In this document: positions 1 through 64,000 of the stretch, in pieces | Position numbering within the stretch: position 1 is the stretch's first letter | Layout: each line of letters starts with the position of its first letter | From: Roseitranquillus sediminis | GTDB taxonomy: Bacteria; Pseudomonadota; Alphaproteobacteria; Rhodobacterales; Rhodobacteraceae | Length of the DNA: 64,000 nucleotides | Assembly (NCBI RefSeq): GCF_016918935.1 | Contig: NZ_JAFFOB010000015.1 | Span: forward strand, 310,001-374,000 | Direction: 5' to 3' | Made by a program: the position numbers and the translations under genes | Notes under the pieces: generated by a model | What the model was told of the DNA's origin: nothing | What the model saw: only the letters and a program-made list of their open reading frames with translations | Databases searched by the model: none

Positions 1-103
1 GAGATATGCGAGCGCTACAATTGCTATGGAGACCAACGGATCATCGACTGCCCACCTTATCATGCGCACGAAAAATGGATGGCGGTGATCTCGGAGCTCA
101 GCG

Positions 104-670
104 TTATCTCGGCAAATGTTCATTGATTGTGCGGCGAACCAGAGCTGCGAGGCTCGGCTTGAAAGCACCACGGACGACGGCAACGAGGAGTGCAAACTGG
201 CGCTCGACATCTTTGAACTTTTCTACCATAACTTTTTTCGGCCGAACTGCTCCGCTCCGCCGTGCATCGCATATCAGTCGGAGCTCGGCTATATTCAAAT
301 CGCGTTGTTCTCGATCGGAGGCCAGAGCCGCAAGCGACAATCCTCGATGGTAGGGCCGATCGTGTGGGCCTCGGGAAGTAGCGCCTTCTGCGCACGGATG
401 TCCGCTTGTTCCGCCAACTGCCGGGTGCCGCTAGGCCAGATCGTCGGCGACGCTGAAGGCGAGGCGGGCGCCCCGGCGACCGGCGAGCAGCGCTGCCGCC
501 TGGATCAGCGCGTCTCGATTTTCGCCGACGAAAACGCGCAGTGGTGCGACAGGATCGCCTGAGACATCGTGGCCAACGACGTAGGGAATTATTTCATCGA
601 ACATGTTGTTCTCCGCTTCGAGGAACCGGCTCATGGCCGGGGTCAAGGTCTTCCCGTCGTCATCCTTCAC
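104..670 (-). other. Unassigned ORF remnants, weakly phage terminase-like
   Basis: Two short reading frames lie head to tail here. The first (670 to 431) encodes 79 residues. After its stop the coding flavour moves to other frames and reaches 104. The downstream part has a charged helical segment around DREQRDLNIAELRL followed by KKVMVEKFKDVERQ. This is reminiscent of small terminase (Nu1-type) subunits but is too short to assign. The frame changes suggest one decayed gene rather than two intact ones. The adjoining region contains transposon debris, which fits an imported, eroding segment. I do not recognise the 431-670 part. Confidence 0.2.
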
Positions 671-1712
671 TCGAGGCGCCTCTCCGGCCGTCCACCGTTC
701 TGGCTCTCAATCAGAGGAGCCAGACCGGCGGTCGGCCATCGGCGCCTGCCTTCTCTCTCCTGACCTGCTTCCCACACAGATCCTGGGAGCTGCCCGAGCC
801 AGTGCGCCCGCGGCACTCCGTTGTCCTTGCGTAGGACCTTCCGGTGCGAGCTCATCGGCCACGTCGATCGCGGGGAAGGCCGACGCGCTAGGGCAACCCG
901 GACCAGCGGCGCGGTGCGCCCAGTGCAGTCTAGGGTTAGCGCCCCTTTCAGATTGGCGCAGCGCGCCGCCGACGGCGGCGGTTGGGGGAAGTTGAGGCGG
1001 TGAGCGGAAAAGGTTGAGGTTGGGCGCCGATCACCCCGTGTGGGTGATCTCTCCCCTTTTTCAACCCAGTGAGGAAGTTGCGGAAATGGCGGCGAAAATC
1101 GGCAGAGAGGGGAGGCGCGCGCGTGCTACCTACACCCCCACCGAGCTTTTGAGGTCCCAAGGCGACGATCCCTCCCAGTTCACGCGAAAGCGCGCTCTCG
1201 AAGAATGTCAGCAGCGCGGGACCTGCCTGCCGTTCGCTGCGGACGCTCGATCATCGCTGCGTCAGCAAAACCCCCCGTAGGAAGGGCGGAGAGTGTGAAT
1301 TCTCTGCGGTCGCGCAATTCGGAGCCGATCCCGTCGAAGCAGACCTTCGCCGACGACCGCGCCCGCGACGCGCTCCGCAACCGTCGAAGCCGTCGAAGCC
1401 GTCGCGATGCGCCATGAGCGGCCATTCTCTGCGACTGCCGTGGTTTGGGTCGTCGTCGCCAGAGCTGACATTCGGTGAACCCGACAGAGCGCTTCTCGGT
1501 ACCTCCGCAGAGTCCTGATCGGGGTGGCTGACCAGACTCACCGGGCTGTCGATTGCTGATTGTAAGCGTGAAGTTGATTGGAGGTCGGCGCGCGTTGTCC
1601 AACCGCGACATCAATCGCATCTGCTGCGATGGCGGCTCGAGACTCTTGGATAACCGAGCGGAAGCGACCGATGAGCCGAGGCGGCCGCGGCGGCGCGCCG
1701 CGGCCCAATAGC
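671..1712. other. About 1 kb without a supportable gene
   Basis: Open frames exist on both strands, but none resembles a known family or has a convincing start. The stretch contains a terminator-like hairpin near 1029 and a short tandem repeat of the 9-mer ccgtcgaag at 1381-1398. It looks like non-coding debris next to the aioA and transposase remnants. Confidence 0.5.
1029..1056 (+). terminator. Terminator-like hairpin
   Basis: A perfect 8-bp stem, gatcaccc (1029-1036) pairing with gggtgatc (1042-1049), has a 5-nt loop and is followed within a few bases by a C/T-rich tract ending in TTTTT. It reads as a factor-independent terminator on the + strand. No intact gene precedes it, so it may belong to a lost element. 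Confidence 0.35.
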
Positions 1713-2200
1713 TTAGCCGATGTACTCCTTCGACTTGAACGACAGGTGCGACACCGAGGCGGGGCGGTCGGCGAGCTTGCGGATGTTGCCCCAGGTCTGC
1801 TTGTAGTTCGGGATCACCAGCTCGTTCACGCCGTCGCCGTTGATGACGTTGCCCTGCAAGCCGGTCGGGTAGCCGAAGAGCATGAAGGTCTCGCCGCGGC
1901 GCGCCGTCGGCGTCGGGTAGGCCATGGCCTGGGTCGAGCCGGTGTCGTTCCAGACCTCGACGAGATCGCCCTCGGCGACGCCGATCCCGGCCATGTCGTC
2001 GGGATGCATCTCGATGAAAGGGTACGGCCAGCGGTCCATGACCAGGTCGTTGTCCTTGTCGAGATAGGCCGACTGCCACACGAGGTTCGCGCGCCCATTG
2101 TTGATGAGGTAGGGGTAGCTCTCGCGCTGCGCCTCCTCGCCCGGCGCCTAGAGGCCGGTCCACTCGGCGACGAGGAACAGCGCACGGCCATCCGCTACCA
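1713..2200 (-). pseudogene. aioA: Arsenite oxidase large subunit, C-terminal remnant
   Basis: The translated - strand matches the C-terminal end of the molybdopterin subunit of arsenite oxidase (AioA, DMSO-reductase family), the periplasmic enzyme that oxidises arsenite. Family-typical stretches are NNGRANLVWQSAYLD, DRWPYPFIEMHPDD and GETFMLFGYPTGLQGN, ending in SFKSKEYIG. An in-frame TAG at 2148-2150 interrupts the frame where intact homologues would probably have Glu or Gln. Recognisable sequence ends near 2200, so the N-terminal two thirds, including the cofactor-binding domains, are missing. No small subunit (aioB) or aioSR regulator is visible. It is non-functional debris of a former arsenite oxidation locus. 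Confidence 0.8.
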
Positions 2201-2299
2201 TCGATCCTCCCGACGTCGCGGTGACATGTGCCGCTGTGGCGTCTCATGACCGCAGGCTGCATCAAGGCCGCGTCCGCCATGGTTCTCGAGCCAATGGCG

Positions 2300-2615
2300 G
2301 CACCATGGCGAACTCCCGGCGGCCAGGAGCCTCGACAGATTCGACTTCTCGGCGATCCCGTCTCTCGACAAGGCGCTGACCATGGAGCTGGCGCGCTGCG
2401 GATTCATCGACCGCCGGGGGGAACTCCTCGCTCTGGGATCGAGCGGCACGAGCAAGACGCACGTCGTGTGCGGGCTCGGTCAGACCGCCTGCCAGAAGGG
2501 CCGGAAGGTCGGCTTCACCACCGCCGCGGCTTTGATTCACGATTTTATGCAGGTCGCCGGCGATCGCAGGCTCCCGCGCCTCCAGAAGAGCTTTGCCAAT
2601 GTCGGTGCCGGGTAA
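2300..2615 (+). pseudogene. istB: Truncated IstB-like ATPase of an IS21-family element
   Basis: The frame reads through RSLDRFDFSAIPSLDKAL, ELARCGFIDRRGELLALGSS, then KTHVVCGLGQTACQKGRKVG and AALIHDF, which is the middle of IstB, the ATP-binding transposition helper of IS21-family elements. The Walker A motif reads GSSGTSKT where intact proteins have GxxGTGKT, so the essential glycine is changed. Similarity stops after RLQKSFA, where an IS5-type remnant on the other strand begins. The N-terminus, Walker B region and C-terminus are absent, as is istA. This is a dead fragment, probably cut by the neighbouring insertion. Confidence 0.75.
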
Positions 2616-3240
2616 GCCGAGCGCGGTGTAGCCTTCAGGACGACGATCCGGACCAGGTGTTCGGCAACCTCGTACTCGAGGCCCCGGGCCATGAGGCGCT
2701 GGCGCAGGTCTGCGCAATGCATCGTCGCCACGACGCGGCTCCGGCGGTGTTATCCGCTCCATCGTCCCCACGGCGCCCGGCCGAGTTAGCTCGATGCCGC
2801 ACCGCTTCATCCTTGCAACTGCACCAGGAGCGACATCTTCCACGGGCCTGCGGTCCTGCGCGGCGGGATTGCGGCACAGGCGCTGCGGGCAGCAATCGCA
2901 TCGTGCCATTCGCGGGTATCGCAGGCGCCGTTGGCGGTGACAGAGCCGATCTCCTCGTCCGCCCGGACGTGGCTGAGCAGATCGGGCAGGGCCCGTGCAT
3001 CGCCGATGTGCCTCCCGGTGATCCCGAGGGAACGGAACTCCAGCGTCTCCTCGTCGATCCGAGGCGTATCCTGCGCCAGACCCGCCGCCTGGGGCCGCCA
3101 TACTTGCCGTCGGCCGCGTCGGCCGCGTCGGCTTGTCGGCGTAGCGTCCCGATACATTCCGGGGTCGAGCCAGATCGTCAGTGAGTTCGTTGCAGGCGGA
3201 CCGGTTCCTGAACTTGCGTGTCGTGACTGAAAGCCAGCTC
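2590..3240 (-). pseudogene. IS5-family transposase remnant, frameshifted and deleted
   Basis: Pieces of an IS5-type DDE transposase occur in order but in different frames on the - strand. They are an N-terminal SLTIWLDPGMYRDA, a central IDEETLEFRSLGITG and EIGSVTANGACDTREWHDAI, then MHCADLRQRLMAR and a terminal YTALGLPGTD. The part normally lying between the N-terminus and the GGPRRR segment, which carries the first catalytic Asp, is deleted. The second catalytic Asp (usual VTADGAYD) is Asn here. The element is inactive. Its 3' end abuts the point where the istB remnant stops, which suggests insertion of IS5 into IS21 followed by decay. Confidence 0.7.
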
Positions 3241-3492
3241 ATGCGCTCCAGCTACCACGATGGGTTCAGCAGAAGGATCCCTTAGCCGCTTTGTGCTGCA
3301 GAGCAAGCGAAAGGTAAATGCTCGAGGGGTGTGAAGGAGAAACTTAGGCCTGCCGCATCCCCATTCGGCATACGAACGGCGCTGGCCTTGATGGAAGTAA
3401 ACCAGATTTCAACCTTGAGCCCTGTAGTCCGCAACGACCCAGAGGCATGTGGAACCAGTCCGCGTGCGTGATAGAAAGAGGCTCGCTCTCTC

Positions 3493-4020
3493 ATGCGCAG
3501 AAGCCAGAGGCAGACTACAGAGCCACGGCGTTTCATGATCGCCGCTCTGGTGGCATATGGTGTGGTACCCGCTCTTCCGGCAGCGGCGGCATCCGAGAGC
3601 CTGGCTGACATCAACGTCGCGCAGAAGCAAGCGCTAGCGGCGGTCACGGTTGCGCCGGGGCAGGCCGAGCTCAGACGCTACTCTCGCGAGCCGGGAACGG
3701 TCATCGTCGGCGACTCGGAGGTCGCGGCGGCGTCGCTCGCGGCCTCCGACATTCTGGTTCTGACAGGGCTTGAGCCTGGCGAGACGAACGTCATCGTGCT
3801 CGACGACGACGGCGCCGAAATAGACCACATCGCGCTGCGCGTGGCCGAGCGGGGCACAACGATCGTGGTAAGACGCGGTCAGGAGCGCGAGCTTCTCCGA
3901 TGCGATCCGGCATGTGCTCCGCTGGACGGGATGGGCCTGCATGCCCCGGCATCGCGCCAGTTCGATCCGAGGCCAACCTCCGACATTCCTGTCGCCGATG
4001 GGAACGTCCCGCAGCTCTGA
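3493..4020 (+). CDS. Pilus assembly protein, secretin N-domain only
   Basis: A 175-residue exported protein. Its Arg-rich start followed by MIAALVAYGVVPALPAAAA looks like a Sec signal peptide. The body (about residues 50-125) resembles the N-terminal pilus-formation domain found at the front of CpaC/RcpA secretins: APGQAELRRYSREPGTVIVGDSEV and LTGLEPGETNVIVLDDDG. A CDPAC pair follows near residue 138. The protein ends where a secretin would continue, so it is a free-standing version of the domain, probably periplasmic. It lies 340 bases upstream of the flp pilin gene in the same direction, and pilus biogenesis is the likely role. An alternative start is Met15. Confidence 0.75.
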   Translation: MRRSQRQTTEPRRFMIAALVAYGVVPALPAAAASESLADINVAQKQALAAVTVAPGQAELRRYSREPGTVIVGDSEVAAASLAASDILVLTGLEPGETNVIVLDDDGAEIDHIALRVAERGTTIVVRRGQERELLRCDPACAPLDGMGLHAPASRQFDPRPTSDIPVADGNVPQL

Positions 4021-4360
4021 TACGGGGCCTGCGAGCTCAAACGCCTGCCTGAGCAGCTCTAGTCAGCCACATCTGCGGCGACCTCGCGCGTCTGTGACCG
4101 AAGCATCACGAAGTTTCGTAAAGCTCTTCCCACAAAGCGAATTCCGTTCAGAGCTCGATAACCGATTCGACCCCACAACACCTCATCCGATCGACGTGGT
4201 CGGACGATCTTAAGGTCTCGGTGGACGGCACCTTCACGCCTCGCAGATGATCCAGATTGTCTCGAATGCGGTCGAAAGGAGCGGATACGCAAATCCCGCC
4301 TATCCGTTTGAGCTCACCCTCCGCCCGGATAGTCGGGCAAATTGAAAGGACCCGGAAGAC
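4021..4360. other. Intergenic region upstream of the flp gene
   Basis: This 340-base gap separates the secretin-N-domain gene from flp. It holds only short, unsupported frames. The segment just before flp carries purine-rich aaagga and ggaag, a plausible ribosome binding site. The gap probably contains the main pilin promoter and leader, but no clear promoter boxes could be identified by eye. Confidence 0.4.
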
Positions 4361-4534
4361 ATGAAGCTAATCCACAAGTTTGCCCGCAACGACAGTGGCG
4401 CCACCGCCATCGAGTACGGCCTGATCGCCGGCGGAATCTCGATCGTGATCATCGCTGCGATCGCAATTGCCGGTCCCGCTCTGGAAGGTGTGTTCGACCA
4501 GATCGCAGCCGCGCTGGCCCCGACCCCCAGCTAA
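4361..4534 (+). CDS. flp: Flp/Fap-type pilin
   Basis: A 57-residue type IVb pilin precursor. A short basic leader (MKLIHKFARNDSG) precedes ATAIEYGLIAGGISIVIIAAIAI, the Flp hydrophobic segment with the conserved Glu and Tyr (EY) and the processing site after Gly13. The C-terminus is short and non-polar. It is the major subunit of the Tad pilus, cleaved by the CpaA/TadV peptidase encoded at 9398 and polymerised by the CpaF-TadB-TadC motor downstream. A strong AAAGGA lies about 10 bases upstream of the ATG. The frame overlaps a longer open frame that reads into cpaF, but the pilin motif decides this call. Confidence 0.93.
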   Translation: MKLIHKFARNDSGATAIEYGLIAGGISIVIIAAIAIAGPALEGVFDQIAAALAPTPS

Positions 4535-4599
4535 TTTTGATCTTCGCTGAATCGGCCGGCATTTCGCCGGCCGATCCACCTTTCGCCAAGGCAAGGTTA

Positions 4600-6123
4600 A
4601 TGCTGCAACGAACTGCGGGATTCGGACGCCGGAGAGAGGCCGCTGTACTTTCGCGGGAGCGGGCTTCTGCGGAGCGCGTCGAAGTAGCGCCGATTGACGC
4701 CGAGAGGGCTCACGCCACGGGGCCGGCGGCGGTTGCCGAAATTGCGCGCCCAAGTGTCCCAGTGCAGCAGTCGTCTCGGCGCGTGGACACTGAGGCCGAC
4801 CTCTTCAAGTCGCTAAAGCAGCAGCTCTTCTCCGCGCTGGTCGATCAGATCGACCTGCCCGCGCTCTCGAAACTCGAGCCGGAGCACGCACGCAGTGAAA
4901 TCGCGGCGATCCTGACCGAGATCATCGACGAGCGGCAGATCGGCGTCGCCAGCGCGGACCGTGCCCGGATCGTCACCGACATCGCCAACCAGGTGCTGGG
5001 CTACGGGCCGCTGCAGCCGCTGCTCGACCGCGACGACATTGCCGACATCATGGTTAACGGCGCCGGCCGGGTCTTCATCGAGGTGAACGGCAAGACCCAG
5101 GAGACCGACATCCGCTTCGACAGCGACGAGCAGTTGCTCAACATCTGCCAGCGTATCGTCAGCGCCGTCGGCCGACGCGTCGACGAGAGCTCGCCGATCT
5201 GCGACGCTCGTTTGCCCGACGGGAGCCGGGTCAACGTGATCGCGCCGCCGCTGGCGATCGACGGTCCGACGCTCACGATCCGCAAGTTCAAGCGCGACAA
5301 GCTGACGCTGGACCATCTGGTCAGGTTCGGATCGATCTCGCATGAGGGCGCCGAGATCCTGAAGATCATCGGCCGGATCCGTTGCAATGTGCTGATCTCG
5401 GGAGGCACCGGCTCAGGAAAGACGACGCTGCTGAACTGCCTCACCGCCTCGATCGACCATGACGAGCGAATCGTCACCTGCGAGGATTCGGCCGAACTGC
5501 AGTTGCAGCAGCCGCATGTCGTGCGACTTGAGACCCGGCCGCGCAACCTCGAGGGCGAAGGCGAGGTAACGATGCGCGACCTGGTCAAGAACTGCCTCAG
5601 GATGCGGCCCGAGCGGATCATCGTCGGCGAGGTGCGCGGCCCCGAAGCGTTCGACCTCCTGCAGGCGATGAACACCGGCCATGACGGCTCTATGGGCACG
5701 CTGCACGCCAACAGTCCCCGCGAGGCGCTGGCGCGACTGGAATCGATGATCTCGATCGGTGGCTTCAACCTGCAGTCGAAGACCGTGCGCGAGATGATGG
5801 TATCGTCGATCGACGTCATAGTTCAGGCGGCGAGGCTCCGCGACGGTCGCCGGGTCATCACCCACATCACGGAGGTGGTAGGGATGGAGGGGGACGTCAT
5901 CACGACGCAAGACCTCTTCCTCTACGAGATCACGGGCGAAGACGCGCGCGGCATCATCCTTGGCGAGCATCGGTCGAATGGCAACGGGCGCCCCTACTTC
6001 TGGGAGCGCGCGCGCTACTACGGCGAGGATAAGCGCCTTCTCGACGCCTTGGACGCTTCCGACCGGCGGGACGAACGACGCGCAATGGATCACGACAGGC
6101 ATCAGCTTGGAGTAGGCCGGTGA
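4600..6123 (+). CDS. cpaF: Tad pilus assembly ATPase CpaF/TadA
   Basis: A 507-residue type II/IV secretion ATPase that powers Flp pilus assembly from the cytoplasmic side. It has an N-terminal domain with LGYGPLQPLLDRDDIADIMV, a Walker A GGTGSGKTT, an Asp box TCEDSAELQL, Walker B RIIVGEVRG, and a His box GHDGSMGTLHANSP. The start was placed at ATG 4600. The open frame extends upstream through the flp gene, but those residues are low-complexity and overlap the pilin. It overlaps tadB by 4 bases (GTGA), indicating translational coupling. Confidence 0.95.
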   Translation: MLQRTAGFGRRREAAVLSRERASAERVEVAPIDAERAHATGPAAVAEIARPSVPVQQSSRRVDTEADLFKSLKQQLFSALVDQIDLPALSKLEPEHARSEIAAILTEIIDERQIGVASADRARIVTDIANQVLGYGPLQPLLDRDDIADIMVNGAGRVFIEVNGKTQETDIRFDSDEQLLNICQRIVSAVGRRVDESSPICDARLPDGSRVNVIAPPLAIDGPTLTIRKFKRDKLTLDHLVRFGSISHEGAEILKIIGRIRCNVLISGGTGSGKTTLLNCLTASIDHDERIVTCEDSAELQLQQPHVVRLETRPRNLEGEGEVTMRDLVKNCLRMRPERIIVGEVRGPEAFDLLQAMNTGHDGSMGTLHANSPREALARLESMISIGGFNLQSKTVREMMVSSIDVIVQAARLRDGRRVITHITEVVGMEGDVITTQDLFLYEITGEDARGIILGEHRSNGNGRPYFWERARYYGEDKRLLDALDASDRRDERRAMDHDRHQLGVGR

Positions 6124-7100
6124 CCAAACTCGACCCGGCGCTGATCCCGTTCCTGATAGCGGGGCTGGTCGTGGTGGCCGTTTCCGCCGCGATCTGGTCG
6201 ATCTTCTCCGGGCATGCAGCAGAGCGGGAGCGGCGCTATCGCCGGCTCCAGTGCCATGCGCCTTCCGTCAGCATCGACAGGCGGCGCGTCGGCAATGCTG
6301 AGGACGAGGTGCTGCGCAACGCAAGTGCGATGGTGCGTCGGCGCCGGACTGGCAAGGGACTTTCGTTCCGCTTCGCCCTCCAGCAAGCGGGTCTGCTCTG
6401 GCCGGTCTGGATGGTCCCGGTGGTCGTGGCCATACTCGCGTTGTCTCTCGGCAGCGGCGCTCGTCTTGCAGGCCTTTCCCAGATTGCCGCGGGCCTGTTC
6501 GGCCTGGCAACCGGACCGGGCCTGTTCCTCATCTTCCTGCGCGTCCGTCGCGCGCGGCGGAAAAAGGCGATGGAGAAGGACTTCCCGAACGCGCTCGACA
6601 TCATCGTCCGCGGTGTGAAGTCGGGACTGCCGCTCAACGATTGCTTGCGGATCGTCTCGCGCGAGGTCCCCGACCCGCTCGGTTCGGAATTCGCACGCAT
6701 GGTGGAGCAGCAAGGCCACGGCGTGCCGATCGCCGAGGCGGTCGACCGGCTCGCGGACCGCGTCCCGCTCACGGAGGCGAACTTCTTCGCGATCGTCATC
6801 GGGCTGCAGACCAAGACCGGCGGACGGCTCGCGGAATCGCTCGACAACCTCGTCTCGGTACTAAGGGCCCGGGTGCAGTTGCGTGCCAAGATCGGCTCGA
6901 TGAGCTCCGAGGCAAAGGCCTCTGGCGCGATCATCGCCGCGCTGCCGGTCGTCGTCGCGACGCTCGTCTACATCACGAGCCCTGCCTATATCTCGCTGCT
7001 TTTCACCGAAGCCATCGGCAACGTGGTCCTGGTCGCGTCGGCGATCTGGATGCTGATCGGCGTCTTCGTGATGCGCAAGATGATCGCGTTCGACTACTGA
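6120..7100 (+). CDS. tadB: Tad pilus inner-membrane protein TadB
   Basis: A 326-residue GspF-type membrane protein that forms the Tad platform with TadC and couples to the CpaF ATPase. It has an N-terminal membrane segment (IPFLIAGLVVVAVSAAIWSI), a second hydrophobic pair around residues 90-140, then the cytoplasmic T2SSF domain. That domain has KDFPNALDIIVRGVKSGLPL and TGGRLAESLDNL, and a C-terminal pair of membrane helices follows. A GTG start overlaps the cpaF stop. Length and layout are typical of the family. Confidence 0.92.
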   Translation: MTKLDPALIPFLIAGLVVVAVSAAIWSIFSGHAAERERRYRRLQCHAPSVSIDRRRVGNAEDEVLRNASAMVRRRRTGKGLSFRFALQQAGLLWPVWMVPVVVAILALSLGSGARLAGLSQIAAGLFGLATGPGLFLIFLRVRRARRKKAMEKDFPNALDIIVRGVKSGLPLNDCLRIVSREVPDPLGSEFARMVEQQGHGVPIAEAVDRLADRVPLTEANFFAIVIGLQTKTGGRLAESLDNLVSVLRARVQLRAKIGSMSSEAKASGAIIAALPVVVATLVYITSPAYISLLFTEAIGNVVLVASAIWMLIGVFVMRKMIAFDY

Positions 7101-7110
7101 GGGGCGGCCG

Positions 7111-8091
7111 ATGGATCTTCTGGATATCGTCTACGGGGTTCTCGACAATCCTGCTCGGCTCGCGCCGCTGATCGCAGCGGTTTCCGCGATATCGACCGTG
7201 ACGGCTCTGTCCTGGCCGCTCCTCGAGCGGCAGCAGCAGCGGCAACGCATGGCGCGTGCGGCGGGCGCGGAACGGCACATGCGCGACATGGCGGCCAAGG
7301 CTCGCGCCACGAGCGGCGATGCGGTGATCAACCTGCGTCACGCCGCGCCGAGGCGGCTCTACACCACCATCGTCAAGCGTCTCAATCTCGGCCGGCTGAT
7401 CCAGAACCCGCAGACGCAGAGGCTGATACACCAGGCCGGGTATCGCGGTCCAGCAGCCGCGATCAAGGTGACGGCGATGCGGGTCATCCTGGCCCTCGGC
7501 TTCGGTGCGGCCGCGGCGTTCTACTCGGCGCTCATTCTCGACATCAGTGTCGTACTGCGGGCCCTGATCGCCGCGGTCGCAGCCTTCGCCGGGTGGTACG
7601 GGCCGATCGTCCTGCTCAAGAACCGGCTGCAGAAACGGCAGACCGAGGTCAGGCGCAACTGGCCGGACGCGATGGACCTGCTGTTGATCTGCGTCGAGTC
7701 GGGCATGACGATCGAAGCCGGATTCCGCAGGGTCGCCGAGGAGATCGCGGTCCAGAGCCTGGTCTTGAGCGAGGAGCTCTCGCTCACCACCGCCGAGCTC
7801 TCCTACCTGCCCGATCGGCAGCAGGCTTATCGTCGGCTCGCCACGCGGGTCGATGTCGAGGAGGTCCGCTCGGTCGTCACCAGCCTGATCCAGTCAGAGA
7901 AGTATGGAACGCCTGTCGGCCAGGCTCTGCGCGTGCTGTCGAAGGAGAGCCGGTCGCTTCGCATGGCGGCGGCCGAGAAGAAGGCCGCTGCTCTGCCGCC
8001 CAAGCTGACGGTACCGATGATCCTGTTCTTCCTGCCCGTTCTATTCGCGGTGATCATGACGCCGGCAATCATCCAGATCATGCAGGATTGA
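7111..8091 (+). CDS. tadC: Tad pilus inner-membrane protein TadC
   Basis: A 326-residue GspF-type protein and partner of TadB in the pilus platform. It has an N-terminal membrane segment, a basic cytoplasmic region, two hydrophobic helices near residues 115-165, and the T2SSF domain with NWPDAMDLLLICVESGMTIE and SEKYGTPVGQALRVLSKE. It ends in the hydrophobic segment MILFFLPVLFAVIMTPAII. It starts 10 bases after tadB and ends 2 bases before the TadG-like gene, so it lies in the same operon. Confidence 0.92.
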   Translation: MDLLDIVYGVLDNPARLAPLIAAVSAISTVTALSWPLLERQQQRQRMARAAGAERHMRDMAAKARATSGDAVINLRHAAPRRLYTTIVKRLNLGRLIQNPQTQRLIHQAGYRGPAAAIKVTAMRVILALGFGAAAAFYSALILDISVVLRALIAAVAAFAGWYGPIVLLKNRLQKRQTEVRRNWPDAMDLLLICVESGMTIEAGFRRVAEEIAVQSLVLSEELSLTTAELSYLPDRQQAYRRLATRVDVEEVRSVVTSLIQSEKYGTPVGQALRVLSKESRSLRMAAAEKKAAALPPKLTVPMILFFLPVLFAVIMTPAIIQIMQD

Positions 8092-8093
8092 CG

Positions 8094-9386
8094 ATGGTGG
8101 CCCGCGCAATCTTCAAGTTCCGGCGGACATTGCATCGTTTCACAGGCGATACGAACGGCGCTATCGCGGTAATGGCGGCCATCGCGTTCCCCGTGCTGGT
8201 GGGCGGCATGGCCCTCGGTGCCGAGGCCGGCTACTGGTATCTGAGCCACCGCAAGCTGCAGCAGGCGAGCGACCTCGCTGCCTACGCTGCCGCCGTGCAG
8301 TTGCGGTCGGGCCGCGGCAATGCCGAGATGGTGGCCGCCGCCGGCAAGATCGCCGAGGCGAGCGACTTCCGCACCGGCGACGACACGCTCGCCCTGGCGC
8401 ATCCGCCGGCCACCGGCAGCCGCGCCGGCAGCGCGAAGGCCGTGGAGGTCGTCGTGAAGCGGCAGCAGACGCGCTTTTTCACCCTGATCTACACGACCGA
8501 GCCTGTGGAGATTTCGGCTCGGGCCGTGGCGGAAGTTCGCGGTGGCGGGAACGCCTGCCTGCTCACCCTCGACCCGACCGTCGGTGGGGCGATCACGGTG
8601 GGCGGTTCGTCGGAGGTCATATTCGACGGCTGCGACGTAGCAACAAATTCAAATGCTTACGATGCGTTCCTGATGCAAGGCGGCAAGGTCGAACTGACAG
8701 CGGGATGTGTCCACAGCGTCGGCGGAGTAAGCGCGACGAGCGGTCTCAACCTGACGGCCTGCACCTCGCCCCACACGCAGTCGCCGGCGATCAGGGACCC
8801 CTATGCCGATCTCGCGGAGCCGATGAACATCGGCACGTGCTCGGACAGCAGCGTCGGTAGCAACAACAAGACGATTACCGTCACTCCGCATGAGACGCAT
8901 CCGCTCGGCATGCCGCTGCGCCGATACTGCGGCGGCCTGGAGCTCAAGGGCGACGTCACGTTCTCTCCCGGTCTTTACATCGTCGATGGCGGTACCTTTC
9001 GGATCAATGCCTCGGCTTACGTCACGGGCAGCGGTGTCACCTTCTTCCTGACCAACGGCGCCGAAATGGCCTTCAACGGCAGCGCGACGCTCGACCTGTC
9101 GGCGCCGACCTCGGGACCTTTCTCCGGGATCCTGTTCTACAGCGATCGCGACGATGTCGGCCTCTCGCATAGTATCAACGGTAACGCAGGGTCGACCCTC
9201 AATGGCGCCGTTTACCTCTCCTCAAGCGACCTCAGCTACAGCGGAAACTTCAGCGGGACCTACGGGTGCACGCAGATCGTCACGCGGCGCGTCACCTTCA
9301 CGGGCAATTCGTCGCTCAATGTCGATTGCTCGGCAGCAGGCACCCGGCGAATCCCGGTGGGCGAGATCATCGCTCTGGTGGAATAG
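8094..9386 (+). CDS. TadG-like pilus assembly protein
   Basis: A 430-residue protein with a cytoplasmic N-terminus followed by one membrane helix, GAIAVMAAIAFPVLVGGMALG, the Tad/TadG N-terminal signature, and the YWYLSHRKLQQASDLAAYAA segment that follows it. Instead of a von Willebrand A domain, the extracytoplasmic part (about residues 150-420) is Gly/Ser/Thr-rich and repetitive: GGAITVGGSSEVIFDGC, LELKGDVTFSPGLYIVDGG. This looks like a beta-solenoid of the kind found in pilus-associated adhesin-like proteins. The start at ATG 8094 follows tadC directly; the upstream open frame overlaps tadC. Its role is probably a minor pilus component or surface tip. Confidence 0.8.
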   Translation: MVARAIFKFRRTLHRFTGDTNGAIAVMAAIAFPVLVGGMALGAEAGYWYLSHRKLQQASDLAAYAAAVQLRSGRGNAEMVAAAGKIAEASDFRTGDDTLALAHPPATGSRAGSAKAVEVVVKRQQTRFFTLIYTTEPVEISARAVAEVRGGGNACLLTLDPTVGGAITVGGSSEVIFDGCDVATNSNAYDAFLMQGGKVELTAGCVHSVGGVSATSGLNLTACTSPHTQSPAIRDPYADLAEPMNIGTCSDSSVGSNNKTITVTPHETHPLGMPLRRYCGGLELKGDVTFSPGLYIVDGGTFRINASAYVTGSGVTFFLTNGAEMAFNGSATLDLSAPTSGPFSGILFYSDRDDVGLSHSINGNAGSTLNGAVYLSSSDLSYSGNFSGTYGCTQIVTRRVTFTGNSSLNVDCSAAGTRRIPVGEIIALVE

Positions 9387-9397
9387 GAGACGTGCCG

Positions 9398-9892
9398 ATG
9401 ATCGAATCGTGGATTTTTTCAGTCGTATTTCTCGGCTTTCTCGGATGGGCGGCGTATTGCGACGCTGCCGATCTCCGGATCCCGAACCGCTTGACGCTTG
9501 CAATGGCCGGGATGGGCCCGTTCGCCGTGTGGCTGCTCGGGCCGGGCGTGGGCGCCTTGCCGGCGGCGTTCCTTGCGGGCGCCACGACCCTGATCGTGAC
9601 CTGGACGATGTTCGAGCTGGGTCTACTCGGTGGCGGCGACGCCAAGCTCGCAGCTGCCGCCGCGCTGTGGCTCGGCCTGGAGGCGACGCTGGTCTTTGTT
9701 CTCGCCACCGCAGTGTTCGGTGCGGTCCTGGCGGCGAGCCTCGTGATCCTGAGTCGCTCGGCCGCCGCGCAGGCCCTTGTTGGACTGCGGTGGCAGGAAC
9801 GTCTCAACGCCGACGCCATCTCGGTCCCCTACGCAGTCGCGATGGCACCCGCTGGTGTCGTGGCGACGCTGACGATGCTGTCCCAGGCTTAA
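9398..9892 (+). CDS. cpaA: Prepilin peptidase CpaA/TadV
   Basis: A 164-residue integral membrane aspartic peptidase of the A24 family. It cleaves the Flp leader and those of the TadE-type pseudopilins. The first catalytic Asp lies in CDAADLRIPNRLTLAM and the second in the GxGD-type motif LGGGDAKL, and about five hydrophobic segments are predicted. The start at ATG 9398 was chosen for the family-typical N-terminus; a GTG lies two codons upstream. It sits 11 bases after the TadG-like gene. Confidence 0.92.
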   Translation: MIESWIFSVVFLGFLGWAAYCDAADLRIPNRLTLAMAGMGPFAVWLLGPGVGALPAAFLAGATTLIVTWTMFELGLLGGGDAKLAAAAALWLGLEATLVFVLATAVFGAVLAASLVILSRSAAAQALVGLRWQERLNADAISVPYAVAMAPAGVVATLTMLSQA

Positions 9893-9904
9893 GGAGAACC
9901 TCCA

Positions 9905-10825
9905 ATGATGCGCCTCGCCATCGTCATGATTGCCATTGTCGCCGGCGGCGGGGCCGGCTGGCTGGCGCTGCAAGCCACCTGGCGCGAACTGCCGGAGCCG
10001 GAGACCGTCATCCTCGAGGAGCCGAAGGTCGATGTGCTGACGCCGACCGTGGACCTGACCCGCGGCGCGAGAATCGACCGGTCGCACCTGATCTGGACGG
10101 CCTGGCCCGCAGACCGGGTGAGCTCCGGGATGATCCTCGAAGAGGAACAGCCGGGCGCGCCGGACACGTTGACGGGGCGCGTGCTTCGCTCGAACCTCTA
10201 TGCCGGTGAGCCGATCAGGTCGCAGCACCTGTCCGAGAATGCCGGCGGTTTTCTGTCGATGGTCCTGCAGCCGGGGATGCGCGGGCTGGGCGTGCCGATC
10301 AGCGATGACAAGACCGCGGGCGGCTTCGTGCTGCCGAACGACCGGGTGGATGTCCTCCACACTGTCGTACGCGACATCGACGGCGACGGAACCGCGACCG
10401 GCACGACACGGACGATTCTGACCAATGTCAGGGTCCTGGCGATCGGGCAGACGACCTTCGACGAAGGCGCGCTGGTCGAAAGTGAGGTCCCGGAGGCGAC
10501 GGCTGGCGCCAGCGGCGGGTCTACCCTGATCGGAAGCACAGCGACGCTTGAGGTGACGCCAGAACAAGCCGAGATTCTCATGGCCGCGGCGGCCTCAGGG
10601 CAGCTTGCCTTGGCGCTCCGCGCCGCCGATGATTTCGGCCTGAGCGGTATCGGCGATCTCGCGATGCTCGAGGGGGCGGCGCCGGCGCTGCTGCCGGAAC
10701 TCGTTGTACGCAATGATACAGGCGACGTCGCCGAAGCGGGGCCGCGCCAGCGCGAGGTCACGATCATCTCCGCCGGCGTGCCGCGGACCGTTCTCGCCGC
10801 TGTCAAAGGAGGCGTCGATGGCTAA
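9905..10825 (+). CDS. cpaB: Flp pilus assembly protein CpaB/RcpC
   Basis: A 306-residue periplasmic protein anchored by an N-terminal helix (IVMIAIVAGGGAGWLAL). An SAF-like domain follows (VLTPTVDLTRGARIDRSHLIW), then the RcpC/CpaB core GMRGLGVPISDDKTAGGFVLPNDRVDVL and LEVTPEQAEILMAAAASGQL. In Tad systems it associates with the outer-membrane secretin, yet no secretin gene lies in this cluster. Its last 8 bases overlap the start of cpaE. Confidence 0.92.
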   Translation: MMRLAIVMIAIVAGGGAGWLALQATWRELPEPETVILEEPKVDVLTPTVDLTRGARIDRSHLIWTAWPADRVSSGMILEEEQPGAPDTLTGRVLRSNLYAGEPIRSQHLSENAGGFLSMVLQPGMRGLGVPISDDKTAGGFVLPNDRVDVLHTVVRDIDGDGTATGTTRTILTNVRVLAIGQTTFDEGALVESEVPEATAGASGGSTLIGSTATLEVTPEQAEILMAAAASGQLALALRAADDFGLSGIGDLAMLEGAAPALLPELVVRNDTGDVAEAGPRQREVTIISAGVPRTVLAAVKGGVDG

Positions 10826-12200
10826 CGCACGAGAAATGCGTCTTCGCGAGCACGCCGAAGACCCGGCAGGGAGCTGCCTCGAGACAGGCGACGTCCGCGT
10901 CGACGATCGTCTGACCGGACTATCCGCCCCGGTTGTTCCCGCATCGCCACTGACGTGGGATAGCCCCGACGATCTCGTCGATATCCCCGAGCCGCGGCTC
11001 ATGCTGCCGCGGATCCGCATCGACGCTTTCGTGCAGAGCGACGAGATCGCGGAGGTCCTCGGCCGCGCCGCCGGAGACCGGCGTGCCGTTCGCAGCGAGT
11101 TCGCCGTCCACCGCGGCGGCTTCTCGGAGGCTATCGAGCGATACCGCGAGCAGCCGGCCGCCAATCTCATCCTGGTCGAGGACAGTGGATCGGCCGATCA
11201 GCTGCAGTGGCACGTAGAGGCGCTCGCCGAGTGCTGTCCGCCAGACGCGCGGCTGGTGGTGATCGGATCGCGCAATGACATCAGCCTTTATCGGCGACTG
11301 ATCAAGTTGGGCGTGAGCGACTACATCGTGCAGCCGTTCGGCCCGCTTCACCTGCTCGATTCCATCCTGTCGATCTTCGCGGAAACCGACGAAAAAGAAC
11401 TCGGCCTCGTCCTGGCGTTCGTGGGCGCCCGGGGCGGCACCGGGGCCTCGACGGTCGCGCACAATGTCGCGTCGACCCTCAGCCGAAAATTCGAGGCGAC
11501 GACTCTGCTGATCGACGCGAACCTCGGATTTGGCACCGCAGCCCTGCAATTCGATATCACGAGCCCTCAAGGCTTCGCAGATGCCGTGAGAGAGCGAGAG
11601 AATCTCGATCACGATCTGTTGGAACGTCTTGTTCATTGGCGCGAGAAGCGTCTCGGCGTGCTGACCGCGCCCGACAGGCTGGATCAGTTGACCGCACCCG
11701 ATCTGGGGATAATGCGCCACCTCGTCGACCAAGCCCGACGCCTCGCTCGGTTCGTCATACTCGATCTGCCGCACGGCTGGTCCCCTTGGATCGCCGAAGC
11801 ATTGTCGTCGGCCGATCGCGTGGGCGTCGTCGCGACTGCGGATCTGCCGTCGCTTCGCAACTCCCGCACGCTTCTCGAGATGATCCAGAAGATGCGTCCG
11901 AACGACGCACTGCCGGAGATCATACTCAGCCGAATGCCGCTACGGGGAAAGCCGCAAGTCTCGGTGGACGACTACGTCCGGATTCTCGGCGTCCGAGCGC
12001 CCGCCACGATTCCCTTCGACGCGACTGCGGCTTCGGCCGAGATGTCGGGCCGCCTGATGGTCGAAGCATCCCCAAGATCGGAGGCAGCGGTAGCCATCGC
12101 GGCACTTGCGTCGCGGATGACTGGTATCGACGAGAACAGTCGCAGAAAGCCGGTGCGAAGAGGCGTCGTTGGACGGCTTCTCGGCCGGAGGCGGCGATGA
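10818..12200 (+). CDS. cpaE: Pilus localisation ATPase-like protein CpaE/TadZ
   Basis: A 460-residue protein with an atypical receiver-like N-terminal half (LILVEDSGSADQ through RRLIKLGVSDYIVQPF) and a MinD/ParA-type C-terminal half. The nucleotide loop is GARGGTGASTVAHN. The usual lysine of the KGGxGKS deviant Walker A is Arg, and the position before S/T is Ala, as in many TadZ proteins. The core continues with LLIDANLGFG and VILDLPHG. CpaE/TadZ places the Tad machine at the cell pole. ATG 10818 overlaps cpaB, and the stop overlaps the next gene (ATGA). Confidence 0.9.
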   Translation: MANAREMRLREHAEDPAGSCLETGDVRVDDRLTGLSAPVVPASPLTWDSPDDLVDIPEPRLMLPRIRIDAFVQSDEIAEVLGRAAGDRRAVRSEFAVHRGGFSEAIERYREQPAANLILVEDSGSADQLQWHVEALAECCPPDARLVVIGSRNDISLYRRLIKLGVSDYIVQPFGPLHLLDSILSIFAETDEKELGLVLAFVGARGGTGASTVAHNVASTLSRKFEATTLLIDANLGFGTAALQFDITSPQGFADAVRERENLDHDLLERLVHWREKRLGVLTAPDRLDQLTAPDLGIMRHLVDQARRLARFVILDLPHGWSPWIAEALSSADRVGVVATADLPSLRNSRTLLEMIQKMRPNDALPEIILSRMPLRGKPQVSVDDYVRILGVRAPATIPFDATAASAEMSGRLMVEASPRSEAAVAIAALASRMTGIDENSRRKPVRRGVVGRLLGRRRR

Positions 12201-12631
12201 ACCTCAGCCGTCGTCGACGCGATCCCGTCAGCGGCAGCGCGAGCGTGGAGTTCGCCATCATTGCGCCGGTGCTGGTGCTCGCGGTGCTGTCGACTGCGGA
12301 CATCGGACTGGCGGTCCACGAATCATTCGAGATCGATCAAGCCCTTCGCAACGGCGCCGAAGCGGCCTTGCGCGATCCCGGCGAGACCAGGGTGGAAGCT
12401 GTTCTTGCCGCGGTCGACGCCACCGGCAGCGGACAGCAGGTTACAACCTGGACGGTTGACCGCTTTTGCGCCTGCCCCGAGTCTTCGGGCACCCCCACGT
12501 CGTGCTCCACGACATGTGGCGGCAGTCTCCCGACCGCTATTTTTTACGACATCAAGGGCGTTCGCGCCTATCTCGGCATCCTGCTGCCTGCCCGAGACCT
12601 CACGCGCGCCGCCTCCGTCCAGGTACGATGA
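12197..12631 (+). CDS. TadE-like pseudopilin
   Basis: A 144-residue protein with the TadE signature: a short basic leader, then GSASVEFAIIAPVLVLAVLS with the conserved Glu of the processing-site region, followed by an extracytoplasmic domain. That domain carries a Cys-rich patch (FCACPESS and SCSTTCGG), which could form disulphides. It is probably a minor pilin processed by CpaA. ATGA overlaps with both neighbours indicate tight translational coupling. Confidence 0.85.
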   Translation: MNLSRRRRDPVSGSASVEFAIIAPVLVLAVLSTADIGLAVHESFEIDQALRNGAEAALRDPGETRVEAVLAAVDATGSGQQVTTWTVDRFCACPESSGTPTSCSTTCGGSLPTAIFYDIKGVRAYLGILLPARDLTRAASVQVR

Positions 12632-13023
12632 AGAGCTTGCCGAGGCTTCTCTTCGACAGGAGCGGGGCAGCCGCCCTGGAGTTCGCGATTATCGGGCTGC
12701 CGTTCATCCTGCTGCTGCTCGGGCTCGTCGAGTTCGGCCGGGGGCTTCACATCCGCAACGCTCTCGACGCGGCCGCCGATCGCGCACAACGGGCAATCAT
12801 GATTGATCCGTCGGCGAATGGCACCATGCTGGAGGAGGCGATCCACAGCGGTTTTCATGCGGGTCAGCCGGAACAGATCACCGTCAGATACGCAACCGAG
12901 ACAGTCGCCGGAACAGCCTACCGGCTCGTTTCGCTAGACTTCGAGATGCAGCTTCTTCTGCCTGCGCCGCTCGGCCGGAACCTGACCATCAGTTCAACTC
13001 GCCGCATTGCTCTGCCTGGCTGA
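12628..13023 (+). CDS. TadE/TadF-like pseudopilin
   Basis: A 131-residue pseudopilin. RSGAAALEFAIIGLPFILLLLG is the leader-helix signature with the conserved Glu, and FGRGLHIRNALDAAADRAQRAI follows. The rest is a small extracytoplasmic domain. It overlaps the previous gene by ATGA and is the last recognisable pilus gene of the operon. It likely functions as the second minor pilin of the Tad system. Confidence 0.85.
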   Translation: MKSLPRLLFDRSGAAALEFAIIGLPFILLLLGLVEFGRGLHIRNALDAAADRAQRAIMIDPSANGTMLEEAIHSGFHAGQPEQITVRYATETVAGTAYRLVSLDFEMQLLLPAPLGRNLTISSTRRIALPG

Positions 13024-13066
13024 GACCATACCGCCGAACGCGGAACCTTCGCTACGTGAGGTCGTG

Positions 13067-13198
13067 ATGGGAAAAGGCAACAGTAGGCGCGGAAACAAGG
13101 AAGCGAAGAAACCCAAGCAGGAGAAGCCAAAGGTCTCGGCAATCGCGGGTTCTGCTGCAACCGGGCCGGTGTCGCTTGGAGAGAAAAAGCGCAAGTGA
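13067..13198 (+). CDS. Small Lys-rich protein
   Basis: A 43-residue basic protein beginning MGKGNSRRGNKEAKKPKQEK and ending LGEKKRK. Similar small lysine-rich proteins of unknown function are widespread in alphaproteobacteria. A GAGG sits 5 bases before the ATG, and a strong hairpin follows the stop, which supports expression as a real gene. It trails the pilus operon by 43 bases but need not be functionally linked. Confidence 0.7.
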   Translation: MGKGNSRRGNKEAKKPKQEKPKVSAIAGSAATGPVSLGEKKRK

Positions 13199-13211
13199 TC
13201 GGACCGATCGA

Positions 13212-13240
13212 GGCGAGCACGTCGTGCTCGCCTTTCGGAT
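13212..13240 (+). terminator. Terminator after the pilus operon and small basic protein
   Basis: A perfect 9-bp stem, ggcgagcac (13212-13220) pairing with gtgctcgcc (13224-13232), has a 3-nt loop and is followed by TTTCGGATTT. It lies 13 bases after the stop of the 43-residue gene and before a convergent desaturase gene. Confidence 0.7.
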
Positions 13241-13297
13241 TTGGTCGTTCACCTGGGGGACGATCCTTGATCGACTGCTGTGAGGCTCGCGCGCCGA

Positions 13298-14356
13298 TCA
13301 GAGGGACGTGGCCTCCGCAAAAGAGACGAGCCGTCGGCTACGGTTGTCCCAGAGCTGCAACCTGACGGTTTTCAGGCTCTCGCCGAGAGTGAGCCGTTGC
13401 GCCTCGTTCAGTTCGGGATGGTCGCGCAGGATCTCCGGCAGGCGGTAGAACGGGACGCGACTCTGGAGGTGGTGCACGTGATGCACACCGATGTTGGCAG
13501 TGAACCAACGCAGGACACCTGGAAGGACGTAGTGCGAGCTGCCATGCAGCGCCGCGTCGTGGAGCTGCCACTCGGGATCAGAATCCCAACTCGTCTCCTC
13601 GAACTGATGCTGCACATAGAAGAGCCAGACGCCAATCGAGGCTGCGACGATCGTCGTCGGGAGAAAGACGAGCAGGAGCGGGGAAGCCCCTCCCGCGTAG
13701 CCGACCGCTCCCAAGGCCAGTAGCAGCATCAGGTTCGTGCCCATCGCGCTGGCCCAGTAGGTCCAGCCAGATCGCGTCAGCCCCAGCGGCAGCCGGTTCT
13801 GCACCAGGAACAGATAAGACGGGCCGAGCCCAAACAGGACCAGCGGATGCCGATAGAGACGGTAGCGCAGCCGCCCGAGGGGCGAGAGGGCCCTATACTC
13901 GGCCACGGTCAGCGTCAGCACGTCGCCCATCCCTCGCTTGTCGAGATTGCCGGAAGAGGCGTGGTGGACGGAATGGGTCCGCCGCCAGACGGCGTATGGC
14001 GTCAGGGTCAGGACCCCGAGCGCGCGGCCCATCCAGTCATTGGCGGTCCGGCTCTTGAAGAAGGAGCCGTGTCCGCAGTCGTGCTGGATCGCGAAGAGCC
14101 GGACGAGAAAGCCGCCGTTCAGGACAGCGAGTGCCACCGCTAGTGAATAGCTGACGGATAGGCTCGACCAGGCCAGCGCCCAGAGCGCGACGAACGGGAC
14201 GAGAGTGACGAGCAGTTCCAGCGCACTCCGCAGTTGAAGCGGTTCGCGGTAGCGCCCCAGGACACGGACCCAGATGCGGGCATCCTGTGCTTCGTATGCG
14301 GAACGAGACTGTGCGCGAGTGCCCGAGTTGGGGATCGCGATGGCGTCGTAAATCAA
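13298..14356 (-). CDS. Membrane fatty-acid desaturase
   Basis: A 352-residue di-iron membrane desaturase. It has the three histidine boxes of the family, HDCGH, HSVHH and HHVHH, separated by long hydrophobic stretches (for example LVTLVPFVALWALAW and LLLALGAVGYAGG) that form two transmembrane hairpins. The N-terminus is cytosolic. It inserts a double bond into acyl chains, probably of membrane lipids; the positional specificity cannot be read from the sequence. It stands alone, convergent to the pilus locus. A cold-shock gene lies nearby on the same strand, which fits a membrane-fluidity role but is only suggestive. Confidence 0.88.
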   Translation of the reverse strand: MIYDAIAIPNSGTRAQSRSAYEAQDARIWVRVLGRYREPLQLRSALELLVTLVPFVALWALAWSSLSVSYSLAVALAVLNGGFLVRLFAIQHDCGHGSFFKSRTANDWMGRALGVLTLTPYAVWRRTHSVHHASSGNLDKRGMGDVLTLTVAEYRALSPLGRLRYRLYRHPLVLFGLGPSYLFLVQNRLPLGLTRSGWTYWASAMGTNLMLLLALGAVGYAGGASPLLLVFLPTTIVAASIGVWLFYVQHQFEETSWDSDPEWQLHDAALHGSSHYVLPGVLRWFTANIGVHHVHHLQSRVPFYRLPEILRDHPELNEAQRLTLGESLKTVRLQLWDNRSRRLVSFAEATSL

Positions 14357-14367
14357 TGTTGGCTCCG

Positions 14368-14601
14368 TCAGCTCTTGGACGGCGCCTTCGCCACGGACTT
14401 CTTCCGCGGCTTTGCCTTGGGAGCGGCAGCTCTCTGCGCTGCTTCGGAGGCGTCCCGCTCTTCCCGCGCGGCGCGAAGTCTCGCAGTCTTTTTATGCCGC
14501 GCGGCGGTCTCGGCTTCAGAGATGTCTTTCACGATCTTCGTGGTAGCGTCCGCCTTGGACTCGATCTTCGACGGACGGAAGAGAGTGTGCTTGTTCTGCA
14601 T
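14368..14601 (-). CDS. Small charged protein of unknown function
   Basis: A 77-residue hydrophilic protein starting MQNKHTLFRPSKIESKADAT, with a predicted helical centre (SEAETAARHKKTARLRAARE) and an Ala/Lys-rich tail. Proteins with this N-terminus occur as conserved short ORFs in alphaproteobacteria and have no known function. The ATG at 14601 was chosen because the family-like residues start there; the open frame extends upstream without recognisable content. It lies 11 bases downstream of the desaturase start region, on the same strand. Confidence 0.6.
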   Translation of the reverse strand: MQNKHTLFRPSKIESKADATTKIVKDISEAETAARHKKTARLRAAREERDASEAAQRAAAPKAKPRKKSVAKAPSKS

Positions 14602-14824
14602 ACAAGTGTCTTTCGATGAACCGGGGATCAAAGCCGCTGCCACACGCAGGCGAGATCGGCCGCCAGCCTGCAAGGAAGATACCGTCGGGCGCTTGTTCCC
14701 GATCTCCAGCCAAGGGCTGTTGCGGATCCGGGAAAAACCGCTCTCATGGACCGGAAAGGCTTTGACCCGGAAGCCCCGGAGCGGGAAGACCCGGGACGAA
14801 TGAAGCCCGCCCCGGATCAATTGG

Positions 14825-15031
14825 TCATGCGAGGGCGAGATTTGCTGCGGAATCGCGGCCGTCACGGCCCGACTCCACATCGTAGGTCACCTTCTGCCCA
14901 TCGGCGAGGCCGGTAAGGCCAGCCCGCTCGAGGGCGGAGGCGTGAACGAACACATCCTTGCCGCCGCTTTCGGGCGCGATGAAGCCGAAGCCTTTGGTGT
15001 CATTGAACCATTTCACGGTGCCGTTGGCCAT
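14825..15031 (-). CDS. cspA: Cold-shock protein
   Basis: A 68-residue cold-shock domain protein that binds single-stranded RNA and DNA. It starts GTVKWFNDTKGFGFIAPESG, carrying the RNP1 motif KGFGFI, and continues with RNP2 DVFVHASALE. The length is typical. A strong AGGAGG (15040-15045 on the other strand) lies about 8 bases upstream of the ATG. It stands alone with a long 5' region, as many cold-shock genes do. Confidence 0.95.
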   Translation of the reverse strand: MANGTVKWFNDTKGFGFIAPESGGKDVFVHASALERAGLTGLADGQKVTYDVESGRDGRDSAANLALA

Positions 15032-15556
15032 ATCCGCGGCCTCCTGTCTGAGATGCTGCCCGCAGGGTGCGGCAGCCCGGCTTGTCGGTCTGGATCGATC
15101 AACTGAGAGCCGGGTCAACGGAGGCAGAGGTTCGAAAAAGAATAACGTCGCAACGTACGAAATGGAGTTCGCCTCGCAAAGAGCAAGGGGCGACGCGGAA
15201 TAAGCGGAGGATCCGGGGCGCCGGCGCTGGGTCCTCATCGCGTCCAAGACGGCGTAGGGACCGAAGTGGCGGGCCATCCAGCGAGCACGGCGGCGGCGGG
15301 ACAGCTCGCGGGAAATTCAGTCGACGAGGCTGCCTCGCAACCGCTTTCTCGTCCGCACCGCCCGATACGAAGAGCGTTCCGCCTCAAGCGTCCCTCGGCC
15401 TTGCCCGGTCAGCCTCATCCTGGACATCAGGTCCGATCCTCTCTCTCGACCGGAAACCTCCAGCTCTTGAGCTCGTGCGAGACCTTCGCCGCTGGCGAGC
15501 ACGTTCCGTACCTCGCTCCATCCCTGATACCCGCCGAGACGTCAGTTCGCCAGTCC
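15032..15556. other. Intergenic region between cspA and the M20 peptidase gene
   Basis: These 525 bases include the cspA upstream region and the 3' flank of the peptidase gene, both on the - strand. Short open frames exist on both strands but show no family features. An AT-richer patch (15131-15180) is the most likely place for the cspA promoter, although no clear boxes are visible. Confidence 0.4.
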
Positions 15557-16675
15557 TCATTCCAGCGTCTCGATCAAGCGCCGCAACAGGTCGCGCCTCG
15601 GTTCGAGCGACGAGACATAGAGCTGTTCGTGAAGCGTGTGGGCGCCTTGGCCGTCGACGCCGAGCCCGTCGAGCGTTGGCGCGAGCGTCGCGGTGAAGTT
15701 CCCGTCACTGCCACCGCCGGTCTTGAGGCCCTCAAGTTCGAAGCCAAGCTCTGCGGCGCGTTTGCGCGCGTGCTCGAAGAGCGCCGTTCCGCCCGCGGAT
15801 GCTTCATAGGCTGGACGGTTCAGGCCACCCTCAACCTCGATCGTCACCTCCGGCTCCTCCGGTTCGAGCGAGGCGACGAAAGCCTCGATCTCGGCGGTCG
15901 CAGCGGCGTCGGGAACGCGGACGTCGATGGCGGCCCACGCCTCGGCGGGCACCACGTTCACGCCGGTTCCCCCTCCAATTTCGCCGACGTTGCAGGTGAT
16001 GCCACGGTCGTAGTCGGTCAGCGCGTGGAACTTGAGCGCGATGCGGGCGATCTCGGCGATTGCGCTCCGTCCATCCTGATGCCGCGTTCCCGAATGGGAC
16101 GGCCGGCCGAACGTCCGCACCGTGTAGCGCATCGTGCCCTTGCGTGCGGTGACGATCCGCCCTCCCTCGCGCGCGGGCTCAGTTACCAGGACGTATCTCG
16201 CGCCCCGAGCAAGCGACTCGATCAGATCGCGGGACGTCGGGCTGCCGACCTCCTCGTCCGAGACGAAGAGATGCGTCACGGGCAATGGCGCTCCTCCGTT
16301 TGCCGCGACGGCGGCCACGGCATCCATCGCAATGTATGCGCCCCCTTTCATGTCATAGATGCCGGGCCCGTAGGCGACATCTCCTTCGAGACGGAAGGGC
16401 ATCTTCCGGATCGTGCCGCGCGGGTGGACCGTGTCGATGTGGCTGAGGATCAGGATGCCTGGCACGTTCTCGCGTCGCGCCCATGGCGCCCGAACGACGA
16501 GGTGGTCGCCGTACCCATCGCGGCCCGTCACCCGCTCGACTTCGGCGCCGAATGCCTCGTACTCCTGCGTCACGCGGTCAGCGAGGCGCGCCAGCCCCTC
16601 GAGGTCGGGCGTATGGCTCTCGATCTCGACCCAGCCTCGGATGCCATTGAGCAGTTCCGCCGCGGTCTTCGTCAT
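15557..16675 (-). CDS. M20-family metallopeptidase, glutamate carboxypeptidase-like
   Basis: A 372-residue zinc-dependent peptidase or deacylase of the ArgE/DapE/CPG2 superfamily. Visible metal and catalytic motifs are SHIDTVH, YGPGIYDMKGG, SDEEVGS (catalytic and ligand Glu pair), TEPAREGG and the C-terminal GQGAHTLHEQ. The dimerisation lid domain lies around residues 180-285 (RPSHSGTRHQDGRSAI and similar). The lack of a signal peptide means it is cytoplasmic. It is divergent from the GntR regulator and the peptide transporter, so it probably cleaves an imported peptide or N-acyl amino acid. Confidence 0.88.
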   Translation of the reverse strand: MTKTAAELLNGIRGWVEIESHTPDLEGLARLADRVTQEYEAFGAEVERVTGRDGYGDHLVVRAPWARRENVPGILILSHIDTVHPRGTIRKMPFRLEGDVAYGPGIYDMKGGAYIAMDAVAAVAANGGAPLPVTHLFVSDEEVGSPTSRDLIESLARGARYVLVTEPAREGGRIVTARKGTMRYTVRTFGRPSHSGTRHQDGRSAIAEIARIALKFHALTDYDRGITCNVGEIGGGTGVNVVPAEAWAAIDVRVPDAAATAEIEAFVASLEPEEPEVTIEVEGGLNRPAYEASAGGTALFEHARKRAAELGFELEGLKTGGGSDGNFTATLAPTLDGLGVDGQGAHTLHEQLYVSSLEPRRDLLRRLIETLE

Positions 16676-17052
16676 GCCGTCTCCACTTTCGTCCGATGTT
16701 TCACTTCAGTTCCTGATCGGCGCTGTGACATCACACAAGCGGTACTTACTGCCCCAGCTCCCGCGACTTCGGCTCCTGCAAAGAGGGATCGGCCTGCGCG
16801 GGAACACGAATGCGCTGACAGAGAGACGCGCCTGACCGGGACGCGCAAGCGCATTTTGCCGTTCCACGCATCGACCTTCGCTAGCCACCGGCACGGCCGT
16901 CGTGACCCGAGAAAATTCAAATGTACGAACAATATAATTTTTAGGCGCAGTCTTCTAATTCCACGCGGATACGGCCGGCAGGGGTTGACTCAACGCTGAT
17001 TCCACCGGCGCATTGAAGCCGACTGCCCGGGGCTTCCTCCCGTTGCGTCCAG
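16676..17052. promoter_or_regulatory. Divergent promoter region, M20 peptidase / GntR operon
   Basis: This 377-base region separates two divergent starts. It is locally AT-rich around 16910-16945, unlike the surrounding DNA, and includes a TATAAT at 16933-16938 that could be a -10 element. The two copies of a TGTNCGNACA palindrome described separately flank this patch and the gntR start codon. It probably carries both promoters and is controlled by the GntR protein. Confidence 0.5.
16922..16931. promoter_or_regulatory. Candidate operator TGTACGAACA, copy 1
   Basis: An imperfect palindrome of the form TGT-NCGN-ACA directly upstream of an AT-rich TATAAT. An identical decamer, within an identical 12-mer, recurs at the gntR start codon. 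Repeated short palindromes in the upstream region are typical of GntR/HutC autoregulators. Confidence 0.4.
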
Positions 17053-17799
17053 ATGTACGAACAAAGTGAGCGGCCTATCCTGACCGAACCCAAAGCTCCG
17101 CTCCCGCTCTACCGGCAGCTGGCATCCGTGCTTCGGACCCGGATCGCGGCGGGCCAATATCCGGTGGGTCAGAAAGTCCCGACCGAGCATGAGCTGTCTC
17201 GCTCCTACAACGTCAGCCGCGCCACCGTGCGAAATGCCATTCAGGCGCTGACCACGGAAGGACTGCTCAAATCCAGGGCGGGTGTCGGCACGATCGTCAT
17301 CCGCGCACAGGCCCCGGTGCGGAGTGCAATGCTGCGTGGCCTCACGGACGATCTGCGGGTGCAAGGTGTCGCCACCAACGCGCGAACGATGTCGGCGAAA
17401 TTCATCACTGCAAGCCCCGCCATCCGCGAGAAGCTCGAGCTCCCACGCGACGAGCGCGTCCTGCACCTCGTCCGCGTGCGCGATATCGTCGGATCGCCCT
17501 TCGCGATCATCAACAACTACATCCCGGAATCCGTCGGCCTCGATCCCGAAGACGATTTCTCGGGGCCTCTGTACCAGCTGATCGAGCGCAAGCGGCAACT
17601 GCACATCATCTACGGTGAGGACACGATCGGCGCCCGTCTGCCCGACGCGGGCGAGTGCGAGCTGCTGCAGATCTCTCCGGCGGCGCCGATCCTCTGGATC
17701 CGGCGCACGGCTTTCGTCGAGTTCGACCGGCCGGTGGAATACGTCGACTGCGCGATCCGCAGCGACCTTTACGAATACAACGTCACCTTGAGCAGATGA
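17053..17799 (+). CDS. GntR-family regulator with UTRA domain (HutC type)
   Basis: A 248-residue transcription factor. The N-terminal winged helix is APLPLYRQLASVLRTRIAAG, EHELSRSYNVSRATVRNAIQ and LLKSRAGVGTIV. The C-terminal UTRA ligand domain (about residues 90-245) contains LHLVRVRDIVGSPFAIINNY and RLPDAGECELLQI. It likely senses a peptide- or amino-acid-derived metabolite and represses the transport operon that starts 8 bases downstream, and possibly the divergent M20 gene. The ATG at 17053 overlaps one copy of the candidate operator. Confidence 0.9.
   Translation: MYEQSERPILTEPKAPLPLYRQLASVLRTRIAAGQYPVGQKVPTEHELSRSYNVSRATVRNAIQALTTEGLLKSRAGVGTIVIRAQAPVRSAMLRGLTDDLRVQGVATNARTMSAKFITASPAIREKLELPRDERVLHLVRVRDIVGSPFAIINNYIPESVGLDPEDDFSGPLYQLIERKRQLHIIYGEDTIGARLPDAGECELLQISPAAPILWIRRTAFVEFDRPVEYVDCAIRSDLYEYNVTLSR
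17054..17063. promoter_or_regulatory. Candidate operator TGTACGAACA, copy 2
   Basis: This is identical to the decamer at 16922 and lies across the first codons of the GntR gene. The shared 12-mer atgtacgaacaa is unlikely by chance in GC-rich DNA within 132 bases. Binding here would block gntR translation start or promoter clearance. Confidence 0.35.
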
Positions 17800-17807
17800 G
17801 GAGTAGC

Positions 17808-19502
17808 ATGAGCGACCTGAAGGCGGAGCTCCTGAACGACATTTCGGCGGAGCAGATGTGGCCCCATCTGGAAAAGCTGTGCGAGTGGGACCGCACGACC
17901 GGCACGGAGGGCGAGTTCGCCGCCGTCGACTACGTGCGCTCGGTGCTCGAGGGCTGGGGCCTGCCGGTGACGGTGCACGAATACCGCGCCTACATCTCCC
18001 ACCCCATCTCGGGCGGGCTCGAGGTGCGGATCGACGGCGAGAAGGTGCAGATCCCGGCCAAGACGCGCGCCTTCAGCGCCAACACGCCTGACGAAGGTGT
18101 CTCCGGTGGCCTGGTGTCGATCCAGGGCGGCACCAACATGTTCAAGGCCGACAACGCCGTGAACCTGATTACTCCCGAGACAGTGGGCGGCAAGATCGTA
18201 ATCAGTGAAAGCGGCTCGCGCGCTACGATGCTCGCCGCCAAGAAGGCCGGCGCGCTGGGCTACATCCACATGTGGCCCAGCGACGAGGACGTGATCCACG
18301 AGGGCATCGTGACCCCTGTCTGGGGCACCCCCACGCCGGAGACCGCAGGCAACATCCCGAGCTTTCCGATCATCTCGATCAAGCACAATGATGGGCTGCG
18401 CCTGCGCGCCGCGATCGACAAGGGCGAAGTCACGGCGACGCTCCATTCGGTCACCGAGACCGGCTGGAGGACCGTGAAGATGCCTGTCACCGACATCCCC
18501 GGAAAGGAGAAGGACTTCGTCCTCGTCGCCGGCCACATCGACTCCTGGCACTATGGCGCGACAGACAACGCCACCGGCAACGTCTCGTGCATGGAGCTGG
18601 CGCGCGTCCTCAAGAAGCACCAGTCGAAGCTCCGGCGGGGGGTGCGCGTCGCCTGGTGGGTCGGCCATTCCACGGGCCGCTATTCGGGCTCGACCTGGTA
18701 CGCCGACAATCACTGGCAGGATCTCGATGAGAACTGCGTGGCCTACATCAACATCGACTCCCCCGGCTCGCTTGGCGCCACGGACTATTCCGAAGTCACG
18801 GCCGTTCCCGAAACCGCCCGGATCGTCACCGATGCAGTGGTCGAGCTGACGGGGCAGACGCCCGCCATCGACCGGCCGCTGCGCGCCGGCGACCAGTCCT
18901 TCTGGGGCGTCGGGCTGCCGTCGCTCTACATGCTCCTCTCGAACCGGCCCGAGGGCCAGCGCGCCGCGGTCGGCGGCTGCGGCATGGGCTGGTGGTGGCA
19001 TGCCGAGGAGGACCTTCTCGACAAGGCGGATCGCGAGGTGCTGGAGAAGGACACGCGCATCTACGCGCACTCGCTCCTGCGCCTGACGCAGGATGAGGTC
19101 CTGCCCCTCGATCTCGAGGCGCAGGTGGCGGAGCTGAAGTCTCAGCTCGACGGCATCGCGGGCGAGGCAGGCTCCCACATCGATCTTTCGTCGGTAACCA
19201 CGAGCCTCGATCGCCTGGCGGACGCGCTGCCTGCGGTCAGGTCGCTGCCTGCAGACAGGGCGAACAAGGCCATCAAGACCGTCTCGCACGCCCTCACGAC
19301 CCTGAGGTTCACCTACGGCAACCGCTTCGATCACGATCCGGCGATGCCGCTGCCGGAGTTTCCCAGCCTCGCGGCCGCCAAGAAGCTGCCGTCGCTCGAC
19401 CCGGAATCCGACGATTACGGGTTCCTCCTGAACCGTCTCGTGCGCAACCGCAACATGGTGAACCACGAGATCAAGCGCGCCGTCGAAGCGTGCGAAGCAT
19501 GA
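17808..19502 (+). CDS. M28-like peptidase with PA-type insert
   Basis: A 564-residue protein with an M28 (aminopeptidase Y / carboxypeptidase Q-like) fold. It has a PA-like insert at about residues 95-230 and metal ligands at H243 and D245 (AGHIDSWHYGATDN). NIDSPGS follows, and the conserved histidine is H398 in WWWHAEED. The usual catalytic Glu-Glu pair is replaced by His-Ser (H287-S288 in WWVGHSTGRYSGS). The lack of a signal peptide implies a cytoplasmic enzyme acting on imported peptides. The ATG follows a GAGGAG and lies 8 bases after gntR; the next gene starts close behind. Confidence 0.8.
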   Translation: MSDLKAELLNDISAEQMWPHLEKLCEWDRTTGTEGEFAAVDYVRSVLEGWGLPVTVHEYRAYISHPISGGLEVRIDGEKVQIPAKTRAFSANTPDEGVSGGLVSIQGGTNMFKADNAVNLITPETVGGKIVISESGSRATMLAAKKAGALGYIHMWPSDEDVIHEGIVTPVWGTPTPETAGNIPSFPIISIKHNDGLRLRAAIDKGEVTATLHSVTETGWRTVKMPVTDIPGKEKDFVLVAGHIDSWHYGATDNATGNVSCMELARVLKKHQSKLRRGVRVAWWVGHSTGRYSGSTWYADNHWQDLDENCVAYINIDSPGSLGATDYSEVTAVPETARIVTDAVVELTGQTPAIDRPLRAGDQSFWGVGLPSLYMLLSNRPEGQRAAVGGCGMGWWWHAEEDLLDKADREVLEKDTRIYAHSLLRLTQDEVLPLDLEAQVAELKSQLDGIAGEAGSHIDLSSVTTSLDRLADALPAVRSLPADRANKAIKTVSHALTTLRFTYGNRFDHDPAMPLPEFPSLAAAKKLPSLDPESDDYGFLLNRLVRNRNMVNHEIKRAVEACEA

Positions 19503-19528
19503 ACAAGTCCAAAGGGAAAGGATCTGAC

Positions 19529-21097
19529 ATGAGAAGATTAGCCGCTACCTGCGCGGCCCTCGCCTGTCTTGCACCGGTTACTCTGCCGGCGCAGGAGCAG
19601 ACCAGCGGAGGTACGTTCAGCCTGCCCATCAACGACGACCCGCAGATCTGGCCGGTCGCCGGAGGCCTCTACAACATCCTCGTGAACAAGGCGGTCTACA
19701 GCGCGCTCGTCCGCTATGACCTCGAAACGCTGGAGCCGGTTGGCGACCTCGCCGAAAGCTGGGAGGTGTCGGACGACGGGATGACCTACACCTTCACGTT
19801 GCGTGACGGCGTGACCTGGCACGACGGCGAGCCGTTCAATGCCGACGACGTCGTCTACACGATCAACGACGTGTGGACGAACCCGGACGTGCCGTTCTAC
19901 CTCGCGAACAACTTCCGACTTATCGAAGAGGCGACCAAGGTCGACGATCTGACCGTCGAGGTGAAGCTCTCGCAGCCCCAGCCGTCGCTGCCGGTGCTTC
20001 TGGGCTACAACGCGATGATCCTGCCCGAGCACCTGCTGGGCGATCTTAGCCCGCAGGAGATGGTCAACCCGTCGGAGTTCCTGCAGAACCCGATCGGCAC
20101 GGGCCCCTTCGAGTTCGCCGAGTACAGCCCCGGCTCCTACGTCCAGCTCGAGGCGAACGAGGATTACTTCGACGGCGCTCCGTACCTCGACGCAATGACA
20201 TTCCGTGTGGTGCCAGACGCCAACGCGCAGCTCTCGATGCTGCAGTCGGGTGAGATCGATCTCGTCGTGATCGAGCCGTTCCAGCTTGAGTCGGTCGAAG
20301 GCAATTCGGCAATCCAGATTCAGTCGGTGCCTATCACCCGGCACGAGTTCATCGCGCTGAACAACGACGTCGGGGCGCTGTCGGACCCGGCGGTGCGCCG
20401 CGCGCTGACCATGGGCCTCGACCGCGAGCAGCTGCTGCAGGCCATCTTCGCCGGACGCGGCCAGGTGGCAACTGGGCCGTTCCCGCCGACGATGGGCTGG
20501 GCTCACGACGAAACGATCGAGCCTCTGCCGTTCGATCCCGACGCGGCCGCGGCGCTGCTCGACGAGGCCGGGTGGGTCATGGGCAACGACGGCGTCAGGG
20601 CCAAGGACGGTGAGCGGCTAAGCTTCACGATGCTCTATGATCCGTCCAACCCGACGCGGGCCCGCACCGCGCTGGTCGCTCAGCAGCAATGGGGCCAGCT
20701 CGGGGTCGAGGTCGACTTCGAGACGTCCGAGTATCGAGCGATCGTCACCCGAATCCGGCAGGACCCGCCGGATTACGAGACCAACCCGAACTACCTTATC
20801 ACTCCGCCCGATCCGGACGGCGTGGCGAACTTCTACCTTTCGGACTCGCTCGCTAACTCCTGGCAGTACGAGAACCCCGAGATCGACCGGCTGCTCAACG
20901 AGGGCGCGACGGCACGGGACCGGGCCGAACGGGCGGAGCTCTACAAGCAGGTCCAGCAGATCATGCACGAGGACCAGCCCAACGTCTTCACGGTCTACCC
21001 GGACGAGATCCAGGCGCTGAGCACGGCCGTCGAACGCTTCCCCGAGGCGGGGTACCGCGACGCGCTGGCCTGGTCGCACCTGATCTCGAAGCAATAG
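19529..21097 (+). CDS. Peptide ABC transporter substrate-binding protein
   Basis: A 522-residue family-5 (DppA/OppA-like) periplasmic binding protein. An N-terminal signal peptide (MRRLAATCAALACLAPVTLPAQ) precedes the mature protein. Conserved segments are YNILVNKAVYSALVRYDLET, LAESWEVSDDGMTYTFTLRD, TWHDGEPFNADDVVYT and the central ALTMGLDREQLLQAI. The start at 19529 was chosen because AAAGGGAAAGGA precedes it and the signal peptide begins there; an upstream ATG at 19499 overlaps the previous stop. It binds the peptide-like ligand for the two permeases that follow. Confidence 0.92.
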   Translation: MRRLAATCAALACLAPVTLPAQEQTSGGTFSLPINDDPQIWPVAGGLYNILVNKAVYSALVRYDLETLEPVGDLAESWEVSDDGMTYTFTLRDGVTWHDGEPFNADDVVYTINDVWTNPDVPFYLANNFRLIEEATKVDDLTVEVKLSQPQPSLPVLLGYNAMILPEHLLGDLSPQEMVNPSEFLQNPIGTGPFEFAEYSPGSYVQLEANEDYFDGAPYLDAMTFRVVPDANAQLSMLQSGEIDLVVIEPFQLESVEGNSAIQIQSVPITRHEFIALNNDVGALSDPAVRRALTMGLDREQLLQAIFAGRGQVATGPFPPTMGWAHDETIEPLPFDPDAAAALLDEAGWVMGNDGVRAKDGERLSFTMLYDPSNPTRARTALVAQQQWGQLGVEVDFETSEYRAIVTRIRQDPPDYETNPNYLITPPDPDGVANFYLSDSLANSWQYENPEIDRLLNEGATARDRAERAELYKQVQQIMHEDQPNVFTVYPDEIQALSTAVERFPEAGYRDALAWSHLISKQ

Positions 21098-21110
21098 GCG
21101 GAGAGCGCCG

Positions 21111-22055
21111 GTGATCCACTACGCAATCCGGAGGCTGCTGGAGTCTCTGGCGCTGCTCATGCTGATCACGCTGGCGACGTTCGTGCTCATCAGCTCGGCC
21201 CCCGGAGGGCCGAGCATCCTCATCGACCCGAACATGACCCCGGAGGACACCGAGCGACTGCGCGCGATCTACGGTCTGGATCGGCCGGTCTGGGAACAGT
21301 ACCTCCGCTGGCTCGGCCAGGTCCTGCAGGGGAACCTCGGCGTCAGCCTGGGTGTCGGCCGTCCGGTGGGCGAGCTCATCGCCGATGCGCTGCCGGCGAC
21401 TTTGCTCCTTTCTGGGGCATCGCTCCTCGTCGCGGTCGCCGTGGCCATTCCGCTCGGCATCGTCGCGGCGGTGCGCCGCAACAGCTGGATCGACCGCGTC
21501 CTGACCACGGTCAGCTTCTTCGGACTGTCGCTGCCGGTGTTCTGGTACGGGCTGATGCTCATCATCCTCTTCGCCGTGCTGCTGCGCTGGCTGCCCGCCG
21601 GCGGCATGTTCACGCCGGGGCAGGGTTCGGTCATCGACGTCGCGCTCCACCTCATCTTGCCGGTGATCGCGCTCTCCACCTCGCTCATGGCCGAGCTTGT
21701 CCGCTACACGCGCTCGGCGATGATCGGCGTGTTGCGGCAGGACTACGTGCGGACCGCGCGCGCCAAGGGGGTCGCTGAGCGCGCGGTCATCATCCGGCAT
21801 GCCTTCCGAACCGCTCTGATCCCGGTCGTGACGCTCCTCGGCCTTCTCGTGCCACGTCTGATCGGCGGAGCTGCGGTGACCGAGACGGTGTTCACTTGGC
21901 CTGGCATGGGGCGGCTCGCAGTCTCGGCGGCCTACAACCAGGATTATCCCACGATCATGGGGATCACGCTCGTCGTCTCCGTGACGGTGATCATCTCGAA
22001 CCTGATCGTCGACCTCCTCTACGCAAAGTTGGATCCCCGTGTCCGCTACGGATGA
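21111..22055 (+). CDS. Peptide ABC transporter permease, DppB type
   Basis: A 314-residue inner-membrane permease with about six transmembrane helices. It has the N-terminal TM signature and TFVLISSAPGGPSILIDPNM, then the binding-protein-dependent loop EAA-type segment DYVRTARAKGVAERAVIIRHAFRTAL. It starts with GTG 13 bases after the binding-protein gene, and its end overlaps the next permease by 17 bases. With the DppC-type partner it forms the importer channel. Confidence 0.93.
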   Translation: MIHYAIRRLLESLALLMLITLATFVLISSAPGGPSILIDPNMTPEDTERLRAIYGLDRPVWEQYLRWLGQVLQGNLGVSLGVGRPVGELIADALPATLLLSGASLLVAVAVAIPLGIVAAVRRNSWIDRVLTTVSFFGLSLPVFWYGLMLIILFAVLLRWLPAGGMFTPGQGSVIDVALHLILPVIALSTSLMAELVRYTRSAMIGVLRQDYVRTARAKGVAERAVIIRHAFRTALIPVVTLLGLLVPRLIGGAAVTETVFTWPGMGRLAVSAAYNQDYPTIMGITLVVSVTVIISNLIVDLLYAKLDPRVRYG

Positions 22056-22914
22056 GCTCTTGCCCGCGGCGCCCAGGTCGCGTTCGCCCTTCGCCCGAAG
22101 CTGGCGCAGCTTCTGGCGCAAACCCGGCGCCGTCGTCTCCGTCACGATCCTCGGCCTGATGATCGTCGTCGCCATCCTCGCGCCGTGGATCGCACCGTAC
22201 GATCCGGCCCGGATGGACATGTTCAACATGCTCTCGGGTCCATCCGCGGAGCATTGGCTCGGCACCGACGAAAACGGTCGCGACGTGCTCAGCCGGCTCA
22301 TCTACGGCGGGCGGGTGTCGCTCGCCGTGGGCCTAGCCAGCGTCACCGGCGCGATCGCCATCGGTGCGACCCTCGGCGGGCTGGCGGGGTACTTCGGCGG
22401 CTGGATCGATTCGATCGTCAGCCGTCTCATCGACGGAATGCTGTCGATCCCGCTGTTCTTCTTCCTGCTCACGACGCTGGCGCTCTTCGGCTCGTCGCTG
22501 CCGATCCTCATCCTGACGATCGCCGCGACAACCTGGATGCCGGTGGCGCGGATCGTCCGCGGCGAGATCACCGCGATCCGCGAGAACCAGTACGTCGAGG
22601 CCGCCAAGGCGCTCGGCGTCGGACGGCTGACGATCCTCTTCCGCCACATCCTGCCGCAATCGACGCCCTCGATCATCGTCGCGGCGACACTCGGCATCGC
22701 CGAGGCAATCATCGTCGAGTCGGCGCTCAGCTATCTCGGCTTCGGCGTCCGCCCGCCGATGCCCTCGTGGGGCAACATGCTGGCCGACGCGCGCGGCTAC
22801 ATCTTCCAGACCCCGATCCTGACAGTCTACCCCGGCGCGCTCATCTTCATCTGCGTGCTGGCATTCAACAGCATCGGCGACGCACTGCGCGACGCCACCG
22901 ATCCTCGCAAATAG
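22039..22914 (+). CDS. Peptide ABC transporter permease, DppC type
   Basis: A 291-residue permease with the typical OppC N-terminal segment (SFWRKPGAVVSVTILGLMIV), the HWLGTDENGRDVLSRLIYG motif, and the EAA loop QYVEAAKALGVGRLTILFRHI. It has about six membrane helices. The GTG start overlaps the DppB-type gene. It is part of the same peptide importer. Confidence 0.93.
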   Translation: MSATDELLPAAPRSRSPFARSWRSFWRKPGAVVSVTILGLMIVVAILAPWIAPYDPARMDMFNMLSGPSAEHWLGTDENGRDVLSRLIYGGRVSLAVGLASVTGAIAIGATLGGLAGYFGGWIDSIVSRLIDGMLSIPLFFFLLTTLALFGSSLPILILTIAATTWMPVARIVRGEITAIRENQYVEAAKALGVGRLTILFRHILPQSTPSIIVAATLGIAEAIIVESALSYLGFGVRPPMPSWGNMLADARGYIFQTPILTVYPGALIFICVLAFNSIGDALRDATDPRK

Positions 22915-22924
22915 GGAGACGCGC

Positions 22925-23620
22925 ATGCGTATCTGCTTCCTCGGAACGAACGAACGGATGTCCTACCTCCAGGGGCTGGCCAGCCCGGGCGTCGAACTCG
23001 ACAACATGGCCGACTTCGCGGGCACGGCGAAGCGACCCTCCAGCATCGAGAGCCGCGGCGAGGAGATCGAGCTCGCGGTCTGGGTGATCGAACGTGCGAT
23101 CGAGGCCGAGCGGCGCGGGTTCGACGCGGTCATCACCGGCTGTTTCGGCGACCCCGGCGTGGAAGCCGCTCGGGAGCGGGTGCGCATCCCGGTGATCGCG
23201 CCGGGCGAAACGGCGCTCCTGACGGCCCGCATGATCGGGCAGCACTTCTCGGTGCTGTCGCCGCTGCCCGAGACGGTTCCGATCGTGCGCGAGCAGATCC
23301 ACAGGACGGGTATGCATCCCTTCGTCGCGTCCATCCGCTCGTTCGGTGTACCGGTCGAGAGGATCCGCGACCGCGACCCGAAGACCGTCGCCGACCTGAT
23401 CGCGCTCGGCCGCCGCTGCGTCAACGAGGACGGCGCCGACGCGATCGTTTGCGCCTGCGCCAGCATGTCGCTCCTCGCGGACGAGATCGCCCCCCGGATC
23501 GGCGTTCCGGTGGTGAATTCCGTCCGCCTCTCGCTTCGCGCCGCCGAGATGTTGGTGGGCGCCGGCCTGACCCACAGCGCCGTCACCTTCCCCCAGCCCG
23601 TCAAGCTCGGAGCCGCCTGA
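22925..23620 (+). CDS. Asp/Glu/hydantoin racemase family protein
   Basis: A 231-residue cofactor-independent racemase of the Asp/Glu superfamily. The two catalytic cysteines appear in ITGCFGDPGVEAAR and in VCACASMSLLAD. Conserved GETALLTARMIG and GVPVVNSVRLSLRAAEML surround them. It likely inverts the alpha-carbon of an amino acid or hydantoin derived from the imported ligand. It lies 10 bases after the permease, and its stop overlaps the epimerase start (TGATG), so it is co-translated. Confidence 0.85.
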   Translation: MRICFLGTNERMSYLQGLASPGVELDNMADFAGTAKRPSSIESRGEEIELAVWVIERAIEAERRGFDAVITGCFGDPGVEAARERVRIPVIAPGETALLTARMIGQHFSVLSPLPETVPIVREQIHRTGMHPFVASIRSFGVPVERIRDRDPKTVADLIALGRRCVNEDGADAIVCACASMSLLADEIAPRIGVPVVNSVRLSLRAAEMLVGAGLTHSAVTFPQPVKLGAA

Positions 23621-24729
23621 TGGCGATCCGTTCGGTCAGGATCGCGGTTGCCGAGCTCGAGAACGAGACGCTCAAAACCTCGTACGGCTCGAACGTGACG
23701 CGCCGGCGCCACCTCTTCGTAGCGGTGGAGGATTCGAACGGTGCGATCGGTCATGGCGAAGGCTCGCCCCTGCCGCATTTCAGCGGCGAGCGCGCGCAGG
23801 AGATGGCCTCAGTCACCCGCGAGGTCTTCGGCCCCGCTCTGAGGGGCATCGACCCGTTCGACATGGAAGCCGCCCACCTGGCGCTGGAGCGGGCGCTGCC
23901 CGAGCACCATGCATCGAAGGCGGCCCTCATCAACGCGATCCACGACCTCCAGGGCCGCATCGCCGGCCTGCCGGTGCATGCCTTCCTGGGAGGCAAGCTG
24001 CGCGACCGCATCCCCGTCGGCGGGGCCGTCGGCATCGAGGAGCCCGGCGAGGTGGAGGCGCGCGTGCGTGCCCTGTGGGACCGCGGCATCCGCACCGTCA
24101 AGTTCAAGGTAGGCGCGAACATCGACCGCGACATCGCCGTCATCCGCATGCTGCGCGAACGATTTCCTGCCGAGCTCCAGATCCGTGCCGACGCCAATGC
24201 GGGCTTCACCCTCCCCGAGGCGCAACGTTTCCTCCGCGCGGTCGCGGATTGCCGGCTGCAGTACCTCGAGCAGCCGTTGCGCGGGTGGGACTGGCGGGGT
24301 CTCGCGCAGCTCCGGCAGTTCGGCACGCCGATCGCGGCGGATGAGAGCCTCTTTGGCGTGTCCGACGCGCTGGGTCTCGTCGTCGCTGAGGCGGTCGATG
24401 TGCTGATCGTGAAGCTCATCAAGCTCGGCGGGCTACACCAGGCCCGCAAGGTTGTCGCCATCGCCGAGGCAGCGGGCCTGACCTGCGTCGCCGTCAGTCC
24501 CTATGAGACCGCGCTCGGCGTGGCCGCGAACCTTCACCTAGCCGCCGGTTCCAGAGCGTTTCCCTTCGCGGCCGAGGTCGGGGCAGGGGTCTCCTCGGTC
24601 AGGCTTGACGGCGCCGACGAGATCGAGGTTGCCGACGGCTATGCGCGGTTGCCCGACGGGCCGGGCCTCGGCGTTTCCATCCCCGCATCGCTCTTCCGCG
24701 CTGACGCAGCGGCCGGCGTTCCGGCATGA
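23620..24729 (+). CDS. Enolase-superfamily dipeptide epimerase-like protein
   Basis: A 369-residue member of the muconate lactonising/mandelate racemase-type enolase superfamily, related to L-Ala-D/L-Glu epimerases. It has the KxK base motif (TVKFKVG), metal ligands in [12 protein letters not shown] and ADES, and the second catalytic lysine in IVKLIKLGG. It acts in the cytoplasm, probably epimerising a dipeptide. The ATG at 23620 overlaps the racemase stop, and the ABC ATPase gene overlaps its end. Confidence 0.88.
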
Positions 24730-25739
24730 ACGAGGCGCCGCCCCTGCTTTCGGTGCGGAACCTGCGCACTCATTTCGTGGGCGAGGAGGAGACCGTCTGT
24801 GCCGTCGACGGCCTCAGCATCGATATTCGACGAGGCGAGACGCTCGCGCTCGTCGGCGAGTCGGGCTCCGGCAAGTCGGTGGCGAGCCTCTCCATCATGC
24901 GCCTGCTCGACCCTGCGTCGGGTCGCGTCGCCGCCGATGAGATCGTCTTTGAGGGCGAGGACCTCCTCGCCAAGTCCGAGGCCGAGATGCGCGCCATCCG
25001 CGGCAACGAGATCGCGATGATCTTTCAGGAGCCGATGACGAGCCTCAACCCCGTCTACACCGTGGGGGAGCAGATTGCCGAGGCGGTGCGCCTTCATCAG
25101 GACGCCTCTCCGAAAGTTGCGCTGCGGCGCGCCGCCGAGATGCTGGATCTTGTCGGCATCCCGGAGGCCGCCAAGCGCGTCCACGTCTTCCCGCACGAGA
25201 TGTCTGGCGGGATGCGGCAGCGGGTGATGATCGCCATGGCGCTTTGCTGCAATCCAAAGCTGCTGATAGCCGATGAACCGACGACCGCGCTCGACGTCAC
25301 CATCCAGGCGCAGATCCTCGAGCTGATGCGGACGCTGCAGCAGCAGATCGGGATGTCGATCCTCTTCATCACCCATGACCTCGGCGTCGTTGCCGAGATC
25401 GCCGACCGCGTGGTCGTCATGTACGCGGGCCGCGCGGTCGAGGACGCACCCGTCGAGGCGATCTTCGAGCAGCCGCGCATGCCCTACACCCAGGGGCTCC
25501 TGCGCTCGGTTCCGCGGGTTGATCGCTTCGCGGATGAGCAGGAACCGCTATACGCGATCCCCGGAAGCATCCCGTCGCCTTCGCGATTGCCGAAGGGTTG
25601 CAGCTTCCATCCGCGCTGTCCCCATGCCGCCGAAATCTGCCGCCGCTCCGTGCCGGAGCTCGAGCGGGTGGCCCAAGATCACCATGTCCGCTGCGTGAGG
25701 TGGCGCGAGATCGAGGCTCCGCGCGAGGTGCCGGCATGA
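24726..25739 (+). CDS. Peptide ABC transporter ATP-binding protein, DppD type
   Basis: A 337-residue ATPase with Walker [11 protein letters not shown]-loop [10 protein letters not shown], signature [10 protein letters not shown], Walker [13 protein letters not shown], and H-loop ITHDLG. The C-terminal Opp/Dpp-type Cys motif is [11 protein letters not shown]. It energises peptide import with the DppF-type partner. The start overlaps the epimerase gene by 4 bases. Confidence 0.94.
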
Positions 25740-26716
25740 CCGGGGCGGCGAGCGAACCGCTCCTGCAGGTACGGAACCTCAGCAAGCTCTTTCCGGTCAA
25801 GGGCAGCCCGTTCTCGCGGACCCGCGAGACGGTAAAGGCTGTGCAGGACGCGAGCCTCGATGTGGGCCGCGGCGAAGTCGTCGGGCTGGTGGGCGAGTCG
25901 GGGTCGGGCAAGACCACGCTCGGCCGCTCGATCCTGCGCCTGATCGAGCCGACCTCAGGCGAGGTTCGCTTCGACGGCGTCAGCATCACCGCGCTTTCCG
26001 CCCGCCAGCTGCGCCCCTACCGGCGCCGGATGCAGATCGTGTTCCAGGATCCGTTCGGCAGCCTCAACCCGCGCTTTACCGCCGAACGCATCATCGGCGA
26101 GGCGCTCGACACCCACCGGCTAGCGCGGAACCGGGCGGAGCGCCGCGACCTCATTGTCGATCTTCTCGAGAAGACCGGCCTCGGTGCCGCGCATCTGTCG
26201 CGCTACCCGCACGAGTTCTCCGGCGGCCAGCGCCAGCGCATCGGCATCGCCCGCGCACTTGCCGTCGGGCCCGATTTCGTGCTGGCAGATGAGCCGGTCT
26301 CTGCACTCGACGTGTCGGTGCAGGCGCAGGTGCTCAATCTGCTTCGCGATCTGCAGCGCGAGCTCGACCTCGCCATGCTGATGGTCGCCCACGACCTCGG
26401 CGTGGTTGAGTACATCGCTGACCGGGTGATCGTGATGTATCTCGGCCGCATCATGGAGGTGGCGCCAGCGCGCGCCCTCTACTCCAACCCGGTTCACCCC
26501 TACACGCAGGCGCTCCTCGAAGCGGTGCCGCGACCCGACCCCAAGGCACGTCGCAGCCGGACCCTGCTCAAGGGCGAGATTCCGAGCCCGATCCACCCGC
26601 CCAGCGGCTGCGTCTTCCGGACCCGGTGCCCGATCGCGACGACCGAATGCGCCGAGGTGATCCCCCCGCTCGAGGAGACGGCGCCGGGCCATCTCAAGGC
26701 CTGCATTCGAAGGTAG
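25736..26716 (+). CDS. Peptide ABC transporter ATP-binding protein, DppF type
   Basis: A 326-residue ATPase: Walker [11 protein letters not shown]-loop [10 protein letters not shown], signature FSGGQRQRI, Walker [13 protein letters not shown], and C-terminal Cys motif [15 protein letters not shown]. The ATG at 25736 overlaps the DppD-type stop. It is the last gene of the peptide operon; a citrate synthase fragment and a damaged MFS gene follow. Confidence 0.94.
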
Positions 26717-26732
26717 GGTCGTTCCGGGTCCG

Positions 26733-26846
26733 GACGCCACGACCGCGACCGCCAGGGTCACGTGGGACGACAAGGTGCGCGAGCTGCCGATGATGTCGCC
26801 GACCGCGGGGCCGGACGTGATCGACGTCCGAAAGCTCCTTGCGCAG
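26733..26846 (+). pseudogene. gltA: Citrate synthase N-terminal fragment
   Basis: About 38 codons directly after the dppF-type stop read ATARVTWDDKVRELPMMSPT and then AGPDVIDVRKLLAQ. This is the conserved N-terminal part of bacterial citrate synthase (usual form ELPxxSPTxGPDVIDIRKLYAQ). Similarity ends abruptly after the RKLLAQ element, and no start codon or catalytic domain is present. It is a stray piece left by recombination, not a functional gene. Confidence 0.6.
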
Positions 26847-26893
26847 GAGGCGTCTTGGCGGTCCGGCCGTTCGGGTCGCGCCGCCTTGCCAGG

Positions 26894-28125
26894 TCAGGAG
26901 GCCAGCGGCATTGGCTGCAGCAGCTCGCGCGCGAGGCGCCGCTGCACGATGTGGCAGAACACGCTGAGGCCGATGCACCAGAGTCCCATGACGAGGCTCT
27001 GCGCCGGGAAATCGATGCCCCAGTCGATCAGGATGCCGGTGATGCCCGGTCCGATGGCGGTCGAGATGACCATGACGGTCGTGACCAAGGAACGAACCGA
27101 GCCGAGGTGCCGCGTGCCGTAGACGACCGGCAGGATGACGCCCCAGAGCGCGCTCGCCGTGCCCTGCGTCAGGCCGATGAAACCGAGCGCCAGATACCAC
27201 CCCAGACCTGCTCCGCCGGGCCGATGATCGCGACGCCGATCCCCATCGGGACGAGGAGCGCCGGCAGCAGCCGGTGCGCGCCGAAGCGGTCGGCCGCCCA
27301 GCCCGCAGCGAGCGCCGCGACGACGGCGGAGACGGCGAAGGCCGTATAGCCCGGCGCCATGGCGGCCAGCGCCCAGCCCTTGGTCTCGGCGACGTGCACC
27401 TGGTGGAAGAAGACCACCGTCCCGATGAAGCCGGGCGTCAGGATGATCGGGAGCAGCGCCGGAAGCAGCCAATGCCGCGCCGCCTCCCGACGGCCCCAAT
27501 GGCGTCCCGAGAGGCCGGGCAGCTCGCTCGCGCCTGTCGCCCCGCGCGCCGTGCGGTCCTGCGAGAGCATCCAGAGCAGGAGCGGCACGATGATCAAGGC
27601 GAGGATTGCGGCCACTGCGGCCCAGGTGGCGTGCCACCCGATCGTGCCTATGGCGAGAACGGCGAGGAGCGGGACCAGGATCTCGCCGGCCGGGTGACCG
27701 AGATTGGTGATCGACACGGCCCGTCCGCGACGCGCGTGGAACCAGCGCCCCATCGCCGTCATGGCGATGTGGGTGAACATGCCCTGGCCGCAGAAGCGCA
27801 GCAGGAAGATCGTGATGCCGAGCAGCCAGAGCGACTGCACGAAGGCCATCGCCATCGCCGCTGCGGCGAAGACAAGCGCCGTCGCGGGGGCGAGTCGCTC
27901 GATCCTGACGCTGTCGGCCATCGAGCCGCGCCAGAACATCAGCGCGGCGGCGCTGAGCGTGGCGATGGTGTAGAGGCCGCCCCAGGACCCGTCGGTCAGC
28001 CCGTGCTCGTCCTTGATGAAGCCGGCGAAGAGCGAGATGAACCACGTCTGCCCGAAGCCCGACGCGAAGGTCAGCAGGAAGCCGGCGGAGAGCCAGCGCA
28101 GATTGTCACGAAGGAACAGCAGCAT
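26894..28125 (-). pseudogene. MFS transporter with a frameshift
   Basis: A major facilitator superfamily protein of about 410 residues and 12 helices, read from 28125. The N-terminal two thirds are in one frame up to IIGPAEQVWG. The remainder (GWYLALGFIGLTQGTASALW through RELLQPMPLAS) continues in another frame. Reconstruction indicates one missing base in the CCCC/GGGG run at 27200-27203. The N-terminus (SAGFLLTFASGFGQTWFISL) and the GRWFHARRGRAVSI loop are MFS-like, but the substrate is unknown. Either the gene is inactivated or the homopolymer was mis-sequenced. Confidence 0.8.
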
Positions 28126-28173
28126 CGGCGAGGACTCGGGTGACGGGAACGGCGGGACGTGCGGGAGGAGTGC

Positions 28174-28518
28174 CTAGGAGAGGCACGAGACGCATCGCGT
28201 CACCGTCGGGTCGAGGTCAAGCCGCTTTTCTCCGATGTGGTCGCCGCACGCGACGCAGAAGCCGAACTCACCGTGCTCAAGTCGGGTGAGGGCGCCTTCG
28301 ATCGCGCGCATGCGGGCGTGCCGGCGCGCCTCCACGCCCGCCGCCATCGCCTGACCCTACAGGGCATCCATGCGCGAGAGGCGGCCGACGCTCTGCTGGT
28401 CGAGCTCCACCGGGCGGCGGTCCCCGCTCGACGCGCTCGACGCGCGGCGGATCTCCGCCAGCTCCTCGCGCAGCCGCGGCTCGTACCTTTCGCGGAGCGC
28501 CCGGTCGGACGGCTCCAT
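28174..28518 (-). pseudogene. TraR/DksA-like zinc-finger protein with internal amber codon
   Basis: On the - strand a 113-residue reading begins MEPSDRALRERYEPRLREEL and ends with a C4 zinc finger, FCVACGDHIGEKRLDLDP and TRCVSCLS. The LSRMDALxGQAMAAGVEARR segment is typical of short TraR/DksA proteins, which bind RNA polymerase. The x position is TAG (28357-28359), where relatives carry Gln. The frame is otherwise intact, so this is a single-base inactivation, a suppressed stop or a sequence error. No annotated-size ORF covers it. Confidence 0.75.
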
Positions 28519-28760
28519 CACGAAGCCACCCGACGGTTCCGGAGCGAGACCAGGGAGATGATGCTGTCGGTCATCTGTTCATTCTCCAGATGACCGCAGC
28601 GCGTGTCCATTGCGCGCGCGTCACCCCGGCCGGTGAAGCCTCGTGTCAGGCGCCTGGCGCGTTCCAGCGGACGACACCGACGCGCCCTGCGTCGTAGCCC
28701 GCGGGCGTCGCAGCGTGAAGCCGAACCTCCTCGCCGCGACCGACAAGCGGCGATGGCGCC

Positions 28761-29579
28761 TCAGTCCTGCGCGTTGGGGAAGAAGAGCTGCTGCCCGTCC
28801 ACGCGGAATTCGGCGATGACGCTCTGCCCGTCCTCGGAGAGGAGCCAGTCAACGAACGCCTGTCCCGCCGCCGCGTCGACGCTGGGGCAGCGCCTGGGAT
28901 TCACAAGGATCACGCCATACTGATTGACGAGGTCCTCGTCGCCCTCGACCAGTATCTCGAAGTCGGCCTTGTTCGCGAAGCTGACCCAGGTGGCGCGGTC
29001 GGTCAGGGCGTAGGCCTCCATGCCGACCGCCGTGTTCAGCGTGGCCCCCATGCCCGAGCCGGTTTCGCGATACCAGGCGCCCGAGGCAGCCATGGGGTTG
29101 ACGCCGGCGTCGGCCCAGAGCGCCATCTCCGCGCTGTGAGTGCCGGAGGCGTCGCCGCGCGAGGCGAAGGGCTTCTCGGCCTCGGCGACGCGCTTCAGGG
29201 CCTCCTGCGCATCGGCCATGCCGGAGATGCCCGCCGGGTCGGACACCGGCCCGACGAGGACGAAATCGTTGTACATGAGGTCGAAGCGCTCAACACCCAT
29301 GCCGTCGGCTACGAACGCCACTTCCTGGTCCTTCGCGTGGACCAGCAGGACGTCGCCGTCGCAGTTGCGCGCGTTGCGGATCGCCTGACCCGTGCCGACG
29401 GCCACCACGTCGACGCGGATTCCCTCCTCGCGCTCGAATTCCGGCAGCAGGTGATCGTAGAGCCCCGAGTTGGCGGTCGAGGTCGTCGACTGGACCAGGA
29501 TCGACGCCCCTTGGCCATACGCGCTGCCGATCGTGCCCAGCGCCAGGGTAAGGGCCCAGAACGCGACTGCTCGTTTCAT
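28761..29579 (-). CDS. tupA: Tungstate-type ABC transporter substrate-binding protein
   Basis: A 272-residue periplasmic binding protein. A signal peptide (MKRAVAFWALTLALGTIGSAYG) is followed by the family N-terminus ILVQSTTSTANSGLYDHLLP. Further landmarks are VAVGTGQAIRNARNCDGDVL and VHAKDQEVAFV, and the SRGDASGTHSAEMALW oxyanion-loop segment. It resembles TupA (tungstate), though molybdate cannot be excluded. The ATG was set at 29579, where the signal peptide begins. It is the last gene of a permease-ATPase-binding-protein operon. Confidence 0.85.
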   Translation of the reverse strand: MKRAVAFWALTLALGTIGSAYGQGASILVQSTTSTANSGLYDHLLPEFEREEGIRVDVVAVGTGQAIRNARNCDGDVLLVHAKDQEVAFVADGMGVERFDLMYNDFVLVGPVSDPAGISGMADAQEALKRVAEAEKPFASRGDASGTHSAEMALWADAGVNPMAASGAWYRETGSGMGATLNTAVGMEAYALTDRATWVSFANKADFEILVEGDEDLVNQYGVILVNPRRCPSVDAAAGQAFVDWLLSEDGQSVIAEFRVDGQQLFFPNAQD

Positions 29580-29597
29580 GTCTCTCCCCACGGTCCT

Positions 29598-30353
29598 TCA
29601 GATGACGATGCGGCCGGAGATGTAGTCGCGTGCTGCCTCGGATGCCGGCTCTGCGAAGAACTCTTCCGCCGGACTGTGTTCGGCGACGCGGCCGCGGGAC
29701 AGGAACACCACATCGCCCGCCAGTCGGCGCGCCTGCCCGAGGTCTTGTGTGACAAACACGATCTTGGTGCCGACGCCATGCGCCGCGGCGACCATCTGCT
29801 CGATCTTGACGATCGAGGCCGGGTCGAGGCTGGCTGTCGGCTCGTCGAGGAACAGCACTTCGGGTCGCGTGGCGAGCGCGCGCGCAAGCGCCAGCCGCTG
29901 CTGCTCTCCGCCGGAGAGCAGGCGCGCAGGCTGCCCCGCATGGTCCGACAGCCCGACCTCGTGGAGCAGCGCGTCCCGGCGCGCCGCGTCCCGGCCGCCC
30001 CGCGCGGCGAGCACGAAGTCGATGTTTGCGGCGACAGAACGGCGGAGGAGGACCGGCTTCTGGAACACCATCGCCTGCCGCGCGCGCACCATTCGGTCCA
30101 GTGGCGAGCCGTTCCACAGCATCTCGCCGCGCGAAGCCGGGATCAGGCCGTGCAGCAGGCGCAGGAGCAGGCTCTTGCCTGCGCCGTTAGCGCCCAGAAC
30201 GATGGTGATCTCTCCGGCCGTGAGCGTCAGGTCGATCCCGTCGACCAGCGCCGCGCCGCCTGCCTCGTAGGCCAGCCCGCGCACCTCGAGCGGCATGAGC
30301 GCCGGCGCCCGTGCAGCGACGGGCATTGCGGTCCCGATCCGCGCCTCATGCAT
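29598..30353 (-). CDS. tupC: Tungstate-type ABC transporter ATP-binding protein
   Basis: A 251-residue ATPase with Walker A GANGAGKSL, signature LLSGGEQQRL, Walker B VLFLDEPTASLD and H-loop VTQDLG. It energises the TupB-type permease. The start at ATG 30353 overlaps the permease stop. It continues to tupA after 18 bases. Confidence 0.88.
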   Translation of the reverse strand: MHEARIGTAMPVAARAPALMPLEVRGLAYEAGGAALVDGIDLTLTAGEITIVLGANGAGKSLLLRLLHGLIPASRGEMLWNGSPLDRMVRARQAMVFQKPVLLRRSVAANIDFVLAARGGRDAARRDALLHEVGLSDHAGQPARLLSGGEQQRLALARALATRPEVLFLDEPTASLDPASIVKIEQMVAAAHGVGTKIVFVTQDLGQARRLAGDVVFLSRGRVAEHSPAEEFFAEPASEAARDYISGRIVI

Positions 30354-30987
30354 GCGCGTATCGCACGGCAGTGACGCGCAGGCCGTGCACCATCGCGTTG
30401 ACCGCAAGCGCCAGCGTCATCAGGATCAAGCCAAGCCCGAGGGCGAGGGGAAGGTCTCCCTTGGAGGTCTCGAGCGCGATCGCCGTGGTCATCACCCGGG
30501 TCAGGTGGTCGATGTTGCCGCCGACCACGATGACGGCGCCGACCTCGGCCACGGCGCGACCGAAGCCGGCGAGTCCGACCGTCATCAGCGAGTATCGGCC
30601 GTCCCAGATCAGTGCGAAGACGGCCTGCCCGCGTCCGAGACAAAGCGACCGGAACTGCTCGGCGTATTCGGCGTGCAGGTCATCGAGCACCTGCCGCGAA
30701 AGCGCGACGACGATCGGCGTGATGAGGATCGTTTGTGCGACGATCATCGCCGTCGGCGTGTAAAGCAGACCGAGGAAACCGAGCGGGCCGGACCTGGAGA
30801 GGTGGAGGTAGACCAGCAGGCCGACCACCACCGGCGGCAGCCCCATCAGCGCGTTGACCAGCACCAGGAGCGCGTTCCTTCCGCGAAACCGCGCGACTGC
30901 GAGCAGTGCCCCGAGCGGCAGGCCGATCAGGCACGCGAGTGCCGTCGCCGTCAGGCTCACGCGGAGCGAGAGCACCACGATCTCCAT
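30346..30987 (-). CDS. tupB: Tungstate-type ABC transporter permease, 5' end uncertain
   Basis: As annotated, this 213-residue permease starts at MEIVVLSLRVSLTATALACL and has about five helices and the EAA loop AEQFRSLCLGRGQAVFALIW. The in-frame codons just upstream (EILQDLGEAFLVALRLVLSG) match the usual N-terminus of the family but lack a start codon. An ATG at 31072 would reach them if one base were removed from the GGGG run at 31059-31062. The gene is therefore either N-terminally truncated or frameshifted. It forms the operon tupB-tupC-tupA, with the binding protein last. Confidence 0.75.
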   Translation of the reverse strand: MEIVVLSLRVSLTATALACLIGLPLGALLAVARFRGRNALLVLVNALMGLPPVVVGLLVYLHLSRSGPLGFLGLLYTPTAMIVAQTILITPIVVALSRQVLDDLHAEYAEQFRSLCLGRGQAVFALIWDGRYSLMTVGLAGFGRAVAEVGAVIVVGGNIDHLTRVMTTAIALETSKGDLPLALGLGLILMTLALAVNAMVHGLRVTAVRYAHA

Positions 30988-31220
30988 CAGATCGGCGTCG
31001 CCCGAGAGGACGAGGCGCAGCGCGACGAGGAAAGCTTCGCCCAGATCCTGCAGGATTTCCCCTTCTGCGCATGATTACCTGAAGAAGCGTAAACCTCATG
31101 GAGCCGGAGACAAGATGCATGACCCGCTGCTTGGCCGACGTCCTCGTCTGCCAAGGCCGGCGCGAGTTGCGCCCGGCCACCGCGCCACGCTAGCCTTGGT
31201 CGACCTAACGGAGGCGCGAC

Positions 31221-31637
31221 ATGTACAAGCGGATCATGGTCCCGGTGGACCTCGCCCACGCGGACAAGCTGGACAAGGCGCTCGATGTGGCGGCACGACT
31301 GGCGGCGGACATGGGCGGGGCGAGCCTCGTCTACGTCGGCGTGACCGCGGAAACGCCGAGCAGCGTGGCCCATTCGCCAAGGGAGTATGCCGAGAAGTTG
31401 GCGGCGTTCGCGCGGGATCAGGCGTCCGCTCATGGAATTACGACCGACTCGCACGCGATCACCGCACATGACGCCGCTGTCGAGCTCGATCGCCTGCTGA
31501 TCGGCGCCGCAAAGGAAATGGGCGCCGATCTGATCGTCATGGCGAGCCACATGCCCGGTCTTGCCGAGCATATCTTCCAGTCCCATGCGGGCGATGTCGC
31601 CTCGCACGCGCCATGCTCGGTGTTCGTCGTCCGCTAG
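31221..31637 (+). CDS. Universal stress protein, UspA family
   Basis: A 138-residue Usp domain protein. The N-terminus is MYKRIMVPVDLAHADKLDKA and the C-terminal ATP-binding-like segment is GADLIVMASHMPGLAEHIFQ followed by SHAPCSVFVVR. The G-2X-G-9X-G(S/T) nucleotide loop is not fully conserved here. It is a cytoplasmic stress-response protein that stands alone, divergent from the tup operon. Confidence 0.85.
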   Translation: MYKRIMVPVDLAHADKLDKALDVAARLAADMGGASLVYVGVTAETPSSVAHSPREYAEKLAAFARDQASAHGITTDSHAITAHDAAVELDRLLIGAAKEMGADLIVMASHMPGLAEHIFQSHAGDVASHAPCSVFVVR

Positions 31638-31653
31638 TCAGGCGGCGGCGCGA

Positions 31654-31776
31654 TCAACGTGCCTGGGCGACCTCGCGCTGGACCGTCTCGCCGGCGACTT
31701 CGACGTCCTGGCCCATGCCCTGCACCGTGTTGCAGGCGGCGAGCAGGACGAAAGCGGGCAGCAACAGCTTGAACAT
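31654..31776 (-). CDS. Entericidin-like small lipoprotein
   Basis: A 40-residue precursor: MFKLLLPAFVLLAACNTVQG, with the lipobox LAAC giving a lipid-modified Cys15. The short mature part, MGQDVEVAGETVQREVAQAR, matches the EcnA/EcnB family. It is an outer- or inner-membrane lipoprotein, often induced in stationary phase or by envelope stress. It was too short to stand out among the longer frames but has a clear start and stop. Confidence 0.85.
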   Translation of the reverse strand: MFKLLLPAFVLLAACNTVQGMGQDVEVAGETVQREVAQAR

Positions 31777-31829
31777 CTTTCAACCTCCGTTTCGCGGGAA
31801 ACGCGACGGGGGCGCAAGCTGTTCCTTGC

Positions 31830-32570
31830 TCAGGTGTCGAGGAAGCTCCGAACCGCCGCCTCTACCTCGCGCGGCTTCTCGGCATGGACCCAGTGGCCGG
31901 CGCCCTGCACCGTCACGACCTCAAGCCGGGGGAAGAGCCGCCGCGTCTCCTCCAGCCGCTCGTCCGGCGCATAGTCGCTGGCCTCGCCGCGGATCAGCAG
32001 GGCGGGGCCGTCGAAGCGACCGTCGGTGCCGGGCCAGCCGGTGATCGCATCCATTTGGCGGGCGAAGACGTCGAGGTTCAGCTTCCAGCACCGATTCGCC
32101 GCATCGAGGCTCTGCAGCAGGAACGCCTTCACCTGCGGATCGTCCACCGGCATCCGCTCCGCCGCCTCGCTGCGACGCTCGATGCCCGTGAGGTCGGTGG
32201 CGCGCATTGCCTCCACCAGTTCCATCTGGCTGTGTTCGTAGGCGACGGCGGCGATGTCGACGACCACGAGGCGCCGCACGAGATCGGGCCGCCGCAGCGC
32301 CAGCACCATCGCCGCCTTGCCGCCCATCGAGTGACCCATCACGTCGGCCGGACGGTCGCCGACCACCTCGGCCAGATCGTCCGCCATCGCCTCGTAGGAG
32401 TGGTCGTCGCGCCACGGGCTGTCGCCGTGATTGCGCATGTCGACAGTCGTGACCTCCCGAATGTCCGCCAAACGCTTCGCCACCACGCCCCAATTGCGCC
32501 CCGACCCGAAGAGGCCGTGCGCGATGACCAGTGGCGCCCCTGCGCCTTGCGTCTGCGCCGCGAGCTTCAC
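31830..32570 (-). CDS. Alpha/beta-fold hydrolase (YbfF-like esterase)
   Basis: A 246-residue alpha/beta hydrolase. The oxyanion element is [10 protein letters not shown], the nucleophile elbow GHSMGG, and the catalytic histidine lies in [18 protein letters not shown] and the [11 protein letters not shown] strand are family-typical. It is a soluble esterase-like enzyme of unknown natural substrate. It starts with GTG at 32570, whose bases overlap the glyA stop (GTGA), so translation is coupled to glyA. Confidence 0.85.
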
Positions 32571-33838
32571 TGGTAGATCGGGAAGCGTTCGCAGAGCGCC
32601 ACGACCTCGCCGCGCACCCGGCTCTCCACCGACGTGTCGCCGAGCCCGTCGACGACCTGGCAGATCCAGTCGGCGATCTGCCGGAACTCCGGCTCGCCGA
32701 AGCCCCGCGTCGTGGCGGCGGGGGACCCGAGGCGGATGCCCGACGTCACCGACGGTTTCTCCGGATCGAACGGCACGCCGTTCTTGTTGCAGGTGATGTT
32801 CGCGCGCTCCAGCGCCGCCTCGGTCTCGTTGCCCTTGCGGCCCTTCGGGCGCAGGTCCACGAGCATGACGTGGCAGTCCGTGCCGCCGGTGACGATCTCG
32901 AGCCCCCTGGACATCAGGCCGTCGGCGAGCGCCTGCGCGTTGAGGATCACCTGCTCCTGATAGACCCGGAACTCCGGCCGCAGCGCCTCGCCGAAGGCGA
33001 CCGCCTTGGCGGCGATCGCGTGCATGAGCGGGCCACCCTGGATGCCGGGGAAGATGGCCGAGTTGACCTTCTTGGCGATCGCCTCGTCGTCGGTCAGGAT
33101 CATGCCGCCGCGCGGACCGCGCAGCGTCTTGTGTGTGGTCGTCGTGACGACGTGGGCGTGCGGGAAGGGAGAGGGATAGACGCCCGCCGCGATCAATCCC
33201 GCGAAGTGCGCCACGTCGGCCAGCAGCACCGCATCGACGCTGTCCGCGATCTCCCGCATCCGCGCGAAGTCGATCACCCGCGGGATCGCCGACCCCCCGG
33301 CGATGATCAGCTTCGGCCGGTGCGCCTCGGCCTGCTCCGCCATCTGGTCGTAGTCGATGAGGTTGTCCTGCCGCCGCACCCCGTAGGAGACCGCCTCGAA
33401 CCACTTGCCCGACTGGTTCGCCTTCGAGCCGTGGGTCAGATGCCCGCCCGCGTCGAGGCTCATCCCGAGGATCGTGTCGCCCGGCTTGATGAGCGCGTTG
33501 AACACCGCCTGGTTCGCCTGGCTGCCCGAATGCGGCTGCACGTTGGCGAAGCCGCAGCCGAAAAGCTGCTTCGCGCGCTCGATCGCCAGCGTCTCCGCCC
33601 GGTCTGCCCACTCGCAGCCGCCGTAGTAGCGGCGGCCGGGATAGCCCTCAGCATACTTGTTCGTCAGGACCGAGCCCTGCGCTTCCAGCACCGCGCGGCT
33701 GACAATGTTCTCTGAGGCGATCAGCTCGATCTCGTGACGCTGCCGCCCGAGTTCGCCCTCGATCGCGGCGAAAAGCTCCGGGTCGCGGTCCGAGAGCGCC
33801 TCGGTGAAGAAGCCGTCGTCGCGGGAAGGGGCATTCAT
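32567..33838 (-). CDS. glyA: Serine hydroxymethyltransferase
   Basis: A 423-residue PLP enzyme interconverting serine and glycine with tetrahydrofolate. It has the family start [20 protein letters not shown], then [18 protein letters not shown], and [16 protein letters not shown]. The Schiff-base lysine is in [14 protein letters not shown]. The ATG at 33838 gives the normal length; the open frame extends further upstream without homology. It ends coupled to the esterase gene. Confidence 0.97.
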
Positions 33839-33973
33839 GTCGCGTCTCCTCGTCGGGGTCGAGCGCTTCCTACCCGAGTCGCGGGCCGGCGGGAAGCCGT
33901 CGCGCCTGCTGCCGCCTTGTGCTCGTGCGGCGCGCGGGCGATGACTTGGCGGACGCCCAGGCACGGAGACGGG

Positions 33974-34733
33974 ATGCGGCAGGTCCGGAAGATCGCCTTC
34001 GCCGCCAGCGAGGCCCAAATCGCGGCGGAGGCCAAGCGGGGCCTGACCGATCGCTACGGCGACGTGCCGATGGACGAGGCGGACGTCATCGTCGCGCTGG
34101 GCGGCGACGGCTTCATGCTCCACACCCTGCACGGCACCATGCACCTCGACGCGCCGACCTACGGCATGAACTGCGGCACCATCGGGTTCCTGATGAACGA
34201 GTTCAGCGAGGACGGCCTGCTCGAGCGCCTGGCCGACGCGGAGGAGGAGGTGATCAACCCGCTCGCGATGCGCGCCGAGGGCGTCGATGGCGAGGTGACC
34301 GAGGCGCTCGCCATCAACGAGGTCAGCCTGCTGCGCGCCGGCCCCCAGGCGGCGAAGCTCAGGATCATCGTCGACGGCAAGGTTCGGATGGAGGAGCTCG
34401 TCTGCGACGGGGCGCTGGTGGCGACGCCGGCTGGGTCGACGGCCTACAACCTTTCGGCGCACGGGCCGATCCTGCCGATCGGTTCCGACGTGCTGGCGCT
34501 GACGGCGATGGCGGCGTTCCGTCCGAGACGCTGGCGGGGCGCGTTGCTGCCCAAGTCGGCGCGGGTGCGCTTCGAGGTTCTGGAGGCGGAAAAGCGTCCG
34601 GTGATGGCCGATGCGGACAGCCGGTCGAATCGCAAGGTGCTGGCCGTCGAGATCCGGAGCGAGCCGCGGGTGCGCCACCGGATCCTGTTCGACCCGGGCC
34701 ACGGCCTAGAGGAGCGGCTCACGCGCGAGCAGT

Positions 34734-34741
<8 letters not shown>
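33974..34741 (+). CDS. nadK: NAD kinase
   Basis: A 255-residue ATP-NAD kinase that makes NADP. The GGDG motif is [13 protein letters not shown], followed by [18 protein letters not shown] and the second motif [20 protein letters not shown]. The ATG follows a GGAGAC. It is on the opposite strand from glyA and the regulator gene, and its last 8 bases overlap the 3' end of the convergent regulator gene (34734-36113). Confidence 0.95.
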
Positions 34742-36109
<1,368 letters not shown>

Positions 36110-36113
<4 letters not shown>

Positions 36114-36592
36114 CCGATCCGTCCGTCCTCGCTTATGCGGAGTGCAGCGAAACAGTCCCGTGCCGCGGTCACCAGAATCGCAAGACGATCGGCCGCCTCG
36201 GGCAAACCAAAGCTTGCGCCGCTGCGCAGCGCACGCTGGAGGAGCCGCGCCTCGGCGCCCATCTGCACCGCGCCAGTGGTTTCGCCCAGTGCCGCGAGGA
36301 CATGAAGGTGGCGCTGCAGCGCGGCGCGGTCCGAAGCTCCGCCGGCCGCGAGCAGGCCCTCGCGCGCGCTTGCGAGATCCTCGACGCAGAGATCGCGCAG
36401 CCGCCGCCGCTCACCTTCCGGGATCATCTCGCACATTCGCGCGAATGTCTCGACGTCGATGTCGTTGGGGCTATTGCCGGGCTGGCGACACTCTGACGGT
36501 GGCGCTGGACGGGCCGCCGGCGCGGGCGCGGCGGAAGCGCCGAATTGATGCCGCTCGCGGCGGCCCTCGTCACTGTCGCTGAAACGTCGCAT
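36110..36592 (-). CDS. Hpt-like phosphotransfer domain protein
   Basis: A 160-residue protein with a low-complexity N-terminal part and a C-terminal helical domain. The probable phosphohistidine is in LHVLAALGETTGA, spaced like HxLKGSSANVGA of Hpt domains, although the Lys-Gly after it are Ala-Ala. The start at ATG 36592 was preferred because GGAG precedes it at good spacing; a TTG 15 codons upstream is possible. It probably passes a phosphate to the response regulator encoded in the overlapping next gene. Confidence 0.65.
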
Positions 36593-36755
36593 CTGGTCTC
36601 CGAGGTTGCGAACCGCAGCGTCCACTGCGGTGGGCAACGCCTGATGGTAGCGGTCCCGGACGAGCGAGCGGCCGCACGTCCGACCGGAACGCCGAAAGTT
36701 CTAACCGATAAACAACGCGCACGCCAACCTGTCGGAAAAGACAGTCGATTTGTCG

Positions 36756-38651
36756 TCAGCGGCGTCCCGCGTATCCGATGGGCTCGAGCGCGCTGCGGAT
36801 CTCGCTCAGGATGCTCGGATCGTCGATCGTGGCGGGCGGCGCCGGGTTCTCGCCGTCGGCGACCTTGGCCATCGTCGCGCGGAGGATCTTGCCGGAGCGG
36901 GTTTTCGGCAGGCGGTCCACGACGACCGCGTGCCGGAAGGCCGCGACCGGCCCGATCCGCTCGCGCACCAGCGCGACCGCCTCTCGCACGACGTCCTCGT
37001 GCGGACGGTCACAGCCCTTGTTGAGGCAAAGGAAACCCATCGGCAGCTGGCCCTTGAGGCGATCGGCAACACCGATCACCGCGCATTCCGCCACGTCGGG
37101 ATGGCTCGCCAGCACCTCCTCCATCGCGCCGGTCGAGAGGCGGTGGCCGGCGACGTTTATGACGTCATCGGTGCGCGCCATGATCCAGAGGTAGCCGTCC
37201 TCGTCCACGTAGCCGGCGTCGCCAGTCTCGTAGAAGCCGGGGAACCGGGCGAGATAGCTTTCGCGAAAGCGATCGTCGGCGTTCCAGAGCGTGGGCAGCG
37301 TGCCCGGCGGCAGCGGCAGCCGCACCGCGATCGAGCCGAGCTCGCCCACGGGCCGCTCGCCGCCGTCCTCGCCGAGTATGCGTACGTCATAACCTGGCAT
37401 CGGCACCGAGGGGGAGCCGACCTTGACCGGCAGCGGCTCGATTCCGACGGGATTGGCGGCGATGGCCCAGCCCGTCTCCGTCTGCCACCAATGGTCGACC
37501 ACCGGCACGTTCAGGACCCGGCCGCACCAGTCGACCGTGTCTGGGTCGGCGCGCTCGCCTGCGAGGAACAGGGTCCGCAGTCGGGAAAGGTCATAGTTCG
37601 CCAGCAGGTCGCCCCGCGGGTCCTCGCGCTTGATGGCGCGCATGGCGGTCGGCGCGGTGAAGAAGACGCTGACGGCGTGATCCTGCATTACCCGCCAGAA
37701 GGTGCCGGCGTCGGGGGTGCCGACCGGCTTGCCCTCGAAGATGATCGTGGTGCATCCGTGGATCAGCGGCGCGTAGACGATGTAGCTGTGGCCGACGACC
37801 CAGCCCACGTCACTCGCTGCCCAGTAGACCTCGCCCGGCGCGACCCCGTAGATGTTCGCCATCGACCAGTCGAGCGCCACCAGATGCCCCCCCGTCGCGC
37901 GCACGACGCCTTTGGGCGGCCCCGTCGTACCGGAGGTGTAAAGGATGTAGGCGGGATGGTTGCCTTCGACGGGAACGCATTTCGCCGGCTCCGCCCCCTC
38001 CTGGAACGCGTGCCACTCATGGTCGCGCCCCGGCTCAAGCTCCGCCGTCTCCTGCTCACGCTGCAGGATCACGCAGAGGTCGGGTCTGTGCGACGCCGCC
38101 TCGAGCGCCGCGTCGAGCAGCGGCTTGTAGTGCACCGTGCGGTTCGGCTCTACCCCGCAGGAGGCTGCGATGACGGCCTTGGGCGCTGCGTCGTCAATCC
38201 GCTTGGCCAGCTCGTTCGCGGCGAAGCCGCCGAACACCACCGAATGGATCGCCCCGATCCTGGCGCAGGCCAGCATCGCCACCGCCGCCTCGGGGACCAT
38301 CGGCATGTATATTACCACCCGGTCGCCCTTGCCGACGCCGGCGCGCGCCAGCGCACCGCCAAACCGAGCCGTGAGGTCGCGCAGTTCGGCGTAGCTGGTG
38401 TGTCGCGTTTGCCCCGTCACCGGACTGTCCCAGATGATCGCGGTCCTTTCGCCGTGGCCGGCCTCCACGTGCCTGTCGACTGCGTTGTGGCAGCCGTTCA
38501 CGAGGCCGTCGGAGAACCATTCGTAGAGCGGCGCCCGCTCGTCGATCAACGCGCGGGAAGGTGCGCGGTGCCAGTCGATGCTCTGCGCCGCCTCCATCCA
38601 GAACGCTTCGGGATCGCGCTTCCAGCACTCGTAGACATTGGCGTAGCTCAT
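36756..38651 (-). CDS. prpE: Propionyl-CoA synthetase
   Basis: A 631-residue acyl-CoA synthetase of the acetyl-/propionyl-CoA ligase family. The AMP-binding P-loop is YTSGTTGPPKG, the core is VDHWWQTETGWAIAAN, and the C-terminal catalytic lysine lies in LPKTRSGKILRAT. The propionate-specific N-terminus (SYANVYECWKRDPEAFWMEA) and the IIFEGKPVGTPDAG segment favour PrpE over Acs. It activates propionate to propionyl-CoA in the cytoplasm, feeding methylmalonyl-CoA or methylcitrate metabolism. It stands as a single gene. Confidence 0.92.
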   Translation of the reverse strand: MSYANVYECWKRDPEAFWMEAAQSIDWHRAPSRALIDERAPLYEWFSDGLVNGCHNAVDRHVEAGHGERTAIIWDSPVTGQTRHTSYAELRDLTARFGGALARAGVGKGDRVVIYMPMVPEAAVAMLACARIGAIHSVVFGGFAANELAKRIDDAAPKAVIAASCGVEPNRTVHYKPLLDAALEAASHRPDLCVILQREQETAELEPGRDHEWHAFQEGAEPAKCVPVEGNHPAYILYTSGTTGPPKGVVRATGGHLVALDWSMANIYGVAPGEVYWAASDVGWVVGHSYIVYAPLIHGCTTIIFEGKPVGTPDAGTFWRVMQDHAVSVFFTAPTAMRAIKREDPRGDLLANYDLSRLRTLFLAGERADPDTVDWCGRVLNVPVVDHWWQTETGWAIAANPVGIEPLPVKVGSPSVPMPGYDVRILGEDGGERPVGELGSIAVRLPLPPGTLPTLWNADDRFRESYLARFPGFYETGDAGYVDEDGYLWIMARTDDVINVAGHRLSTGAMEEVLASHPDVAECAVIGVADRLKGQLPMGFLCLNKGCDRPHEDVVREAVALVRERIGPVAAFRHAVVVDRLPKTRSGKILRATMAKVADGENPAPPATIDDPSILSEIRSALEPIGYAGRR

Positions 38652-38823
38652 GACCTGTCCCCCTCAGGGTGCATCTAAAAAAAGCCGCCGGGAGCAAGCA
38701 ATAAAATCCGCATCGTGTGGCGGTGTCCCAGCCTCGCAAATCCTCTTGCGCAGCGCGAATCTTGGTGCATTGATTTCGATCAGGAGCGGCATCGGGCCTC
38801 TCCGTTTCAGAGGTTGCACGGCC

Positions 38824-38880
38824 ATGGCCGACAAGAAGGAAAAGCCGCAGAAGTCCGGCGGCAAGCAGACCAAGAAGTAG
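38824..38880 (+). CDS. Putative 18-residue Lys-rich peptide
   Basis: A tiny frame, MADKKEKPQKSGGKQTKK, starts with ATG inside a longer open frame and ends just before a 13-bp hairpin. Its basic, low-complexity character resembles other very short basic peptides of these bacteria, but no homologue could be confirmed here. The hairpin after the stop supports transcription through it. Confidence 0.3.
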   Translation: MADKKEKPQKSGGKQTKK

Positions 38881-38889
38881 ATGCACGCC

Positions 38890-38918
38890 GCGCCGCCGCA
38901 GCAATGCTGCGGCGGCGC
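38890..38918. terminator. Strong GC hairpin after the tiny ORF
   Basis: A perfect 13-bp stem, gcgccgccgcagc (38890-38902) pairing with gctgcggcggcgc (38906-38918), has a 3-nt loop. No T-run follows on either strand, so it may be a bidirectional terminator or an RNA processing site. It lies between the tiny + ORF and the end of maeB on the other strand. Confidence 0.45.
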
Positions 38919-39022
38919 ACCTGTGTCAGGAGTACGCCGCCGTCTTCGAGGCGCAGCGAGCGTAGTCATCCCTCAGGATCAATGTCGGAAGCCCCGGCAC
39001 CGCGCCGGCGACGCCGCAGCCT

Positions 39023-41299
39023 TCAGCCGTAATGTGCGACGGGCGTACCGGCGAGTGCGGACATGTTCAGAAGGCCCCGCGCGGTGATCGACGGCGTCAC
39101 GATGTGCGCACGATTGCCCATGCCCATCAGGATCGGTCCGACCTCGAGCCCGTTCGCCTTGGCCTTCAGCACGTTGCGCACCGCCGAGGCCGCGTCGGTG
39201 TTGGCGAAGACGAGCACGTTGGCCGCGCCGGCGAAGCGGCTGTTCGGAAAGATCCGCTCGCGCACGTCGGCGTCGAGCGCCGCATCGGCGTGCATCTCGC
39301 CCTCGTAGGCGAAATCCCGTTCCTCGGCATCGAGGATCTCAAGCGCACCGCGCATGCGCCGGCCGCTGCCGATGTCGAGATTGCCGAACTGGCTGTGCGA
39401 GCAGAGCGCGATCCGCGGCTCCAGGCCGAAGCGGCGCACGTGCCGGGCCGAGGCGACGACGGTGTTGGCGATCTGCTCGGGCGTCGGCTCGGGATGGACG
39501 TGGGTATCCGCGACGAAGAGCGGCCCGTCCTCGAGGATCATCAGACTGAGGGCGGCGATCGGATGCAGCTCGCCGCTGCCCAGCACCTGCTCGATGTAGT
39601 TCAGGTGCCAGAGATACTGGCCGAACGTGCCGCAGATCAGGCTGTCGGCTTCGCCGCGCTGCACCATGACGGCGCCGATGGCGGTGGTGTTGGTGCGCAT
39701 GATCGCGCGGGCGAGGTCGGGCGTCACGCCGCGACGGGCCATGATCTCGTGATAGGTGGTCCAATAATCGCGGTAGCGCGGGTCGTTCTCCGGGTTCACC
39801 AGCTCGAAGTCGGCGCCGGGACGCAGCGTCAGCCCGGCGCGTTCGGCGCGCAGCTCGATCACCTCGGGGCGCCCGATCAGTATCGGCCGGTCGGTCGTCT
39901 CCTCCAGCATGGCGTGGGCAGCCCGCAGAACGCGCTCGTCCTCGCCCTCGCCGAACACGATGCGCCGGCTCGCCGTCGCGGCGGCCTCGAACACCGGTCG
40001 CATGATGAGCGCGGAGCGGAAGACCGAGCCGTCGAGCCGGCGCTTGTACGCCGCGAAGTCCTCGATCGGCCGGGTCGCGACGCCGCTTTCCATAGCCGCG
40101 CGGGCGACCGCGGTGGCGACGACGCCCATCAGGCGCGGGTCGAAGGGCTTGGGGATCAGGTAGTCGCGGCCGAAGGTCATCCGCTCGCCCTGGTAGGCCG
40201 CCGCGGCCTCGGCGCTCGATGCGGCGCGGGCGAGGGCGGCGATCCCCTCGATGCAGGCGATCTTCATCTCGTCGTTGATCGTCGTCGCGCCCACGTCCAG
40301 CGCGCCGCGGAAGATGAAGGGAAAGCAGAGGACGTTGTTGACCTGGTTCGGATAGTCCGACCGGCCGGTGGCAATGATCGCCTCGGGCACCACCTCGCGC
40401 GCCGTATCCGGGTCGATCTCGGGCGTCGGGTTGGCCAAAGCGAAGATGATCGGCCGCTCGGCCATCCGCGCCACCATCTCGGGCCTCAGCACGTTCGGGC
40501 CGCTGAGGCCGAGGAAGAGGTCGGCCCCCTCGATCACCTCGGCCAGCTCGCGCGCGCGCCCCGGCTGCGCGTAGGCCGCCTTCTGCGGGCTCATGTCCGT
40601 CTCGCGCCCCTCGTGGATCAGGCCGTGCAGGTCGAGGAGCCAGACATTCTCGCGCCGGACGCCGAGCTTGAGCAGCATGTCGAGGCAGGCGATGCCCGCC
40701 GCGCCGCCGCCGGTCGAGACGACCTTGATCTCCTCGAACGACTTCTCCGCCACGCGCAGCGCGTTCGTGGCCGCCGCGCCCACGACAATTGCCGTCCCAT
40801 GCTGGTCGTCGTGAAAGACGGGGATATTCATCCGCTCCCGGCAGAGCTTCTCCACCACGAAGCAGTCCGGCGCCTTGATGTCCTCGAGGTTGATCGCGCC
40901 GAAGGTCGGCTCCAGCGCGCAGACGATGTCGGCCAGGCGCTCCGGGTCGCTCTCGTTCAGCTCGATGTCGAAACAGTCGATGTTGGCGAACTTCTTGAAG
41001 AGGACCGCCTTGCCCTCCATGACCGGCTTCGACGCCAGCGCCCCGATATTGCCGAGGCCGAGCACTGCGGTGCCGTTCGTGACGACCGCCACGAGGTTCC
41101 CGCGGGCGGTGAAGCGGGCGGCGTTCGCCGGATCGTCGCGGATGTCGAGGCAGGCCTCTGCCACCCCGGGCGAATAGGCGCGAGCGAGGTCGCGGCCGTT
41201 TGCGAGCGGCTTGGTCGCTCGCACCTCCAGCTTGCCTGGCTTCGGAAACTCGTGATAATCCAGCGCCGCCTGCCGGTTGGACTCGCTCTTCCCGTTCAC
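39023..41299 (-). CDS. maeB: NADP-dependent malic enzyme with phosphotransacetylase domain
   Basis: A 758-residue fusion. The N-terminal malic enzyme part (about 1-430) has [35 protein letters not shown], the dinucleotide loop [12 protein letters not shown], and [12 protein letters not shown]. The C-terminal part (about 440-758) is a phosphotransacetylase-like regulatory domain ([20 protein letters not shown] and related motifs). It decarboxylates malate to pyruvate. The GTG at 41299 was chosen by similarity to related N-termini; a GTG three codons upstream is possible. It is divergent from a membrane protein gene. Confidence 0.94.
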
Positions 41300-41409
41300 T
41301 GACTGCACCCCTCCCCAAAGTGTTGCGACTGAGTATCCCGATCCAGCCGAATGGCCAACGCGAAATGGCGGCATCTGGACATCGGCCGCGACGCGCACAC
41401 GATGGCGGA

Positions 41410-42063
41410 ATGGTGCCGAGAGGATCGCATAACCCGCTGCTGCGCCCGGTCGTGTCCGGTGTCGCCTGCCTCGCGGTCGTCCTCGTCTTTGTCCTGATCG
41501 ACGCGGCGGTGCGGCCGGAGGGCGCGAAGCTGACGCGCGAGGAGGGGGCGATCGAGACCGGCTCCGCCATCCTCTATCTCGTCGCCTTTGCGCTGTTCCT
41601 CTGGGCGGCGCGGGGCTACCGGCGGCTCTACTGGCCGGTCCCCGTGCTGATTCTCGCGATGGCGATGCGCGAGCTCGACTTCGACAAGCGGTTCACCAGT
41701 GAGGGGCTGCTCAGCATCAAGATCCTCACCTACGACACCCTCCTCATCGAGAAGATGATCGGCGTGCTCGTGGTGGGCGGACTGATCGTGACCATCGTGG
41801 TGCTCTTGCGCCGCACGGCGCGTCACTTCGTGCGGGAGGTCTTCGCCCGAGGACGCTGGGCGATCTACCTCGCTGCGGCCCTCGCCCTCACCGTGATCAG
41901 CAAGAGCCTCGACGGTCTCGGCCGCAAGCTCGAGCCGCTGGGCATCATCGTGCCCGAGCGGATCGACGAGTTGGCGGGGCAGAGCGAGGAGGTGCTGGAG
42001 CTCGGCATCCCGATCTTCATCATCATGTCGATCCTCGCCGCCTTCCGCCCCGCCGTGCGCTGA
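41410..42063 (+). CDS. Multi-pass membrane protein of unknown function
   Basis: A 217-residue protein with about five to six hydrophobic segments, for example VSGVACLAVVLVFVLIDAAV and MIGVLVVGGLIVTIVVLLRR. Charged loops contain MRELDFDKRFTSEGLLSIK and DELAGQSEEVLELG. No family was recognised. It lies divergent from maeB, and its 3' end is convergent with the DUF3072-like gene. Confidence 0.65.
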   Translation: MVPRGSHNPLLRPVVSGVACLAVVLVFVLIDAAVRPEGAKLTREEGAIETGSAILYLVAFALFLWAARGYRRLYWPVPVLILAMAMRELDFDKRFTSEGLLSIKILTYDTLLIEKMIGVLVVGGLIVTIVVLLRRTARHFVREVFARGRWAIYLAAALALTVISKSLDGLGRKLEPLGIIVPERIDELAGQSEEVLELGIPIFIIMSILAAFRPAVR

Positions 42064-42067
42064 GCCG

Positions 42068-42292
42068 TCAGCCCCCGCGGCCGGTCCGGTCCTGCAGCGA
42101 GTCGATCCGCTTCGACGCCTCGGCCTTGCTGAGATCGGGGTCGAAGTTCTCGCCCGCCTCCTCGCACAGCGTCTTGAGGTAGCTCGCCTGCGCGCCGGTC
42201 ATCGGCTCGCCGCCCGTGGTCCAGTCCTCCACCGGCTTTTCGGCGTTGCCGGGCGCGTCGCTCTTGGGGTGTTCTGTCGGTTTGTCGGTCAT
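42068..42292 (-). CDS. DUF3072-like small protein
   Basis: A 74-residue soluble protein. A polar N-terminus is followed by the conserved block EPMTGAQASYLKTLCEEAGE and FDPDLSKAEASKRIDSLQ, typical of the DUF3072 family of unknown function. AGGAGG precedes the ATG at 42292; an upstream GTG/ATG extension is not family-like. It ends 5 bases from the convergent membrane protein gene. Confidence 0.8.
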   Translation of the reverse strand: MTDKPTEHPKSDAPGNAEKPVEDWTTGGEPMTGAQASYLKTLCEEAGENFDPDLSKAEASKRIDSLQDRTGRGG

Positions 42293-42347
42293 GGCATGTC
42301 CTCCTGCTCGTTCGCCCAATGTTCCGGGCGCCGGCAGGTTCCGCGGG

Positions 42348-42785
42348 CTAGCTCTCCATCCAGATCGTCACCGGCCCGTCGTTCACCAGCGAGACCTGCA
42401 TGGTGGCGCCGAAGCGGCCGGTCGCGACCGGCACGCCCTCGCGCGCGATCGCCTCGGCGAAGCGCAGGTAGAGCGCCTCGCCCCGGTCCGGGGGGGCCGC
42501 CGTGGAAAAGTCGGGCCGGTTGCCGCTGCGCGTGTCGGCGGCGAGCGTGAATTGGCTGACGATCAGCGCCGCGCCGCCGGTGTCTAGGAGCGAGCGGTTC
42601 ATCCGCCCCTCCTCGTCCCGGAAGATGCGCAGCCGCACCACGCGCCGCGCCAGTCGCTCGTGCACGTCGTCGGGATCGTCGCGCATCGCGCAGACGAGGA
42701 TCAGCAGCCCCGGCCCGATCTCGCCCACGACGGCGCCCGAGACAGCGACCCGTGCCTCGCTCACCCGCTGGATCAATGCGCGCAA
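42348..42785 (-). CDS. dtd: D-aminoacyl-tRNA deacylase
   Basis: A 145-residue Dtd protein that removes D-amino acids from tRNA. The N-terminus is [14 protein letters not shown], then the conserved [20 protein letters not shown] with its Ser-Gln motif. The end is [17 protein letters not shown], with the cis-Gly-Pro-like NDGPVT loop. It starts with TTG at 42785, preceded by GGAGG. The sugar kinase gene lies 31 bases upstream on the same strand. Confidence 0.93.
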
Positions 42786-42816
42786 AAGCTGCCTCCGTCG
42801 CGTCCGCCCGGTGCCG

Positions 42817-43737
42817 TCACAGTTCGGACGCGCGCGGCGGGTTGGCTCCCTCGCGTGAGACCGTGATCGCGGCCGCGCGCACCCCGAGGTCGAGTGCATC
42901 CCGCAACGCCGCCTCGTCCAGCTGTCGTAGCGCATCGCGCCGCAGCACGCCGCCGCGCGCGAGCCCGGCCAGCAGACCCGCGTTGAAGGTATCGCCGGCA
43001 CCGACGGTATCCGCCACCGTCACGCGCGGCGCGTCGACATGAACCGCGCCGGCCGCGGTGTAGCCAGTCGCGCCCCGCGCCCCCTCGGTGATGCAGACGA
43101 GATGCGGTCCCCGCTTGAGGATGTCGCCGGCCAGCGCCACCGCGTCGCCCGGCCCCTCGAGCCAGTGCAGGTCCTCGTCGGAAAGCTTCACGATGTCTGC
43201 CAGCGCCATCATCCGCCCGATCCGGCCGCGGTACGCTGCCTCGTCGCGGATGAAGCCCGGGCGGACGTTGGGGTCGATCATCGTCACGCGGCTGGCGGCG
43301 GCCTTGGCCATCAGCGCCTCGTAGGCGGTGCCGCAGGGCTCGGCGACCAGGCTGATCCCGCCGAAGAAGAGCGCCTTGATCTCGTCGGGCAGGGCCGGGA
43401 GCTCGTCGCCCGCCAGCATCCGCCCTGCGGTGCCCTCGTCGTAGAAGACGTAGCGTGCCTGCCCCTGTGTCAGCTCGACGAAGGCCAGCGTCGTCGGCCG
43501 GTCCGAGCGGTGGGAGAGCGCGGTGTCGACGCCGCTTTCCGCCAGCGCCCGCTCCAGGCGGAGTCCGAACATGTCGGTCGAAAGGCCGGTGAAGAAGCCC
43601 GTCGCCACGTCGAGGCGCCCGAGCGCGATGGCCGTATTGAAGACTGCGCCGCCGACATGTGGCGCGTAGGCCAGCGCGCCCGCCTCGGTGCGCCGTGGCA
43701 GCATGTCGATCAGCGCCTCGCCACAGCAAAGGATCAT
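42817..43737 (-). CDS. PfkB-family carbohydrate kinase, fructokinase-like
   Basis: A 306-residue ribokinase-family enzyme. The N-terminus is [15 protein letters not shown], the GG motif is [16 protein letters not shown], and the C-terminal anion hole is [19 protein letters not shown]. It phosphorylates a sugar such as fructose; the exact substrate is not certain. It is upstream of dtd on the same strand. Confidence 0.88.
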
Positions 43738-43853
43738 CAGCCACTCCCCGTCCCGAGCTGACCCAGCGTCGGCGATCTGCCGCCGGATGCCAAGCTTTGC
43801 TCGGGGCGGCCGTGCAGACCCTCAGGCGCGCGCGGCAGGCGGGTCACACCTGC

Positions 43854-44939
43854 TCAGGACTGCAGCGCGCCGAAGTACCCCGCGACGGCGGCCAGGATCA
43901 CGGCCAGCAAAACGGCGAGCGCCACCTTCCATGGCGACCAGGGCCGCTCGCCCTGCACCCGGCCCGTCTGGCCGTTGACGACGAAGCGGTAGCTCTCGCC
44001 GCGGTACTTGTAGGCGGCGACCCAGACCGGCAGCAGGACGTGCTTGAAGGTGACGCCGTCGACCTGCGTCTGCATCTGGTGGATGCGCTGGCGGTCGCCG
44101 CCGATGTCGAAGCGGACGTCGCGCTCGATCACGCGGTCCATCCAGTCCCGCGCCTCGACGAAGGCGTCGGCCAGCTCGACCCGGTAGGCCTCGGCGCGGA
44201 ACCCGGCAATGAATTCGGGCGCATAGGGCGACAAACGCGACAGGTCCCAGGGCGGCAACGCACCGGTGTGCTTCTTGGGCAGGCTGCGCGAGGCCAGCAC
44301 CAGCACGTCGTCGAAAGTGCGCGCGACGCGGCCCGTGACGGCGCGCCAGCGCACCTTCGTCACCGGGACCGACTGCCGCTTGCCGTCCCGCACCACCGTC
44401 CGCATCTCCACGTAGGTGGTCCCGCGCTCGCCGCGATAGTGGGTCTCGGTTCGCGCGTCGAAGGTCCAGTAGGGGACGTAGACGCCGCTCATCCGCCGCC
44501 CCTTGCGCGCGTAGTCCCTCAGGCCGTTCGGCGCGAGCCAGAGGCTGCCCAGCCACTCGGTCATCGCCTGATGTGCCGCCGCCTCGTCGACCTCGAAGGG
44601 CAGCAGGCCGCCCGGCTTGATGTGGCGATGCAGCCCGGTATCGGTGACGATGGGTGTCGCGCAGAACGGGCACTCCCGCGCATGCAGCGCCTCGTCGAAC
44701 TCCACCGTTGCGCCGCAGCTCTGGCAGGTGCGCGTCCGTGTCTCCTCGATGTCGGTCTGCGGCAGGCGCGCGTCCAGCGCCGCGCGAAAATCGTGCTCGG
44801 GTAGGGGGTGCAGGTCGGCCGGCCGGTTCTCGATCTCCGCGCTGTTGCCGCAATGCGGGCACACGAGCCGCCGCGTTCTTGGCTCGAACCGCATGTCCGA
44901 GCCGCAGGTGCCGCAGGGAAACCGGTGATCCTCGGTCAC
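43854..44939 (-). CDS. Zinc-ribbon membrane protein
   Basis: A 361-residue protein. The N-terminus carries two zinc ribbons, CGTCGSDMRFEPRTRRLVC with CPHCG, and CQSCGATVEFDEALHARECP with CPFC. The middle has a conserved domain (YVPYWTFDARTETHYRGERG, WDLSRLSPYAPEFIAGFRAE) and the C-terminus one transmembrane helix (VALAVLLAVILAAVAGYFGA). Relatives are often misnamed as helicase or primosomal proteins. The start at GTG 44939 places the ribbon at residue 8. It follows the SPFH gene by 136 bases on the same strand. Confidence 0.75.
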   Translation of the reverse strand: MTEDHRFPCGTCGSDMRFEPRTRRLVCPHCGNSAEIENRPADLHPLPEHDFRAALDARLPQTDIEETRTRTCQSCGATVEFDEALHARECPFCATPIVTDTGLHRHIKPGGLLPFEVDEAAAHQAMTEWLGSLWLAPNGLRDYARKGRRMSGVYVPYWTFDARTETHYRGERGTTYVEMRTVVRDGKRQSVPVTKVRWRAVTGRVARTFDDVLVLASRSLPKKHTGALPPWDLSRLSPYAPEFIAGFRAEAYRVELADAFVEARDWMDRVIERDVRFDIGGDRQRIHQMQTQVDGVTFKHVLLPVWVAAYKYRGESYRFVVNGQTGRVQGERPWSPWKVALAVLLAVILAAVAGYFGALQS

Positions 44940-45075
44940 GTGACCGGCACCTTTGCCATGCGTTACACCTGCCACGTGGACCGCGGCGAGCCGCAAGGCT
45001 TGTCGCGCGCAGCCGACGGGGCTCGATGCCCCCGAGGCTGCGCCCCCCTTGCCGGTCCACGCTCCGCCATGCGGG

Positions 45076-46185
45076 TCAGGCCCCCGGCGGCGGTGGCGGC
45101 AGCACGGTGAAGAGCTGCGCCAGCTCGTCCACATCCTCGGCGCGCTTCCAGCCGTCCTGCCCGGCGGTCCAGACGTAGGTCTGCCGCGTCATCTCCCCCG
45201 CCGAGGCCATGCGCCCGAGATCCGCCTTGCTGTAGGGTCCGCGCGTCTCGCCACCCTCGGCCAGGTGCCACACATGCTCGACCGGGGGCGGCGGGGGCGT
45301 CGCCGCGGCAGGCGCCGCACCCCACGGCCCCTGCCGCGCCGCCTGCGCGCCCATGGCGAGTCCCATCCCGGCCCCGAGCCCCGCGCCCAGGCCTCCGCCG
45401 GCCGCGCCGGGGTTCTCCGCCGCCCGCGTCATCGCCTCGGCCGCCGAGAACTGGGTATAGCGCCCCAGATCGCCGACGAGGCCCATCGAGGTGCGCTTGT
45501 CGAGCGCCTGCTCCACCGCCGGCGGCAGCGAGACGTTCTCGATGTAGAGCTCGGGCATCGTCAGCCCGTATTCCGCCAGCGTGCCGGCCACCTCGGTCGC
45601 GACCAGCTTTCCGAGGTCGGCGGTGTTCGCCGCCATGTCCAGCACCGGGATGCCGGAGGCCGCCAGCACCCGGCTCACCTCCTGCACGATGATGTTGCGG
45701 ATCTGGAAGGTGATCTCGTCAGAGGTGAACTCGCCGTCGGTGCCGACGATCTCCTGCAGGAAGCGGCCCGGGTCGGTCACCCGGATCGCATAGGTGCCGA
45801 AGGCGCGCAGGCGGGTCGGCCCGAACTCCGGGTCGCGCAGCATCACCGGGTTCTTGGTGCCCCACTTCAGGTCGGTGAAGCGAGTCGTGGCGACGAAATA
45901 GATCTCGGACTTGAAGGGACTGCGAAAGCCGTGGTCCCAGTGCTGCAGCGTCGTCATCACCGGCATGTTGTTGGTCTCGAGCAGGTAGAGACCCGGCATG
46001 AAGACGTCGGCGAGCTGCCCCTCGTGGACGAAGACCGCCGCCTGCCCCTCGCGCACCGTCAGCTTGGCGCCATACTTGATCTCGTGGCCGTGGCGCTCGA
46101 ACCGCCAGACCATCGTGTTGCGGGTGTCGTCGGTCCAGTGGATGACGTCGATGAACTGTCCCGACAGGAAGTCCCAGATGGCCAT
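45076..46185 (-). CDS. SPFH-domain protein with C-terminal GYF-like domain
   Basis: A 369-residue protein similar to YdjI-type SPFH (virion core-like) proteins. The SPFH region is about 30-260 and includes AKLTVREGQAAVFVHEGQLA and ATEVAGTLAEYGLTMPELYI. A Gly/Ala-rich linker follows, and then a GYF_2-like domain, HVWHLAEGGETRGPYSKADL and YVWTAGQDGWKRAEDVDELA. The N-terminus lacks a clear membrane helix. It probably forms a membrane-associated ring in the neighbourhood of TelA and the zinc-ribbon protein. Confidence 0.82.
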   Translation of the reverse strand: MAIWDFLSGQFIDVIHWTDDTRNTMVWRFERHGHEIKYGAKLTVREGQAAVFVHEGQLADVFMPGLYLLETNNMPVMTTLQHWDHGFRSPFKSEIYFVATTRFTDLKWGTKNPVMLRDPEFGPTRLRAFGTYAIRVTDPGRFLQEIVGTDGEFTSDEITFQIRNIIVQEVSRVLAASGIPVLDMAANTADLGKLVATEVAGTLAEYGLTMPELYIENVSLPPAVEQALDKRTSMGLVGDLGRYTQFSAAEAMTRAAENPGAAGGGLGAGLGAGMGLAMGAQAARQGPWGAAPAAATPPPPPVEHVWHLAEGGETRGPYSKADLGRMASAGEMTRQTYVWTAGQDGWKRAEDVDELAQLFTVLPPPPPGA

Positions 46186-46196
46186 CGGCTTCTCCC

Positions 46197-47120
46197 TCAG
46201 CTGGCCGGCAGGATCTCGTAGGCGATCTCGCGCACGATCGGCAACGCCTCGTCGCCGCTCATGCCGGGACGGATGCGCGGATCGTAGAGGATCCTCAGCA
46301 GGTACTCGTCATGAGTGGTGAGCAGCCCGAACTCCTCGTCGTCGTTAAAGATCGAGGGACGCGCGAGCGGGCTGTCGTTCGACAGGCCGAGGCCCTGTGC
46401 GATCTCCTCGTGGATGCACGACAGGCGCAACAGCTCGGGATGCTCGGCCCGGATCACCGCGACCGCCTGCGTGTAGACGCCGGTGCCGACCCGGTCGAGC
46501 GCGAAGACCAGGCAGTAGTTCTGCCGCGGCAGGTCAACCACCGTCTCGACCGCGGCCTTGCTGATGCCGGGGATCATCCGAGCGAGGCGCGGCCCGATCG
46601 CGCGCCGGTCGTCTTCGGTCAGGATCAGCACGTGAAAGTTGCCGTTCGACGCGACGGTGCGGATCGGATGCCGCGACACGGCTGCAAGGCGTTCCGCATA
46701 GGCTTCGACCGCCGCACGGTCCCTCGCGGCCTTCGCGGGGTCGACGCCAGCACCGACTTCGAGCTCGATGCGCACCGGCTCGACCCACTTGTGCACCTGG
46801 CTTTCGGTCTCCAGCGCAACGATCCGGCCGCCAACGGTCGCATACTCCTCGAAGAGCGCGATCCGCTCGAAGTTGCGGACGAGATCGTCGGCGTCGAACG
46901 GCGTGTCGGGTCCGCCGCCATCGGTCCTGAGGAGGCCGCGCGCGACCAGCCCCTCCTGAACCCCGCGGTAGTAGCGGGCAAGATCGAGCGACGGGCCCGG
47001 CGGCGGCGGCGCCGGGCGGGCGCGCACGGGCCGAGGCTCCGGCGTCACGCTCGGTGGCGCCACCTCCGGCATCTCGCACGCCGCCAGCAGCAGGGCGAAA
47101 AGGAACAGGATCGGTCGCAT
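46197..47120 (-). CDS. DUF2927 lipoprotein
   Basis: A 307-residue exported protein. The signal sequence MRPILFLFALLLAACEM has the lipobox LAAC. A Pro-rich linker leads into the DUF2927 domain, with NGNFHVLILTEDDRRAIGP, CLVFALDRVGTG and the metallopeptidase-like CIHEEIAQGLGLSNDSPLAR. The HEEIAQGLG resembles an HExxH-like start followed by glycine, but a third ligand is not obvious. It lies 11 bases before the SPFH gene and 6 bases after telA. Confidence 0.82.
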   Translation of the reverse strand: MRPILFLFALLLAACEMPEVAPPSVTPEPRPVRARPAPPPPGPSLDLARYYRGVQEGLVARGLLRTDGGGPDTPFDADDLVRNFERIALFEEYATVGGRIVALETESQVHKWVEPVRIELEVGAGVDPAKAARDRAAVEAYAERLAAVSRHPIRTVASNGNFHVLILTEDDRRAIGPRLARMIPGISKAAVETVVDLPRQNYCLVFALDRVGTGVYTQAVAVIRAEHPELLRLSCIHEEIAQGLGLSNDSPLARPSIFNDDEEFGLLTTHDEYLLRILYDPRIRPGMSGDEALPIVREIAYEILPAS

Positions 47121-47126
47121 CGCGCG

Positions 47127-48311
47127 TCAGGTGACGGGTCTCGAGGCGCGGGCGGCAGCGAGGGTCGACTTCAGCTCAGTCTCCATCTGGCGCAGCTCTG
47201 CCTCGGCCGCGGAGCGGCGCGCTTTCGCCTCGTCCGCGATCTGCAGCGTCTCCTGGATCGTCCCGATCAGGTTGTCGTTCGCCGCCTTCACCGCCTCCAC
47301 GTCGAAGACGCCGCGCTCGATCTGCTGGCGGATCTCCTTGTTGGACTGGCGCAGGTTCTCGGCGTTGGCACGCAGCAGGTCATTGGTCAGGTCCGTCGCC
47401 TCGCGCACCGCGCCGGCGGCCTGGCGCGAGCGGTTGATGGTCACCGCCTGGGCCAGCTGCGTCTCCCAGAGCGGCACCGTATTGACGAGGGTCGAGTTGA
47501 TCTTGGTGACGAGGCTCTTGTCGTTCTCCTGCACCAGCCGGATCGAGGGCAGCGACTGCATCGTCACCTGCCGCGTCAGCCGCAGGTCGTGCACCCGCCG
47601 CTCGAGATCGTCGCGCGCGGCCCGCAGATCGCGCAGGCCCTGCGCCTCGATGACGTCGTCGCCCTGACCGTCCGACATCTCCCGCTCCTTGCTCGGGATC
47701 TCTTCTGCATCGAGCCGGCGCAGCTTCTCCTCGCCCGCGGCGATGTAGAGGCCAAGTTCGTTGTAGAAGTCGAGCGTCCGGTCGTAGAGCAGGTCCAGCG
47801 AATTGATGTCCTTGAGCAGCTGGTGCTCGTGGCGCAGGAGCCGGTCGGTGATGCCGTCGATCTGGCCCTGCACCTCCTCGTACTTCGCGAGGAACTTGGC
47901 CATCGGCTTGGCGCGGCCGACCAGCCGCTCCCACCACGAGCGGCGGCGGTTCGGGTCGAGCTCCTCGAGCGAGAAGCCTCGCAGCGTCGCCACGATCTCG
48001 CGCAGGCTGTCGCCCGCCGGTCCCACGTCCTTGTTGCGCACGTCGGCCAGCATCGACTGGCTGATCGACTGCAGCTCCTGCTGCGCGCGCGAGCCGAAGG
48101 CGACGATCGACCCGGTGTCGGTCATGTCGAGCTCGGCGAGCCGCATCTCGATCTCCGACCGCGTCGCGGTGGGCGCGTCGTCGAGCCTCGGCAGGTCGGG
48201 CGCCGGCGGCGCGAGCTCGTGGCCGGTCACCGCATCGACCTCGGCGCTGGTGGCGGCGGCCTGGCTGCGGGTCTTCTCCGACATCCCTCCGGTCTCCTCG
48301 TGTCGCGTCAT
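47127..48311 (-). CDS. telA: TelA/KlaA family toxic-anion resistance protein
   Basis: A 394-residue cytoplasmic coiled-coil-rich protein of the TelA/KlaA family, linked in other bacteria to tellurite and envelope stress resistance. Typical segments are GRAKPMAKFLAKYEEVQGQI, LLRHEHQLLKDINSLDLLYD and IINSTLVNTVPLWETQLAQA-like (here KINSTLVNTVPLWETQL). It overlaps the upstream xpaC stop by ATGA, so start MTRHEE at 48311 was used; a second Met (48284) is possible. Confidence 0.88.
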   Translation of the reverse strand: MTRHEETGGMSEKTRSQAAATSAEVDAVTGHELAPPAPDLPRLDDAPTATRSEIEMRLAELDMTDTGSIVAFGSRAQQELQSISQSMLADVRNKDVGPAGDSLREIVATLRGFSLEELDPNRRRSWWERLVGRAKPMAKFLAKYEEVQGQIDGITDRLLRHEHQLLKDINSLDLLYDRTLDFYNELGLYIAAGEEKLRRLDAEEIPSKEREMSDGQGDDVIEAQGLRDLRAARDDLERRVHDLRLTRQVTMQSLPSIRLVQENDKSLVTKINSTLVNTVPLWETQLAQAVTINRSRQAAGAVREATDLTNDLLRANAENLRQSNKEIRQQIERGVFDVEAVKAANDNLIGTIQETLQIADEAKARRSAAEAELRQMETELKSTLAAARASRPVT

Positions 48312-49171
48312 TCGGTCCGCACGCCTTCCCGCTCAAGCCGGTCGCGCAGGACGCCAATCTCGACGTCAAGGTCGGTCCGACTCAGCTCGATCAGACGCCG
48401 TGTCCGTCCGGCGAAGGTCTGTTCCAGATCGTCGAGCAGTGCAACGTAATCGGCACGCGCCTGTGCATCGTGACGCTGCGACCACAGGTCGGCGAAGCGC
48501 ACCGTCGCGTCGCGGGCGCCGACCAGGTACACGCTCAGATACCGCCGGACGCCGCTCAGGTCGCGCGGGTCCTCCTCGACGGTCCGAAAGAGTGTGCGCG
48601 CGGTGTCGCGGAACCGCTCGACGCGCGTCCCGAGTTGCCGGTCGCCTGTCCGCCCGATCGCCTCGCGCATCTCGCGCAGCATCCGCTCTCCTTCGTCCAC
48701 CGCCCGGGCGACGCGATCCGTTGCCGGGTCGTCGGAGGTGACGCCCTTGTCGCGCAGCGGGTCCGGCCCGAAGGCCGCGACGTGAAGTATCGCCGCGATT
48801 ACGCCATAGATGACCGAAGCCACGGCGCCCCCCTCCGGACTCCATGCCGCCAACGCCACCCCGGCGCCGGTCATGGCTGAGGCGAAGAGCTTGCGCGGGA
48901 TCGCCGGCCGCTTCGCAACCCGCCGCTCGTCATAGACCGCCTCGGCCTTCAGTCCCTCGCCGACCATCCATGCCGCGCCGAGCAGAAGCGCCAGCGCCGC
49001 GAGATCGGCCGCCAGGGTCAGTGCGCCGCCCGAGAACGCTGTCAGGAGCAGGGGGAGAGGAGCGATCCAGAGCAGGTTGCGCCGCATCGCCATGCGCTCG
49101 GGCGCGCGTCGCGCGGGCGTCGGCTGCCCCTCCGCTCCGGGGGAGTGGCGGCCACCGAACCGGCGGGCCAT
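48308..49171 (-). CDS. xpaC: XpaC-like membrane protein
   Basis: A 287-residue protein of the XpaC family, named after 5-bromo-4-chloroindolyl phosphate hydrolysis but of unknown true activity. Two N-terminal hydrophobic segments (LLWIAPLPLLLTAFSGGALT and following) and two near residues 90-130 precede a cytoplasmic helical domain with YLSVYLVGARDATVRFADLW. It pairs with TelA by an ATGA overlap, the common gene pair. Start at 49171 overlaps the preceding small membrane gene. Confidence 0.8.
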   Translation of the reverse strand: MARRFGGRHSPGAEGQPTPARRAPERMAMRRNLLWIAPLPLLLTAFSGGALTLAADLAALALLLGAAWMVGEGLKAEAVYDERRVAKRPAIPRKLFASAMTGAGVALAAWSPEGGAVASVIYGVIAAILHVAAFGPDPLRDKGVTSDDPATDRVARAVDEGERMLREMREAIGRTGDRQLGTRVERFRDTARTLFRTVEEDPRDLSGVRRYLSVYLVGARDATVRFADLWSQRHDAQARADYVALLDDLEQTFAGRTRRLIELSRTDLDVEIGVLRDRLEREGVRTE

Positions 49172-49380
49172 CAGAGGCCCCCCAGCAGGCCCACCGAAAC
49201 GCCGACGATCAGCACGAAGAGTGCGGCATAGGCCAGTTTCTGCAAGGTAGTGTTCCCGAATTCGCCGCTCTCGAACGCTGCGCCGCCCGACCGTGCTGCG
49301 GCTCGCAGGCCAAGCGCCAGCACGACCACCAATCCCGCCAGCAGGGCCAGGATTAGGACGGCAAGGACAAGTCTCTGCAT
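49171..49380 (-). CDS. Small two-helix membrane protein
   Basis: A 69-residue protein with two transmembrane helices, VLAVLILALLAGLVVVLALG and LAYAALFVLIVGVSVGLLGG, and a short polar loop between. It overlaps xpaC by ATGA and heads the - strand array with telA, DUF2927, SPFH and the zinc-ribbon gene. No family was recognised. Confidence 0.65.
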   Translation of the reverse strand: MQRLVLAVLILALLAGLVVVLALGLRAAARSGGAAFESGEFGNTTLQKLAYAALFVLIVGVSVGLLGGL

Positions 49381-49538
49381 TCCGTCCCCATGCCCCCGAA
49401 GGCTTGCCTAATTCTACGGCAGGGCAGACCTTGCCGCCAATGATCAACCGCTGGCGCGTCGACGCGTTCCGCCAATCGTCCATCACATAGGCATCGCGGC
49501 CGGTTCCCGCCACCGGATGCGCCAGGTCGCGGCCAATG

Positions 49539-50330
49539 TCAGGTGCGGTGAGAGCCCTCGGCCAGCTCGCGCACGAAGGCCAGCACGTCCGCGGGTGGGT
49601 CGCCCCGTCCGATCCGCTCGACAATGGCCGAGCCCACGACCACGCCGTCGGCCACGCCGGCAATCGCCTCGGCCGCGGCTGCCGTCTTGATGCCGAAGCC
49701 GACCGCCACCGGCAGGTCCGTCTGCGCCTTGATGCGCGCGACGTCGGGCGCGACGTCGGCGGCCTGCGCCTCGGCCGCGCCGGTGATGCCGGTGATCGAG
49801 ACGTAGTAGACGAAGCCCGACGCGTTGGTCAGCACCTTGGGGAGCCGCCTGTCGTCCGTCGTGGGTGTGGCGAGGCGGATGAAGTTCAGCCCCGCCGCCT
49901 GTGCGGGAATGCAGAGCTCGTCGTCCTCCTCCGGCGGCAGGTCCACGACGATCAGCCCGTCGATGCCGGCCTCCGTCGCCTCCTCGAGGAAGCGTGCGAC
50001 CCCACGGGAGTAGATCGGGTTGTAGTAGCCCATCAGCACGATCGGCGTCGTCGCGTCGTCCTCGCGAAAGGCGCGGACCATGTCGAGCGTGCGCGTCAGC
50101 GTCTGTCCACCCGCCAGCGCCCGCTGTCCCGCGCGCTGGATCGTGGGCCCGTCGGCCATCGGGTCGGTGAAGGGCAGGCCCAGCTCGATCACGTCGACCC
50201 CCGCCTCGGGCATGCCGCGCATCACCGCGAGCGACGTCTCGGCATCAGGGTCGCCGGCCATTATGTAAGCCACGAACGCCTTGCGCCCGTCCTCCCGCAG
50301 TCGCCGGAACGTGTCGTCGATGCGCGTCAT
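49539..50330 (-). CDS. trpA: Tryptophan synthase alpha chain
   Basis: A 263-residue TIM-barrel enzyme that cleaves indole-glycerol phosphate to indole. The catalytic Glu and Asp lie in [20 protein letters not shown], and the phosphate-binding [20 protein letters not shown] near the C-terminus is conserved. Length is normal. No trpB or trpF gene is seen near it, so it is expressed alone here or with genes outside the window. Confidence 0.96.
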
Positions 50331-50431
50331 GGCTGTCCTCCCCGGTGCGACGCAGGCGCTTTTGCCGCCTCGGCGCCACGGGCGCAACGGGAGACTTTTC
50401 CACGCGCAAGGGCGCACCTATCTGTCTGGCC

Positions 50432-50629
50432 ATGAACTATGTCCTGGCGCTTCTCCTGCCCCCGCTGTCGATCCTGCTCGCAGGGCGGCCGATCGTGGCC
50501 ATCGTCACCTTCCTGATCTGGATCCCCGCGATCATCTTCTCGGGCGGGCTGACCCACCCGATGTTCATCGTGCTGGCGTGGATCCTGATCTACCAGTCCC
50601 ACGCGGACCGGCGCGAGCGGCGCTACTAG
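50432..50629 (+). CDS. YqaE/Pmp3-like small membrane protein
   Basis: A 65-residue hydrophobic protein with two helices, MNYVLALLLPPLSILLAGRP and IVAIVTFLIWIPAIIFSGGL, and a basic tail. This matches the YqaE/Pmp3 (UPF0057) type of small stress-related membrane proteins, although the second helix is unusual for it. It overlaps the 3' end of the convergent VOC gene by 4 bases. Confidence 0.7.
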   Translation: MNYVLALLLPPLSILLAGRPIVAIVTFLIWIPAIIFSGGLTHPMFIVLAWILIYQSHADRRERRY

Positions 50630-51045
50630 CCCTCGGGCCCGTCGGCCATGATCATCCAGCGCGTGCCATGGCGGTCGGTCAGCGTGCCGAAGCCGGGGGA
50701 CCAGAAGGTCGGCTCGAACGGCATCCGAACGTCCCCACCGTCGGCGAGCGCGTTGAAGGCCCGGCGCGCCTCGCTTTCTGACGGAAACGACAGCGCGATC
50801 GAGCTGCCGTCCATGGGCCGCGTCTCGCCGCTCGGATCGTCGCTGGCATAGAGCCAGCCGTCGCCGACCTTCAGCGCTGCGTGCATCACCGCGTCGGGCG
50901 CGACGCCCGGCATCCGGGCGCGCTCCTCCTCCGGCATCGCGGAGAACGGCATGATCTCGGGCTCGCCCGCGCCGAATGTCCGGGCGTAGAACCGCATAGC
51001 CTCGGCGCAATCGCCGCGGAAGAAGAGATAGGGGATGGGCTGCAT
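50626..51045 (-). CDS. VOC-family (PhnB-like) protein
   Basis: A 139-residue glyoxalase/VOC-fold protein. The N-terminus is IPYLFFRGDCAEAMRFYART, typical of the PhnB/3-demethylubiquinone-type subgroup, and the end is FGTLTDRHGTRWMIMADGPE. The catalytic metal ligands expected in true glyoxalases are not all visible. The start at ATG 51045 was set where the family-like sequence begins. Confidence 0.8.
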   Translation of the reverse strand: MQPIPYLFFRGDCAEAMRFYARTFGAGEPEIMPFSAMPEEERARMPGVAPDAVMHAALKVGDGWLYASDDPSGETRPMDGSSIALSFPSESEARRAFNALADGGDVRMPFEPTFWSPGFGTLTDRHGTRWMIMADGPEG

Positions 51046-51177
51046 TCGGCGCTCCTCTCGCTCTGCTGACGCGGAGATGAGACGCACGTGAGCCGAGTCG
51101 CCGCAAGCGTCCCGCGCTTGCCAAGGCGGAGACCGGCGCATAGACCGCGCCCGGTTCTTCGCACGAGGAGTGATCGC

Positions 51178-52275
51178 ATGGGTTTTCGGATGGGCATCGT
51201 CGGGCTGCCGAACGTCGGCAAGTCGACGCTCTTCAACGCGCTGACCCGGACCGCCGCGGCTCAGGCGGCGAACTATCCCTTCTGCACCATCGAGCCGAAC
51301 GTGGGGGAGGTGGCGGTGCCCGATGCCCGTCTCGAGAAGCTGGCCACGCTGGCCAAGTCCCGGCAGGTGATCCCGACGCGAATGACCTTCGTCGACATCG
51401 CGGGGCTGGTGAAGGGCGCCTCGAAGGGCGAGGGGCTCGGCAACCAGTTCCTGGCAAACATCCGCGAGGTGGACGCGATCGCGCACGTCCTGCGCTGCTT
51501 CGAGGACGGCGACGTCACCCATGTGGAGGGGCGGATCGATCCGGTCGCCGACGCCGGGACGATCGAGACCGAGTTGATGCTGGCGGACCTCGAGTCGATC
51601 GAGCGGCGGATGCAGGGCCTCGTGCGCAAGGTGCGTGGCGGCGACAAGGAGGCGGTGCAGCAGGAGCGGCTCCTGAAGGCGGCGCAGGCGGCACTGGAGG
51701 ACGGCCGGCCGGCGCGGACGGTCGAGGTGTCCGAGGACGACGCGAAGGCGTGGAAAGGGCTGCAGCTGCTGACCTCGAAGCCGGTGCTCTACGTCTGTAA
51801 CGTGGCCGAGGACGAGGCGGGGGACGGCAACGCTCAGTCGGCGCGGGTGGCAGAGATGGCGCGGGCGCAGGGCGCGGCGACGGTGGTCATCTCGGCCCGG
51901 ATCGAGGAAGAGCTGGCGCAGCTCGCCCCCGAGGAGGCGACGGAGTTTCTGGCCGAGCTGGGGCTGGAGGAGCCTGGCCTCGACCGGCTGATCCGCGCGG
52001 GCTACGACCTCCTCGGTCTGCAGACCTACTTCACCGTCGGTCCGAAGGAGGCGCGGGCCTGGACGGTGCAGCGGGGGACGCTGGCGCCGCAAGCGGCGGG
52101 CGTGATCCACGGCGACTTCGAGCGTGGCTTCATCCGGGCGGAGACGATCGGCTACGACGACTACGTGGCGCTGGGCGGCGAGCAGGGCGCCAAGGAAGCG
52201 GGACGGATGCGGGTCGAGGGCAAGAGCTACGAGGTGAAGGACGGCGACGTCCTGCACTTCCTCTTCAACGCCTGA
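51178..52275 (+). CDS. ychF: Redox-regulated ATPase/GTPase YchF
   Basis: A 365-residue Obg-family P-loop protein. It has Walker A GLPNVGKST, switch-region YPFCTIEPNVGEVAVPD, DIAGLVKGASKGEGLGNQFL, and CNVAED in place of NKxD, consistent with the ATP preference of YchF. A C-terminal TGS domain ends with DGDVLHFLFNA. It is a soluble translation-associated protein. The ATG follows a short GAGGAG-rich leader. Confidence 0.96.
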   Translation: MGFRMGIVGLPNVGKSTLFNALTRTAAAQAANYPFCTIEPNVGEVAVPDARLEKLATLAKSRQVIPTRMTFVDIAGLVKGASKGEGLGNQFLANIREVDAIAHVLRCFEDGDVTHVEGRIDPVADAGTIETELMLADLESIERRMQGLVRKVRGGDKEAVQQERLLKAAQAALEDGRPARTVEVSEDDAKAWKGLQLLTSKPVLYVCNVAEDEAGDGNAQSARVAEMARAQGAATVVISARIEEELAQLAPEEATEFLAELGLEEPGLDRLIRAGYDLLGLQTYFTVGPKEARAWTVQRGTLAPQAAGVIHGDFERGFIRAETIGYDDYVALGGEQGAKEAGRMRVEGKSYEVKDGDVLHFLFNA

Positions 52276-52300
52276 GCCGAAAGGGGGGCGCCGGACCTCG

Positions 52301-52321
52301 GGCAGGGGACGTGCCCCTGCC
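52301..52321. terminator. Hairpin between convergent ychF and lpd
   Basis: An 8-bp stem, ggcagggg (52301-52308) pairing with cccctgcc (52314-52321), with a 5-nt loop lies in the 93-base gap between the convergent ychF and lpd ends. No clear T-run follows; it may act as a weak bidirectional terminator. Confidence 0.4.
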
Positions 52322-52368
52322 GCTCGGCCCGGCGGCGCGGCGTTGCCGCGCGGGACCCGATGACGCCG

Positions 52369-53757
52369 TCAGGCGTGGATCGGACCGTCGCCGCAGGCCA
52401 GCGCCGCCTCGCGCATCGCCTCGGAGTAGGTCGGGTGAGCGTGGCAGGTACGGGCGAGATCCTCGGCCGCGGCGCCGAACTCCATCGCAACGCAGACCTC
52501 GTGGATCAGGTCTCCCGCCATCGGGCCGATGACGTGGGCGCCGAGGATGCGGTCGGTCTGCTTGTCCGCGAGGATCTTGACGAAGCCGTCGGCGGCGAAG
52601 TTGGCCTTGGCGCGGCCGTTGCCCATGAACGAGAACTTGCCGACCTTGTAGTCGCGTCCCGCCTTCTTGAGTTGCTCTTCCGTCAGGCCGACCATGGCCA
52701 CCTCGGGGTGGGTGTAAATGACCGACGGGATCACCTCGTAGTTGACGTGGCCGTGCTGGCCGGCCAGCACCTCGGCCACCGCCATCCCCTCGTCCTCGGC
52801 CTTGTGGGCGAGCATCGGGCCCTCGATGCAGTCGCCGATGGCGTAGATGCCGTCGACGTTGGTTTGCCAATGGTTCCCGACCTTTATCTGCCCCCGCTCG
52901 GTCATCGCGATGCCGAGTTCTTCGGTGCCGAGGCCGGCGGTGAAGGGGCGGCGGCCGGTGGAGACGAGGACGGTCTCGGCCTCCAGCGTCTGCTCGCTGT
53001 CGTTCTTGCGGAGCTTGTAGCTGACCGTCGAAGTGTCGCCGCCGGTGTCGACGGACTGGACGGCGGCGCCGAGGACGAAGGTGAGGCCCTGCTTGGCGAG
53101 GATCTTCTGGAACTGCTTCTGGACCTCGGGGTCCATGCCGGGGGTGATGTGGTCGAGATACTCGAGCACCGTGACCTTGGCACCGAGGCGGGCGTAGACC
53201 GATCCGAGCTCGAGGCCGATGACGCCTGCGCCAATAACCGCAAGTGATTGCGAAATTTTCTTGAGGGCGAGGGCGCCGGTGGAGGTGACGATGCGCTCCT
53301 CGTCGACCTCGATTCCGGGAAGGGCGGTGGGCTCGGAGCCGGAGGCGATGACGATGGACTTCGCCTCGTGCGTCTCGTCGCCGACCTTGACCTGGCCCTT
53401 GGCGGGGATCGAGGCCCAGCCCTTGATCCAGTCTATCTTGTTCTTCTTGAAGAGGAATTCGATGCCCTTGGTGTTCTGCGCGACCACGTCGTCCTTGTAG
53501 GCGAGCATCTTTTCCCAGTCGACCGACGGGGCCTCGCCCATCAGCCCCATCTTCGAAAAATTCGTTTGGGATTCATGCAGTTGCTCGGTGGCGTGCAGGA
53601 GCGCCTTGGACGGGATGCAGCCGATGTTGAGGCAAGTGCCGCCCAGCGTGTCGCGCCCCTCGACGCAGGCGGTCTTGAGGCCGAGCTGGGCGCAGCGGAT
53701 GGCGCAGACGTAGCCGCCGGGGCCGCTGCCGATCACGATGACGTCGTAGGTTGCCAT
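52369..53757 (-). CDS. lpd: Dihydrolipoyl dehydrogenase
   Basis: A 462-residue FAD flavoprotein (E3) that reoxidises dihydrolipoyl groups of 2-oxoacid dehydrogenases. The FAD motif is [20 protein letters not shown], the redox disulphide [13 protein letters not shown] pairs Cys42 and Cys47, and the NAD fold is [20 protein letters not shown]. The C-terminal His-Glu dyad is in [17 protein letters not shown] 53757 gives the usual length. It follows the sucAB genes and MAPEG gene in the same direction and probably serves the 2-oxoglutarate dehydrogenase complex. Confidence 0.97.
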
Positions 53758-53774
53758 GGGTTCTCCTCCGGCGA

Positions 53775-53815
53775 GTCTTGCAAAATCTTGCAAGACCTCA
53801 GACCCGGTTTTGCAA
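53775..53815. promoter_or_regulatory. Three TTGCAA motifs upstream of lpd
   Basis: Between the MAPEG gene and lpd lie TTGCAA copies at 53778, 53788 and 53810. The first two are exactly 10 bases apart and form the arms of a 9-bp inverted repeat, gtcttgcaa and ttgcaagac. TTTGCAA-type boxes are known binding sites of RamB/ScfR-type short-chain acyl-CoA regulators in related bacteria, so lpd may be under such control. Confidence 0.45.
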
Positions 53816-53840
53816 GTTCGTTCAAGGTTGCGCCCGAGAT

Positions 53841-54239
53841 TTACAAGAGCGCGGCGACGATCATCAGCATCGTGGCGGAGAATCCGACCGACCAGATGAC
53901 CGACCGCCACGGCACCCAGCCGAGCGCGTAGGCCGGGACGTAGAGCACGCGCGCCGCGAGGTAGAGCCAGGCGCAGGCGGCGGTGAAGGCGGAGCCCTCG
54001 CCGGCGAGGGTGACCACAACTACGGCGAGGGTGAAGAGGACGAGCGCCTCGAAGTGGTTGCCGAGGGCGCGGTAGAGGCGCGCGGTGCGGCGGCTGAGCT
54101 GCTGCTCGAGGCCGGTCTCGTCGCGGGGGCCGAGCGTCTTGCGCGGTCCGAGCTCGAGATTGGCGGGCACCGACATCAGCACGAATTGCACCCCCTGCAG
54201 GAGCCCCGCGAGCGCGAGAACGGTAAGCTCGGGCGTCAC
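53841..54239 (-). CDS. MAPEG-family membrane protein
   Basis: A 132-residue membrane protein with four hydrophobic helices. [40 protein letters not shown] and the [12 protein letters not shown] region are typical of the MAPEG superfamily (eicosanoid/glutathione-type membrane enzymes). Its bacterial role is unknown. It overlaps the 81-residue gene's end by 4 bases and precedes lpd. Confidence 0.82.
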
Positions 54240-54481
54240 GCGGTTTCGAGGAAGGTGCAGGAGCCCAGTGTGCCGCTCAGGCTGGCGTCGGTGCCGAGGT
54301 AGGCGGCGGCGCGCTCGCGATCATTGACCTCGAAAAGGGCGAGCATGGTGTCCGGGGCGTCTGCCTCTCGCCAAAGTTGCAGGAGGGTCAACCCGGCGTT
54401 GCCGCGGGTCTCCGCCTCCCCGTCGAATTCGGCGCGCCAGTTCCCGTGACGTTGCGTCTCGATGCGGCAGAGGAGTTGCAT
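54236..54481 (-). CDS. Conserved small protein in the TCA region
   Basis: An 81-residue protein: [20 protein letters not shown], then [20 protein letters not shown] and a C-terminal CTFLETA. It has no signal or membrane segment and resembles small uncharacterised proteins that occur near these genes in Rhodobacteraceae. The start at 54481 is preceded by a purine-rich leader. It is probably co-transcribed with the MAPEG gene. Confidence 0.6.
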
Positions 54482-54742
54482 GTCAGGCCTCCTAAAGGTT
54501 TGCGGGGTAGGGTTCCCCTGACTGCCGATGTAGCGCGACGGGGCGTAGATTCGGCACAGTGATGCCGCAGCGAGGAAGGGTAATGATCCGCAAGAGCGAC
54601 TGCGTCGGAGAGCTTCTGGTCCTGGCGATGGCGCCATGGCTTGCGGAAGATGCGCCGCGGACGGTGGCGCGACCGGCGGACGAACATGCCGCTTCGGAAA
54701 CGAACCGGACCGTGCCCGCACGGTCCTGACAGAGCGCCCGCG

Positions 54743-55063
54743 TCAAGAGCAGCGGACCGGCGCGACGAGTAGCGTCTCGGTGTAGCGCGCACCCTGCTGG
54801 GCGGTCTCGGACGCAAGCACGTCGTCCGGCGCATCAACCCAGGAACAGCCCGGCATCCCCCTCACATGCGCCCTCGCCAGACGCTTGCGCTCCGAGAGGG
54901 CGCGCGGCCGCTCAGGGTTGAACACAAAGAGGTAGAGCAGCGCATCGCCGCCATAGACCTCGTTCGATCGAAAGGCGCGGACGCTGGTGTCGTCACGCAT
55001 CATCGGCGCGCAGGCCGAGAGGGCGAGCGCGGCGGCGAGGGCGAGCGGTGCCGGGCGGATCAC
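54743..55063 (-). CDS. Small lipoprotein
   Basis: A 106-residue protein with a lipobox signal, PAPLALAAALALSACAPMMR, with Cys18. The mature part, NEVYGGDALLYLFVFNPERP and VLASETAQQGARYTETLLVA, shows no known family. GTG 55063 was used; a TTG one codon upstream is possible. It lies between sucB and the 81-residue gene on the same strand. Confidence 0.6.
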   Translation of the reverse strand: MIRPAPLALAAALALSACAPMMRDDTSVRAFRSNEVYGGDALLYLFVFNPERPRALSERKRLARAHVRGMPGCSWVDAPDDVLASETAQQGARYTETLLVAPVRCS

Positions 55064-55190
55064 CAACCGCCGCCAGCGTTCAACGCCGGTCCGTGAAGAC
55101 GTCGGCCGGTGCCGCCAGTTCGCGTCGTTCCCGCCTCAGGTTCGTCCAGTCTCGGCGCCGGGGGCAGCCACCCTGGACCTGCGACGGGCG

Positions 55191-56753
55191 TCACAGGTCC
55201 ATCAGCAGGCGGCGAGGGTCCTCGAGCGCTTCCTTGACGCGGACGAGGAAGGTGACGGCGCCCTTGCCGTCGACGATGCGGTGGTCGTAGCTGAGGGCGA
55301 GGTACATCATCGGGCGGGGCTTGATCTCGCCCTTGATGACCATCGGGCGCTCCTGGATCTTGTGCATGCCGAGGATGCCCGACTGCGGCGGGTTCAGGAT
55401 CGGCGAGGACATCAGCGAGCCGTAGACGCCGCCATTCGAGATGGTGAAGGTGCCGCCCTGCATGTCGGCCATGGAAAGCTTGCCATCGCGGGCCTTGGCG
55501 CCGAGCTCGTTGATCTTCTTTTCGATCTCGGCGAACGACATGGCGTCGGCGTCGCGCACCACGGGCACCACGAGGCCGGTCGGCGTGCCGACGGCGATGC
55601 CCATGTGGACGAAGTGCTTGTAGACGACGTCAGTGCCGTCGATCTCGGCATTGACCTCGGGCACCTCCTTGAGCGCGTGGCAGCAGGCCTTGGTGAAGAA
55701 CGACATGAAGCCGAGCTTCACGCCGTGCTTCTTCTCGAAGAGGTCCTTGTACGCGCTGCGCAGCGCCATGACCTCGGTCATGTCGACCTCGTTGTAGGTC
55801 GTCAGCATCGCGGCGGTGTTCTGCGCGTCCTTCAGCCGGCGGGCGATGGTCTGGCGCAGGCGGGTCATCTTGACCCGCTCCTCGCGGTCGGCGTCCTGGG
55901 CGGGGCTGGGGCCGCGGGCGGCGGGCTTGGCCTGCGGCGCCTCGCGCGGCTGCTCGAGCGCGCGGAGCACGTCCTGCTTCATCACGCGGCCCTCGCGGCC
56001 GGTGGCCTGCACGTCGTCGCGGGAGAGGTTCTTCTCGGCCATCATCTTTTTGGCCGAGGGCGCGTCCTCGACGTCGCGGCGGTGCTCTGGGGCGGTCTGC
56101 GGTTGGCCGGTGGGGGCGGGCGCCTCCTCCTGCGCGGGGGCCGCGGCGGCGGCGGCGCTGCCGGAGGAGAGGACCGCTAGCTTGCCGTTGGCCTGCACCG
56201 TGTCGCCCTCGTTCGCGACGATCTCGGCGAGGGTGCCGGCCTGCGGCGCGGGGACCTCGACGCTGACCTTGTCGGTCTCGAGCTCGCAGAGCATCTCGTC
56301 CTGCGCGACCTCGTCGCCGACCTTCTTGAACCAGGTGGCGACGGTGGCCTCAGTCACGCTCTCGCCGAGGGTGGGGACCATGACGTCGACCTTGTCACCG
56401 CCCCCGGCGGCGGGTTTGGCCTTCTCCGGCTGCGGCGCTTCCGAGGTCTCCTCGGCGGGAGTCTTGCGCTTGTCGCTGCGGGCGCGGGGGCGGGTTTCCT
56501 CGGGGCCGGCGCTGCCTTCCTCGGCGATGGTGGCGAGGAGCGCATCGACGCCGACGGTCTCGCCCTCGGCCGCCACGATCTCGCCCATCTCGCCGGCGGC
56601 GGGGGAGGGAACCTCGACGGTCACCTTGTCGGTCTCGAGCTCGCAGAGCATCTCGTCGACCTCGACGCGGTCGCCGGGCTTCTTGAACCAGGTGGCGATG
56701 GTGGCTTCGGTGACGCTCTCGCCCAGGGTGGGGACGCGGACTTCGATGCTCAT
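55191..56753 (-). CDS. sucB: 2-oxoglutarate dehydrogenase E2, two lipoyl domains
   Basis: A 520-residue dihydrolipoamide succinyltransferase. Two lipoyl domains are visible ([11 protein letters not shown] and [11 protein letters not shown]; the lysine is the lipoylation site). A peripheral-subunit-binding domain ([20 protein letters not shown]) and a catalytic acyltransferase core follow, ending with the catalytic His in [18 protein letters not shown]. Two lipoyl domains instead of one is a common variant in alphaproteobacteria. It begins 4 bases after sucA. Confidence 0.96.
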
Positions 56754-56757
56754 GTGA

Positions 56758-59709
56758 CTACCCCTTGATGGTCAGCGCGTCGTCGACGAGCGCGGCTTGT
56801 TGTGACTTGTGCTGGCTTGCGAGGCCGGTGGCGGGCGAGGCGCTGGCCGGCCGCCCGGCATAGATCGGGCGCTTGTTCTTCGACTTGATGCGGGTCAGCA
56901 CCCACTCGACGTTGGGCTCCATGAAGGTCCAGGCGCCCTGGTTCTTGGGCTCTTCCTGGCACCACACGAAGTCGGCGTTCTTGAAGCGCCCGAGCTCGCG
57001 CACGAGGCTGAGCGCCGGGAACGGATAGAACTGCTCGACCCGCATCAGGTAGATGTCGTCGATGCCGCGTGCGTCGCGCTCCTCCAGCAGGTCGTAATAG
57101 ACCTTGCCCGAGCAGAGGACGACGCGGCGGATCTTGTCGTCCGCCTGGAGCTTCGTCTCGCTGTGGCCCTTCTCGGCGTCGTCCCAGAGGATCCGGTGGA
57201 AGGACGAGCCGGTGGTGAAGTCGCCGAGGTCGCTGACCGCGAGCTTGTGGCGCAGGAGCGACTTCGGCGTCATCAGCACCAGCGGCTTGCGATAGCTGCG
57301 GTGGAGCTGGCGGCGCAGGATGTGGAAGTAGTTGGCGGGCGTGGTGCAGTTCGCGACGATCCAGTTGTCCTCGGCGCATTGCTGCAGGAACCGCTCCAGC
57401 CGGGCGGACGAGTGCTCGGGGCCCTGGCCCTCGTAGCCATGCGGCAGCAGCATGACGAGACCCGACATGCGCAACCACTTGCGCTCGCCCGACGAGATGA
57501 ACTGGTCGAACATGATCTGGGCGCCGTTGGCGAAGTCGCCGAACTGCGCCTCCCACATCACGAGCGCGTTGGGCTCGGCCAGCGAATAGCCGTACTCGAA
57601 GCCGAGAACGGCGTATTCGGAGAGCATCGAGTCGATGGCCTCGTAGCGCGCCTGCCCCTCGCGGATGTGGTTCAGCGGGTAGTAGCGGTCCTCGGAGTTC
57701 TGGTCGATGAAGGCCGAGTGGCGCTGGCTGAAGGTGCCGCGGGTGGAATCCTGGCCGGCGAGGCGGACGGGATAGCCCTCGAGCAGGAGCGAGCCGAAGG
57801 CCAGTGCCTCGGCGGTGGCCCAGTCGAAGCCGTGGCCGCTCTCGAACATCTGCTTCTTGGACTCGAGGAGGCGACCCACCGTGCGGTGAAGACCGAAGCC
57901 CTCGGGCGCCGTGGTCAGCGCCCGGCCGATCTCGCGCAGGGTCTTTTCCTTGATGGCGGTCTTGCCGCGCTGGTACTTGTCGCCCTGCCGGTCGAGGTGC
58001 GACCAGCGGCCGTCGAGCCAGTCGGCCTTGTTGGGTCGGTACTCGCGGCCGGCCTCGAACTCCTCGCCGAGGAGCTTCTGGAAGTCCTGCTTCATCGTCT
58101 CGATCTCGTCCTGGGGGACGAGGCCGTCGGCGACGAGGCGCTCGGAGTAGAGCTCAAGCGTCGTCTTGTGGCCCTTGATGCGGGAGTACATCTCGGGCTG
58201 CGTGAACATAGGCTCGTCGCCCTCATTGTGGCCGAAGCGACGATAGCAGAACATGTCGATGACCACGTCCTTGTGGAACTTCTGCCGGAACTCCGTCGCC
58301 ACCTTGGCGGCGTGGGTGACGGCCTCGGGATCATCGCCGTTGACATGGAAGATCGGCGCCTCGACCATCAGCGCGATGTCCGTCGGGTAGGGCGACGAGC
58401 GGCTGAAGGACGGTGCGGTGGTGAACCCGATCTGGTTGTTGACCACGATGTGGATCGTGCCGCCGGTGCGGTGACCGCGCAGGCCGGAGAGGCCGAAGCA
58501 CTCGGCCACCACGCCCTGGCCCGCGAAGGCGGCGTCGCCGTGCAGGAGAACCGGCAGGACGCCCGAACGCTCCGGGTCTCCCAGCTGGTCCTGCTTCGCC
58601 CGCGCCTTGCCCAGGACGACGGGGTTCACCGCCTCGAGGTGCGAGGGGTTGGCGGTCAGCGACAGGTGGACGGTGTTGCCGTCGAACTCGCGGTCCGACG
58701 AGGCGCCGAGGTGGTACTTCACGTCGCCCGAGCCGTCGACATCCTCGGGCTTGAAGCTGCCGCCCTGGAACTCGTTGAAGATCGCGCGGTAGGGCTTCGA
58801 CATCACGTTGGCGAGGACGCTCAGGCGGCCGCGGTGCGGCATCCCGATGACGAGCTCCTGCACGCCGAGGGCGCCGCCGCGCTTGATGATCTGCTCCATC
58901 GCCGGAATCAGGCTCTCGCCGCCGTCGAGGCCGAAGCGCTTGGTGCCCATGTACTTGACGTGGAGGAAGCGCTCGAAACCCTCGGCTTCGACCAGCTTGT
59001 TGAGGATGGCGCGCCGCCCCTCGCGGGTGAAGCTGACCTCCTTGCCGTAGCCCTCGATCCGCTCCTTGAGCCAGGCGGCCTCGTCGGGGTTCGAGATGTG
59101 CATGTACTGGAGCGCGAAGGTGCCGCAGTAGGTGCGCCGCACGATCTCGAGGATCTCGCGCAGCGGCGCCACCTCGAGCCCGAGGACGTTGTCAATGAAG
59201 ATCGGCCGGTCCATGTCGGCCTCGGTGAAGCCGTAGCTGGCGGGGTCGAGCTCGGGGTGGGGAGTGACCTGGCGCATCCCCAGCGGGTCGAGGTCCGCGA
59301 CGAGGTGCCCGCGGATCCGGTAGGCGCGGATGATCATCAGCGCGCGGATCGAGTCGAGGACGGCGCGCTTCACGTCGTCGTCGGTGAGGCTGACGCCCTT
59401 TTCGGCGGCCTTGGCGGAGATCTTCTCGCCGGCGGCGCGCGCCTCGCGCATCCACTGGCCGTCGAGCGCGGCGGTCAGCTCGTCCGAAGGCGCAGGCGGC
59501 CAGTCGGGGCGAGACCAGGAGGGCCCCTTCGCCTCTGCCGCCACGGCGCTCCGATCGTCGCCGAGCTGGCGGAAGAACTCCGCCCAGCTCTCGTCGACTG
59601 CATTCGGATCGTCGGCAAAGCGAGCGTGGAGCTGCTCGATGTATTCCGAATTGTGCCCTTGGAGAAAGGACGAGGCGCGGAAGATGTCGTTGGAGGACTG
59701 GTCGGTCAT
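56758..59709 (-). CDS. sucA: 2-oxoglutarate dehydrogenase E1
   Basis: A 983-residue thiamine diphosphate enzyme that decarboxylates 2-oxoglutarate. Landmarks are the N-terminal [62 protein letters not shown] and the phosphate-loop-like [12 protein letters not shown]. It is complete from MTDQ to LTIKG and couples to sucB, which begins 4 bases downstream. Confidence 0.97.
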
Positions 59710-59899
59710 TGGGCTACCTTCGAGGCTCGGCTCGGCTGGTCGTGGGCTGGCGCGGGTTCGCTCGGGTCAACGCGGGCACTCCGGACGCGGGTCCGCGCCG
59801 AGTCGGACGGCTGCGCTGGCGGAGCGGGAATCGCCCTTGGGTCTTTGGCTCGGTACTCCCCCGCGCGAGCGGCGTGAAGGGTCTCTCTCGCCCGACGCA

Positions 59900-60406
59900 T
59901 CACAACGCCTCGCCCGGCGCCGGGCCGAAGCGGTTGGGGCCGGGCTGCGACGGGCGGGTCAGCCACCAGAGCACGAGGAGGGGCGAAATCACGAAGACGA
60001 GGAGCGCGACGACGAGGACGAGGCCGACGACCCCCTGGAAGGCCTGGCTTTCGAGCCCGACCGCGCCGGTGGCGCCGGCGAAGGTGGCGATACCGACCAT
60101 GACGATCAGCGGGTAGACGAGGTGGAGCCCGGAGCGGCCGGTGTCGTGCATCCGGCGCCATCCGGCGGCGATGCCGGGCAGCAGGGTGGCGAGCTTGAAG
60201 ACGCCCGCGACGGGCCCGGAGCCGGCCTCGGGCGCGCCGTCAGCCACGGTTGGGTCTCCGCCAAAGAGAGCGGCGTCGACGACGCCGGCCACCGCAGAGG
60301 CCAGGATCAGGAACAGCACGAACCACCAATATTCCGAGCGGGTCGCGCGTCCCGAGAAGGTGGCGTATTTGCGTAGGCACGTCCTGACCGCCTCAGCGAA
60401 CCTCAT
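59900..60406 (-). CDS. DUF805 membrane protein
   Basis: A 168-residue membrane protein of the DUF805 family with about three to four helices. The conserved motifs FSGRATRSEYWWFVLFLILA and WRRMHDTGRSGLHLV are visible. It starts 1 base after the sucD stop, so it is in the sucCD-sucAB operon. The function is unknown. Confidence 0.85.
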   Translation of the reverse strand: MRFAEAVRTCLRKYATFSGRATRSEYWWFVLFLILASAVAGVVDAALFGGDPTVADGAPEAGSGPVAGVFKLATLLPGIAAGWRRMHDTGRSGLHLVYPLIVMVGIATFAGATGAVGLESQAFQGVVGLVLVVALLVFVISPLLVLWWLTRPSQPGPNRFGPAPGEAL

Positions 60407-60407
60407 G

Positions 60408-61289
60408 TCACCCGATGGCTTTGACCACCGCTTCCCCGAGGCCGGCGGGGCTGTCCGCCACGACGATACCGGCCTCCTTCATCGCCGCGATCTTCGATTC
60501 CGCGTCGCCCTTGCCGCCGGCGACGATTGCGCCCGCATGGCCCATGCGCCGGCCCTTGGGGGCGGTGCGGCCGGCGATGAAGCCGGCTGTGGGCTTCCAG
60601 CGGCCCGCCTTGCGCTCGTCGGCGAGGAACTGCGCGGCCTCCTCCTCGGCGGTGCCGCCGATCTCGCCGATCATGATGATCGCTTGCGTCTCGTCGTCGG
60701 CGAGGAACCATTCCAGCACGTCGATATGCTCGGTCCCCTTGATCGGATCGCCGCCGATGCCGACGCAGGTCGACTGGCCGAGGCCGACATCGGTGGTCTG
60801 CTTGACCGCCTCGTAGGTGAGCGTGCCCGAGCGGGAGACGACGCCGACCTTGCCGCGCTTGTGGATGTGGCCGGGCATGATGCCGATCTTGCAGGCGTCG
60901 GGCGTGATGACGCCCGGGCAGTTCGGCCCGATCAGCGTGGTGCCCGAGCCGTCGAGCGCGCGCTTGACCTTCATCATGTCGAGGACCGGGATGCCCTCGG
61001 TGATGCAGACCACGAGCGGGATCCTCGCGTCGATCGCCTCGAGGATCGAGTCGGCGGCGAAGGGGGGCGGGACGTAGATGACGCTGGCGTTCGCGCCCGT
61101 CTTCGCCACCGCCTCGTGGCACGAGTCGAAGACCGGCAGGTCGAGATGGGTCTGCCCGCCCTTGCCGGGCGTCACGCCGCCGACCATCCGCGTGCCGTAG
61201 GCGATGGCCTGCTCGGAATGGAAGGTGCCCTGCGAGCCGGTGAAGCCCTGGCAGATCACCTTGGTGTCTTTGTCGACGAGTACGGCCAT
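60408..61289 (-). CDS. sucD: Succinyl-CoA synthetase alpha subunit
   Basis: A 293-residue subunit that carries the phosphohistidine and CoA site. The Rossmann part has [20 protein letters not shown], the second domain [20 protein letters not shown], and the phospho-His is in [13 protein letters not shown]. It pairs with sucC upstream, separated by an exported-protein gene. Confidence 0.97.
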
Positions 61290-61308
61290 CCAGGCGCTCC
61301 TCTGCGGT

Positions 61309-61839
61309 CTAGTCTGATTGCGGTGGCGTGAGCGGCGCGGCATCGGCCGAGGCGACGATGGCGACGCTTCCTGTCTCTCTCTCGGCGACCTCGATCTGGA
61401 CCAGCACGTCATCTTCGGTATTGGTCTGCCAGAGGCGCCCCTTCTCCAACGCCGTCGGCTCCAAGTCGCCGAAGCGGCGCCGGATGGCCGGCTCGATCTC
61501 GGCCAGCAGGCGGGGCAGGTAGGCCTCGTCGGCCTGCGGGGCGCGCAGCTCGCAGGCGAAGAAGTTCGGCTGCGCGGTCAGGATCATCGTCGGCCCGGCC
61601 CCGTGCGCATAGATCACGGTTCGCCCGAGGCGGGAGCGCACTTCGAAGCCCTCGGCCTGCACGCCCTCACTGGCGTCCGGCGTCGCGCGGATGCAGACGC
61701 GCATCGCGAGCTCGGCCAGTTCGGACGGCGGAATGGCCTGAGCCGCCGCCGGCGCGACCCAGGCGCAGAAAGCCGCCGCAGACAGGGCCGCGGCATGCGG
61801 CGCGCGTCCGAAGATCTTCCGTGCTGCTGCAACAACCAT
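61309..61839 (-). CDS. Exported protein of unknown function
   Basis: A 176-residue secreted or periplasmic protein. A signal peptide ends near [14 protein letters not shown], and the mature domain has [39 protein letters not shown] and [20 protein letters not shown]. No family was recognised. The second ATG (61839) was preferred because its spacing from GGAGG is better than that of 61845. It sits between sucC and sucD. Confidence 0.6.
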
Positions 61840-61878
61840 GACCATTCCTCCCCGTGGTGACCCGCGGCTCGTCCTCGA

Positions 61879-63072
61879 TCAGCCGTTGACCGCCTTGACC
61901 ACCTTGTCGGCGGCGTCGGCGAGGTCGTCGGCGGCGATGACGTTGAGGCCGGAGGTCTTGATGATCTCCTTGCCCTTCTCGACGTTGGTGCCCTCGAGCC
62001 GGACGACGAGCGGTACCTCGAGGCCCACTTCCTTGACCGCGGCGACCACGCCCTCGGCGATGACGTCGCAGCGCATGATGCCGCCAAAAATGTTTACGAG
62101 GATGCCCTTCACGTTCTTGTCCGACGTGATGATCTTGAAGGCCTCGGTGACCTTTTCCTTGGTGGCGCTGCCGCCGACGTCGAGGAAGTTGGCGGGGGCC
62201 GAGCCGTAGAGCTTGATGATGTCCATCGTCGCCATGGCAAGGCCGGCGCCGTTGACCATGCAGCCGATCTCGCCGTCGAGAGCGATGTAGTTGAGGTCGT
62301 ACTTGGAGGCCTGGAGTTCCTTGGCGTCTTCCTCGGATTCGTCGCGCAGGCTCGCGATCTCCTGCTGGCGGTAGAGGGCGTTGCCGTCGAAGCCCATCTT
62401 GGCGTCGAGACATTTGAGGTCGCCCTCGTCGGTCACGATCAGCGGGTTGATCTCGACCATCTCGGCGTCCTTCTCGACGAAGAGACGGTAGAGCATGCCC
62501 ATGAGCGCGACGCACTGCTTGACCTGCTTTCCCTCGAGCCCCAACGCATAGGCGATGCGGCGGCCGTGGAACGGCTGGTAGCCGGTCACCGGGTCGACGG
62601 AGAAGGAGAGGATGCGGTCCGGCGTGGAGGCGGCGACCTCCTCGATGTCCATGCCGCCCTCGGTCGAGCAGACGAAGGAGATGCGGGAGGTCTGCCGGTC
62701 GACGAGGAGGGCGAGGTAGAGCTCGCGCGAGATGCCGGAGCCGTCCTCGATGTAGACGCGGCCGACCTGCTTGCCCTCCGGGCCGGTCTGATGCGTGACG
62801 AGAGTGCGGCCGAGCATCCGCCGGGCCTCGTCGGAGGCTTCCTCGACGGACTTGGTGAGGCGAACGCCGCCCTTTTCGCCCGCGTCAGGCTCCTTGAAGC
62901 TGCCCTTGCCGCGGCCGCCGGCGTGGATCTGCGCCTTGACCACCCAGACGGGGCCGTCGAGCTCACCCGCGGCGGTCTTGGCTTCCTCGGCGCGGGTGAC
63001 GATGCGGCCGTCGCTGACCGGAGCGCCGTAGCTGCGCAGGAGCGACTTGGCCTGGTACTCGTGGATGTTCAT
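61879..63072 (-). CDS. sucC: Succinyl-CoA synthetase beta subunit
   Basis: A 397-residue ATP-grasp subunit. It has the N-terminal [20 protein letters not shown], the nucleotide-binding [15 protein letters not shown] and the C-terminal [20 protein letters not shown]. It binds ADP and succinate with sucD. It lies 208 bases after mdh. Confidence 0.97.
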
Positions 63073-63220
63073 CTCCGGCCCCCGTTCGGTGTTGTCGCCG
63101 GGTGCAATGCCACGTGCGCGCCGTAAAAGAAAGGGCAACTCCGCGCGTTTGCAGGAACAAACCGAGGGAGTCGCCGGGTTCCCAGCCGTCGCGCGCCCCG
63201 TCGGCGCCGCAAAGGGCAGC

Positions 63221-63249
63221 GGGCCGGCCGCCGTGCTGGCGGCCGGCCC
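63221..63249 (-). terminator. Hairpin between mdh and sucC
   Basis: A perfect 12-bp GC stem, gggccggccgcc (63221-63232) pairing with ggcggccggccc (63238-63249), with a 5-nt loop lies 31 bases after the mdh stop. On the - strand it is followed by GCTGCCCTTT. It may attenuate rather than end transcription into sucC. Confidence 0.55.
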
Positions 63250-63280
63250 GCGGCGGCAGCGACCTATGGCGAACGCTATA

Positions 63281-64000
<720 letters not shown>

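Follow-up and report, generated by a model that had tools for sequence, protein, structure and literature searches.

A conserved TelA–XpaC and SPFH–zinc-ribbon gene array in Rhodobacterales: a candidate PspA-independent inner-membrane maintenance complex

Introduction

Within a 64,000-nucleotide stretch of Roseitranquillus sediminis DNA (hereafter the window), the minus strand carries six neighbouring genes, running from a small transmembrane (TM) protein to a zinc-ribbon protein (49380–43854, ORF list). The set combines members of the XpaC, TelA, DUF2927 and SPFH families. This raises two questions: whether these genes are held together as a unit in related bacteria, and what their products would do together at the cell envelope.

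Results

Composition of the array

The original prediction had described genes on one strand, with ATGA overlaps or short gaps among the first four, and the coordinates bear this out (Table 1). The small TM gene overlaps the XpaC gene by a single base (TGATG) and XpaC overlaps TelA through an ATGA, followed by gaps of 6 nt (TelA to DUF2927) and 11 nt (DUF2927 to SPFH-GYF). The gene for the zinc-ribbon protein (ZnR) likely starts at a GTG, leaving a 136-nt gap after SPFH-GYF. Pfam scans, in which XpaC was entered from an internal start and ZnR from a slightly longer one, assigned XpaC to Halogen_Hydrol/XpaC (E 1e-21, 78.1 bits against a cut-off of 29.8), TelA to PF05816 over its full length (E 1e-107, 360.3 bits, cut-off 30), the lipoprotein to DUF2927 (E 2e-61) and the SPFH protein to Band_7_1 (E 4e-101, 337.6 bits) with a GYF_2 domain (E 4e-19). 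ZnR gave only zinc-ribbon matches below the cut-off.

Table 1. Features of the six-gene array and its upstream region (window coordinates).
Feature	Position	Strand	Basis
Sigma-70-like promoter match upstream of first gene (weak)	49411..49440	-	promoter scan
Small two-TM protein, 69 aa	49171..49380	-	ORF
Putative conserved microprotein core (C-terminal 27 residues of small TM protein)	49171-49254	-	tail comparison before XpaC
XpaC family (PF10112), 287 aa	48308..49171	-	Pfam
TelA family (PF05816), 394 aa	47127..48311	-	Pfam
DUF2927 (PF11150) lipoprotein, 307 aa	46197..47120	-	Pfam + lipobox
DUF2927 degenerate metal site, E238-E239-x-x-Q242-x-x-G245-x-x-N248-D249	46374..46409	-	alignment of operon copies
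SPFH (Band_7_1, PF13421) protein with C-terminal GYF_2, 369 aa	45076..46185	-	Pfam
Second polyproline tract, before GYF	45283-45297	-	sequence
GYF_2 domain of SPFH protein	45121-45270	-	Pfam
Polyproline tail after GYF, residues 363-367	45085..45099	-	sequence
Two-zinc-ribbon (ZnR) protein, 361 aa	43854..~44939	-	conserved Cys + TM + weak Pfam

In the same Pfam scan none of the six proteins matched an oxidoreductase or transporter family, the TerD, TerC or TerB domains of the Ter system, PspA/IM30 or a YdjH-like TPM domain. An anti-phage defence system was dropped from consideration, as PADLOC models (E 0.01) matched no family among the five proteins submitted (the set without the small TM protein). 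A search for solved structures related by sequence, covering five of the proteins, returned none below E 0.03.

Conservation and linkage in relatives

The order XpaC-TelA-DUF2927-SPFH is kept on one strand in all 79 Rhodobacterales relatives with sequence at that place, and XpaC adjoins TelA in 80/80 loci. Linkage exceeds what chance would give, since trpA, the immediate upstream neighbour in the window, was found in 0/80 relatives (flanks of at most 10 kb were searched, less where a contig ended sooner). Hence the array is conserved as linked genes, as had been claimed, and the outcome named as refuting that claim, genes unlinked in most relatives, was examined and is not what the neighbourhoods display. 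ZnR was found in 73/80 relatives; among the seven loci without it, six lie on contigs that stop after TelA or no more than 0.8 kb past SPFH. TelA itself is present in 105/120 genomes of the family, as a single match each. In a phylum sample that was not selected by TelA, 13 of the 14 family genomes, the window's included, carry TelA and SPFH on the same strand within 2.7 kb.

The array is less uniform further afield. Four other alphaproteobacterial families (L166, L167, L169, L170) hold just XpaC-TelA-SPFH-GYF-ZnR, with no DUF2927 at the locus, which marks DUF2927 and the small membrane protein as additions. One member of the window's own family (G335) likewise lacks DUF2927 at this locus, so the gene is dispensable there. 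The six-gene unit originally proposed thus gives way to a wider unit of four genes, to which DUF2927 and the microprotein were added in Rhodobacterales. TelA and an SPFH protein of the PF13421 family are unlinked in two alphaproteobacterial genomes (G012, G352) and in three other Pseudomonadota genomes that have both (G149, G206, G326). SPFH-ZnR pairs occur with no TelA nearby on plasmids of Vibrio, Comamonas and Tsukamurella and elsewhere. Comparison of loci shows two modules that also occur separately, XpaC-TelA and SPFH-ZnR, joined in one conserved locus across several alphaproteobacterial families. The distance between the SPFH and ZnR ORFs exceeds 250 nt in 38/73 relatives, so ZnR may be expressed separately in many species.

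An SPFH-GYF protein beside a zinc-ribbon membrane protein

ZnR combines a pair of CxxC...CxxC zinc ribbons with a central domain and a single C-terminal TM segment (339–357); of the 74 copies aligned, 73 or 74 retain each of the eight cysteines. PPPP is present in 78/79 Rhodobacterales SPFH proteins, with two polyproline tracts in 75/79 SPFH-GYF copies. The combination of a GYF domain with two such tracts suggests that SPFH-GYF self-assembles. Polyproline is less uniform outside Rhodobacterales, where several of the GYF-bearing relatives examined (L167, L169, L174, L176, L190) have a shorter PPP tail and no PPPP; the same holds for L181 and L186, both from one genome of the window's family.

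The closest parallel is the B. subtilis pspA-ydjGHI system, in which PspA reportedly reaches the membrane only if the SPFH protein YdjI is present, YdjG and YdjH serving as anchors (PMC8581546); YdjG is said to consist of a zinc-ribbon pair, a domain and a TM segment (PMC11237479). The PF13421 profile has a match in B. subtilis, and in both systems a Band_7_1 SPFH protein neighbours a single-TM protein with two zinc ribbons, in a context of membrane integrity. The predicted likeness to YdjG/YdjI is thereby supported, with ZnR likened to YdjG by architecture alone. In contrast to Bacillus, the array has TelA and XpaC in the place of PspA and the TPM protein YdjH, its SPFH C-terminus is GYF plus polyproline instead of a zinc ribbon, and it adds a lipoprotein and a microprotein. 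A polyamine-linked cluster (DUF4178/DUF350/speD; Novosphingobium L175) also contains a PF13421 SPFH protein, though there with a sub-cut-off SHOCT match at its C-terminus and with polyamine genes instead of TelA/XpaC.

TelA, XpaC and the question of PspA

XpaC has three predicted TM segments (33–51, 53–71, 116–134) followed by a soluble domain; none is predicted for TelA. The TelA model (mean pLDDT 67.8) is elongated and all-helical, dominated by helices 136–213 (78 residues) and 219–331 (113 residues). Foldseek and VIA matched it to alpha-pore-forming toxins, BAR domains, chemoreceptors and designed bundles. These are generic long-helix matches, with VIA Z values up to 12.3, within the range that VIA warns is common for helical proteins, and no functional conclusion was drawn from the likeness to pore toxins.

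The two long helices, together with a position beside SPFH/ZnR like that of PspA in Bacillus, raise the possibility that TelA is a functional replacement for PspA, i.e. a polymerising, membrane-remodelling coiled coil recruited by SPFH. PspA/IM30 (PF04012) has no match in the window genome (99.8% complete) against matches in 9/14 control genomes, it is lacking in 86 of the 105 TelA-positive family genomes, and in a class sample all six genomes with linked TelA-SPFH are without it. However, PspA occurs in just 21/142 genomes of that class sample, so that only ~0.9 of the six would be expected to have it anyway. Furthermore, the two proteins do coexist, since 19 of the 22 PspA-positive family genomes carry TelA as well; exclusion was consequently rejected as proof of replacement. 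Comparison of the TelA and PspA profiles by hhalign gave a probability of 0.6% (with a shallow TelA profile, Neff 1.6), and the fold matches of TelA are generic. PspA/ESCRT-III chains are not among the structure matches listed for TelA, which carries no weight against such a kinship. We consider functional replacement improbable.

TelA proteins also occur in other settings. Bacillus xpaC-yaaN is another TelA/XpaC pair, and the IncP kil/tel operon, which encodes a TelA-family protein (KlaB/TelA, ~29% identity), is plasmid-borne with other partners. XpaC also stands beside TelA in Listeria lmo1966-lmo1967, for which the portion of the source consulted mentions no SPFH, ZnR or DUF2927 partner. 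Disruption of the TelA-like lmo1967 of L. monocytogenes is reported to raise susceptibility to nisin 4-fold and to tellurite 2-fold (PMC12791056, citing an earlier paper).

The tellurite effect, the family name and the citation of both kilAtelAB of RK2 and R. sphaeroides telA as tellurite determinants (PMC6955997) would fit an oxyanion resistance operon proper, in which TelA/XpaC limit tellurite damage and the remaining genes are ancillary. Yet the larger effect reported in Listeria concerns nisin, the single-copy retention of TelA across the family is unlike that of a niche resistance gene, and the six proteins include neither an oxidoreductase nor a transporter family. This explanation seems to us no better placed than PspA replacement.

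A slightly poorer prospect is that the array, instead of being a stress system, encodes a chaperone complex that assembles membrane proteins, respiratory or other. Band-7/SPFH proteins have been proposed as chaperone-like assembly factors (PMC11237479), and cytochrome b561-like ORFs, noted by eye, recur between SPFH and ZnR in relatives, two of the three tested matching PF01292. The 136-nt gap in the window, however, holds no cytochrome b561-like gene, and the precedents for TelA concern envelope-active agents.

DUF2927 is a predicted pseudo-metzincin

The DUF2927 lipobox cysteine (C15) is kept in 79/80 copies. The model (pLDDT 88) aligned in VIA with MMP-7 at Z 11.8 (151 residues, 2.9 Å), and all 50 matches listed are MMPs or karilysin (Z 11.8 to 10.8); Foldseek alone was weak, with a best E of 0.02 and some unrelated chains among the top 50. 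DUF2927 is thus predicted to adopt a matrix-metalloproteinase (metzincin) fold. Unlike in metzincins, the zinc ligand positions H/H/H read E/Q/D: the HExxHxxGxxH/D motif is absent and EExxQxxGxxND stands in its place in 80/80 operon copies, with E238, E239, Q242, G245, N248 and D249 each invariant and E238, Q242 and D249 at the histidine-aligned positions. The same site aligns with the HExxH motifs of six other PF11150 ORFs. The window protein does contain the string HEEIAQGLG noted in the original prediction; its histidine is not an aligned ligand, and HEE as an active-site signature or metalloprotease site is rejected, all aligned zinc ligands being replaced. DUF2927 is therefore best described as a predicted pseudoprotease lipoprotein. 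That it is instead an active or alternative-metal protease, cutting an envelope substrate and signalling to the inner complex, is very unlikely in view of the loss of all three histidines, despite the metzincin fold, the HExxH kept by six other PF11150 ORFs, the invariant aligned general base E239 and the possible alternative ligands E238, Q242 and D249.

A putative microprotein precedes XpaC

The small TM protein has predicted TM segments at 4–22 and 49–67. A hydrophobic ORF tail lies directly before XpaC in 79/79 testable loci (one of the 80 was omitted, its start being too near XpaC), compared with 0/79 before DUF2927 and 0/79 before SPFH under the same rule. The rule was also satisfied in 6/80 cases before TelA (frames not traced) and in 19/47 before pfkB, where it probably picked up the C-terminal TM of ZnR, the gene in front. 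When only ORFs of at least 45 aa were counted with a profile, the figure was 51/79; removing the limit gave the full 79, and in 28/79 loci the gene spans no more than 42 codons between stops. Mismatch by codon position was 0.60/0.47/0.64, a weak test as the tails were taken ungapped. By position and hydrophobicity against the controls, the small TM protein appears to be built on a membrane microprotein of ~27 residues.

Promoter and terminator signals

The weak sigma-70-like match upstream of the first gene is the only promoter-like site in 43400–49700, with 0.2 expected in shuffles. One terminator-like coding-strand site lies near the end of the ZnR gene (two sites in total against 1.7 expected). 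RpoH, EcfG and RpoE/ChrR-type stress-sigma patterns were searched in the 80 upstream regions and none was enriched; a stress role for the array is hence our inference.

Discussion

Our preferred reading, with a roughly even chance of being correct, is that the array encodes an inner-membrane maintenance complex that resembles YdjG/YdjI, does without PspA and has TelA-XpaC as its effector. SPFH-GYF would form assemblies at the cytosolic side of the membrane, the GYF domain of each subunit holding polyproline tracts of adjacent ones, and tail-anchored ZnR would be the membrane partner, the role that YdjG has in Bacillus. In this model XpaC would anchor the elongated helical TelA at the membrane, where it may act on or stabilise damaged regions and so confer tolerance to membrane-active peptides and oxyanions. 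DUF2927, its zinc ligands lost, could bind a peptide or envelope partner instead of cutting it, reporting or tethering from the periplasmic side. The original picture of a complex spanning cytosol, membrane and periplasm is thus upheld as a predicted arrangement; the array would work like the PspA-YdjGHI system while being distinct from it.

A more elaborate and doubtful version of this maintenance complex, which we offer tentatively, is a membrane-surveillance machine of Alphaproteobacteria that is independent of PspA: self-assembling TelA would be docked by XpaC and corralled by an SPFH ring locked through GYF and polyproline, with the microprotein as regulator and the pseudo-metzincin sensing envelope peptides by binding.

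New points are the predicted DUF2927 pseudoprotease, the putative ~27-residue microprotein before XpaC and the double polyproline tracts of SPFH-GYF. DUF2927 gains a predicted fold and, with its zinc ligands lost, a likely mode of action, and a tiny membrane protein easily missed by annotation comes into view across a large bacterial order. TelA and XpaC have been labelled 'toxic anion resistance' with no agreed mechanism; their fixed locus with SPFH-ZnR ties them to membrane scaffolding, and offers a direct way to test how TelA acts.

Gene order and linkage of the array

The array sits in a 3.73 Mb genome with trpA upstream and pfkB downstream, its successive junctions being a TGATG overlap, an ATGA overlap and spacings of 6 nt, 11 nt and ~136 nt. 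One sigma-70-like site lies immediately 5' of the first gene; the stress-sigma patterns tried were not enriched upstream of the operons of relatives.

Organisation of the array in the window
Feature	Position	Strand	Product and domains
Six-gene array	49380 to 43854	minus	gene order from 49380 downward
First gene			69-aa protein, two predicted TM segments
Second gene			XpaC (PF10112)
Third gene			TelA (PF05816)
Fourth gene			DUF2927 (PF11150) lipoprotein
Fifth gene			SPFH protein (PF13421), GYF_2 domain at C-terminus
Sixth gene			ZnR, two zinc ribbons and one C-terminal TM

The array outlined in the original prediction is correct, and the genome-neighbourhood comparison proposed there lends it stronger support than the sequence alone could have offered. 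The best 80 TelA loci among the matches listed in a scan of named genomes are 67–72% identical and biased to close relatives. XpaC adjoins TelA in all 80 and ZnR is present in 73/80; one contig stops after TelA, and in the other 79/79 the same strand carries DUF2927 and then SPFH next. Six of the seven contigs without ZnR end after TelA or ≤0.8 kb past SPFH, yet one locus (L056) lacks it despite 6.5 kb of further sequence. No trpA occurs in the fetched flanks of these loci (0/80), which argues against mere background synteny. A pfkB homologue lies within the fetched flank in 49/80, and is distant and on the opposite strand in at least two (L046, L075). Gaps >250 nt between ORFs were found at 9 DUF2927-SPFH junctions and at 38/73 SPFH-ZnR junctions, often with other ORFs inside.

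Many relatives have, by eye, an ORF for a cytochrome b561-like membrane protein in the SPFH-ZnR interval (e.g. L043:13298-13894, L049:13366-13932), and two of three such ORFs tested by profile match PF01292; the window has no such gene there. A conserved stretch, PMSKTTFYFSVVVLFAVEIIQSGY.RKLAAER, lies ~110–490 bp 5' of XpaC in 26/80 relatives (e.g. L065:8702-8851, L100:8739-8876), where the window has trpA. One of the records, titled Enemella evansiae, an actinobacterium (L069, JAFKDC010000001.1), carries an operon typical of Rhodobacterales whose TelA is 70% identical, and is probably a mislabelled or contaminated assembly.

Samples that were not selected by TelA agree on linkage with the TelA-chosen set. 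Among 249 genomes sampled across the phylum, 14 listed belong to the family Rhodobacteraceae; 13 of these, including the window's genome, have TelA and SPFH on one strand and no more than 2.7 kb apart, and the other carries neither. TelA was detected in 105/120 family genomes, with one match apiece. In a class-wide sample of 142 genomes, an SPFH of the array's family exceeded 200 bits in seven, with TelA present in all seven and adjacent in six, and XpaC-positive genomes had TelA within ~2 kb in 9/9. Counting against linkage, TelA and SPFH are both present but apart in two alphaproteobacteria of one other family (G012, G352) and in three genomes from outside the class (G149, G206, G326). The SPFH of G012 lacks a GYF domain but has a SHOCT match below cut-off.

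A four-gene core with additions

Linkage is conserved, but what is conserved is a core of four genes to which others have been added, rather than all six genes. XpaC-TelA-SPFH-GYF-ZnR occurs without DUF2927 at the locus in four other alphaproteobacterial families (L166, L167, L169, L170), and within the window's own family one genome (G335, L184) has no DUF2927 between TelA and SPFH. SPFH-ZnR pairs with no TelA nearby occur in Vibrio, Comamonas, Tsukamurella and others, and the same kind of pair stands beside PspA and YdjH in Bacillus (PMC8581546, PMC11237479); the latter writes the SPFH protein as YdjL, and TelA is absent from its main text. In a Novosphingobium cluster a related SPFH sits among DUF4178, DUF350 and polyamine genes. 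XpaC-TelA and SPFH-ZnR are thus two separable modules; several alphaproteobacterial families have them side by side, and one order has added further genes.

G334, a 2-Mb genome from another class of the phylum, has XpaC-TelA and, next to it, a gene for a 283-aa protein that carries a GYF_2 domain but matches SPFH only weakly (L195, 6510-9314), possibly an independent XpaC-TelA-GYF arrangement.

A hydrophobic ORF tail ends -1 to +5 nt from XpaC in 79/79 testable loci, with no length limit applied. The frame spans ≤42 codons between stops in 28/79 (shortest 27), the short-tail type being MSGTGLQKLAFxLLxxLxxYVSxxGGx. The same rule gave 0/79 before DUF2927, 0/79 before SPFH, 6/80 before TelA and 19/47 before pfkB. 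The window's 69-aa protein reads as this putative microprotein core preceded by an additional TM segment at the N-terminus. Upstream of XpaC in the four core loci of other families, no short tail of this kind was found.

DUF2927 is a predicted pseudo-metzincin

The DUF2927 structure model is confident (mean pLDDT 88). Its top Foldseek matches are mostly matrix metalloproteinases (MMPs), albeit weak (best E 0.02) and with some unrelated chains in the top 50, while all 50 VIA-align rows are MMPs or karilysin (MMP-7: Z 11.8, 151 residues, 2.9 Å). Among 118 aligned PF11150 matches, which include two fragments and some redundant copies, six ORFs from six other genomes (L012, L013, L015, L018, L023, L024) have HExxH motifs, as HExxHxxGxxxH in five and HExxHxxGxxH in one; three of the six match Peptidase_M10 and one Astacin, all weakly and below cut-off (E 0.05–0.25). 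Aligned to these, the operon proteins read E238-E239-x-x-Q242-x-x-G245-x-x-N248-D249, invariant in 80/80 (the window and 79 relatives), as are Cys203 and Cys235. On this alignment all three zinc histidines are substituted and the general-base glutamate is kept, hence operon DUF2927 is predicted to be a pseudoprotease of metzincin type. The HEE motif highlighted originally does not mark this site: its histidine, H237, precedes it, and is kept in 79/80 operon copies and not in most PF11150 proteins elsewhere. Since the six HExxH proteins keep HExxHxxGxx(x)H, PF11150, a family of 'unknown function', appears to comprise both pseudoproteases and metzincin-like proteases that are likely active.

The lipobox cysteine C15 is present in 79/80, and Glu at +2 would presumably, by the E. 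coli rule, mean outer-membrane sorting. A second DUF2927, a 456-aa ORF with the same degenerate EExxQxxG...ND site, is encoded outside the window on contig C4 of the same genome (L173:7491-8861); the 16 kb of surrounding sequence retrieved contains neither the operon's TelA nor its SPFH.

Variable tails of the SPFH proteins

Proline-rich peptides are ligands of GYF domains. PPPP is present in 78/79 Rhodobacterales SPFH proteins, with two tracts in 75/79, and GYF-bearing relatives elsewhere have a C-terminal PPPP or shorter PPP tail. PPPP is absent from nine relatives (L162, L175, L177, L178, L179, L188, L189, L191, L192) whose tails are SHOCT-like, HTH or, by eye, a zinc ribbon; of these, L162, L175 and L177 were Pfam-scanned. 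The GYF domain of one SPFH subunit would contact the polyproline of a neighbouring subunit.

The C-terminal domain is swapped within the SPFH family and can be GYF, SHOCT-like, HTH or a zinc ribbon. On a Gemmatirosa plasmid (L178) the protein ends, by eye, in a zinc-ribbon-like CxxC pair resembling the Bacillus type.

Relation to PspA and possible function

No PspA was found in the window's genome, and it is absent from 86/105 TelA-positive family genomes. TelA is nonetheless present in 19/22 PspA-positive family genomes, so the two occur independently and do not exclude each other. No similarity of TelA to PspA could be detected; the mediocre TelA structure model (pLDDT 67.8) shows two long helices and gave generic fold matches.

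No experiment on the operon was found in the literature. In PMC, which mostly lacks subscription papers, so that an earlier description is possible, we found no paper combining TelA, XpaC and SPFH, none with DUF2927, and none pairing 'toxic anion resistance' with SPFH. A review cites R. sphaeroides telA as a chromosomal tellurite determinant (PMC6955997); this is probably the same gene as the array's TelA, as TelA is single-copy and linked in Rhodobacterales. Disruption of a Listeria TelA homologue increased susceptibility to nisin and tellurite (PMC12791056). By analogy with this phenotype and the YdjI precedent, the likeliest role of the operon, at about even odds, would be membrane maintenance under envelope-active stress.
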